This document shows positions 1 through 34,338 of a stretch of DNA of 34,338 nt, piece after piece. The number at the start of each line of letters is the position of its first letter. Position 1 is the first letter of the stretch. The notes beneath the pieces are model-generated. The model did no database searches, had not been told where the DNA came from, and saw nothing but the letters and a program-made list of their open reading frames with translations. The stretch is taken from IMG/VR virus record IMGVR_UViG_3300027917_000108, positions 1 through 34,338 of that record; one strand, given 5' to 3'. A program made the translations under genes and the position numbers. This DNA is from a virus.

Positions 1-69
1 CGAGCCGCCCGCCTGCTGGCGGCATTCATCCGAAGGCTGGAAGCCGACACGGATTTCACGCCTCTGTAG
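1..69 (+). CDS. C-terminal end of a gene cut by the left edge
   Basis: Frame 1 is open from the first base to TAG at 67-69 and encodes 22 residues: a basic, alanine/leucine-rich probable helix, then ADTDFTPL. All five leucine codons... are CTG, whereas the rest of the window strongly prefers CTC. The only other segment with this CTG style is the last roughly 110 bases of the window. That segment ends exactly on a codon boundary in a frame that would read on into this one. I infer that both are parts of one gene broken by linearising a circular genome. Nothing after the stop resembles the rest of a DUF6165 protein in any frame I checked by eye. It could equally be the tail of an unrelated gene. 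Confidence 0.5.
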   Translation, partial: RAARLLAAFIRRLEADTDFTPL

Positions 70-71
70 GG

Positions 72-149
72 GTGGAGGGGAAGTGGGGGAAGTCCGAGCC
101 GAAGACGCTGATGGAAGTTTTCGCGGACGAGGAGAAAAAGAAGACGTGA
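72..149 (+). CDS. possible 25-residue ORF upstream of the resolvase gene
   Basis: A GTG-started frame runs from 72 to TGA at 147-149, just two bases before the resolvase ATG. It encodes a short lysine/glutamate-rich peptide ending in ADEEKKKT. The same frame is also open upstream to the window edge, so the GTG start is only a guess. I do not recognise it. It may be a leader peptide, a translationally coupled mini-gene or chance. Its GAGGAG stretch at about 129-134 may really be the ribosome-binding site of the next gene. Confidence 0.2.
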   Translation: MEGKWGKSEPKTLMEVFADEEKKKT

Positions 150-151
150 AG

Positions 152-688
152 ATGATCGACGAAAAACGCGGGAAGCGCGGACGCGGAAAGGACTTCGAGA
201 GTGAGATCCTCGAAGTCGCGATGGCGGAAGGCCGGAATCGGATGCTTCTCCGGAAGCTCGATCCTCCGACGAGGACGATCGTGAAGGGAGGGAGACCGAT
301 CACGATCCAACTCGACGGGGACTTTCTCGACTTCCTCGGGAGCGTTATCGTCTTGGATCGGGACAGTGTCTTTCGTTATCCGGTTATGATTGAGGCAAAG
401 GCCACGAAGAAGCCTCGCCTCGAGCTCGGGGACCGCGGGTTGAAGAAAGCTCAATCGGACGCGATCTTCCTCTGGCACTCGGCCGGATACGTGACCGGCG
501 TCCTCGTAAAGCTCGAGGGAGATCCTCCCCGCTACTTCTTCGCGTCCTGTAGCCTCGTGACCGCGTTCGTCGCGGCCGGAGCGAAGTCGATCCCTCTCGA
601 TCGGATGGACGAGCTACAGAGGCACCGGGAAGCCCGGGGACCGGACTTCTTTCCGCGGCTCGTCCGGTCCGCGGCCGACTGGGGTTGA
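152..688 (+). CDS. RecU-like Holliday-junction resolvase / PD-(D/E)xK nuclease
   Basis: The 178-residue protein has the layout of RecU-type resolvases. There is an N-terminal GKDFE segment (residues 12-16), a basic stretch with K-x-D-P-P near 35-39, DFLG at 60-63, and the nuclease core E-A-K at 81-83 after a beta strand. A helix with glutamine near 99-104 and a hydrophobic strand (GVLVKL) follow. D60, E81 and K83 are the likely metal and catalytic residues of a PD-(D/E)xK fold. RecU enzymes cleave four-way junctions, and phage versions resolve branched DNA before packaging. I chose ATG 152 because the family homology begins there and GAGGAG lies upstream. An in-frame upstream start at 83 would add 23 residues with no resemblance. 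Other PD-(D/E)xK nucleases remain possible. Confidence 0.7.
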   Translation: MIDEKRGKRGRGKDFESEILEVAMAEGRNRMLLRKLDPPTRTIVKGGRPITIQLDGDFLDFLGSVIVLDRDSVFRYPVMIEAKATKKPRLELGDRGLKKAQSDAIFLWHSAGYVTGVLVKLEGDPPRYFFASCSLVTAFVAAGAKSIPLDRMDELQRHREARGPDFFPRLVRSAADWG

Positions 689-706
689 GATTCTGCTCGA
701 AATCTC

Positions 707-777
707 TGGCAGTTGGTCCGGGACCGGCTTATGCGTGGGCTGACGGTAAAACTTAAGCTCGGAACGAAAGAAAGAAC
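707..777 (+). promoter_or_regulatory. promoter/leader element copy A
   Basis: This is the most diverged of four related elements. TGGCAG (707-712) is followed by 17 bases, TATGCG (730-735), 6 bases, then GACGGTAAAA (742-751) and the leader AACGAAAGAAAGAAC just before ATG 778. The spacing is identical to copies B to D, which supports homology even though both hexamers are degenerate. The spacer holds a short dyad, GGTCC-G-GGACC. A weak inverted repeat (GAGATT/AATCTC) lies just upstream, after the resolvase stop. I infer a sigma70-type promoter for the zinc-ribbon gene. No T-tract terminator was seen before it. Confidence 0.45.
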
Positions 778-1125
778 ATGACGACGATCAACATCTCTCA
801 AGACGGAAAACCGCTCGCCTGCGGTCGAATCTCCCCGAAGAACGCGCTCCCCGAAGTCTGGACTCCGACGACCGGATGGAGAGTGGTTCGGGAGGAGTTC
901 TTCAAAACCTTCGTCTCCCTCGCGCAGAAGGCGAAGAACGCGAAAGTCTCTTGGACGAATTGCCCCTGGTGCGGGACGGCCGAAGGCTCCTCGAGCTCCC
1001 ACGGGATTTGCCTCGCCTGCCACGCCGACGTCCTCCGCGCGGCCGGGATCTCTCCGGAGACTCCGTCGACGTTCAACGACTCGTGGAAGCCGACGGCCGT
1101 CGAGCCCGTCGCGGCGAGGAACTGA
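778..1125 (+). CDS. small zinc-ribbon protein
   Basis: The 115-residue product has no family I can name. Residues about 62-81 contain CPWCG, then a short serine-rich loop with SHGICLAC, giving a Cx2C...Cx2C zinc-ribbon pattern in which the histidine could also be a ligand. The N-terminal 55 residues look like a small mixed alpha/beta domain (TTGWRVVREEF). The C-terminus is disordered-looking. Such single-ribbon proteins are common in phage early regions and often bind nucleic acid or the host polymerase, but nothing here shows which. It follows promoter element A and ends 10 bases before copy B begins. Confidence 0.75.
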   Translation: MTTINISQDGKPLACGRISPKNALPEVWTPTTGWRVVREEFFKTFVSLAQKAKNAKVSWTNCPWCGTAEGSSSSHGICLACHADVLRAAGISPETPSTFNDSWKPTAVEPVAARN

Positions 1126-1135
1126 GAAAATCTTT

Positions 1136-1229
1136 CTCCGAAGCGAAAATTCCCCTGGACTGTTCCGGGGGATTTTCGTATTGTCCGGATGACGGTAGAA
1201 ATAAGAACGAACGAACGAAAGAACGAACC
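1136..1229 (+). promoter_or_regulatory. promoter/leader element copy B with dyad around the -35
   Basis: TGGACT (1156-1161), 17 bases, TATTGT (1179-1184), 6 bases and GACGGTAGAA (1191-1200) are followed by an ACGA-repeat leader up to ATG 1230. An inverted repeat brackets the -35-like hexamer: the left arm is 1144-1155, the right arm is 1167-1178 and the loop is 11 nt. The right arm abuts the -10-like hexamer. As RNA from the upstream gene the dyad would form a 12-bp hairpin with one wobble, but no T-tract follows, so a classical terminator is unlikely. The first part, CTCCGAAGCGAAAATTCC, is shared almost exactly with copy C. Confidence 0.65.
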
Positions 1230-1430
1230 ATGCAGACTCCTCGAGTAAACGATCTCCCGGCCGAAACAGTCGTCGACGTCCGGCTCGCCCACACTCTCGA
1301 ATCCTTCACCCTCACCGCTCGCGATATCGAAGAGGCGGGATTCGGGGCTCTCCGGCTCCACCTCAACGTCCCGGTCGTTATCGTCGACCTTCGGACCTTC
1401 AACGCTCTCGACGAACACGACGCGCAGTAA
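1230..1430 (+). CDS. small protein of unknown function (66 aa)
   Basis: ATG 1230 follows the promoter B leader (CGAAAGAACGAACC). The protein is acidic and probably folded: residues about 15-40 read as an amphipathic helix (RDIEEAGF), followed by a hydrophobic strand with VPVVIVDL. I do not recognise the family. The gene sits between a promoter element and the MoxR-type ATPase gene, 29 bases upstream of it, and is probably co-transcribed with it. A larger ORF containing this one begins at 876, but its upstream part lies antiparallel to or over the zinc-ribbon gene and has no start signal, so I use the internal ATG. Confidence 0.6.
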   Translation: MQTPRVNDLPAETVVDVRLAHTLESFTLTARDIEEAGFGALRLHLNVPVVIVDLRTFNALDEHDAQ

Positions 1431-1459
1431 CCTCGAACCTCCGAACGAAAGAAAGAACG

Positions 1460-2479
1460 ATGAAGAAAGTAACCACCTCCCAAGCCGCGCGAGCGGTTGT
1501 CCTCTCGATCAAAGCGAACATCCCCGTGGCCGTCTGGTCCGAGCCTGGAGCGGGTAAATCCTCGATCATGGCGCAGATCGCGAAGAAGCTCGGATGGCGA
1601 TTGTGGGACGTCCGGCTCTCCGACAAGGAGCCGTCGGACTTCGCGCTCCCGTTCCCGAAGGACGGACGCCTGACGTATCTCATGTCCGATCTTCTCCCGT
1701 TCGACACGGACGAGCCCGGGATCCTCTTCCTCGACGAGTTCGACCGCGCGTCGATGGCCGTCCAGAACATGGCTCTTCAACTAATCCTCGACCGGAGCGT
1801 CTTCGGCCGGAAGCTCGGGAAGAATATCCGGGTGGTTCTCGCCGGGAACCAAGCCTCCGACATCGGGACGAACCAGCTCTCCGAAGCGGCCGCGACTCGG
1901 ATGGTTCACCTTTACCTCGACACGACGTCCGACGGAGCTCTCGAGTCCTGGGCGAAGTGGGCGGAGGACGAGGAAGTCTCTCCGGCTCTCCTCTCGTTCG
2001 CGCGGTTCCGGAAGGATATCTGGGCGGGTGAGGAGCGGACGGATCTCGTCGAATACGCGAAAGCGACCAAGCGGACTTGGGTCATGGCGGACGAGCTTTA
2101 CCGGCTCTCGAAGACGGTGAACTTCGACGTCGACGATATCCTGGGCCCAATCGTCGAGGGGTGCGTCGGATCCGCGGCCGCTGCCGAGTTCCTCGGGTGG
2201 ATCCGGCTTTCGGAGCAGGCTCCCTCGCCGGAGGAGATCCGGAAGGATCCCGCGAAGGCTCCGCTCCCGAGCTCCCCGGACGTCACTTACGCGCTCTCCG
2301 AGCTCCTCGTCCGCGAAGCGAACACGGACGGATCCGCGCTCGGACCGTTCCTCACCTACGCGAACCGCTGGGGCGAAGAGCAAAAAGCCTACTTCTTCCG
2401 ACGCGTCGCGAAGCTCTTCCCGGCCGTCCAGTCGACCGCGATCTTCCAGAAGTGGGAGAAGGCGAGACTCGCCCCATAA
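1460..2479 (+). CDS. MoxR-type AAA+ ATPase
   Basis: This 339-residue protein is a single AAA+ module. The Walker A is SEPGAGKSS at 27-35 (K33 and S34 bind phosphate). The Walker B is ILFLDEF, with D92 and E93, followed by DRA as in MoxR/dynein-related ATPases. The sensor-1 segment is VLAGNQ, with N130, then an arginine-containing turn near A-A-T-R-M. The C-terminal helical part spans about 190-339. MoxR ATPases act as chaperones or remodelers together with VWA-domain partners. A VWA protein gene (4052) and a DUF3150-like gene (2828) follow here, an arrangement I know from other phages and mobile elements. ATG 1460 is preceded by CGAACGAAAGAAAGAACG. The target of this complex cannot be seen in the sequence. 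Confidence 0.85.
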   Translation: MKKVTTSQAARAVVLSIKANIPVAVWSEPGAGKSSIMAQIAKKLGWRLWDVRLSDKEPSDFALPFPKDGRLTYLMSDLLPFDTDEPGILFLDEFDRASMAVQNMALQLILDRSVFGRKLGKNIRVVLAGNQASDIGTNQLSEAAATRMVHLYLDTTSDGALESWAKWAEDEEVSPALLSFARFRKDIWAGEERTDLVEYAKATKRTWVMADELYRLSKTVNFDVDDILGPIVEGCVGSAAAAEFLGWIRLSEQAPSPEEIRKDPAKAPLPSSPDVTYALSELLVREANTDGSALGPFLTYANRWGEEQKAYFFRRVAKLFPAVQSTAIFQKWEKARLAP

Positions 2480-2486
2480 AAAACTG

Positions 2487-2580
2487 CTCCGAAGCGAAAA
2501 TTCCCTCTGGACTGTCCGGAGGGAATTTCGTATGGTGCCCACGACGGTAGAACGAACGAACGACGAACGAAAGAAAGACG
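2487..2580 (+). promoter_or_regulatory. promoter/leader element copy C with dyad around the -35
   Basis: TGGACT (2508-2513), 17 bases, TATGGT (2531-2536), 6 bases and GACGGTAGAA (2543-2552) are followed by an ACGA/GAAA leader to ATG 2581. The arms of the inverted repeat (2495-2507 and 2519-2530) differ in sequence from copy B, yet they still pair. A C-to-T change in the left arm is matched by G-to-A in the right, with one bulged A. The 11-nt loop again begins exactly at the TGGACT hexamer. Retained pairing with changed bases argues that the dyad itself is under selection. Confidence 0.65.
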
Positions 2581-2799
2581 ATGAAAGCCACCTCGACGAA
2601 CACCTTCCGCGCGGACGAAGCCGGACGCCGTTTCCTGGCGGACGCGAGCGAGATCGGGATCCGCGTCGGATCTCTCCCCGACTACATCCCCACGGATCTC
2701 GGCAACGGCCGGGACTTCGAGATCCTCGCGATCGACGAAGACGTCCTGAGCTACCAGCAGCCCGGGACCGGACTCTCCCTTAACGTTCTGAACGACTAA
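2581..2799 (+). CDS. small acidic protein of unknown function (72 aa)
   Basis: ATG 2581 follows the CGAAAGAAAGACG leader of promoter C. The product is acidic and soluble, with an N-terminal basic-acidic helix (EAGRRFLADASEIG) and a C-terminal beta-rich segment (FEILAIDEDV). There are no cysteines, no signal peptide and no membrane segment. I do not recognise it. It stands 28 bases before the DUF3150-like gene and shares its transcription unit. Codon use is typical of the window. Confidence 0.6.
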   Translation: MKATSTNTFRADEAGRRFLADASEIGIRVGSLPDYIPTDLGNGRDFEILAIDEDVLSYQQPGTGLSLNVLND

Positions 2800-2827
2800 A
2801 CCGAAACCTCCCTCCGAAAGAAAGACC

Positions 2828-3727
2828 ATGAAGAAAGAAACCTCCCCGACGGCCGCGAAAGCGGATATCTCCTCGAACTCGATCCTCGTGAAGCTCTCGA
2901 TCCCGACTTACAAGGGGCAATCGAACTGGCGGGAAGGAGCCGAAGAGCTCGCCACCGCGCACGAAGCCGACTCCGAGAGCGTCTCGACCACGCTCAAGGC
3001 TCTGAAGCCCGAAACCCGTCGCAGGGTGATGGGGATCCGCGCGAAGGCTCGGACGGTTTGGCAGAACGCGACGCTCCCCTGGCTCGACGACGGTTCCCGG
3101 CTCTGCCCCATCGCGAACTATCGCCGGTTGCGCGACGAGCTCGAGAAGCTCAAGGCGGAGTTCGAGGACGCGGTCTCCGAGCTCGTCCGGAATTACGACG
3201 AGATCCGGAAGGACGCGGAGACTCGCCTGAACGGGCTCTTTGCGAAAGTCGGCTTCCCGTCGAAGGAGTCCTTCGCGTCGCGGTTCTCGTTCAACGTCGG
3301 GATCGGGGTGATCGCCACCGGGAGCGACGTCCGAGTCCGGACTCTGACGGCGGACGCGGTCGAGGAGATCCGGAAGGAAGTCGACCGGACGAATCGGGAG
3401 CAGATCGCCGAATCCCAGCGGGACGCGCTCCGTCGCGTCGCGGAGAAGGTCACGCACCTCGTCAACAAGATGCTCGAGGAGCCGGAGAAGGGGAAGGATT
3501 CGCCCCACTTCAAGAACTCGATCGTCTCGAACGTCGTCGAAGTCGCGGCCGAAATGCGGAGCTTCAACGTCCTCGAGAGCGCGGAGTTCGACAAGTTCCT
3601 CGCGCGGATCGAGCGCGTCGCGGGACGGATTGATCCGGACGCCTGCCGGGAGAAGAAGGACGCGCGGAAAGCCGCGGCGACGACCGGCAAGGCGATCTTG
3701 AAGGAGATCGACAATTTCTCGTTCTGA
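2828..3727 (+). CDS. DUF3150-like protein, partner of the MoxR/VWA pair
   Basis: This 299-residue soluble protein is mostly helical. After a disordered start, residues about 19-30 contain LVKLSIPTYKG, like the LSI-x-x-W/Y-x-G opening of DUF3150 proteins. A region of repeated arginine/alanine helices follows, then W..ATLPWLDDG (about 77-90) and a long coiled-coil-like segment (about 97-140: RDELEKLKAEFEDAV). The middle (150-190) is mixed, and the C-terminal helices are basic. DUF3150 genes commonly neighbour MoxR ATPase and VWA/metallopeptidase genes in phages, and this gene lies between exactly those. I infer a shared complex. The assignment rests on layout and the N-terminal motif only. The leader is CCGAAAGAAAGACC before ATG. 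Confidence 0.55.
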   Translation: MKKETSPTAAKADISSNSILVKLSIPTYKGQSNWREGAEELATAHEADSESVSTTLKALKPETRRRVMGIRAKARTVWQNATLPWLDDGSRLCPIANYRRLRDELEKLKAEFEDAVSELVRNYDEIRKDAETRLNGLFAKVGFPSKESFASRFSFNVGIGVIATGSDVRVRTLTADAVEEIRKEVDRTNREQIAESQRDALRRVAEKVTHLVNKMLEEPEKGKDSPHFKNSIVSNVVEVAAEMRSFNVLESAEFDKFLARIERVAGRIDPDACREKKDARKAAATTGKAILKEIDNFSF

Positions 3728-3750
3728 TCGTTCGGGACGAGCCGTCACGA

Positions 3751-3788
3751 TCCCCGGAGGGAATTTTCTCTCCGGGGAAAGTTTTTTC
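3751..3788 (+). terminator. Rho-independent terminator after the DUF3150-like gene
   Basis: The left arm TCCCCGGAG (3751-3759) pairs with CTCCGGGGA (3770-3778), extended inward by a G.T wobble, G-C and A-T, to leave a four-base loop. AAG and a run of six T follow (3782-3787). This is a strong intrinsic terminator. Its T-run abuts the -35-like hexamer of promoter copy D, so one transcription unit ends where the next begins. Confidence 0.8.
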
Positions 3789-3858
3789 TGGACTGTTCCC
3801 GGGGACTTCGATATCTTGAGCCCGACGGTAGAAAGAACGAACGAACGAAAGAGCGAAA
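3789..3858 (+). promoter_or_regulatory. promoter/leader element copy D
   Basis: TGGACT (3789-3794), 17 bases, TATCTT (3812-3817), 6 bases and GACGGTAGAA (3824-3833) are followed by an ACGA-repeat leader reaching ATG 3859. Unlike B and C, the bracketing dyad is absent and an intrinsic terminator takes the upstream position. The spacing between hexamers and to the GACGGTA block is identical to the other copies. It probably drives the 3859-6838 gene cluster. Confidence 0.6.
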
Positions 3859-4041
3859 ATGAAAATCCAAGATCTCCAAAACCTCCTCGTCGAAGCGGTC
3901 CTCGATCACGACTCCTCGATCCGCGAATCCTACGGTCTCGAAGACAACGAGGGACCGATCCGCAGCCTCGTCCGCGAGAGCGACGACACCTTCACGGTCA
4001 AGGACGACGAGGGGAACACCTACCGAATCGCGATCCTCTAA
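3859..4041 (+). CDS. small acidic protein of unknown function (60 aa)
   Basis: The first gene after promoter D encodes a very acidic 60-residue protein: an N-terminal helix (LQNLLVEAVLDHD), an acidic middle, and a C-terminal beta hairpin (DTFTVKDDEGNTYRIAIL). The start is preceded by CGAAAGAGCGAAA. I do not recognise the family. It ends 10 bases before the metallopeptidase/VWA gene, whose AAGGAG ribosome site overlaps this gene's stop, so the two are probably translationally linked. Confidence 0.65.
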   Translation: MKIQDLQNLLVEAVLDHDSSIRESYGLEDNEGPIRSLVRESDDTFTVKDDEGNTYRIAIL

Positions 4042-4051
4042 GGAGCCCGGG

Positions 4052-5446
4052 ATGACCACGAAAGCCGAAACCAAGATCCGACGGGCTCTCGATCGCACGA
4101 TCGACGAGTTCCCTTTCTTCGCCGCGCTCGCCGCTCGTTGGACGATCCGGGAAGCCCGGAAGGGAGAGCCGGTCGAAACCTTCGCGACGAACGGTCCGGA
4201 GCTCGTCTTCTCCCGCGCGTTCGCGGACGAGCTCACGAACGAGGAAGTCGCCTGGGTGATCCTCCACGAGCTCGGACACCTTTTCCTCGGACACCATGTC
4301 CGGCTCGCCGATATCGACGCGGATCCGAAGACGAAGAACGTCGGAGCGGATCTCGCGCTCAACTCAATTATCCGCGGCCGCACGCCGGAACGGATGCTTC
4401 GCTTCGCCTGCTTCCCGGGACGCGGGACGTTCGAGGGGATGCCGGACGGCAAGGACATGGAGTTTTACGTCTCGGCTCTCCGACGGAACGAGGGGCAGGA
4501 CGAGCGGGACGGGGGCGAGGACGAGCCGGAGCAGGGGGGATCGGACGAGGAGACCGGCGAGACCGGAAAAGCCGCTCAGAACGAATCCTCGAGCGATTCC
4601 GCCTCCGAGAATAGCGAATCCGCCTCCGAAGGGAGCGAAAGCCAAGCCGAATCGAGCGAAAGCGGCTCCGAAGGGAGCGAAAGCGGCTCGGAAGGCTCCG
4701 GAACGCCTGCGAAGTCGCTCGACGAGCTCGGAACCGGAGAGATCGGGGAAGTCCTTCCCGCTCCCGAACCGGCCGAAGGCGAGAAGAGCGAGGAGCAACG
4801 GTGGACGGAAGCCGTCGCGGACGGAGTCAACGCCGCTCGCGCGGCCGGACGGCTCCCCGGGTGGATCTCCGAAGCGGCCGGGAAGATCCTCTCCTCGAAG
4901 CGGACGATCTCGTGGAAGGAGCTCCTTCGCCGGTTCATGCAGGACGTCTCGAAGAACCAGCTCACCTTCGCGCGGCCGAACCGTCGGAGCGCGTGGCGAT
5001 CGGACGTCGTCCTTCCCTCTCGCTTCTCCCGGGACTCCGGGAAGGGAGCGATCCTCGTCGACACCTCCGGGAGCATGAGCCTCGAGGGGATGAACATCGC
5101 GATCGAAGAGATCGAGAAGATCCTCTCGACCTTCGCGGACGCGAAAGTGACGCTCTTCCAAGCGGATACGAGGATGATCGACGAAGCCGAGCGGACCTTC
5201 TCGAAGACGGACTTCCCGATCCGGATCCCGGTCGAGTGGCGCGGACGAGGCGGGACGGACATGAATCCTCCTCTCCGGAAGATCGCGCTCCGTCGCTCCG
5301 AGTTCTCCTGGCTCGTCGTCCTGACGGACGGTTACTGGGACATGGCGGGAGCGGTCGACGCGGGGATCCCGACGCTTTACGTCATCACTCCGAACGGTTC
5401 AACCTCCTCGAAGCCTCGCTTCGGAAAACTCCTCCCGATCGAATGA
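4052..5446 (+). CDS. metallopeptidase-like / VWA-domain protein (DUF2201-like)
   Basis: This 464-residue two-domain protein has an N-terminal zincin-like domain with HELGH at 72-76 (H72, E73, H76) and more histidines at 80-81. This matches the putative metallopeptidase domain that precedes VWA-like domains in the DUF2201 family. An acidic, serine/glutamate-rich low-complexity linker follows (about 145-235). The C-terminal VWA-like domain has a complete MIDAS: DTSGS at 337-341, T402 in GRGGTDMNP, and D426 in VVLTDGYW. It is the expected partner of the MoxR ATPase at 1460. AAGGAG lies 7 bases before ATG. Its stop overlaps the next start (ATGA). Whether the first domain cleaves anything is unknown. 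Confidence 0.8.
   Translation: MTTKAETKIRRALDRTIDEFPFFAALAARWTIREARKGEPVETFATNGPELVFSRAFADELTNEEVAWVILHELGHLFLGHHVRLADIDADPKTKNVGADLALNSIIRGRTPERMLRFACFPGRGTFEGMPDGKDMEFYVSALRRNEGQDERDGGEDEPEQGGSDEETGETGKAAQNESSSDSASENSESASEGSESQAESSESGSEGSESGSEGSGTPAKSLDELGTGEIGEVLPAPEPAEGEKSEEQRWTEAVADGVNAARAAGRLPGWISEAAGKILSSKRTISWKELLRRFMQDVSKNQLTFARPNRRSAWRSDVVLPSRFSRDSGKGAILVDTSGSMSLEGMNIAIEEIEKILSTFADAKVTLFQADTRMIDEAERTFSKTDFPIRIPVEWRGRGGTDMNPPLRKIALRRSEFSWLVVLTDGYWDMAGAVDAGIPTLYVITPNGSTSSKPRFGKLLPIE
4600..4715 (+). repeat. degenerate in-frame repeat in the VWA protein linker
   Basis: Units of the type GGCTCCGAAGGGAGCGAAAGC recur imperfectly, encoding the serine/glutamate/glycine repeat SEGSES. They form a flexible acidic linker between the zincin-like and VWA domains. 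Such repeats change length easily by slippage. Confidence 0.6.
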
Positions 5447-5799
5447 AAACCCGAAAATCCTTCCCGCAAGTCGCGAAGACCGAGATCGCTCGGAACTTCG
5501 CGCACGAATACCTCGACCGTCGCGACGAGCGATGGGCCGAGCTCGAATCCGACAACGCTCCGTTCTGGTGGGGGCTCCACGAGCTCTTCCTCCTCGATCA
5601 GGCGATCCGACTCGTCTTCACGGGGGAATTCTACCACGAGCGGCTCGCGACGCGCGTGAGGGAGAACCTCGAGCGGTGTATCGCCTACGTGCCCGGGTGT
5701 CTCCACGAGGACGTCCCGGGAGCGGTCCGCCTCGCGAAGCTCCTCCTCGCGAAGATCCGAAACATCCAGAAAAACGCCGAACGAAAGAACCGAAAATGA
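5443..5799 (+). CDS. protein of unknown function (118 aa)
   Basis: ATG 5443 overlaps the stop of the VWA gene (ATGA), indicating translational coupling. The product is helical with an aromatic-rich patch (NAPFWWGLHELFLLDQ) at about 44-60, a YHERLA segment and a lysine/arginine-rich C-terminus. There is no membrane segment or signal peptide. I recognise no family. It opens a run of five small genes whose coupled starts suggest one operon extending to 6838. Confidence 0.7.
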   Translation: MKTRKSFPQVAKTEIARNFAHEYLDRRDERWAELESDNAPFWWGLHELFLLDQAIRLVFTGEFYHERLATRVRENLERCIAYVPGCLHEDVPGAVRLAKLLLAKIRNIQKNAERKNRK

Positions 5800-5972
5800 C
5801 CGAAGCCCAAATCCTTATTCGAGCATCCCACACGCTCGAGAACGCTCGAGACCGGATCCTTCGCCAGAAGTGGCGGGACCGGGAGACTCGCGAACAAGCG
5901 ACGATCCACCTCGAGGACGCACGCCGGAGCCTCGAACGCGCGATCGAATATCTCTCGGAGGACGTGTCGTGA
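5796..5972 (+). CDS. small helical protein of unknown function (58 aa)
   Basis: ATG 5796 overlaps the previous stop (ATGA), and CGAAAGAACCGAAA precedes it. The protein is almost entirely charged helix, with heptad-like spacing (ASHTLENARDRILRQ, then HLEDARRSLERAIEYL), so a small helical hairpin or coiled coil is likely. I do not recognise a family. The upstream-extended frame is a shadow of the 5443 gene. Confidence 0.65.
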   Translation: MTEAQILIRASHTLENARDRILRQKWRDRETREQATIHLEDARRSLERAIEYLSEDVS

Positions 5973-6310
5973 AGACGATCGGAGTCCTCCGAACCTCGAA
6001 GTCCGGAAACCTCAAGGTGTCCGGGGAAGTCGTCCGCGTCACGAAAGAGCAACTTGGACCGGGATTCGGTCCGGATCGGGAGCGTCGGCTCGTCGTCCGG
6101 CTCGAGAACGGGGACGTCCTCCGGCTCCGGCCGCTCGGGTGCCGGAAAGGCGAAGTGGTCCTCTCCCTCCGGGGTGTCTATCGTTGGGCCCTGCTCCAAG
6201 AGGCGAACCGTCGGAACCTCGAGAAAGCCCGAAGCCGGAAAGCGCGGAAGTCGGAGCTCCGCACCCGTCGCGCGATCACCCGAGCCGAGAAGCGGCTCTT
6301 CCCGAAATGA
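5969..6310 (+). CDS. basic protein of unknown function (113 aa)
   Basis: The start is GTG 5969, overlapping the previous stop (GTGA). The first 80 residues look like a small beta barrel (LRTSKSGNLKVSGEVV, RRLVVRLENGDVLRLRPLG). The last 35 are a strongly basic helix (EKARSRKARKSELRTRRAITR), suggesting nucleic-acid binding. This is inference from composition only. The stop overlaps the next ATG by four bases. Confidence 0.65.
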   Translation: MKTIGVLRTSKSGNLKVSGEVVRVTKEQLGPGFGPDRERRLVVRLENGDVLRLRPLGCRKGEVVLSLRGVYRWALLQEANRRNLEKARSRKARKSELRTRRAITRAEKRLFPK

Positions 6311-6600
6311 CGAACCTCGAACTCACGGAGGATCCTCTCGATCGCGTCGAAGTTATTCGACCGGATCCCACCGGACTATCGAACGGCAGGGAAGCCTACG
6401 CTCTTCCTTGGGAGCGCGTTCGGTGGGAGGTGTTCGTTTCCGAAATGCGAGAGATGAGGGAGACGTTCGGCGGAGCGATTCCGAACGTTTCGGACTACGT
6501 CAAGATGGGGGCGAAGATGAATTCGAACCAACTCGAGAAGCTCCGAAGGACGCTCGCGCGGAAAAGAAAAGCGTTGACCGAAGGGGATCCGGATGCGTAA
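6307..6600 (+). CDS. protein of unknown function (97 aa)
   Basis: ATG 6307 overlaps the previous stop (ATGA). The protein has a short acidic N-terminus, a central W-E-R-V-R-W-E-V-F helix at about 37-45, and a C-terminal basic helix (NQLEKLRRTLARKRKAL). No domain is recognised. Its end overlaps the following gene by eight bases. Confidence 0.65.
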   Translation: MTNLELTEDPLDRVEVIRPDPTGLSNGREAYALPWERVRWEVFVSEMREMRETFGGAIPNVSDYVKMGAKMNSNQLEKLRRTLARKRKALTEGDPDA

Positions 6601-6838
6601 GTCCTTGAGAAGACGAACGAAAGGACGGAAAGTGATCGCGGAGTGCGGAGTTCATTATGTGCATTGTTCGATTTGCGGAAATCCGACGAGGCTCGACCGA
6701 ACCGAAAAGTGCGAGCGTTGTTGGGCTCTCGAAATGCGCCTCCGGCAGTCTCCGGCTCTCGCGATAAAACTCCTGGCCGAAATCGAGCGGAAGGAGCTTC
6801 ACTCCGACGGGCTCCCTCACCCGATTTCGAGCGGATAA
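6593..6838 (+). CDS. small zinc-finger protein (81 aa)
   Basis: ATG 6593 lies inside the end of the previous gene. After a basic N-terminus the protein has CSICG (residues about 25-29), 11 residues, then CERC, a four-cysteine zinc ribbon. A helix (WALEMRLRQ) and a short tail follow. It is probably nucleic-acid or protein binding. It is not closely similar to the ribbon protein at 778. It is the last of the coupled small genes. The next gene starts 43 bases downstream with no clear ribosome site. Confidence 0.65.
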   Translation: MRKSLRRRTKGRKVIAECGVHYVHCSICGNPTRLDRTEKCERCWALEMRLRQSPALAIKLLAEIERKELHSDGLPHPISSG

Positions 6839-6881
6839 GTCTGGACGGGACAAGGGTTTTCAGGCACTCTCGAGCCTAACG

Positions 6882-8933
6882 ATGAAAGGCTCGAAAGCGC
6901 GAAAGAAAGCCGACGGAATCCGGATCGAGTGCTCCTTTACCTCCCTCGAGGAAATCGCCTCCCTCGTCCCGAATCCCCGAAACCCGAACACCCATCCTCC
7001 CGGGCAAGTCCGGATCCTAGCGGAAGCGATCCGACTCCGCGGGTGGCGTCTCCCGATCGTCGTCTCGAAGCGGTCCGGCTTCATCACAAAGGGGCACGGA
7101 CGCCTCCTCGCCGCGAAGGCTCTCGGAGTCTCCCACGCTCCGGTCGACTTCCAGGCTTACCTATCCGAAGCGGAGGAGTGGGCGGACATGATCGCGGACA
7201 ACCAGATCGCGGAGCTCGCGGAGATGGACGAGAACGAGCTCACCCGACTCGTCGAAGAGCTCGAGCAGCGCGCGGACGAGCTCGCGCTCCCGGAGGGGAT
7301 GACCATCGAGCAATACCTCGAGACGTTGGGCCCGATCCCGGACCTTTCCGTTGTCTCGGAGAAACTCGGAAAAGCCGATTCGCTCCGGGAACGCTTTATC
7401 GTTCCACCCTTCACGGTCCTCGACGCTCGCCAAGGATGGTGGAGAGCGAGGAAACAGGCGTGGATCGCGCTCGGGATCGAGTCCGAGCTCGGCCGGAAAG
7501 GCGATATGGTCTTCCGGGGATCCGCGCAGCCGTTCTCGATAACGCGGGTGAAGAACGAGATCGAGAAGCGGGAAGGCCGCTCGATCTCCTGGGAGGAGTT
7601 CCGGACGCTCCATCCCGAACTCATGGTTGGCGGGACGTCGATCTTCGATCCGGTCCTCTGCGAAGTCCTTCTCCGGTGGTTCTGTCCTCCCGGGGGCTCC
7701 GTCCTCGATCCGTTCGCCGGGGGCTCCGTCCGGGGGATCGTGGCCGCGCGGCTCGGCTTCCATTATGACGGGATCGAGCTCCGCTCCGAACAGGTTCGGG
7801 CGAACCGTCGCCAAGCGAAGGCGATCCTCGGACGGCCGAAGAAGAAGACCGTCACCGTCCGGATCTCCTCGAAGATGGCGAACCTCCGCTTCCACGGGTG
7901 TAAGCCGGACTTCGTCCGGGAAGTCTGCCACGCGAAATGCTGCTTCTCCGGAGATAAAAAGAAAGGAGCGGTCGTCTCCGTCCTCCCGACGGAGGAAGCC
8001 GTCCTCGAGCGACTCGGGGAAACGCGAGTAAAAGACGGGCTCCTCGTCCCGAAGGAGGGGAAGTGTCCGTTTATCGACGTGAACGGCGCGTGCGGTCTCC
8101 ACGGCTCCCCACACAAGCCTTTCGGGTGTATCGCCTCTCCCTTTACCCTGAACCGCTCCGGGACGCTCATCGTCCGGCACCGTTACCTTCAACTCCCCTG
8201 CTACAAAACGGAGGAGAGCGTTCCGGCATACGAAGCCTTCGGAGCCTCCCTCGAGCTCCTCTTCGGAAAACTCGAAGCCGGTCGAATCGCCGCGAAGCTC
8301 GCCTCCGGATCCGGGGACTTCGACGCGGAGATGCCGATCGAGACATGGCGGGACGTCCGATATCTCGACGGAGTGAAGAAAGGGAAATCCTCTCCGGAGA
8401 ACTCGAAAGAAGCGAAGCCCGGAACCGCTCGGTGGATCGTCGGAGACGCCGCGACGGAGCTCCCGAAGGCGAAGGGGCTCGTGGACTACGTGTTCACATG
8501 CCCACCGTATTTCGATCTCGAGAAATACTCCTCCGACGTCCGGGATATCTCGAACGCTCAGACTTACGAGAAATTCCTCGCCTCTTATCGGACCATCCTC
8601 GAGAGAGCGGCCGCTCGCCTCGCGGAGAACCGCTTCTTCTCGATCGTCGTCGGAGATATCCGCAACAAAGGCGGGATTTACCGCAATTTCGTGGGCGATA
8701 CCGTCGGAATCATGCAATCCGCGGGACTCGGACTCTACAACGAAGCGATCCTCGCGATCGCGCTCACCTCCGCTCCGATCCGCGCGGGACGGCTCTTCGC
8801 AACCTCCCGCAAACTCTGCAAGGTTCATCAGAATGTGCTCGTCTTCGTCAAAGGGGATCCGAAGAAAGCCGTCGAGGAAGTCGGACTCCCGGAATTCGGG
8901 GAGACGGAACCGATCGAGGAGCCGGAGGACTAA
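6882..8933 (+). CDS. ParB-like domain / DNA methyltransferase fusion with inserted cysteine-rich domain
   Basis: In this 683-residue protein, residues about 15-160 form a ParB/sulfiredoxin-like domain (LVPNPRNPNTHP, GHGRLLAAK, MIADNQIAELAE), as found before many phage DNA methylases. Residues 172-200 carry VPPFTVLDARQGWW, conserved in that family. The SAM-binding motif I is DPFAGGS at 276-282. The catalytic motif CPPYFDLE begins at 540, followed by VVGDIRNKGG and the family's typical end NVLVFVKGDPKKA. Between the two halves (about 325-510) lies a cysteine-rich domain with C340, C349, C353-C354, C395, C404, C416 and C440. The CHAKCC and KPFGC spacing recalls YkgJ-type metal/Fe-S proteins. It probably modifies phage DNA, and the target base is not visible. 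The start choice is weak: no Shine-Dalgarno. Confidence 0.85.
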   Translation: MKGSKARKKADGIRIECSFTSLEEIASLVPNPRNPNTHPPGQVRILAEAIRLRGWRLPIVVSKRSGFITKGHGRLLAAKALGVSHAPVDFQAYLSEAEEWADMIADNQIAELAEMDENELTRLVEELEQRADELALPEGMTIEQYLETLGPIPDLSVVSEKLGKADSLRERFIVPPFTVLDARQGWWRARKQAWIALGIESELGRKGDMVFRGSAQPFSITRVKNEIEKREGRSISWEEFRTLHPELMVGGTSIFDPVLCEVLLRWFCPPGGSVLDPFAGGSVRGIVAARLGFHYDGIELRSEQVRANRRQAKAILGRPKKKTVTVRISSKMANLRFHGCKPDFVREVCHAKCCFSGDKKKGAVVSVLPTEEAVLERLGETRVKDGLLVPKEGKCPFIDVNGACGLHGSPHKPFGCIASPFTLNRSGTLIVRHRYLQLPCYKTEESVPAYEAFGASLELLFGKLEAGRIAAKLASGSGDFDAEMPIETWRDVRYLDGVKKGKSSPENSKEAKPGTARWIVGDAATELPKAKGLVDYVFTCPPYFDLEKYSSDVRDISNAQTYEKFLASYRTILERAAARLAENRFFSIVVGDIRNKGGIYRNFVGDTVGIMQSAGLGLYNEAILAIALTSAPIRAGRLFATSRKLCKVHQNVLVFVKGDPKKAVEEVGLPEFGETEPIEEPED

Positions 8934-9199
8934 AGGAGAACCTCCGGAAGCGGCTCCCTCCGCTCGGGAGCGATCCGCATAATCCGCCATCGCCTCGTCG
9001 CGGCGACACGCTCTCTCGCTCGTCTTCCCTCGAAGATCGTCCGGAACTGACGCTGGACGAGATCCATCCTCCCGAAGATCCCTCTCGCTCCCTCCTCCGT
9101 CGGAAAAGCCTTCTGGATATCCCTCCACGCTCCGGGCATCGGATCGTAAAACTGCGCCTTGAAGTAAGCCTCGAACCGGCAGGATCCTTTCGTTCTCAT
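8930..9199 (-). CDS. small protein on the opposite strand (89 aa)
   Basis: This is the only gene I would call on the - strand. Its codons match the window's style (CTC, GCG, ATC, TAC) on this strand, while no convincing + frame competes. The product reads F-x-A-x-F-Y-D-P-M-P-G-A-W-R-D-I-Q near the start, like small phage proteins with a short beta-rich domain. A basic arginine-rich half follows. ATG 9199 is preceded on its strand by a possible GCAGG site. The same frame is open and protein-like for about 30 residues further upstream (EVGTAEYWQAT) but offers no ATG, GTG or TTG. It converges tail to tail with the methyltransferase gene, overlapping four bases. Confidence 0.5.
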   Translation of the reverse strand: MRTKGSCRFEAYFKAQFYDPMPGAWRDIQKAFPTEEGARGIFGRMDLVQRQFRTIFEGRRARERVAATRRWRIMRIAPERREPLPEVLL

Positions 9200-9363
9200 C
9201 GTTGCCTGCCAATACTCCGCGGTGCCGACTTCGTCCAGAAACTTGTTCCGGAATCTCCTTGCGTCTCCGGAAACCGTTCGAGAACAATCGACTCGGACGC
9301 CGCGGAGCGGCTCCCGAACACCCGCGGGACGCGGGACGACGCAGAACTCGAAAGGACGGAACG

Positions 9364-9903
9364 ATGTCGAGAATGAAACGGAGCGGTGCTCCGAATCGGA
9401 AACGCGCGGAACGGACGCACGACCAGAAACGAATCGCCGCGCTTTATCTCGAACGGCATACGATCACGGAGATCGCCGAAACGCTTAACCTCTCCCGGAC
9501 GACGGTTCATCGGGACATCATGGCTCTCGAGGACGCGTGGCGGAGGGACGGGCTCCTCGATATGCACCGCGCGAAGATGCGGCAGCTTATGGAGCTCCGG
9601 AGAGTCCGGAACGAGGCTCTCCACGCCTGGGAGGAGTCGAAGAAAGGGGAGACGGAGATCACGCAGCACCGTCCGACTCCGTCGAAGCGGAGCCCGAAGC
9701 CGAAGGCGACGCGGGAGATCATCAAACGGAAAACCTCGACGGGTGATCCGGCTTACCTCGCCGCGTTCCTCCGGGCGATCGAGGACGAAGGGGACTTGCT
9801 CGGGACGAAGATCCGGAAGCTCGAGATCGACACTCCGGAAGAAGGCGGGATCGGTGGCGGACTCATAATCCTTCCGACTCCGAGTCTCGAGGATCTCCGA
9901 TGA
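9364..9903 (+). CDS. terminase small subunit (probable)
   Basis: This 179-residue protein sits directly before the large terminase gene, with a four-base overlap (ATGA). A basic N-terminus leads into a helix-turn-helix at about 36-56 (ITEIAETLNLSRTTVHRDI), then helices with LMELRRVRNEALHAWEESK and a basic, disordered stretch. The acidic C-terminus would face TerL. Small terminases bind pac/cos DNA through N-terminal HTH domains and form rings that load TerL. ATG 9364 follows AAAGGA. A TTG start at 9202 in the same frame would add 54 residues without resemblance and was not used. Position and HTH support the role. Sequence identity to a named family was not judged. Confidence 0.75.
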   Translation: MSRMKRSGAPNRKRAERTHDQKRIAALYLERHTITEIAETLNLSRTTVHRDIMALEDAWRRDGLLDMHRAKMRQLMELRRVRNEALHAWEESKKGETEITQHRPTPSKRSPKPKATREIIKRKTSTGDPAYLAAFLRAIEDEGDLLGTKIRKLEIDTPEEGGIGGGLIILPTPSLEDLR

Positions 9904-11303
9904 GAAACGGCCGAAGACTCTCCGAGATCCACAAGATCGCGGCGAAAGTCTGCTGGGAGCCGAATCCCGGACCGCAACTCCGGTTCCTCACGTCCCTTGC
10001 TCGGGAGATCCTTTACGGGGGAGCGGCCGGAGGAGGGAAGACGGACGCGCTCCTGATCGACGCCGTCCGGGACCGGGAGTCCGAATACATGCGGTCGATC
10101 ATCTTCCGGAAGACCTTCCCGGAAATGAAGGATCTCATCCGTCGCTCGATGGAGCTTTACCCTGCTCTCGACGCTCGATATCGCTCGTCGACCCGGGAGT
10201 GGTTCTTCCCGAAAGGAGGGATCGTCGAGTTCGGATACCTCGACCAGCATAAGGACAAATTCAAATACTCGGGACGCGCGTTCACCTACATCGGATGGGA
10301 CGAGCTAACCCGCTGGAAGGACGACACCCACTATAAATTCCTTTACTCCCGGCTCCGGACTTCGGCGAAGGCTCTCTCGGAGAAGATCCCGGGGACGGAT
10401 CTCCCGAAGCTCACTCTCCGGATCCGAGCGACGACGAATCCCGGGGGAGACGGGCACTTTTGGGTAAAGAGCCATTTCGGGATCGAGGACGACGGAGCGG
10501 AGACGGAGCACGAAACGAAGCACGGGCTCGTCCGGTTCATTCCCGCGAAGATCTCGGACAACCCGATCCTCGCGGAGACCGATTATGAGGACACCTTGGA
10601 CATGCTCCCGGACCATCTTCGCCGGATGCTCAAGGAAGGCCGCTGGGATATCCTCGAGGGAATGGCGTTCTCGGAGTGGGATCGCCGGATCCACGTCGTC
10701 GAGCCGTTCGCGCTCCCGGCGACGGCGAAATGGTGGCGCGGGTGCGACGACGGATACAACGCTCCGGCTTGCGTCCTCTGGTTCGCTCTCTTCGATCGCC
10801 GCGTTTACGTCGTCGCTGAGCTTTACCGGAACCAGCTCGTCGCGGAGGAGCTCGCGGAGATCGTTATGAAGCGAGACCGCTCGATCCCGGTCGACTACGG
10901 GGACGAGGACGTCCGGCCGCTCGATCGCGAGCTCGACGGGATAATCGACTCGGCCGCGTTCGCGGACCACGGGATCCGAAGAATGCGAGGAGGCTCCCGG
11001 GCGAAGATAATGAACGAGATCGGCTGCGAGTGGAAACCGAGCCACAAAGGAGCGAACTCTCGAGTCCAAGGAGCGTCGCTCGTTCACTCGTTACTGAGGG
11101 GGAAGCTCGCGGACGGGCTCCCGAAGATTCAGATCTTCTCGAACTGTAAGAACCTCATCCGGACGCTTCCCGCTCTCCCGATCGACGAGCTCGATCCGGA
11201 GGACGTCGACACGACGGCGGAAGACCACGCATACGACGCGCTTCGATACGGCTTGCAAGGAGTGCCCGAACTCGTTAAGACGAGGAAGTTGAAAGGAACC
11301 TGA
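9900..11303 (+). CDS. terL: terminase large subunit
   Basis: This 467-residue DNA-packaging motor has an N-terminal ATPase with a Walker A of GGAAGGGKT at 40-48. The Walker B is FTYIGWDE, with D134 and catalytic E135, followed by LTRW. A coupling motif lies near IRATTNPGG. The C-terminal RNase H-like nuclease starts with GCDDGYNAPACVLW (D283/D284), with further acidic residues near IIDSAAF and the terminal VDTTAEDHAYDALRY. It packages DNA through the portal and cuts the concatemer. Length and order are normal for Terminase_6-type enzymes. It ends four bases before the portal gene. Confidence 0.95.
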   Translation: MRNGRRLSEIHKIAAKVCWEPNPGPQLRFLTSLAREILYGGAAGGGKTDALLIDAVRDRESEYMRSIIFRKTFPEMKDLIRRSMELYPALDARYRSSTREWFFPKGGIVEFGYLDQHKDKFKYSGRAFTYIGWDELTRWKDDTHYKFLYSRLRTSAKALSEKIPGTDLPKLTLRIRATTNPGGDGHFWVKSHFGIEDDGAETEHETKHGLVRFIPAKISDNPILAETDYEDTLDMLPDHLRRMLKEGRWDILEGMAFSEWDRRIHVVEPFALPATAKWWRGCDDGYNAPACVLWFALFDRRVYVVAELYRNQLVAEELAEIVMKRDRSIPVDYGDEDVRPLDRELDGIIDSAAFADHGIRRMRGGSRAKIMNEIGCEWKPSHKGANSRVQGASLVHSLLRGKLADGLPKIQIFSNCKNLIRTLPALPIDELDPEDVDTTAEDHAYDALRYGLQGVPELVKTRKLKGT

Positions 11304-11307
11304 TCTT

Positions 11308-12864
11308 ATGCCGGTCAACTCGACTCATCCCGAATACGACGAGGCTTATCCGCGGTGGGAGCGTTGCCGCGACTTCATCAAAGGCTCGGACTCCGTAAAA
11401 GACGCCGGGGAGAAATACCTCGGACGGCTCTCTCTCCAAGACGACGAGGAGTATGAGAAATATAAGGAGCTCGCCGTTTACACCAATTATTCCGCGCGGA
11501 CGCTCGAGGGGCTCATGGGTATGCTATTCCGGAAGCCTCCGATCGTTACGCTTCCCGAAGTTCGATCCGGCGAACTCGGGGACGCGCTCGACGGGATCGA
11601 GGAGGACTGCGATCTCATGGGGAGCTCGATCGAGTCTTACTCGCGCGAAGTCGCTTCGGAGATCCTCGCCGTCGGACGCGGGGGGACTCTGATCGACTTC
11701 TCGAAGGAGGAAAATCGGGCTTACCTCGCGTGGTATTCCGCGGAGTCGATCCTCAACTGGCGAGTCGAGCGGATAAACGGGCGAATGATGGTGACGCTCG
11801 TCGTTCTCGAGGAAACCGAGACGACGGCCGTCGACGCCGTCCTCACTCTCGGAGCTCGATCGGATAAGGAAGTCGATCCCTACTCGGAGACGGCTTCGGA
11901 CCGGCTTCGAGTCCTCCGGCTCGTCCCGAACGAAAACGATCCGGAAGGTGATCGCGTTTATCGCGTCGAGATTTGGGAGAAGATCACCGAAGGGGAAGGT
12001 TCGAAGCAAAAGACTTATTGGCAGATGGTCGAGCTTTACGAACCGAACCGGAAGGGAGCCTTCCTCACGCGGATCCCGTTCATCTTCCACAATCCAGAGA
12101 CCGAAGAGCCGACGATCGACAAGCCTCCGCTCCTCGACGTCGTCGATCTGAACTGTTCGCACTATCGCGTTTCGGCCGACTTCGCTCACGGGCTTCACTT
12201 CGTTGCGCTCCCGACGGCTTGGGCGAGCGGCGTCCCGAAGACGGCGGAGCTCCGGATCGGATCCTCGCAGGCGTGGACGTTCGACAATCCGGAGGCTCGA
12301 GCCGGTTATCTCGAATTCACCGGGAAGGGGCTCTCGGAATACACGAACGAGCGGGACCGGCTCGAACGGCAGATGGCCGTTCTCGGAGCCCGGATGCTCG
12401 AGGAGCAAAAACGCGCGGCCGAAACGGCGGAGACTCAACGGCTCCGGCAGGGAGGAGAGATCTCCGTCCTCCAACACATCTCGGAAGTCGTCTCGGAACA
12501 AATCACTCTCGCGATGCGGTGGATCGGGTGGTGGTCATCGACGATCGACAACCCGGAGGAGTTCAAGGACGACGCGATCCGGATCGCCTTGAACCGCGAC
12601 TTCGTCGATACGAAGCTCCCGAGCCAGGACGTCGTGAACCTCACGAGCGTTTACATCCAAGGCGGGATCTCTCGGGACACCTACCTCTGGAACCTCGCCC
12701 AAGGCGAAGTCCTTCCTCCGGGACGGACGCCGGAAGAAGAGATGGAGCTCATCGAGACCGAAGGACCGCGGCCGGGAGCGACTCCTCCGGGAGCCGGGGA
12801 AGGACAGGTTCCTCCGGCCGATGAAGACGAGGAAGACGACGCCGGAGCAACGAATCAGGAGTAA
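11308..12864 (+). CDS. portal protein (DUF4055-like)
   Basis: The 518-residue protein begins with VNSTHPEYDEAYPRW, then RDFIKGSDSVKDAGEKYL and a segment with LEGLMGMLFRKPP. This is the usual opening of DUF4055 portal proteins. Later segments fit the clip/wing and long stem helices (DRLERQMAVLGARMLEEQKR, then a TAE motif), followed by a helical crown. The C-terminus is acidic and disordered (EDEEDDAG). Twelve copies would form the DNA gate at the capsid vertex. It sits between TerL and the MuF-like protein, as expected. The ATG context has no strong Shine-Dalgarno, with the stop of terL four bases upstream. Confidence 0.9.
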   Translation: MPVNSTHPEYDEAYPRWERCRDFIKGSDSVKDAGEKYLGRLSLQDDEEYEKYKELAVYTNYSARTLEGLMGMLFRKPPIVTLPEVRSGELGDALDGIEEDCDLMGSSIESYSREVASEILAVGRGGTLIDFSKEENRAYLAWYSAESILNWRVERINGRMMVTLVVLEETETTAVDAVLTLGARSDKEVDPYSETASDRLRVLRLVPNENDPEGDRVYRVEIWEKITEGEGSKQKTYWQMVELYEPNRKGAFLTRIPFIFHNPETEEPTIDKPPLLDVVDLNCSHYRVSADFAHGLHFVALPTAWASGVPKTAELRIGSSQAWTFDNPEARAGYLEFTGKGLSEYTNERDRLERQMAVLGARMLEEQKRAAETAETQRLRQGGEISVLQHISEVVSEQITLAMRWIGWWSSTIDNPEEFKDDAIRIALNRDFVDTKLPSQDVVNLTSVYIQGGISRDTYLWNLAQGEVLPPGRTPEEEMELIETEGPRPGATPPGAGEGQVPPADEDEEDDAGATNQE

Positions 12865-12870
12865 GCCTCG

Positions 12871-14823
12871 ATGGCGATCTCCGACGATCTTCACGAGAAG
12901 CTCACCGATCGAGCGATCGTCCTCGATCGGGTGAAAGGCTCGATGCGTCAGGACGCTTACTCCGTCCTCCGCGATCTCGAGAGGAACCTCGTCGAAGAGC
13001 TTTACGGGAATTCCCCGACGGAAGTCCGGACCGCTTATCAGCGTGCGCGACTTGAGAAGCTCTTGAAGCAAACCCGGGCGACGATCGCCGCGTCTTACGG
13101 GAAGATCCGAGTCGGGCACGCGCGGAGTCTCCGGGATCTCGCGAAGAACCAATCCGAATACGTCCTCAACGAGCTAAACGCCCAAGTCGGAGTCGATATC
13201 GCGACGACCGCGATCTCGAAGGAGCAGATCGCCGCGATCGCTTCGAACACCCTTATCCAGTCGGCTCCCTCGAAAGACTGGTGGTCCCGACAATCCGGAG
13301 ATCTCCAGGCGAACTTCTCGGACGCCGTCCGGCAAGGGATGCTCCGCGGGGAGACGACGGACCAGATAATCCGACGCGTCCGCGGGACGGCGAAGAACGG
13401 ATTCACGGACGGGATCATTCACGCCAGGAAGCGGCACATCGACGCGATCGTCCGGACTTCGGTCCAGACGGTAGCGAACGAAGCCGGACTCGCCTCGTTC
13501 GAAGCTAACCAAGACGTGATCAAGGGGCTCCAGTGGACGGCGACGCTCGACGGCCGGACGACGAAGATTTGCATGGCTCTTCACGGGCTCGTCTGGCACT
13601 ACGCTCCGGACGGGAGCCTGAAACCCGTCGGCCACGATAAGAGCTTCCCCGGTCCGACGGCTCATTGGAACTGCCGCTCGACGCAAGTCCCGGTCCTTAA
13701 ATCCTTCGACGAGCTCGCCGGGAAGAAGGTCGTGAAGACCGGGGGAAGGCCGACGGATATCGACACGGCTTTCGAGACGGAGCTCGCGAACATGGGGATG
13801 GCTCCGGAGAAGATCGCTCTCGCGAAGCAAGGGGCTCGAGCCTCGATGGACGGTTACGCCGCGCGGGATCTCTCGTTCGACTCCTGGCTCGGGAAGAAGG
13901 GGATCGCGATGCAAAACCGGATGCTCGGGAAGAAACGCGCGGACCTTTGGCGGAAGAAGAAGATCTCGACGCGGGATCTTATCGACCAGACGGGACGGCC
14001 GCTCAAGGTGTCCGAGCTCTCGAGCGTCCCGGGCACTCCTCAAGTTGCTAAGATCGCCTCCCTCGTCGCGGAAGGGGAGAAGGCTCTCGCGAAGACGATC
14101 GTCCCGGCTCCTCCGCCTCCGAAGCCGGTCGTCGCTGGGACGACGGCGACTCCGACGGCTGCGAACGCGGTCCGGACGGATCTCGAGGCTTACAAGCCGG
14201 TGCACCGGAAATGGGCGGAACTCGTCCCGGCGAAGACGGCTCAGAAGATCGCGCCTCCGTCGACGGAATACACGAAGCGTGTCACCGCCTCGTATTCTCC
14301 CGGAGCGGCTCGTCTGAACCTCCGGAAGATCAAGGACGGGACTCCGGAAGGGAAGATCACGTTCCTCCACGAGTGGGGGCATCACGCGCATTTCCGGACG
14401 GAGACCGTGACGTTCACGAAGGTCGAGTCCGAGTTCGCGGCCGCGTTCGCGAGAGCGAAGAAGGCGATCCCGAAGGAGATTCGGGATCTCTACAAGGAGA
14501 AGAAGTTCGTCGGGTGGTATTCCGGGAAAGACGTCCTCGTCGGAATTCTTAAGAAGGCGAATCCGGACGCTTACCGGCGATGGAAGGCGATCTCCTCGAC
14601 GGCGGAAAAGGAGAAGCTCTTCTCGGCCGTTTGGGATACGTTCGCCGCGCTCACCCGCGGCCGGATGGGAGGGGGACACGCGAAACGCTATTGGAAAGGG
14701 AACTTCCCGGAGATGGAAGCGGCCGCGCACGCCTTCTCGACGATCGCGAACGACAACGGGAATCCTATGTGGGAGCACTTCTTCGAGGACATGCTCGAAG
14801 TTATTCGGAGGAAGACGACATGA
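12871..14823 (+). CDS. MuF-type minor head protein with C-terminal zincin-like metallopeptidase domain
   Basis: This protein is 650 residues. The N-terminal half (1-280) is an SPP1 gp7/Mu gpF-type head-morphogenesis domain, with LQWTATLDGRTTKICMALHG (C234), DKSFPGPTAHWNCRS (H265, C268) and preceding long helices. A linker rich in alanine and proline (about 400-430) leads to a C-terminal domain with HEWGHHAHF, giving HExxH at 500-504. Further on is a helix with E-M-E-A-A-A-H-A-F (E614-H620) that could supply the third zinc ligand. MuF proteins in other phages carry toxin or enzyme domains at the C-terminus and are packaged inside the head. I infer an active or formerly active protease delivered with the DNA, or one acting in head maturation. 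The stop overlaps the next ATG. Confidence 0.85.
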   Translation: MAISDDLHEKLTDRAIVLDRVKGSMRQDAYSVLRDLERNLVEELYGNSPTEVRTAYQRARLEKLLKQTRATIAASYGKIRVGHARSLRDLAKNQSEYVLNELNAQVGVDIATTAISKEQIAAIASNTLIQSAPSKDWWSRQSGDLQANFSDAVRQGMLRGETTDQIIRRVRGTAKNGFTDGIIHARKRHIDAIVRTSVQTVANEAGLASFEANQDVIKGLQWTATLDGRTTKICMALHGLVWHYAPDGSLKPVGHDKSFPGPTAHWNCRSTQVPVLKSFDELAGKKVVKTGGRPTDIDTAFETELANMGMAPEKIALAKQGARASMDGYAARDLSFDSWLGKKGIAMQNRMLGKKRADLWRKKKISTRDLIDQTGRPLKVSELSSVPGTPQVAKIASLVAEGEKALAKTIVPAPPPPKPVVAGTTATPTAANAVRTDLEAYKPVHRKWAELVPAKTAQKIAPPSTEYTKRVTASYSPGAARLNLRKIKDGTPEGKITFLHEWGHHAHFRTETVTFTKVESEFAAAFARAKKAIPKEIRDLYKEKKFVGWYSGKDVLVGILKKANPDAYRRWKAISSTAEKEKLFSAVWDTFAALTRGRMGGGHAKRYWKGNFPEMEAAAHAFSTIANDNGNPMWEHFFEDMLEVIRRKTT

Positions 14824-15002
14824 GCGAAAAGACGCGAAGACGGTTCACGAAACTCGAGGTGAAATACGCGGAGAAGTTCGGCGAGGCTTGGCCTTACGAA
14901 TACGGAACCGGCCGCGAAGCGGAAGCCATGATGCGGCGGTGCCTCAAGCTGGAAAAGCCGGTCGACGACCTTTACGAGATCCCGGACGGGACCATCGTAT
15001 GA
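14820..15002 (+). CDS. small protein of unknown function (60 aa)
   Basis: ATG 14820 overlaps the stop of the MuF gene (ATGA), and its own stop overlaps the next start. The product is a charged, mainly helical protein (KLEVKYAEKFGEAWPYEYG, then EAEAMMRRCLKLEKPVDDLY). No family is recognised. It lies in the head-gene block, but a virion role is not shown. Confidence 0.65.
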   Translation: MSEKTRRRFTKLEVKYAEKFGEAWPYEYGTGREAEAMMRRCLKLEKPVDDLYEIPDGTIV

Positions 15003-15403
15003 AGCGGATCGTCGATCTCCTCCGGATCGAGCCTCTTCCGGTGGATTGGATGGTCACGAAACCGAAGACTCCCGACGAGGCGATCTTCCTCCTTACGATG
15101 CACGCCTTTCTCGGAGTCGAGGAGGAGATGGAGTTCCTCGAGGCTCACACTCGGCTCTCGTTCGTTCGAAAGCTCATGCCAACCGTCGGGATGTGGATCC
15201 TCGAGTGCTGGATCGAGGAGGAGCTCGCCGCTCGATTCCGCGAGCTCGGGATTCTCTTGCTCGACGACGCCGCGGAGCTTATTCTTCGTGGGACATACGA
15301 CAACGCCGTCCGGGGCGACTACAACCTCGAAGAGCTCGTCGAAGAGACGAAATGCTACTGGCGGGGGCTGGGTTGTCCGGACGGAGTTCCCGAAATAGCA
15401 TGA
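14999..15403 (+). CDS. protein of unknown function (134 aa)
   Basis: ATG 14999 overlaps the previous stop (ATGA). The protein is acidic and helical throughout, with segments such as EAIFLLTMHAFLGVEEEMEF and LMPTVGMWILECWIEEELAA. Three cysteines are scattered without a metal-site pattern. I see no signal peptide or membrane segment, because the hydrophobic helices are interrupted by charges. The family is unknown. Tight coupling to the genes on both sides suggests co-expression with the head genes. Confidence 0.7.
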   Translation: MKRIVDLLRIEPLPVDWMVTKPKTPDEAIFLLTMHAFLGVEEEMEFLEAHTRLSFVRKLMPTVGMWILECWIEEELAARFRELGILLLDDAAELILRGTYDNAVRGDYNLEELVEETKCYWRGLGCPDGVPEIA

Positions 15404-15888
15404 GCCGAAAGATCCTCCTCCCGAAACTTCCAAGCGGAAAGAGCACACCTCTCATACGCGGATCCGAAGTCGTCGATCGCGGAACCTCCCTCGAAGGCCA
15501 ACTCCGGGAAATGGCCAGGACTCGGGGAGGGATGGTCGTCCACATTCTTCGAACGATGCGGACGATGAGGCTCGTAAAGACGGAGCCGACATGGTCGAAC
15601 CTGATCTCTTCCGAATGGGGAGGCGAAGTCCGTCGGGCTCTCCCGGTCGAGGAGTTCCGGATTTATCGCTCCCTCTGGTCGTTGATCGAGTCGATCACGA
15701 CGGAGAAGGAGGAGCGGAACCGGATCGAGTTCGCGATCGCCGTGATGAAGGAGCGACTCGACGCGAAGCGATACGGAACGGCGAAAAGACCAGAGCCGTC
15801 GGTGTTCGGGATCACGGATCCGAAGCTCGAGGACCATGTCCGGAAGGAAGCTCTCGCTCGAACGGCGGAGATCTTCCCCGGGAAATAG
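15400..15888 (+). CDS. protein of unknown function (162 aa)
   Basis: ATG 15400 overlaps the preceding stop. The N-terminus is basic and disordered (MSRKILLPKLPSGKS). Helices follow (SLEGQLREMARTRGG, VEEFRIYRSLWSLIESI), with a basic region (KERLDAKRYGTAKR) and a charged tail. It is not recognised. Its place just before the scaffold gene would suit a minor head or head-completion protein, but this is only context. Confidence 0.65.
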   Translation: MSRKILLPKLPSGKSTPLIRGSEVVDRGTSLEGQLREMARTRGGMVVHILRTMRTMRLVKTEPTWSNLISSEWGGEVRRALPVEEFRIYRSLWSLIESITTEKEERNRIEFAIAVMKERLDAKRYGTAKRPEPSVFGITDPKLEDHVRKEALARTAEIFPGK

Positions 15889-15932
15889 GCTTGCGGCGGT
15901 GCCGGACAAGCGTTAAGAAACGAAGAGAGACC

Positions 15933-15947
15933 GATCTCGGAGAGATC
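15933..15947 (+). promoter_or_regulatory. hairpin over the ribosome site of the scaffold gene
   Basis: GATCTC-GGA-GAGATC is a perfect 6-bp stem with a three-base loop, four bases before ATG 15952. The only Shine-Dalgarno-like bases (GGAGAG) lie in its loop and right arm, so the structure would limit initiation. This suggests translational tuning of scaffold output relative to capsid. It is an inference from base pairing only. Confidence 0.4.
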
Positions 15948-15951
15948 CAAA

Positions 15952-16743
15952 ATGAGCCTAAGATACCAAGTCGATACGCTGGACGAAGTCCCGGAGGGAC
16001 TCCGTGACCACTACGAAGAAGTTCATCGGAACGGAAAGACGGTTTTCGTTCTTCAAGTCGAAGGAGCCGTCGGGAAAGATAAGGTCGACGAGTTCCGGAC
16101 GAACAATATCGCGTTGAAGAAGCAACTCGAGGACTTCCAGACGCGGTTCGACGGGATCTCCCTCTCGCGGGAGGAGCTCGAGGATCTCATCGCCAAGCGG
16201 GAGTCTTACCAGAACTTCCAGGCGAAGGGGAAAGATCAGGTCGAAGAGCTCGTGACGAAACGGATGGAAGCGGCGAAGGCCGAACACGAGCGACAGATTT
16301 CCGGTCTCCGAGAGGAGAACGATACGATGCGGAAACGTCTTTCGGACGTTACGATCGACCAAACGGCCGTCGCAGTCGCGACGAAACGCGGACTCCGGCC
16401 GTCGGCGATTCCGGACCTTACGAATCGTGCGAGGACTATTTTCCGCCTAAAGGACGGCGTCCCAACCGCTTTCGAATCCGACGGCAAGACGGTTCGATTC
16501 GGGAAAGACGCGAATCCTTTGGGGATCGAAGAGTGGGTCGAAGGCTTAACCGCCGAAGCTCCCCATCTCTTTCAGGAATCGAGCGGGAGCGGTGCTTCCG
16601 GTGATGGCTCCGGTGGAGCGAACGATTCCCGGGTGACTCGGAACCCGTGGAGCAAATCGTCGTTTAACCTAACCGAGCAAATGAAAATCACGAAGAGGGA
16701 TCCGAAGCTCGCGGCACGCCTCCGAGCGCAAGCCGAGAAGTAA
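15952..16743 (+). CDS. capsid scaffolding protein (probable)
   Basis: This 263-residue protein lies immediately before the major capsid gene. It opens with YQVDTLDEVPEGLRDHYEEV, like phage scaffold proteins whose N-terminus reads 'tLdevp...yyee'. A predicted coiled coil follows at about 45-130 (IALKKQLEDFQTRF, KRMEAAKAEHERQISGLREEN). The C-terminal half has a glycine/serine-rich disordered linker (SSGSGASGDGSGG) and a final helix-loop-helix-like basic tail (TKRDPKLAARLRAQ), which in scaffold proteins contacts the capsid protein. Scaffold guides procapsid assembly and then leaves. The stop is 27 bases before the capsid ATG. Confidence 0.8.
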   Translation: MSLRYQVDTLDEVPEGLRDHYEEVHRNGKTVFVLQVEGAVGKDKVDEFRTNNIALKKQLEDFQTRFDGISLSREELEDLIAKRESYQNFQAKGKDQVEELVTKRMEAAKAEHERQISGLREENDTMRKRLSDVTIDQTAVAVATKRGLRPSAIPDLTNRARTIFRLKDGVPTAFESDGKTVRFGKDANPLGIEEWVEGLTAEAPHLFQESSGSGASGDGSGGANDSRVTRNPWSKSSFNLTEQMKITKRDPKLAARLRAQAEK

Positions 16744-16770
16744 ACGATCCCTCGAGGAAGGAATACCGTT

Positions 16771-17799
16771 ATGGCCAAAACACTCGTTTCCGACGTGATC
16801 GTGCCCGAGATCTTCGAGGGATACGTGATCGAACGGACCGCGGAACTCGCCGCGTTCGCGCAGGCGGGAATCATCGCGATGGATCCCGACTTCGACGCTC
16901 GCGCTCAAGGCGGGGGACGAACCGTCAACATGCCGTTCTGGCAGGACATCTCCGGGGCTCGCCAAATCCTATCGGATGCGGCTTCGCTTACCGTCAACAA
17001 GATCGCCGCGTCCCAGGACGCTGCCGCGATCCATAACGACGGCAACGCCTGGTCCGTGAACGTCCTCGCGAAGTGGCTCTCCGGGGACGACCCGATGGGA
17101 GCGATCGGAACTCTCGTGGGCGAATACTGGGCTCGAACCGACGAGACCATGTTGATCGCCTCGATCAACGGTCTCCTGCTCGAGTTCGACTCGATCGCCG
17201 GGGATCCGAACATCCTCAAGATCGCGAGCGAGACGATCGCAGGGACCACGGACGCGAACCGCTTGAACGGTTCGACCTTCATCGACGCTCTTCAGGTTCT
17301 CGGGGACCGCTCCGCTCGCCTGACGGCCGTCGCGATGCACTCCGCCACGGAGGCGTATCTGAAGAAGGCGGATCTGATCGACTACGTGCCCGACTCGGAA
17401 GGGAAACCTTCGATCGCCACGTTCCAGGGTCGACGCGTGGTCGTCGACGACGATCTCCCGACTCGCGCGGGAACCACGGACGGCGTCGTTTACACGACCG
17501 TTCTCTTCGGCGACGGAGCCTTCGCGAAAGGCGCGGCTCCTCTGGCGGGTGATCCTCTCGAGGGAGGCTTCGGTTCCGAAGCCGTCGAGATGGCTCGCGT
17601 TCCTCTGGACTCCGATTCGGTTCTCATTAACCGACGTCGGCACCTTCTCCACCCGCGCGGCGTGCGCTGGGTCGAAGGATCGGTGGCGGGAGAGTCTCCG
17701 ACTGACGCGGAGCTCGCGCTCGCCGCGAACTGGACGAAGGTTTACGAGTCGAAGAACATTCGCCTCGTGATCGTCGAGCACAATAACGAGAACGCTTAA
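16771..17799 (+). CDS. major capsid protein, HK97 fold
   Basis: This 342-residue protein has the features of a widespread siphophage capsid family: an early VIVPEIFEGYVIERTAE, the segment GGGRTVNMPFWQD, and KIAASQDAAAIHNDGNAW. LSGDDPMGAIG and a late TRGV-like HPRGVRW strand follow. The fold is inferred, but the family resemblance and the place after scaffold are strong. It has the best ribosome site of the region (GGAAGGA) and a terminator behind it, both usual for the most abundant virion protein. No maturation-protease gene was found nearby, and the family normally does not need one. Confidence 0.9.
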   Translation: MAKTLVSDVIVPEIFEGYVIERTAELAAFAQAGIIAMDPDFDARAQGGGRTVNMPFWQDISGARQILSDAASLTVNKIAASQDAAAIHNDGNAWSVNVLAKWLSGDDPMGAIGTLVGEYWARTDETMLIASINGLLLEFDSIAGDPNILKIASETIAGTTDANRLNGSTFIDALQVLGDRSARLTAVAMHSATEAYLKKADLIDYVPDSEGKPSIATFQGRRVVVDDDLPTRAGTTDGVVYTTVLFGDGAFAKGAAPLAGDPLEGGFGSEAVEMARVPLDSDSVLINRRRHLLHPRGVRWVEGSVAGESPTDAELALAANWTKVYESKNIRLVIVEHNNENA

Positions 17800-17859
17800 T
17801 CTCCTCGAGCCGGGGTGAGTCAGCTCCTCTAACCTCGGCTCCTCTCCCGGAGAAACGGC

Positions 17860-17895
17860 GGGAGGGGCTCGTTCCTCGCGAGCCTCTCCCTTTCT
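17860..17895 (+). terminator. Rho-independent terminator behind the capsid gene
   Basis: GGGAGGGGCTCG (17860-17871) pairs with CGAGCCTCTCCC (17879-17890) over 12 bp with one G.T wobble and a seven-base loop, followed by TTTCT. The T-run is short, so termination is probably partial, allowing reduced reading into the downstream genes. Confidence 0.7.
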
Positions 17896-17926
17896 CGAAG
17901 AAGATCTCGAAACGAAAGGCGATAAG

Positions 17927-18148
17927 ATGCCCAAAGGACTTCCCAAATCTATCGGCAAGGATTCGGCCGGAGCGTTCTTTTACGCGAAGCCGTTCACCGT
18001 TGCCACCGCTCCTCCCGCCACCGCGTATCCCGCGGGGACCATCATCTTCGTCTCGGACGGCGTGGCCGGTTCTCCCGGTCTCGCTTTCTCGGACGGGACG
18101 AATTGGAAACGGGCGGACACTCCGGCGACGACGATCGCCGAGACGTAA
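17927..18148 (+). CDS. small probable head-surface protein (73 aa)
   Basis: The protein is 73 residues, beta-rich and low in charge: alanine/proline segment (VATAPPATAYPAGTI), then VSDGVAGSPGLAFSDGTNW. The last pattern is common in phage fibre/appendage domains and in small proteins encoded just after capsid genes. A decoration or head-fibre role is plausible from position alone. The ribosome site is GAAAGGCGATAAG-ATG. Confidence 0.65.
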   Translation: MPKGLPKSIGKDSAGAFFYAKPFTVATAPPATAYPAGTIIFVSDGVAGSPGLAFSDGTNWKRADTPATTIAET

Positions 18149-18192
18149 GCGGTTTTCGGTAAAGTCACAGAACTACACCGATGGTCCGGACC

Positions 18193-18237
18193 TTAGCGAA
18201 ACACGAAGGGAGAGAGTCCGGCTCGCCCCTTCGCTAA
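18193..18237 (+). repeat. two alternative stem-loops in the leader of gene 18258
   Basis: TTAGCGAA (18193-18200) pairs with TTCGCTAA (18230-18237), while CGAAGGG (18204-18210) pairs with CCCTTCG (18227-18233). The two share bases 18230-18233 and cannot form together in full. The region lies 20-65 bases before ATG 18258. It may be an RNA structure, but no T-run follows. Confidence 0.3.
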
Positions 18238-18257
18238 CCACGAAAGAAAGAAGAGCG

Positions 18258-18593
18258 ATGCCGATAAGCCAACTGCCGTATCCGATCTTGAATCGGAAGA
18301 GGAACTCGAGGCTCCCGGAGAAGAACGCGGAGGAACTCGAGAAGGAAGCCGCGGAGCGAAAGCGGATTATGAAGCGGCTCCAAGACCAGAAGAAGCTCCT
18401 CGAGGAGAGCGAACCGAAGCAACTAAAGAAGGTTGCCCGGGAGCTCATCTCGAAGAAGACTCGAACCACCGGAGACGTATCGGAGGAGGACGAAGGGGAC
18501 GGGATGCCGTCGCTCGGGAAGACCGGGAGAAGTGAAGGAAATCAAGTGCTCGGAGACTACGTGAAAAAGAAGCGGTCGAAGGCCGCGGCGTAA
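18258..18593 (+). CDS. charged coiled-coil protein of unknown function (111 aa)
   Basis: ATG 18258 is preceded by CGAAAGAAAGAAGAGCG. Residues about 18-60 are a highly charged continuous helix (KNAEELEKEAAERKRIMKRL, then QDQKKLLEESE). An acidic GDVSEEDEGDG patch and a basic end (KKKRSKAAA) follow. There are no hydrophobic core segments, so it is probably elongated or disordered and may bind DNA or other head proteins. I do not recognise it. The upstream part of the same frame is a shadow of the 17927 gene. Confidence 0.6.
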   Translation: MPISQLPYPILNRKRNSRLPEKNAEELEKEAAERKRIMKRLQDQKKLLEESEPKQLKKVARELISKKTRTTGDVSEEDEGDGMPSLGKTGRSEGNQVLGDYVKKKRSKAAA

Positions 18594-18615
18594 CGCCCGA
18601 CGAAAGATCCGAAAG

Positions 18616-18650
18616 ACGGGACGTCGCGAACCGGCGTCCCGTTTGTCTTT
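18616..18650 (+). terminator. probable Rho-independent terminator
   Basis: ACGGGACG (18616-18623) pairs perfectly with CGTCCCGT (18635-18642) around an 11-base loop, followed directly by TTGTCTTT. It lies 22 bases after the stop of gene 18258 and would separate the capsid block from the connector block. Confidence 0.65.
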
Positions 18651-18782
18651 ATGAAGAAGACTCCAAACCCGAAATTCGAACTGAAGCCTCGACGGAAGAT
18701 GGCGACGACGAAGACGCGGCAGGGGCTCGCGTTCTATACGATCCAGCATCAAGAGAACCGTCGGGAGCGGCAGGCACCTTAA
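18651..18782 (+). CDS. possible small basic protein (43 aa)
   Basis: ATG 18651 begins immediately after the T-rich end of the terminator and runs 43 codons to TAA, nine bases before the next gene. The product is strongly basic (PKFELKPRRKMATTKTRQ) with an aromatic helix (GLAFYTIQHQENRRER). There is no ribosome site before the first ATG, since hairpin and T-run occupy that place. The internal ATG at 18699 is an alternative but is not better supported. Its codons suit the window moderately. It could be a real mini-gene or simply the spacer. Confidence 0.35.
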   Translation: MKKTPNPKFELKPRRKMATTKTRQGLAFYTIQHQENRRERQAP

Positions 18783-18791
18783 GGAAACTCT

Positions 18792-19316
18792 ATGGCTCTC
18801 GTTGTAGTCGTCGAAGACGGAAGCGGTCTCTCGGACGCGAATTCCTACATCTCCGCGGCGGACGCGGACGCGTATTTCGAGGGGCACGTTTACAACTCCA
18901 CTTGGCTCGAGAAGGCGGAATCCGAGAAGGAAGCCGCTCTCGTTCACGCGACTCGAATGCTCGATCAACAAGTTCAGTGGAAGGGGCACCGATCGAATCC
19001 GTCTCAGGCTCTTATGTGGCCGCGGCAGAACGTGAAGGATCCGGACGACGCGGACGGATACTATCTCGCGAGCGACGAGATCCCGAAGTGGCTCGAAGAC
19101 GCGACATGCGAGCTCGCGCAGGAAATCTTCGCGGCGAATCCGAACGTCCGTCCGGAAGGGGAAGGGATCGCGGACTTCAAGCTCGACGGCGTCCTCGCGG
19201 TCACGTTCAACGCGGCGACGGCGAAGCAACCGATCCCGGGATGGCTCGCGACGATCTTCGCGAAGTTCGGATCCCCGATCGCCTCGAGCTTCTCCGCTAA
19301 ACTTGTCAGGGTGTAA
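18792..19316 (+). CDS. head-tail adaptor (DnaT-like/gp6-like connector)
   Basis: This 174-residue protein opens with VVVEDGSGLSDANSYISAADADAYF, the characteristic beginning of a connector family often annotated 'putative DnaT-like ssDNA binding protein'. AL.HATRMLD and LMWPRQ segments are also family-typical, followed by a helix (LEDATCELAQEIF). In siphophages this protein binds below the portal as the first neck ring, and the DnaT name is a historical misnomer. AAGGA precedes ATG by six bases. It starts the connector block 18792-20587. Confidence 0.85.
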   Translation: MALVVVVEDGSGLSDANSYISAADADAYFEGHVYNSTWLEKAESEKEAALVHATRMLDQQVQWKGHRSNPSQALMWPRQNVKDPDDADGYYLASDEIPKWLEDATCELAQEIFAANPNVRPEGEGIADFKLDGVLAVTFNAATAKQPIPGWLATIFAKFGSPIASSFSAKLVRV

Positions 19317-19317
19317 A

Positions 19318-19695
19318 ATGGCTCTCGATATCAAAGGACTCGCCGGGGGACTCGTCGATCTCGGCTTCTCGCTCGCCGGTCAAATCCTCGTGACGTGCGT
19401 TTACTCGCACCGGACGGCCGCGGTTTACGATCCGACGGCCGGGACGACGGCGGAGACGACCGAAGAGGCGACGGTGAAGGCGATCCTTCAACCCTATTCG
19501 GAGAGGGAGATCGACGGGGACCGAATCCGGATCGGGGACCGTCGCGCGATCATCAAACGGTCCGAGCTAAAGGGGATTTCCGAGTTCTCGCAGCAGGACA
19601 CGCTAACGATCGGGACGGAGCGGTGGCAGTTTATCGACCCGGGATACGATCCCGCGGACGCCGTCCTCAAGGGTCAGATCCGGAAGATCGCGTAA
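19318..19695 (+). CDS. head completion / neck protein (probable)
   Basis: This 125-residue protein starts at ATG 19318, one base after the previous stop, with AGGG upstream. A TTG start at 19303 in the same frame was not preferred. The fold looks beta-rich, with ILVTCVYSHRTAAVYDP, AILQPYSEREIDGDRI and a terminal WQFIDPGYDPADAV strand region. This matches small head-closure/stopper proteins such as those after gp6-like connectors. The function is inferred from position and strand pattern. Confidence 0.7.
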   Translation: MALDIKGLAGGLVDLGFSLAGQILVTCVYSHRTAAVYDPTAGTTAETTEEATVKAILQPYSEREIDGDRIRIGDRRAIIKRSELKGISEFSQQDTLTIGTERWQFIDPGYDPADAVLKGQIRKIA

Positions 19696-19697
19696 CG

Positions 19698-20117
19698 ATG
19701 GCCCAGCCGAAGTTCAAGCGACAAGTCGCGAAATGGATAAAGACGACCGGGATCCAGAGGCAGCAAATCCTTAAGTCCGTCGCCTTCTTCCTATACGGCC
19801 GCGTTGTCGAGCTCACGCCGGTCGACACGGGGCGAGCGCGAGCCTCGTGGACTCTGGTTAGCGGGGAGGTTGCCGATACGACCGTGGCTCCCGAGAGGAC
19901 GTCCGAGAGGGATAAGCCTTTGTCGAATCCTCCGAGCGTCACCGAATATCCGGGAGGGAAGATCGGTTTCGTCGAGCTCGCGAACGTTTACACGATAGCG
20001 AACGCGCTTCCGTATATCGTTGCGCTCGAGGAGGGGCACTCGGGACAGGCTCCGGCCGGGATGGCGAAGATCGCCGCGGCGGAGACGAAACTCTGGCTCA
20101 GGGCCCAACTAGGTTGA
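19698..20117 (+). CDS. HK97 gp10-like neck/tail-completion protein
   Basis: The 139-residue product shows the hallmark VELTPVDTGRARASW near residue 38-52, shared with HK97 gp10-type proteins. YPGGKIGFVELANVYTIANALPYIVALEEGHSGQAPAG follows in the order typical of the family (quoted here as four adjoining pieces: the Y-P-G-G turn, the N-x-Y-x-I-A-N segment, P-Y-I-x-x-L-E-E-G-H-S and Q-A-P-A-G-M). It joins the neck to the tail tube. It starts two bases after the previous stop. A small GCTCC/GGAGC hairpin lies just after its stop. Confidence 0.85.
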   Translation: MAQPKFKRQVAKWIKTTGIQRQQILKSVAFFLYGRVVELTPVDTGRARASWTLVSGEVADTTVAPERTSERDKPLSNPPSVTEYPGGKIGFVELANVYTIANALPYIVALEEGHSGQAPAGMAKIAAAETKLWLRAQLG

Positions 20118-20158
20118 CGCTTGCTCCCGAGAGTCGGAGCGCGTAAAAGGAAAGAGCG

Positions 20159-20587
20159 ATGGCCGACGAAGTTTTCGATCCGATCCGGAAGTTGATCGAG
20201 TCCCGATTCAAAACGTGGTGGGACGCGAACGGCGGAGGGATCCCCGTCGAGTGGGACGGAGTTCCGTTCGAACAGCCGGAAGGGAAGGTATGGGTGAGGC
20301 TCGTTCTCCTCCCGGGGCAAGGGATTCAGGCTTCTATCGGATCGAAGAAGCTCGAGAAGCAACCGGGGGTTGCGGTGGTTTCGATCTTCACAGAGAAGAA
20401 CTCGGGGACGAAGACGGCTTTCGATCTCGCCGATAAAGCGGCCGAAGCCTTCCGATTCCAGCAGTTGACGGACGGAACGGTGGTGGTAGCGATGGAGGCT
20501 CCTTACGTTACGCGGGGGAATCCCGCGGACGAGTTCTTCACGATCAACCTCAACGCCCCTTACGAGGCTCAACACTTAACTCTCTAA
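20159..20587 (+). CDS. tail terminator protein
   Basis: This 142-residue protein lies between the gp10-like gene and the tube gene. It begins with FDPIRKLIESRFKTWWDA, then VPFEQPEGKVWVRLVLLPG, the typical opening of DUF4128-like tail terminator proteins. The end (EFFTINLNAPYEAQ) also fits. Six copies cap the tail tube and fix its length. ATG 20159 is preceded by AAAAGGAAAGAGCG. It ends four bases before the tube gene. Confidence 0.8.
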   Translation: MADEVFDPIRKLIESRFKTWWDANGGGIPVEWDGVPFEQPEGKVWVRLVLLPGQGIQASIGSKKLEKQPGVAVVSIFTEKNSGTKTAFDLADKAAEAFRFQQLTDGTVVVAMEAPYVTRGNPADEFFTINLNAPYEAQHLTL

Positions 20588-20591
20588 CGCT

Positions 20592-21758
20592 ATGAGCGAC
20601 GCAAATCTGACCAAAGTCCTATACGCTCCGGAGACGGCTTTCGCGGAAACGCCGGATCTCGGATCCACCCTTCAAGAGCTCCGGTTCACTTCGGAGAGTC
20701 TTGCCCACGTCAAGGAGACGGTCGTCTCGGAAGAGATCCGAGCGGATCGCGCTCGAGCCGACTTGATCCAAGTCGGGCTTTCGGCCGAAGGTTCGGTCGA
20801 CGTCGAGTCGATCCTCACGGCTTACAACGACCTGATCCTCGCCGCGCTCCTCGCTTCGGCATGGACGACCGGACAGGATACGGGGCTCACGCTCACGAGC
20901 GATATCGCGACGAACACGATCACCGCGACGGCGGGGACGTTCTCGACCGCGACGCAGGCGGCGAAGCTCGTGAAGATCGCCGGAATGACGGATCCGGCTC
21001 TCAACCGCGTTTACACGATCGTGTCCGCTACTTCGACCGTCCTTACCGTGGTTCCCGGGCAGATAACGGTCGACGAAGTCGCGACGGCTTCGTGCACGGC
21101 GGACTACAAATACGCTCGGAACGGAACGACTCTCTCGAGCTTCCTGATCGAGAAGCAATTCTCGGGGATTACTCCGGCCCACTACGTGGCGATGATCGGA
21201 GCGGTCGTGAACGAGTTCTCGATGAGTCTCGAGGCTCGAGCCGTCGCTCAGATGAGCTTCGGATTCATGGGAGCCCGACTGATCGAGTCGACCGCGACGC
21301 ACGGAGACGGCTCTCCGACGGGACCGTCGACGAATCCGATCCTCAACACCACGGCGAACGTCGCGACGCTCTTTTACGACGGAGCGGCTCTCGGAGCGAA
21401 CGTGATGTCCTTCGAGATGGCTCTGAACAACAATCTCCGCGAACGACCGGCGATCGCGAAGCTCTTCACCTTGGAGCACGGGAAAGGGACGATCGACCTT
21501 ACCGGCACCTTGAACACTTACTTCGAGGACGCGACGCTCCTTCAAGCGTTCCTCGATCACGATTCCGCGGCTCTGCTCGTGCCGTTATTCGACGCGAACG
21601 GAAACGGGATGACGGTCTTCTTGCCGGAGATCAAATTCCCCGCAGGATCCCCGGTGGCGGAGGGGATAAATACGGACGTCATGTTGCCGATCGAGTTCCA
21701 GGCGTTACTCGACGCCGCTCTCGGCTACGTGATTCAAATCGACCAACTCGACGCGTAA
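20592..21758 (+). CDS. major tail protein (tail tube)
   Basis: The 388-residue protein opens with TKVLYAPETAFAETP and LRFTSESLAHVKETVVSEEIRADR, which is characteristic of siphophage tube proteins: two N-terminal strands followed by an 'early resistance to DNase' pattern. The remainder is beta-rich with many threonines (TLTSDIATNTITATAG). An added domain at about 95-180 with IVSATSTVLTVVPGQ may lie on the tube surface. A conserved helix-strand (NPILNTTANVATLFYDG) and a final VMLPIEFQAL strand complete the tube fold. Position before the chaperone pair supports the call. Confidence 0.85.
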   Translation: MSDANLTKVLYAPETAFAETPDLGSTLQELRFTSESLAHVKETVVSEEIRADRARADLIQVGLSAEGSVDVESILTAYNDLILAALLASAWTTGQDTGLTLTSDIATNTITATAGTFSTATQAAKLVKIAGMTDPALNRVYTIVSATSTVLTVVPGQITVDEVATASCTADYKYARNGTTLSSFLIEKQFSGITPAHYVAMIGAVVNEFSMSLEARAVAQMSFGFMGARLIESTATHGDGSPTGPSTNPILNTTANVATLFYDGAALGANVMSFEMALNNNLRERPAIAKLFTLEHGKGTIDLTGTLNTYFEDATLLQAFLDHDSAALLVPLFDANGNGMTVFLPEIKFPAGSPVAEGINTDVMLPIEFQALLDAALGYVIQIDQLDA

Positions 21759-21795
21759 CGGCGGAGCCGGTGACGCTCGAACGAAAGGAAAACCG

Positions 21796-22197
21796 ATGGA
21801 ACTGGACAAGCTAAATGTATCTCCGGAGGAGATCGAAGGCGTGTGGTGTGAATATCCCGGAAGCGATCTCCGTTTACGGATCGCCTCCATGCACTCTCCC
21901 CGATATCAGAAAGCCATGAGAAGGGGCTTCTCGAAGGCTCGGCGGAGTTCTCACGGGAAGAGCGAAGAGGATATCGAAGACGAAGTGCAACGCCGCGCGT
22001 TCGGCGAAGCGATCCTCGTCGGGTGGGAAAACCTCACCGAGAAAGGGAAGCCGGTCGAGTATTCGACGGAAAAGTCCGTCGAGCTCCTCCTCTCGCTTCC
22101 GAAGCTATACGCTTTCGTGCTTGGAAAGACCACGCGGGAATTCGCCGAACTCTCGGACGAAGAAGCGGAGAAGATTGAAAACTTGGGAAAAGGCTAA
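21796..22197 (+). CDS. tail assembly chaperone, short form (gpG-like)
   Basis: This 133-residue protein is encoded between the tube and tape-measure genes. It is mostly helical with a conserved opening (VWCEYPGSDLRLRIASMHSPRYQKAM) that binds nothing catalytic, as usual for this family. (That opening is given as two joined pieces: VWCEYPGSDL and RLRIASMHSPRYQKAM.) It ends NLGKG after a slippery heptamer at 22185-22191. It acts during tail assembly by coating the tape measure and is absent from the virion. CGAAAGGAAAACCG precedes ATG. Confidence 0.85.
   Translation: MELDKLNVSPEEIEGVWCEYPGSDLRLRIASMHSPRYQKAMRRGFSKARRSSHGKSEEDIEDEVQRRAFGEAILVGWENLTEKGKPVEYSTEKSVELLLSLPKLYAFVLGKTTREFAELSDEEAEKIENLGKG
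22185..22191 (+). other. programmed -1 ribosomal frameshift site
   Basis: The heptamer G GGA AAA is in the correct phase (0-frame codons TTG GGA AAA, then GGC TAA). A -1 slip here leads into the open frame 22191-22577. The arrangement is as in lambda gpG/gpGT. No strong downstream stem was seen by eye. Confidence 0.85.
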
Positions 22198-22577
22198 AAT
22201 GGGAACTCGAATGGGGAGAACATCGAAGAGCGTTGGAGGGACTCGCTTCCGAAGGGAAGAACGTTCCCGCTCTCGATCGAATCCCCTCGTTGTTCCCGGA
22301 CGTGGCGCACATCTGGCAAGCCTTTTGGGAATTGAATCGCTCCCGGGCGATCGGATTCGGGATCGGTCCCATCCCGTTTTCGGAGATCGCCGCTTACGTT
22401 CGACTGTTCGATGTGGAGAATGCCTCGCTCTTCGTTCGGGCGATCATGTCGCTCGACGCGATCTGGCTCGAGCACGAGGCGAAAAAGAGTAAAGCGAAGT
22501 CGAAATCATCCTCGCCACGGTCTGCGGTGCCGTCCGGGCGAAAGCCTAGAAGACGATATGGAAGTCGCAGAACTTGA
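22191..22577 (+). CDS. frameshift extension of the tail chaperone (gpGT-like)
   Basis: After slipping at 22185-22191, the ribosome reads RLKWELEWGEHRRALEG and continues 128 codons. The product contains LFPDVAHIWQAFWELNRSRA and IPFSEIAAYVRLF, the signature of the T part of such chaperones in phages with DUF4055-type heads. The C-terminus is basic (KKSKAKSKSSS). The only separate start in this frame is a TTG at 22233 with no ribosome site, so independent translation is unlikely. The fusion would be about 259 residues. It overlaps the tape-measure start by 20 bases. Confidence 0.85.
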   Translation, partial: RLKWELEWGEHRRALEGLASEGKNVPALDRIPSLFPDVAHIWQAFWELNRSRAIGFGIGPIPFSEIAAYVRLFDVENASLFVRAIMSLDAIWLEHEAKKSKAKSKSSSPRSAVPSGRKPRRRYGSRRT

Positions 22578-24783
22578 GATGAGGGTGCGGTCTCTCGAGG
22601 CGGAACGCGCGGCGAAGCGCGTCCGCGGAGAGATGGACAAGACGGCGCGGAAAGCCGACACGGCGACCGCGCGAATGTCGGCCGGATTCAAGAGGGTGGG
22701 AGCCGCGATCACTTCGATGCGCGGACTCCTCGTCGGATTCGGAGCCTTTATGGCTCTCCGGTCCGGAATTCGAACGATCGCCCAGTTCGAGCAAGCGATG
22801 GCGAACGCTCGAGCGGCGATGGGGGATCTTTCCGAAGAAGGCTTCAAACAGCTCCGGGCGGAAGCTCGGAAGCTCGGCTCCGAGACGGTCTTCTCCGCCC
22901 AACAAGCGGCCGAAGCGATCGAGTCTCTCGGCAAGGCCGGTTTCTCCACGAACGAGATCCTCGGATCCCTCCGCGGAACTCTCGATCTCGCGGCCGCGGG
23001 AACGCTGGAGATGGGTGAAGCGGCTTCGATCACCGCGAAGGTGATCGGAGGGATGGGGCTTCAAGCCGAAGACGCGGGACGAGTCGCGAACGTCCTCGCC
23101 AAAGCGGCGACGATGGCGGATCAGGACGTCCGGACGCTCGGGGACGCGATGAAGTTCGCCGGTCCTCAAGGCCGGTTACTCGGGGCGAGCCTCGAGGAAA
23201 CCGTCGCAGCGGTCTCCACGTTCGCCAAGGCCGGTATTGAAGCCGGGGAGGCGGGAACCTACTTCCGAAGCGCGATGGCGAGCCTAATGAAGCTCACGCC
23301 TCGAGCGACGAAGATCCTCGCGGAGCACGGGATCGCGGCGTCCGAAGTCAATCCGGAGATCCAGGGGATGTCGAAAGCCTTCGCTCGACTCGCGGAGGCT
23401 CAACTCACCGCTACGGAAATGGCTCAAATGTTCGAACGCCGGTCCGTCGGCGCGGTCGATATCCTTTCGAAGAACGTCGACTTCCTGAACAAGGTCGAGG
23501 ACGCGACGAAGAAGGCGACGACCGCGGCTCGGGACATGGCGGGAATCAAGCTCGATACGATCCTCGGGGAATGGGAGCTCCTAAAGTCGGCCGTCGTCGA
23601 GTTCACGTTGCAGACCGGCGACGAAGGAGCTTCGGGGGCTCTCCGCAAGTTGCTCACGACGATTCGGAAAATCGTCCAGTCCGCGAACGAGAATTGGGAG
23701 CTTTTGAAGAACGCGTTCGCCGCTTCCTTCCTTCAAATGCGTGCGCTCGGATGGGACTTCGTCGGCGCGTGGAATTATATCGTCGCGGACATAAAGAACG
23801 TCTTCCTCAAGGCTTTGATGAAAATGCTCGAGTGGCTTCGGGAATTCGTCCGCGAAGTCGGAGACGCGTTCCGTTCTCTCCCGAAGGGGATCGGGGAAGC
23901 TACGGGAAGGATGCTCATCGACGCTCAGATCGGGATCGAGAAGGCTCGAGCCGCGCTCGGGGGAGGGGTGGTCGATCCGAAAGCGGAAGCCGCGGGAGCG
24001 GGAGAGCAAGCGGCGATGTATCGGCAAGCCGCGGACGAGCTTCTCAATCCTCCTCCGCAGCCTCCTCCTGGGCCCAGCCCTGAGGAGACGAAGGAGAACC
24101 TCGACAACGTCCGCGCGGCGAACGAGGAGATCGTCGAGGATACGGACGCCACGACGGGCAAGGTTCGGTATTCGTGGAGGGGTGCGATGGACGACGTAAC
24201 GAACGGGTGGAAGCTCGCCGCGGAACGTTACGGAGACTTCCAGCAGCGCGTTCAGAGCATCGGGGAAGAGCTCTCCTATTCGATGGACGCGAATATCACG
24301 GACGGGCTCATGTCGATTATCGACGGAACGAAGAGCGTCGGGGAAGCCTTCCGGGATATGGCGAACCAGATAATCATGGACCTTATCCGAGTGATGATCC
24401 AACAGCTTATCGTTCGGACGGCTCTCTCCGCGTTCGGAGGAGGAGTCGGGATGGCCGCGGGAGCGGCGATGCACGACGGAGGGATCGTCGGACTCGGGAT
24501 GGGCGGGGAGTCTTATTCCGGAGCGAGGAAGTTCGCTCAAGGCGGACTCGCCGGGGACGAAGTTCCGGTGATCGCTCACCAGGGCGAGGTGATCTTCAAC
24601 GAGGATCAGATCGGAGCTCTCGGAGCGGCGATGGGTAAAGGCGGGAAGTCGAACGCGGTCGAGATCGTGAACGTTCAGGATCCTCGCATGGTCGACGAAC
24701 GGCTCGCGTCGAATCCCGACGCGATCCTCAACGTGATGAACGCGCACCGGAATCAGTTCCGGCGAGTTCTCGGGATAAACTAA
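22558..24783 (+). CDS. tape measure protein
   Basis: This 741-residue protein has an N-terminal coiled coil (LEMRVRSLEAERAAKRVRG), a first hydrophobic helix (LLVGFGAFMALRSGI), and the phage tail tape-measure core (FEQAMANARAAMGDL, SETVFSAQQAAEAIESLGKAG, TFAKAGIEAG). A middle hydrophobic/amphipathic part follows (about 385-460), then a proline-rich linker (PPPQPPPGPSPEE). The lambda-H-like end has FRDMANQIIMDLIRVMIQQL, GGIVGLGMGG, and VPVIAHQGEVIFNEDQ. At about 1.5 angstroms per residue the tail would be roughly 110 nm. ATG 22558 is inside the end of the chaperone extension. Its stop overlaps the next ATG (TAATG). Confidence 0.92.
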   Translation: MEVAELEMRVRSLEAERAAKRVRGEMDKTARKADTATARMSAGFKRVGAAITSMRGLLVGFGAFMALRSGIRTIAQFEQAMANARAAMGDLSEEGFKQLRAEARKLGSETVFSAQQAAEAIESLGKAGFSTNEILGSLRGTLDLAAAGTLEMGEAASITAKVIGGMGLQAEDAGRVANVLAKAATMADQDVRTLGDAMKFAGPQGRLLGASLEETVAAVSTFAKAGIEAGEAGTYFRSAMASLMKLTPRATKILAEHGIAASEVNPEIQGMSKAFARLAEAQLTATEMAQMFERRSVGAVDILSKNVDFLNKVEDATKKATTAARDMAGIKLDTILGEWELLKSAVVEFTLQTGDEGASGALRKLLTTIRKIVQSANENWELLKNAFAASFLQMRALGWDFVGAWNYIVADIKNVFLKALMKMLEWLREFVREVGDAFRSLPKGIGEATGRMLIDAQIGIEKARAALGGGVVDPKAEAAGAGEQAAMYRQAADELLNPPPQPPPGPSPEETKENLDNVRAANEEIVEDTDATTGKVRYSWRGAMDDVTNGWKLAAERYGDFQQRVQSIGEELSYSMDANITDGLMSIIDGTKSVGEAFRDMANQIIMDLIRVMIQQLIVRTALSAFGGGVGMAAGAAMHDGGIVGLGMGGESYSGARKFAQGGLAGDEVPVIAHQGEVIFNEDQIGALGAAMGKGGKSNAVEIVNVQDPRMVDERLASNPDAILNVMNAHRNQFRRVLGIN

Positions 24784-25367
24784 TGGCGTGGCCGGATTCA
24801 ACGAACCAGAGTCATGTATTCGTCGACGATCCTCCGGATTGGGCGAAGGACGTTCGCGTTTATATGAAGTTCCGGACGGACGTCGCGATGGCGTTCTCGG
24901 GAGCGGAGCAACGCGCTCGAAGGAGGAACGAGCCGCTTTACGAGCAGGCTTTCGAGACGGAGGAGCTCGCGCAACCTTTCACGGTTCTACGGAAGAGGAT
25001 CCTCGAAGAAGTCTCGGCTCCGATCGTCGTTCCTTTGTGGAGCCGGTGGCAGACCTTCGTTTCGTTGATCTCCGACGTCCTCACGCTCGATATCGACTTG
25101 ACGAAGTCTCCGTTCCGGGTGGGCTCTTACGCTTACTTCGTCGAATCGGGGAAGACGTCCGTCTTCCGGTCTATCACGGCGAAGTCGGGAACGACGATCA
25201 CGCTCACGACCGGCAACGCCGCTTATCCGGACATCTCGCCTCCGACTTACACGACGGCTTGCTCCGTGTATCCTTGCATCGTCGGGATTAGGGAAGAGAA
25301 CGTCGGAGAGTTCACTCCCGTTCGGCCGGACGTCTCTCGGCTCCTTTACCATGTGATCGAACTATGA
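24783..25367 (+). CDS. distal tail / tail-tip protein (first)
   Basis: This 194-residue protein sits directly after the tape measure, sharing one base (TAATG). It has an N-terminal domain with FRTDVAMAFSGAEQRARRRNEPLY and VSAPIVVPLWSRWQTFV. The latter 'VPLW' pattern is common to tail-tip proteins of this module type. A beta-rich C-terminal half follows (GSYAYFVESGKTSVFRSI). Position suggests the distal tail (Dit-like) ring. The identity of the exact family is not certain. Confidence 0.65.
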   Translation: MAWPDSTNQSHVFVDDPPDWAKDVRVYMKFRTDVAMAFSGAEQRARRRNEPLYEQAFETEELAQPFTVLRKRILEEVSAPIVVPLWSRWQTFVSLISDVLTLDIDLTKSPFRVGSYAYFVESGKTSVFRSITAKSGTTITLTTGNAAYPDISPPTYTTACSVYPCIVGIREENVGEFTPVRPDVSRLLYHVIEL

Positions 25368-26221
25368 CGCTCGAAGGCTTAGAAGTGCTCGATCTCGAGC
25401 CGGATTTCGCGAGTCTGCCGACGATTCGCGGGACTCGATATACGGATCGAGTGTTCCTCTCCGAAGCGAATCAAGTCATCTCGTATCGCGGGAAGCATCC
25501 GATTCACTCTCTTTACTTCCGGTGGAACATGAGGAATCGAGTCGATCTCCGCGCTCTCGAGGACTTCTTCTTCGATCGGAAAGGTAAGTGGGGAACGTTC
25601 TGGACGCCGTCCTGGCACGGAGAGCTTTATCAACGAGCGAGTCTCCTGAACACCGGGACGACGCTCTCGATCGAGCCGGTCGAATACGCGACGTTGTTCC
25701 TCGTCGATACCACGAACGTCTTCCGTCTCGGGAATTACATCTTCCTTTTACATCAGGACGGAACGCTCTGGACTCCTAAAGTGACCGGCGTAAGCGGGAC
25801 GGATCCGGAGATCCTCCAACTCGGAGAGGCGGCGACGAAAGACTGGAACGTCGGAGAGTGCATGATCGGATTCATGTATTGCGTCCGGTTCCTCGACGAC
25901 GAGCTTCAACTCGAGATGCAAGGACCGAACGCGGCGACGGTCTCTCTCGCCATGCAGGAAGTGACGAACGTCGACTCGGAAGCGGACAACGCCGGGGATC
26001 CTCCGATCGAAGGGATCGCTTTTTACGACGAGTTCGAGTCTTACGACGTCGCGCAGACGGAGAACCTAAACCGCGGCTGGGGATGGCTCGCGGCTTGGGA
26101 AACTGAAGTCCGTTACGACTTCGACAACATCTTCGTCGACGATCTTTCGACGTATTCCGGAACGGTAAACGGAACGACGGTCGTCGGGAACGGCGGAACC
26201 GGAACCTTCGTTGCGAGCTAA
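25364..26221 (+). CDS. tail-tip protein with extra C-terminal beta domain
   Basis: ATG 25364 overlaps the previous stop (ATGA). Residues 1-205 match a conserved tail-tip pattern: LEPDFASLPTIRG, then FFFDRKGKWGTFWTPSWHGEL (as FDRKGKWGTF plus WTPSWHGEL) and YCVRFLDDELQLEM. The last 70 residues (DEFESYDVAQTENLNRGWGW, DFDNIFVDD, then a glycine/threonine tail) are not part of the usual protein. They look like a fragment or a whole small beta domain of lectin/LamG type. The stop is followed two bases later by gene 26224, which is also atypical here. Confidence 0.7.
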   Translation: MTLEGLEVLDLEPDFASLPTIRGTRYTDRVFLSEANQVISYRGKHPIHSLYFRWNMRNRVDLRALEDFFFDRKGKWGTFWTPSWHGELYQRASLLNTGTTLSIEPVEYATLFLVDTTNVFRLGNYIFLLHQDGTLWTPKVTGVSGTDPEILQLGEAATKDWNVGECMIGFMYCVRFLDDELQLEMQGPNAATVSLAMQEVTNVDSEADNAGDPPIEGIAFYDEFESYDVAQTENLNRGWGWLAAWETEVRYDFDNIFVDDLSTYSGTVNGTTVVGNGGTGTFVAS

Positions 26222-26223
26222 TT

Positions 26224-27030
26224 ATGAGCGGACCTTGGAGCAATCTAGTGGAGATCGACGAGGAGACCTTCGCCGGTCCTTCGGTCGAGCAATTCGCGAA
26301 GGGATGCGGGAGTTTTCACCGGCTCCTTAACCTTAACGAAGTCGGAAGCTGGAACACCCTTTGGATCGTCTTCCTCGTCTCCTTCGAAATCCCTTATCCG
26401 GGATGGGGAAATAAGGGAGCCGGAGTCGAGAGCACTTGGCCGAAAGGCCCGTGTCTATTCTTCGGGATCGGATCGAGTGCCGCTGGGCTTCCCTACGTCG
26501 ACAGGACCGGAGAGTTCGAAGCGGATTGCGGCAATCAATGGATGGCCGGTTTTACTCAGCTCTCCGCAACACATGAACTCGCGCTCGATTCGGGCGGGGT
26601 AAACTACGGATTCCGGACCGCGACCTGGGGAGGGGCTCGTAAGAACGGGGTGAACTATACCCTTTCCGGTGGGCAATACACGGTCCACATGACGCAAGCC
26701 GCTCCTTCCGTTCGCCGTCCGGTCTCCCTTACGATTACTCGAGACGCGGCCGCGTGGAAGCTAGGCGTGAGCGTTCCCTCGGTTTGGTCGACGATGGCGG
26801 ACGTTACGAAGCAGGACTGTAAGGACTGGCTTCTCGGCTACTCGAACACGACGCTTTTCAACGCTGGGCGTCCGTCCGGGAATTCTTATCCCGGGAGCGG
26901 AGGAGCGACGACGAACATGGAGCCCGGGACTTACGGCGAACTCGATACGATCTTTTGCATGACGGGGAAGTTCCCGCTCCTCTATAAATTGCACGGGGTT
27001 TGGGGAAGGGTGTTCCCGACTATCGTCTGA
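26224..27030 (+). CDS. accessory tail protein of unknown fold (268 aa)
   Basis: The gene begins two bases after the previous stop and ends three bases before the next start. The product is beta-rich, with many aromatic, glycine and asparagine residues (WNTLWIVFLVSFEIPYPGWG, GVNYGFRTATWGGARKNGVNY) and four or five cysteines. There is no signal peptide. It shares general layout with the next protein, including an L-D-x-I-F element near the C-terminus (GELDTIFCMTGKF), suggesting a distant paralogue. Place in the tail-tip block suggests a host-contact or carbohydrate-binding virion protein. Confidence 0.6.
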   Translation: MSGPWSNLVEIDEETFAGPSVEQFAKGCGSFHRLLNLNEVGSWNTLWIVFLVSFEIPYPGWGNKGAGVESTWPKGPCLFFGIGSSAAGLPYVDRTGEFEADCGNQWMAGFTQLSATHELALDSGGVNYGFRTATWGGARKNGVNYTLSGGQYTVHMTQAAPSVRRPVSLTITRDAAAWKLGVSVPSVWSTMADVTKQDCKDWLLGYSNTTLFNAGRPSGNSYPGSGGATTNMEPGTYGELDTIFCMTGKFPLLYKLHGVWGRVFPTIV

Positions 27031-27033
27031 ATT

Positions 27034-27819
27034 ATGGCCGTCTCATTCTCAACGAAAACGGTTCCGGCTCCGGACAACTCGCTCCCGATGATCGACGTCG
27101 GATCCGGGGAATACGTCGGATGGAAACTCGACGCCGGTCCTATGCTCGCGACGGCTCCGAAAGGCTTCCGAGACATCGCGCTCGGAATGTGGGTGAGTCT
27201 CGCGGGGGGACCGTCGACCGGGAATTACACGATGCTGTCGACCGATTATCTCGCGATCTGGTTCGCGGCGGGGACGGACTATTCTCCGGCGAGCTCGTCC
27301 TTCTTCGGAGTTGGAATCCAGATGATCGGAACTTGGACGGGATACGATCCCGGGGGCGGAAACATTCGATTCAATTGTTCGGGACGTTCCGCCTATCGGA
27401 AGAACGGGAGCGACACGCTCGGAGGCTTTTCTTCGCCGAACTATGTCGCGCGAGACGAGACCGGATCAATTTACCCGAATCTCAACGCTTTCGTTCTCTC
27501 GGAGTATGTCCAGGACCACCTTTTTCTTCAAAATTGGCCGTGCTACGGAGTCGAAGCCTATACTCCGAAGAAGGTTCGGGACATGCACAATTTCGGAGGA
27601 CAATGGACTCCTCGAGACTTTGTGAACGAATACTTCAATCTCGAACTCGGGATCGGAGCGAGAGCCTCGAATCCTAGCACCGCCAACATTTACCCGGACG
27701 ATCAGGACTACAAATATCTTGACTCGATCTTTATCGAAAACTCGATGACTTCGGGAGCGAAGTTCCGATTCGCGCACCCGATCGTTTCTCGATCGCGTCG
27801 GCCGAGCCTAGCGGCATGA
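27034..27819 (+). CDS. accessory tail protein, possible LamG/lectin-like (261 aa)
   Basis: The gene starts three bases after the previous stop. The early part (VGSGEYVGWKLDAG, FRDIALGMWVSLAGG, YTMLSTDYLAIWF) alternates strands as in concanavalin/LamG-like sandwiches. The later part has YLDSIFIENSMTSGAKF, recalling the L-D-x-I-F element of gene 26224. It ends in a basic tail, and the stop overlaps the next start (ATGA). A family was not recognised. Together with 26224 it interrupts the usual neighbourhood of the tail-tip genes at 25364 and 27816. Confidence 0.6.
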   Translation: MAVSFSTKTVPAPDNSLPMIDVGSGEYVGWKLDAGPMLATAPKGFRDIALGMWVSLAGGPSTGNYTMLSTDYLAIWFAAGTDYSPASSSFFGVGIQMIGTWTGYDPGGGNIRFNCSGRSAYRKNGSDTLGGFSSPNYVARDETGSIYPNLNAFVLSEYVQDHLFLQNWPCYGVEAYTPKKVRDMHNFGGQWTPRDFVNEYFNLELGIGARASNPSTANIYPDDQDYKYLDSIFIENSMTSGAKFRFAHPIVSRSRRPSLAA

Positions 27820-28739
27820 AGACTCATCCTGTAAACCTAAGAACCGGCGAACGGTCCGAAACGACTCGGCCGGTTTACGCTTACATCATCGAACACGGGA
27901 CGGAGCTCTTCCACCTAACGAACCTCGACGAAGACGTCGTGATCTCCGGGCTCCCGGCGACGCACGGCTCGAATCCGGAGACGTTCGTTCCGGCGTCCGT
28001 CGGGCATTCGGCCGTCGCTCAAAGAAGCGAGATAAACGCTCCGAACATAACGCTCACGATCTCGCTTCAAGACAACGCCTTCTCGGAGGAGCTTCGGGCG
28101 ATGATCCTCACGGCCGTTCCGAAGAAGACGACGGTCATTATCGCTCGACTGAATCCGAGCTCTCTCTCCGGCTTAACCTGGGCGAGCGACGCTTACGTCG
28201 TATTCAAGGGAATCGCCGTGAGCCTCTCCTTCCAACGCGCGACGATCTCGATCTCGCTCGTCTCGATCATCATGCAGAACGAGGGGAAGGTTCCCCGCTA
28301 CTTCTGGCAAAAAACGTGTCAGCACATGCTTTACGGGGACGCCTGCGGGGTGAATCCGGAGGCGGCGAACAACAAGCTCTCGACGACGATCGCCGCGGTC
28401 TCGGCTCGAGCGCGGTTCGTCGACGTAGCGGACACGACGATCAACGGGAATACGATCGTCAACACGACCTTCCAGGGAGGGAAGGTAAAGATCGGGACCG
28501 AAGAGATCTCGATCGTATCCTCGACCATCCTCGGAGGAGGCGGAGGCACGAGGTTATACCTCGCGTGGTGGTCGACGGCTCTCGTCGCGTCCGCCTCGAT
28601 CTCCGTTTACCGGGGATGCCTCCGGACGGTCGACGCCTGCGAGAATACTTTCTCGAACCTTTCCGCTTTCGGGGGCTTTCCCTACATTCCGGACGTAAAT
28701 CCCACGACTCATGGAATCCGCACTGGCAAAAACAACTAA
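27816..28739 (+). CDS. tail-tip protein, BR0599/DUF2163-like
   Basis: The 307-residue protein has an N-terminal beta domain (PVYAYIIEHGTELFHLTN, EINAPNITLTISL). The C-terminal domain is typical of phage BR0599 proteins: FWQKTCQHMLYGDACGVN at about 168-185, then YRGCLRTVDACENTF and the end FGGFPYIPDVNP. The cysteines in C-Q-H-M-L-Y-G-D-A-C and C-L-R-T-V-D-A-C could form a bound metal site or disulfides in the tail tip. It precedes the NlpC-like peptidase gene, as in other siphophages and gene-transfer agents. The stop lies 29 bases into the next gene. Confidence 0.85.
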   Translation: MKTHPVNLRTGERSETTRPVYAYIIEHGTELFHLTNLDEDVVISGLPATHGSNPETFVPASVGHSAVAQRSEINAPNITLTISLQDNAFSEELRAMILTAVPKKTTVIIARLNPSSLSGLTWASDAYVVFKGIAVSLSFQRATISISLVSIIMQNEGKVPRYFWQKTCQHMLYGDACGVNPEAANNKLSTTIAAVSARARFVDVADTTINGNTIVNTTFQGGKVKIGTEEISIVSSTILGGGGGTRLYLAWWSTALVASASISVYRGCLRTVDACENTFSNLSAFGGFPYIPDVNPTTHGIRTGKNN

Positions 28740-29292
28740 AGAGGCTCCAGAAGCCTCGCTCCCCGCTCCCGTTCGCTCGGAGAGCGGCTTTTCCGTCTCG
28801 GGGGAGGACTTATCCCTCTGGACGCCGTCGGCTCGTCAGAAGGCGATTCTGGAGCTCCGATCCTGGGAAGGAGTCCGTCACGTCAACCGGATCGCCGTCC
28901 CTGGAGTCGGGATCGACTGCATTCATCTGGTCTTCCGAGCGTATATCGCCGCGGGAATCCTCCCGGTCCGATCGCTCGGGAGATACGACGTCAACGCCGG
29001 TCTTTTCACTCGGAGCGACATGATGGAGCGCGTTCTTCTCGGATCGCTTCACTCGAAGAGCCTCAACCCGGAAGCTCCGGAGTTCGGGGATATCGTCGTT
29101 TTTCAGACCGGCGACCGATCCGCGCATTGCGGCTTTTACGAGGACGTGCACGTGTGGCACTCTCTCTCCCGGCAATGCGTTATCCGGAGCCCGTGGCGGA
29201 CGTGGAGACGTCGAGCGGAGAAGATCGTTCGAGTCTATCGTCCGGGATTCCGAGTCGAGCCTGAAACGAGCGTGAGGCTTTATGGGAGCTAA
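28711..29292 (+). CDS. NlpC/P60-like tail peptidase
   Basis: This 193-residue protein begins with a 27-residue disordered leader (part of an overlap with the previous gene). The peptidase core follows: GIDCIHLVFRAY with nucleophile C70, FGDIVVFQTGD, and SAHCGFYED with H139, then VWHSLSRQ with H150 as a possible third polar residue. The fold cleaves peptidoglycan stems. At this position in siphophages it is a tail-tip enzyme that opens the cell wall during entry. I see no separate lysis-type endolysin in the window. The start at 28711 could be later, but no other ATG precedes the core. Confidence 0.85.
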   Translation: MESALAKTTKEAPEASLPAPVRSESGFSVSGEDLSLWTPSARQKAILELRSWEGVRHVNRIAVPGVGIDCIHLVFRAYIAAGILPVRSLGRYDVNAGLFTRSDMMERVLLGSLHSKSLNPEAPEFGDIVVFQTGDRSAHCGFYEDVHVWHSLSRQCVIRSPWRTWRRRAEKIVRVYRPGFRVEPETSVRLYGS

Positions 29293-31903
29293 AGGAATTG
29301 GAATCGGAGCGATCGTCCTCGGCGCGATCCTGATCGTGACCGGCATCGGAGCCGCGGCCGGAGTGATGCTGATCGCCGCGGGAGCGATGTCGCTCGCGTT
29401 CGCTCCGAAGACTCCGGACCAAGAAGCGGCCGTCGCTCAAGAGCTCAACGTCGCTCCGGCTTCCGTCGGACACCCGATCCCGGTCGTCTTCGGGATCGTT
29501 CGAGTGATGCCGAACTTCATCAACTATTCGCTCGACCACTTCGAAGCGGTCGAAGTCTTCTCGGAGCCTCAAGGCGGGAAAGGCGGAGGGGACGCTCCCG
29601 CGCAGTCCGTCGGATTCGATTACTTCCTGAAATGGGAATACGGGCTTTGCATGGGCGAAGTCGACGCGATCGGGCAGATCTACTCGATGCCCGGGGAAGT
29701 AAAGATGAGGGAAGACGACGACTTCGATCCGTTCGTCGGAGACTACCTCGATCTGACTCTCGACGCCGAAGCTCACGGAGGCTCGATCCGAATTTACAAA
29801 GGCTCCGCGACGCAAGCTCGCGTCTCGAGCGCGGACGCTTACTTCTCGCAGGGGATGCACTATCGGAACGTTTGCTTCGTCCTTATGGGGCTCGGAGCGG
29901 CCGGGACTCAGGGGTTTAAGATGGGGCAAATGCCTCAACCGAATTCCTACCAGTTCATGGTCCGGCGTCTCCCGAAGTGCGTCCGGGACGATCTCTCGAC
30001 GGTGGCGATCCCGACTCGCGGATCCCTTAACTCCGGAGACTATCAGTATTGGGAGGCGAATCCGGCCGCGATTATTTACGAGATCCTCACGAACAAGGTT
30101 TGGGGACGCGGTCTCTCGAGCGACGTCATCGACGAGGCGAGCTTCATCGCCACCGGGGAATACTTCGCGACTCACAAGCTCGGAATGTCGTTTAAGATCG
30201 ACGCGCAAGAAGCGATCGGAGACGTCCTCGAGGGGATCCGGAAACACCTAAAGACGATCCTCACTTGGGACGGCGAGACGTATAAACTAAAGACGCTCCT
30301 CGACGTCGACACGACGCACGAGTTCATCCAGACGCTTAAGTCGGACGAGATCTCGGATCTTACGGTCACTCGTCCGCTTTGGGACAACACGGTCAACGAG
30401 ATCCGCGCGGAATTTACCTCGAAGGACCGCTCGTTCCGGACGGACATGGTTCACGTTCAGAATATCGCGGCGAAGGAGATTATGGGCGGGTGGATCACGA
30501 CGGAGCAACTCCAGCTCTCCGCGTTCTCGGATCCGGTCGTCATCGGGACTCAACTCCTCCGGCTCCTAACGGAAATGAGCTATCCGTTTATGAGCGCGAC
30601 CTGGGAGATGAACCGCTTTAAGAGCCAGATCGAAGTCGGGGACGTCGTCCGGCTCGTCTGGTCCGAATTCAACGACGGACCGATCACCGCTTACTTCCTC
30701 GTGATCACGATCGAGGACGGATCGTCGGACGACGAGAATATCAAGGTGACGGCCGTCGAGGACACGCTTCTCGCTCCGGTAACGGGCGAAGAGCTTACGG
30801 TCACGCTTCCGGACGCTTACGCCTGGGAATATCTTAATCCTCCGACGGGGACGGACATCGGTCTGCATGTTCCTCCGTCCGGGATCACGGAAAAGATCTC
30901 CCCGATCGTCGCGTTCGAATATCCTCCGATTGCCACGGGAGGCGATCAGGCGATGATTCTCGTCGTCGGCGAAAAGACGAACACGCAGATGGTTGGAGTC
31001 CAAGGAATGTGGTCGAAGGACGGGACCGGCTTTACGATCTTCGGAGTCTCGACGACGTTCGGCGTGACGGGGACTCTCGACGAAGATATCACGGAGCTCT
31101 CGGCTTACGACCGCTCCGACGGTTACTCGATCACGATGACGGACTCTGGGAAGCTCGCCGTCCTTCTCGGCGTGAACACGGTCGTCTCGCCGGAGGACGA
31201 TCTCGAGACGATCGCGCAGACGTTCGAGCACTACGTTCTCGTTGGCGAGGAGATCATGCAGGTTGGGACGTTCGAGGATCTCGGAGGAGGACAAGTTCGG
31301 ATGAAGAACCTCCTTCGCGGCATGTTCGGAAGCCCGATCACGAGCCACCTAACGAACGACGTCGTCGTGTATCTCTCCGCGAAGTCGCTCGGCTTTCCGT
31401 CGAACGATCTCCCGGAGAATCTCGGACTCTATTTCAAGGGATATCCCGTCGGGCTCTGGAACACGACCTTCGCGCTCGGGGACAACATTCAGACGGCGGA
31501 CGGGACATACTACGGGCGAGGACGCCGTCCTCTCCCTCCGGAGTATATCGACCACAGCGTCGACGGTTCGACGCTCACGGTCAACGTCCGGCCGCGATGG
31601 TCGACCGTCGGAGTCGGAGTCTCTCCGTTTTACGAAGTGATGAGGACGCCGATTGGGGCGAACTCGGAGGGGATCTCTCTCGGATATCAGGAAGTGGACG
31701 CGACGGGGGCTCTCTCTCCGAGTTGGATCGCTCCGATCCCGACGACCTTCTTCCCGGACGAACTGAACGACTCGGAGAATCCGGTCTCCTATAGCGGGAG
31801 GCTTCGCGGTCTTGTGGGCTTGTCCGCGACGGCAAAAGTCGTAAGAATCTATCAAATGCGAAAGGGGCGGAGTTCTCCCGACTGGCTCGAGATCCCGCTC
31901 TAA
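29282..31903 (+). CDS. central tail hub / host-specificity protein (J-like)
   Basis: This large protein (873 aa) overlaps the end of the peptidase gene by 11 bases. It starts with a glycine/alanine-rich double hydrophobic segment (IGAIVLGAILIVTGIGAAAG, LIAAGAMSLAFAP), a known feature of the hub protein's N-terminus. Next come VPVVFGIVRV-like strands (HPIPVVFGIVRVMPNF), AAIIYEILTNKVWGRG and the hub domain (EIRAEFTSKDRSFRTDMVHV, QIEVGDVVRLVW). The C-terminal third (about 540-873) is fibronectin/Ig-like beta-rich and likely exposed. It closes the tail tip and often contacts the receptor. It ends 15 bases before the fibre gene. Confidence 0.88.
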   Translation: MGAKGIGIGAIVLGAILIVTGIGAAAGVMLIAAGAMSLAFAPKTPDQEAAVAQELNVAPASVGHPIPVVFGIVRVMPNFINYSLDHFEAVEVFSEPQGGKGGGDAPAQSVGFDYFLKWEYGLCMGEVDAIGQIYSMPGEVKMREDDDFDPFVGDYLDLTLDAEAHGGSIRIYKGSATQARVSSADAYFSQGMHYRNVCFVLMGLGAAGTQGFKMGQMPQPNSYQFMVRRLPKCVRDDLSTVAIPTRGSLNSGDYQYWEANPAAIIYEILTNKVWGRGLSSDVIDEASFIATGEYFATHKLGMSFKIDAQEAIGDVLEGIRKHLKTILTWDGETYKLKTLLDVDTTHEFIQTLKSDEISDLTVTRPLWDNTVNEIRAEFTSKDRSFRTDMVHVQNIAAKEIMGGWITTEQLQLSAFSDPVVIGTQLLRLLTEMSYPFMSATWEMNRFKSQIEVGDVVRLVWSEFNDGPITAYFLVITIEDGSSDDENIKVTAVEDTLLAPVTGEELTVTLPDAYAWEYLNPPTGTDIGLHVPPSGITEKISPIVAFEYPPIATGGDQAMILVVGEKTNTQMVGVQGMWSKDGTGFTIFGVSTTFGVTGTLDEDITELSAYDRSDGYSITMTDSGKLAVLLGVNTVVSPEDDLETIAQTFEHYVLVGEEIMQVGTFEDLGGGQVRMKNLLRGMFGSPITSHLTNDVVVYLSAKSLGFPSNDLPENLGLYFKGYPVGLWNTTFALGDNIQTADGTYYGRGRRPLPPEYIDHSVDGSTLTVNVRPRWSTVGVGVSPFYEVMRTPIGANSEGISLGYQEVDATGALSPSWIAPIPTTFFPDELNDSENPVSYSGRLRGLVGLSATAKVVRIYQMRKGRSSPDWLEIPL

Positions 31904-31918
31904 CCGAAGGAACCGATC

Positions 31919-33316
31919 ATGCAACTCGTAAGCGCAGGACTCGAGAATCACCCGGACGGCTCGGGGAATATCAACAACATCGTAAACGGGAACTGGAACA
32001 ACATCGAGGCGTGGTTCAATCCGGCCGCGGGATACACGGCGAGCCAGAGCGGAACGACGGTGACGGCTTCGAGCGCGGTCTTCGGGACTTGGGACGTCGG
32101 ATCGACGATCCGGTTCGCGGACGGGACGACGGATACGATCGCGACGGTAACGGACTCGACGCACGCCGAAGTCGGAGTCTCGAGGACGGTTTCCTCCCAG
32201 GCTTTCTACCTTTACGAGACCGGCGAAGCTCTCCGCGGGACGCTCCTTCGCGGCTTGCTCGGGGTGACTCAGATCGACGCGACGGCTCACAACGATAAAT
32301 TCCTCGTGGTCAACTCGACGACGGAGAAGCTCGAAGCGGTCGACGGACTCTCTTTCGACGGAACGGACTTCCTCTTCACGGAGCCGGTCGTGATCGACGA
32401 CGACGCCGGAGCGGTTTCGACTGAGGCGATGCTAACGATTCGCCGGAACATGGTGGCGACGAGCGGATCGAACTGGGCTTTCGTCTCCGCGGCGACGGTC
32501 GAACCGGCCGGAGCTTCGACGGCGAAGAGCACGGCCGGATATTTCACGATCAACACTTCGAACGCGGCCGGGAATATCACGACGGGTGGAACTGGGATCG
32601 GAGTCAACGGGCTTTACGTCAACCCGGGGCACTCAAATACGACTTACACGCTCGATCTTCTGACCGGGCTTTACGTCCTTTGCACGCACGGATCCGGAGC
32701 GGCGAACCTCGCTCAGATGGACGGGATCACGATTTACATGGACGCCGCTGCCGCGTCGACGACGGATCTCCTTCGCGCTCTATACATCCCAACGATTCAA
32801 CGGAGCGGAGGGGCGGACTCGTGGTTTGCGATTTATCAATCCGGAACCGCCGATCGAAACTATTTCGCCGGGACGACGCAGTTCGACGGGATCCGCGGCT
32901 CGATGTATCAGACGAACACCTCGACGTCCGTCACGGTCTCCGTTACGGATACGTGGTATGAGATAACGACGGGCTGGACTGACGGAGGGAACGGAAACGA
33001 CACGACCTTCCAGAACTCGCACGAGATCCTCGTCGCGACGGCCGGAGTTTATTGGATCTCCTGGCACATAGCGGTAACGGTGGGGACGGCCGCTCAGAAT
33101 ATCGAAGCGACGATCACGGTCAACGGGACCGCGGACACGAACCTCTCGAATCACGTTTACGTCGGGAACACGACGCAGGACTATCCGTTTTCCGGGCAAG
33201 GGCTCGTCGCGCTCTCGGCTTCGGACGTCGTCGCTCTCGCGGTTCGGAACCGAACGGGAACGAACAACATCACGGTCGAGCACGCCGGTCTCTCTCTCTT
33301 CTGCGTCGGAACCTAA
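31919..33316 (+). CDS. tail fibre / receptor-binding protein with C1q-TNF-like end
   Basis: This 465-residue protein begins after GAAGGAACCGATC. N-terminal residues 1-110 (ENHPDGSGNINNIVNGNWNN, FRFADGTTD-like strands) probably attach to the hub. The middle (about 120-320) is rich in threonine, alanine and glycine and repetitive in style, as in trimeric fibre shafts. Residues about 330-465 (VTVSVTDTWYEITTGW, ILVATAGVYWISWHIAV, IEATITVNGT, VALSASDVVALAV) look like a C1q/TNF-like jelly-roll head that would bind the host surface. No lyase or peptidase motif is visible. It is the last large virion gene. Confidence 0.8.
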   Translation: MQLVSAGLENHPDGSGNINNIVNGNWNNIEAWFNPAAGYTASQSGTTVTASSAVFGTWDVGSTIRFADGTTDTIATVTDSTHAEVGVSRTVSSQAFYLYETGEALRGTLLRGLLGVTQIDATAHNDKFLVVNSTTEKLEAVDGLSFDGTDFLFTEPVVIDDDAGAVSTEAMLTIRRNMVATSGSNWAFVSAATVEPAGASTAKSTAGYFTINTSNAAGNITTGGTGIGVNGLYVNPGHSNTTYTLDLLTGLYVLCTHGSGAANLAQMDGITIYMDAAAASTTDLLRALYIPTIQRSGGADSWFAIYQSGTADRNYFAGTTQFDGIRGSMYQTNTSTSVTVSVTDTWYEITTGWTDGGNGNDTTFQNSHEILVATAGVYWISWHIAVTVGTAAQNIEATITVNGTADTNLSNHVYVGNTTQDYPFSGQGLVALSASDVVALAVRNRTGTNNITVEHAGLSLFCVGT

Positions 33317-33377
33317 CAGCCCTCGCGATCTCGTAAGAGCTTGAATCTGCCCGGGTGATCCGGTAAGCCTAATCCCG

Positions 33378-33707
33378 ATGAAAACATCTCTTGACCTTCG
33401 GGGAAGGCCGGTCGACTTGCAGGGCGAGTTCGTTGGACCGGAAGAAAACACACTCGGAAAGATCGCGGCGACGTCACTTACGAACGCGACGGAGGGACCG
33501 GCAGTCAAGCTCTTCTCGATCTCCCAAGATCTTTGGCAGAGGGGGACGACGGAGCTCGATCTCGAAGACCTTCGAATGGTCCGAAAACAGATCGACTCGA
33601 ATCGGAACCTCATGGTGATTGCGAAAGCTCAGATCCTTATGAAGATCGACGCCGCGATCGACAAGGCGACGAAGAAGGCGGAAGAGAATGGCGGTAAAGC
33701 AAGCTGA
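33378..33707 (+). CDS. conserved phage protein of unknown function (109 aa)
   Basis: The product starts SLDLRGRPVDLQGEF, followed by a helix, then LDLEDLRMVRKQIDSN and NLMVIAKAQILMKID. This layout (short 'dl-G-p' opening, then E-D-x-x-x-[I/V]-x-x-x-[I/V] and a final helix before 'L') is widespread among small phage proteins without known function. A 61-base spacer without a clear promoter precedes it. Its end overlaps the next gene by 20 bases. Confidence 0.7.
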   Translation: MKTSLDLRGRPVDLQGEFVGPEENTLGKIAATSLTNATEGPAVKLFSISQDLWQRGTTELDLEDLRMVRKQIDSNRNLMVIAKAQILMKIDAAIDKATKKAEENGGKAS

Positions 33708-34338
33708 TCTCGCGAAACTTGGTGTCATCTTCGAGAGCTCGTTCCTCGGATCGACGACGGGCTCTCTCTTTCTTTTTCCGGGAGCGGTCTCGCTCGAATG
33801 GCAGACGGAATTCGCGAGACGAGATTTCCGGACTTCGGTTTGGCGGCAGCAGTCGGAGCAGTCGTTCTGCGGAAACTGGTTCGAAGGCTCGATCGAGCTC
33901 GAGCTCCACGCCTGCGAAGGTATCGCCGCGGTTCTCCGAACCTTTTTCACGACCAAGTCGATCGGAGTCGTCCCGGGAACGGAAGAAGCGGTTCTTCGCC
34001 CTTGGAGAAACGATCCTCCGACTTTTGAGAGCTTCCGGATCCGCGCGGAGTTCGACGGACATTGGATGGAGTTCTCCGGAGCCGTGGCCGACCGAATTCG
34101 AATCACGGCAAGATCTCGCTCGATCGTCCGAATGACGGTCGAATGGAAAGCGGCTCGTCTTACCGAATACACGACGACTCCCGGGTGGACTTGGCTCGAG
34201 GCTCCTCGAAAGCTCGCGACGGCGGACGTCGCATCGGTCAAGGTCGATATCTCACCGGGCGAACTGATCGACAAGATCACCATCCTGGAGATCAAGTCCG
34301 AGCGCATCGCAGAAGCGACGAAACGCGCCAATGTCCAA
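33688..34338 (+). CDS. beta-rich phage protein with appended DUF6165-like start; runs off the right edge
   Basis: ATG 33688 lies inside the end of the previous gene. Residues 1-180 are a beta-rich, aromatic-rich domain (FESSFLGSTTGSLFLFPG, IRITARSRSIVRMTVEWKAARL) that could be a tube-like or tail-accessory protein, family unknown. From about 34231 the text becomes VKVDISPGELIDKITILEIK, then SERIAEATKRANVQ, which matches what I recall of the N-terminus of DUF6165 proteins. No start codon separates the two, so they form one reading frame. Leucine codons change from 9 CTC and 4 CTT to CTG only. The window ends on a codon boundary and may continue at base 1, ending at 69. Confidence 0.7.
   Translation, partial: MAVKQADLAKLGVIFESSFLGSTTGSLFLFPGAVSLEWQTEFARRDFRTSVWRQQSEQSFCGNWFEGSIELELHACEGIAAVLRTFFTTKSIGVVPGTEEAVLRPWRNDPPTFESFRIRAEFDGHWMEFSGAVADRIRITARSRSIVRMTVEWKAARLTEYTTTPGWTWLEAPRKLATADVASVKVDISPGELIDKITILEIKSERIAEATKRANVQ

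Follow-up and report, generated by a model that had tools for sequence, protein, structure and literature searches.

An eight-cysteine domain inserted in a ParB-like/DNA methyltransferase fusion of phages alternates with a pyridoxal-phosphate enzyme domain at the same site

Main finding

A phage gene encoding a ParB-like/DNA methyltransferase fusion was found to carry an eight-cysteine domain (the Cys domain) between the two halves of its methyltransferase. The gene lies in a stretch of viral DNA of 34,338 nucleotides, the whole of IMG/VR virus record IMGVR_UViG_3300027917_000108, hereafter called the window. Comparison with relatives showed the Cys domain to be a mobile partner for methyltransferases of this family: it occurs at one insertion site, in other fusions and as an adjacent gene, and it alternates, over the same range of layouts, with PALP, a pyridoxal-phosphate enzyme domain (PLP-fold-II). 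The Cys domain, PALP and, rarely, a PP-loop ATPase thus form a modular, exchangeable association with one methyltransferase family. We consider it probable that the insert folds on its own as an accessory domain with eight cysteines and presumably a bound metal, and that it works with a ParB-guided methyltransferase in phage DNA modification.

The methyltransferase gene of the window

Table 1. Features of the methyltransferase gene and the adjoining genes in the window
Feature	Position	Strand	Evidence
ParB-like/DNA methyltransferase with inserted Cys domain, 683 aa	6882..8933	+	PHROG_498, E 6e-103; PHROG_12517, E 4e-92
ParB-like N-terminal domain, residues 25-131	6954..7274	+	PHROG_15396, E 1e-26; PHROG_620, E 1e-24
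Methyltransferase half 1 (motif X-like region, motif I, helix after beta-2), residues 250-316	7629..7829	+	AlphaFold2 secondary structure
SAM motif I, DPFAGGS, residues 276-282	7707..7727	+	Translation
Insert between Rossmann helix 302-316 and strand 515-520, residues 317-512	7830..8417	+	Missing in 123/139 relatives
Conserved Cys domain, residues 322-502	7845..8387	+	Alignment of 17 copies; own model
Methyltransferase half 2, residues 513-668	8418..8885	+	PHROG_12517 match at 510-667
Catalytic motif IV, CPPY, residues 540-543	8499..8510	+	Translation
Small HTH protein, presumed small terminase subunit	9202..9903	+	Presumed from position before TerL
Large terminase subunit (TerL)	9900..11303	+	PHROG_979, E 1e-41

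The reading frame is open throughout, with no stop. An earlier note, made from the letters of the sequence, had placed the gene in a known phage family of ParB-like/methyltransferase fusions, and the match to PHROG_498 confirmed this. PHROG_498 and PHROG_12517 were each matched in two stretches covering the methyltransferase parts of the protein, the PHROG_498 profile matching both halves, and SAM motif I and the PPY motif IV were intact; translation and a script located both motifs and the eight cysteines at the residues given in that note. By profile and intact motifs, the protein is a PHROG_498 ParB-methyltransferase with predicted methyltransferase activity. Residues D276, F278, G280, G281, V283, R284 and G285 were invariant across 43 aligned sequences, as was CPPY in the methyltransferase alignment (A5).

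The C-terminal end of the Pfam profile N6_N4_Mtase matched the motif I part of the protein, and residues 503-594 matched the beginning of 2zie, a beta-class enzyme whose structure has been solved. The order of motifs is therefore permuted relative to beta-class enzymes, and the insert is at the meeting point of the ends of such an enzyme. In VIA-align, residues 181-660 aligned with the N2-guanine tRNA methyltransferases Trm11, TrmN and Trm14 (Z about 17.5).

The gene is situated just upstream of the small HTH gene and the large terminase gene, and in the loci of relatives, genes of the family are often directly upstream of terminase genes. The sole PHROG match of the HTH protein was PHROG_645 ('Rnase E'); its designation as the small terminase subunit is therefore a presumption drawn only from its position before TerL. 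The ParB-like domain of the window (6882-7375) was closer (about 54%) to those of the beta-class ParB-methyltransferases L008 and L011 than to the ParB-like domains found with most relatives of the methyltransferase half, which suggests a chimeric gene. Elsewhere in the window, the region 4052-5446 has the PHROG_1314 label HNH endonuclease; its sequence contains HELGH and looks metallopeptidase/VWA-like, and a MoxR-like ATPase (1460-2479) is nearby.

Spacing between motif I and CPPY in the relatives

The sample comprised 139 distinct methyltransferases from IMG/VR, gathered in a first survey and in a larger one run with other query sequences. Motif I and CPPY were separated by 65-85 residues in 123 of them. 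Seven, including the window, had 257-281 residues (264 in the window, about 190 of them extra), all with the same Cys domain, and nine had 319-356 residues, all with a PALP domain; no intermediate spacing and no third insert type were present among the 139. These spacings bear out the reading of the earlier note that the methyltransferase is split by a separate Cys-rich domain. Both kinds of insert start right after a conserved ANRxQ helix and stop before an xWxxGDS strand, and in the full-length model the insertion point falls between the corresponding helix and strand of the Rossmann fold (Table 1).

The earlier note had also named a rival outcome, namely that the insert is a normal part of the target-recognition domain (TRD) in all relatives. 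With the Cys insert present in 7/139, and 123/139 having no domain of the kind that an alpha-class TRD would place between motifs III and IV throughout the family, this did not hold; the insert is not a normal TRD, since it is missing in most relatives and the Cys domain and PALP are exchangeable partners. An assembly artefact was rejected as well, because a near-identical copy of the window protein (99.5% aa) was found on another IMG/VR contig and the Cys insert occurs in about seven further lineages.

Conservation and predicted fold of the Cys domain

Eight of the 13 cysteines of the protein lie inside the insert of about 196 residues (C340, C349, C353, C354, C395, C404, C416 and C440; Fisher p = 0.013). 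Stronger evidence than this enrichment came from their conservation: in an alignment of 17 viral copies over 181 residues, C354 was kept in 16 copies and the other seven cysteines in all 17. Residues E371, H407, K412, R432, R434 and Y435 were also invariant, and charged residues kept alongside the cysteines suggest a ligand or active site.

Structure prediction of the full protein set the domain between Rossmann elements, and modelled alone it gave a confident fold of its own (pLDDT 91.8, pTM 0.86); the Cys domain is predicted with high confidence to fold independently. Searches of PDB folds returned no Foldseek match at E<=0.001 and no VIA match at Z>=2. The best match among viral models (BFVD), with TM 0.92 and 35% identity, was a phage protein bearing the name zinc- or iron-chelating domain containing protein.

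Relationship to YkgJ and DUF3109

Searched alone against Pfam, NCBIfam and PHROG, the insert of the window had no match apart from PHROG_29429 at chance level (E 0.06), and PF03692 (YkgJ) gave none at E up to 10. Only one copy, that of L122, reached the PF03692 cut-off, and did so exactly (23.0 vs 23 bits). PHROG matches were absent in the 6 relatives tested, and NCBIfam NF038110 (FliB) matched none of 17 copies. Alignment of the Cys domain to cellular YkgJ proteins with hhalign gave a probability of 74%; DUF3109 (PF11307) matched weakly in a few copies, and the Cys-domain profile reached two distant Bacteroidota proteins, read as DUF3109-like.

The eight cysteines stand in the same order as in YkgJ and DUF3109 proteins, together with a shared CPF...C.(I/L)(Y/H)...P..C...PF stretch; the phage domain differs in its CX8CX3CC start, its own C-terminal half and its phage methyltransferase context, the literal CX2CX2CC spacing being absent. 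The YkgJ likeness proposed in the earlier note is therefore upheld in part: cysteine order, the hhalign result and the L122 score speak for it, and the spacing and the lack of a Pfam match in the window copy speak against it. The Cys domain appears to be a distant relative of YkgJ/CxxCxxCC and DUF3109, and because the kinship is only distant, that of the window was filed as a relative and not as a YkgJ member.

Occurrence and layouts of the Cys domain

The inserted form was seen in about eight lineages (the window, L024, L025/L105, L041, L107-109, L111, L122 and L126). Fusion at the C-terminus was found in L097 and in L128, a phage-like contig of a Candidatus Azobacteroides MAG, and fusion upstream of motif X in L112. 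In nine lineages (L115-L121, L124 and L127), the domain is a stand-alone gene of about 190 aa, which adjoins or overlaps a DNA methyltransferase gene in L115, L117, L118/L125, L119 and L124 and is one gene away from such a gene in L127. A methyltransferase profile search of nine records gave a match in 8/9, weak in L117 and L120, and none in L116; no clear methyltransferase of the family was on the contigs of L116 and L120. The neighbour in L117 looks like a beta-class enzyme, so the partners of the Cys domain are not confined to one subfamily. L044 has a divergent Cys domain (23% identity) in the same loop, where it ends the first ORF; in this locus (L044:4926-8057) a PP-loop (QueC-like) ATPase gene breaks the methyltransferase gene up into separate ORFs.

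Searching 50,697 phage records by tblastn with Cys-domain queries gave nothing significant, and one such query gave nothing in plasmids; no isolate phage record searched has the Cys form. In genome scans, the sole Cys-domain find was the phage-like contig in the Candidatus Azobacteroides MAG, and 395 Bacteroidota genomes yielded the Candidatus Azobacteroides genome again and two distant relatives read as DUF3109.

PALP and PP-loop partners

PALP occupies the same fold position as the Cys insert. Pseudanabaena phage Pam4 and the Erythrobacter phages R6L and ZS04 provided the first examples of the PALP-inserted form, and the inserted forms tested scored above the cut-off of Pfam PF00291. PALP was found inserted, fused at the C-terminus (L179) and as an adjacent downstream gene (23/139 loci); its PLP lysine was invariant in 23/23 aligned copies, and one insert matched D-cysteine desulfhydrase. 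In Erythrobacter phages, a phosphoadenosine-phosphosulfate reductase gene is near the PALP form. PP-loop genes adjoin the methyltransferase in L068 and L072, that of L068, related to the one in L044, matching QueC.

The Cys domain was present in 12/139 loci, PALP in 40/139 and both in 0/139 (hypergeometric p about 0.014; sampling not random), a statistic that is rough because flanks of 3-10 kb were searched and some Cys loci were gathered with Cys queries. As 85/139 loci have no known partner of these kinds nearby, the methyltransferase works without one.

The methyltransferase tree showed many changes of partner label, and supported sister pairs differed in partner (L084 with PALP and L118 with Cys; L097 with Cys and L102 with none). 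Several independent insertions at the same site were considered and are not secured: the inserted Cys form needs 5 changes on the tree, yet a single origin was not rejected (AU p = 0.06).

Comparison with known systems

The PHROG_498 fusions of Listeria phage B054 (gp77) and Enterococcus phage phiFL3A (gp36) share with the window protein the ParB-like domain, DPFAGGSVRG, CPPY and motif I before motif IV; unlike the window protein they are without the Cys insert, their tblastn matches fitting a short loop. The PALP-methyltransferases of Pam4 and R6L/ZS04 have the same methyltransferase and insertion site, whereas their insert is the PLP-fold-II enzyme.

The closest functional analogy is FliB, a flagellin lysine methyltransferase in which a CX4CX3CC motif binds a [4Fe-4S] cluster essential for SAM methyl transfer, and which with dithionite gave MTA, hinting at radical aminocarboxypropyl chemistry (PMC8598068). 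Like the Cys domain, it has a cluster motif of the form CX(n)CX3CC, conserves eight cysteines and is tied to SAM methyl transfer; it differs in having a protein as substrate, in lacking the Rossmann domain of a DNA methyltransferase, and in a CX4CX3CC motif where the phages have CX8CX3CC (PMC8598068). Because the window copy has no Pfam or NCBIfam match, FliB serves as an analogy only. The metal, the cluster type and the reaction of the Cys domain are inferred; by this analogy, the site would more likely hold [4Fe-4S] than structural zinc.

In the phage 5-carboxymethylcytosine hypermodification by CmoA/CmoX/CmoY, a SAM-derived handle is extended by a partner enzyme (PMC12783734). The likeness lies in the concept of a handle added by a methyltransferase and then worked on by a partner; the system differs in having a C5-cytosine enzyme, separate genes and an amide ligase as partner, and no domain in common was found. 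A literature search of partial coverage gave no paper on the Cys-insert methyltransferase architecture, and an earlier description may exist.

Possible function of the Cys domain

The Cys domain is best read as an accessory module, of cofactor or catalytic type, in the (hyper)modification of phage DNA. The ParB-like domain would guide the enzyme, the methyltransferase would put a SAM-derived group on a base, the Cys domain or PALP would provide the cofactor chemistry to take the base or SAM one step further, and the resulting modification would keep host restriction from acting on the phage DNA. The formation of MTA by FliB, together with the action of PLP enzymes on amino-acid groups, underlies a more specific version, in which the core installs an unusual SAM-derived group, possibly aminocarboxypropyl, and Fe-S Cys or PLP plug-ins do the second chemistry from the same fold position; we regard this version as rather unlikely.

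Several other explanations have to be weighed. Alpha-class DNA methyltransferases have their TRD between motifs III and IV, and Cys-rich domains often bind zinc and DNA. The Cys domain could thus be a structural zinc domain for target recognition or DNA binding at that site, as the order X-I-[insert]-IV would fit, but this is unlikely given that 123/139 relatives are without the domain, that it also occurs C-terminally, upstream or stand-alone, and that a PLP enzyme, an improbable TRD, takes the same place. The insert may instead be passenger cargo, with the pre-terminase locus gathering accessory genes and a permissive loop tolerating inserts without functional coupling. The loop does join segments equivalent to the ends of beta-class enzymes, and the gene is often directly upstream of terminase genes; nevertheless, the presence of just two insert types in 139, each also a neighbour of the methyltransferase, and the very few other contexts of the Cys domain make this quite unlikely.

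Since Fe-S clusters are common sensors, the redox or metal state of a cluster might toggle methyltransferase activity, and an insertion between Rossmann elements could, judging from the model, pass on a conformational change. We consider such a switch very unlikely, as stand-alone copies and the exchange with a PLP enzyme misfit a simple sensor and the invariant charged residues point to chemistry; the stand-alone neighbour genes, the several fusion layouts and the PLP-enzyme exchange favour a second reaction or a cofactor function over a sensor. Highly improbable, finally, is a DNA thiolation-type pathway of which desulfhydrase-like PALP, the QueC-like PP-loop ATPase and the Cys cluster would be alternative parts. 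The D-cysteine desulfhydrase match, the PP-loop genes next to the methyltransferase in L068/L072 and within the split gene of L044, and the phosphoadenosine-phosphosulfate (PAPS) reductase gene of Erythrobacter phages point that way, but co-occurrence of the parts is rare, and PAPS reductase-like genes are common in phages.

One methyltransferase scaffold has acquired, at one and the same position of its structure, two cofactor-type domains that are unrelated to each other, and both also occur as neighbour genes. This suggests that the Cys domain and PALP form an interchangeable toolkit for modifying viral DNA. The layouts are strong genomic evidence that YkgJ-like domains, of largely unknown function, cooperate with DNA-modifying methyltransferases, and they place YkgJ in a definite biochemical setting that can be tested. 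Hypermodification of phage DNA blocks restriction by the host and has time and again brought new enzymology to light; if true, the plug-in reading would define a modular class of hypermodification enzymes in phages. The toolkit idea is testable because PALP forms exist in isolate phages, R6L, ZS04 and Pam4 being places to look for an unknown base.

Split reading frames in the relatives

Two separate ORFs often encode the ParB part and the methyltransferase part, the break falling in the variable segment ahead of motif X (L022, 3040-4651; L025, 5507-7264; L041, 4953-7540; also L107, L111 and L179). In several cases the second ORF starts with MAKGKARTFGQDLMRGEH or a similar sequence, and the pattern resembles repeated splitting of the gene or translational coupling. 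An apparent frameshift within the Cys insert of L041 (6869-6906) also splits the methyltransferase ORF, through sequencing error or real decay. In L117, the ORF of the terminase large subunit (2052-3893) contains an apparent mini-intein (CVSGDTLISTPTG ... VAHNC).
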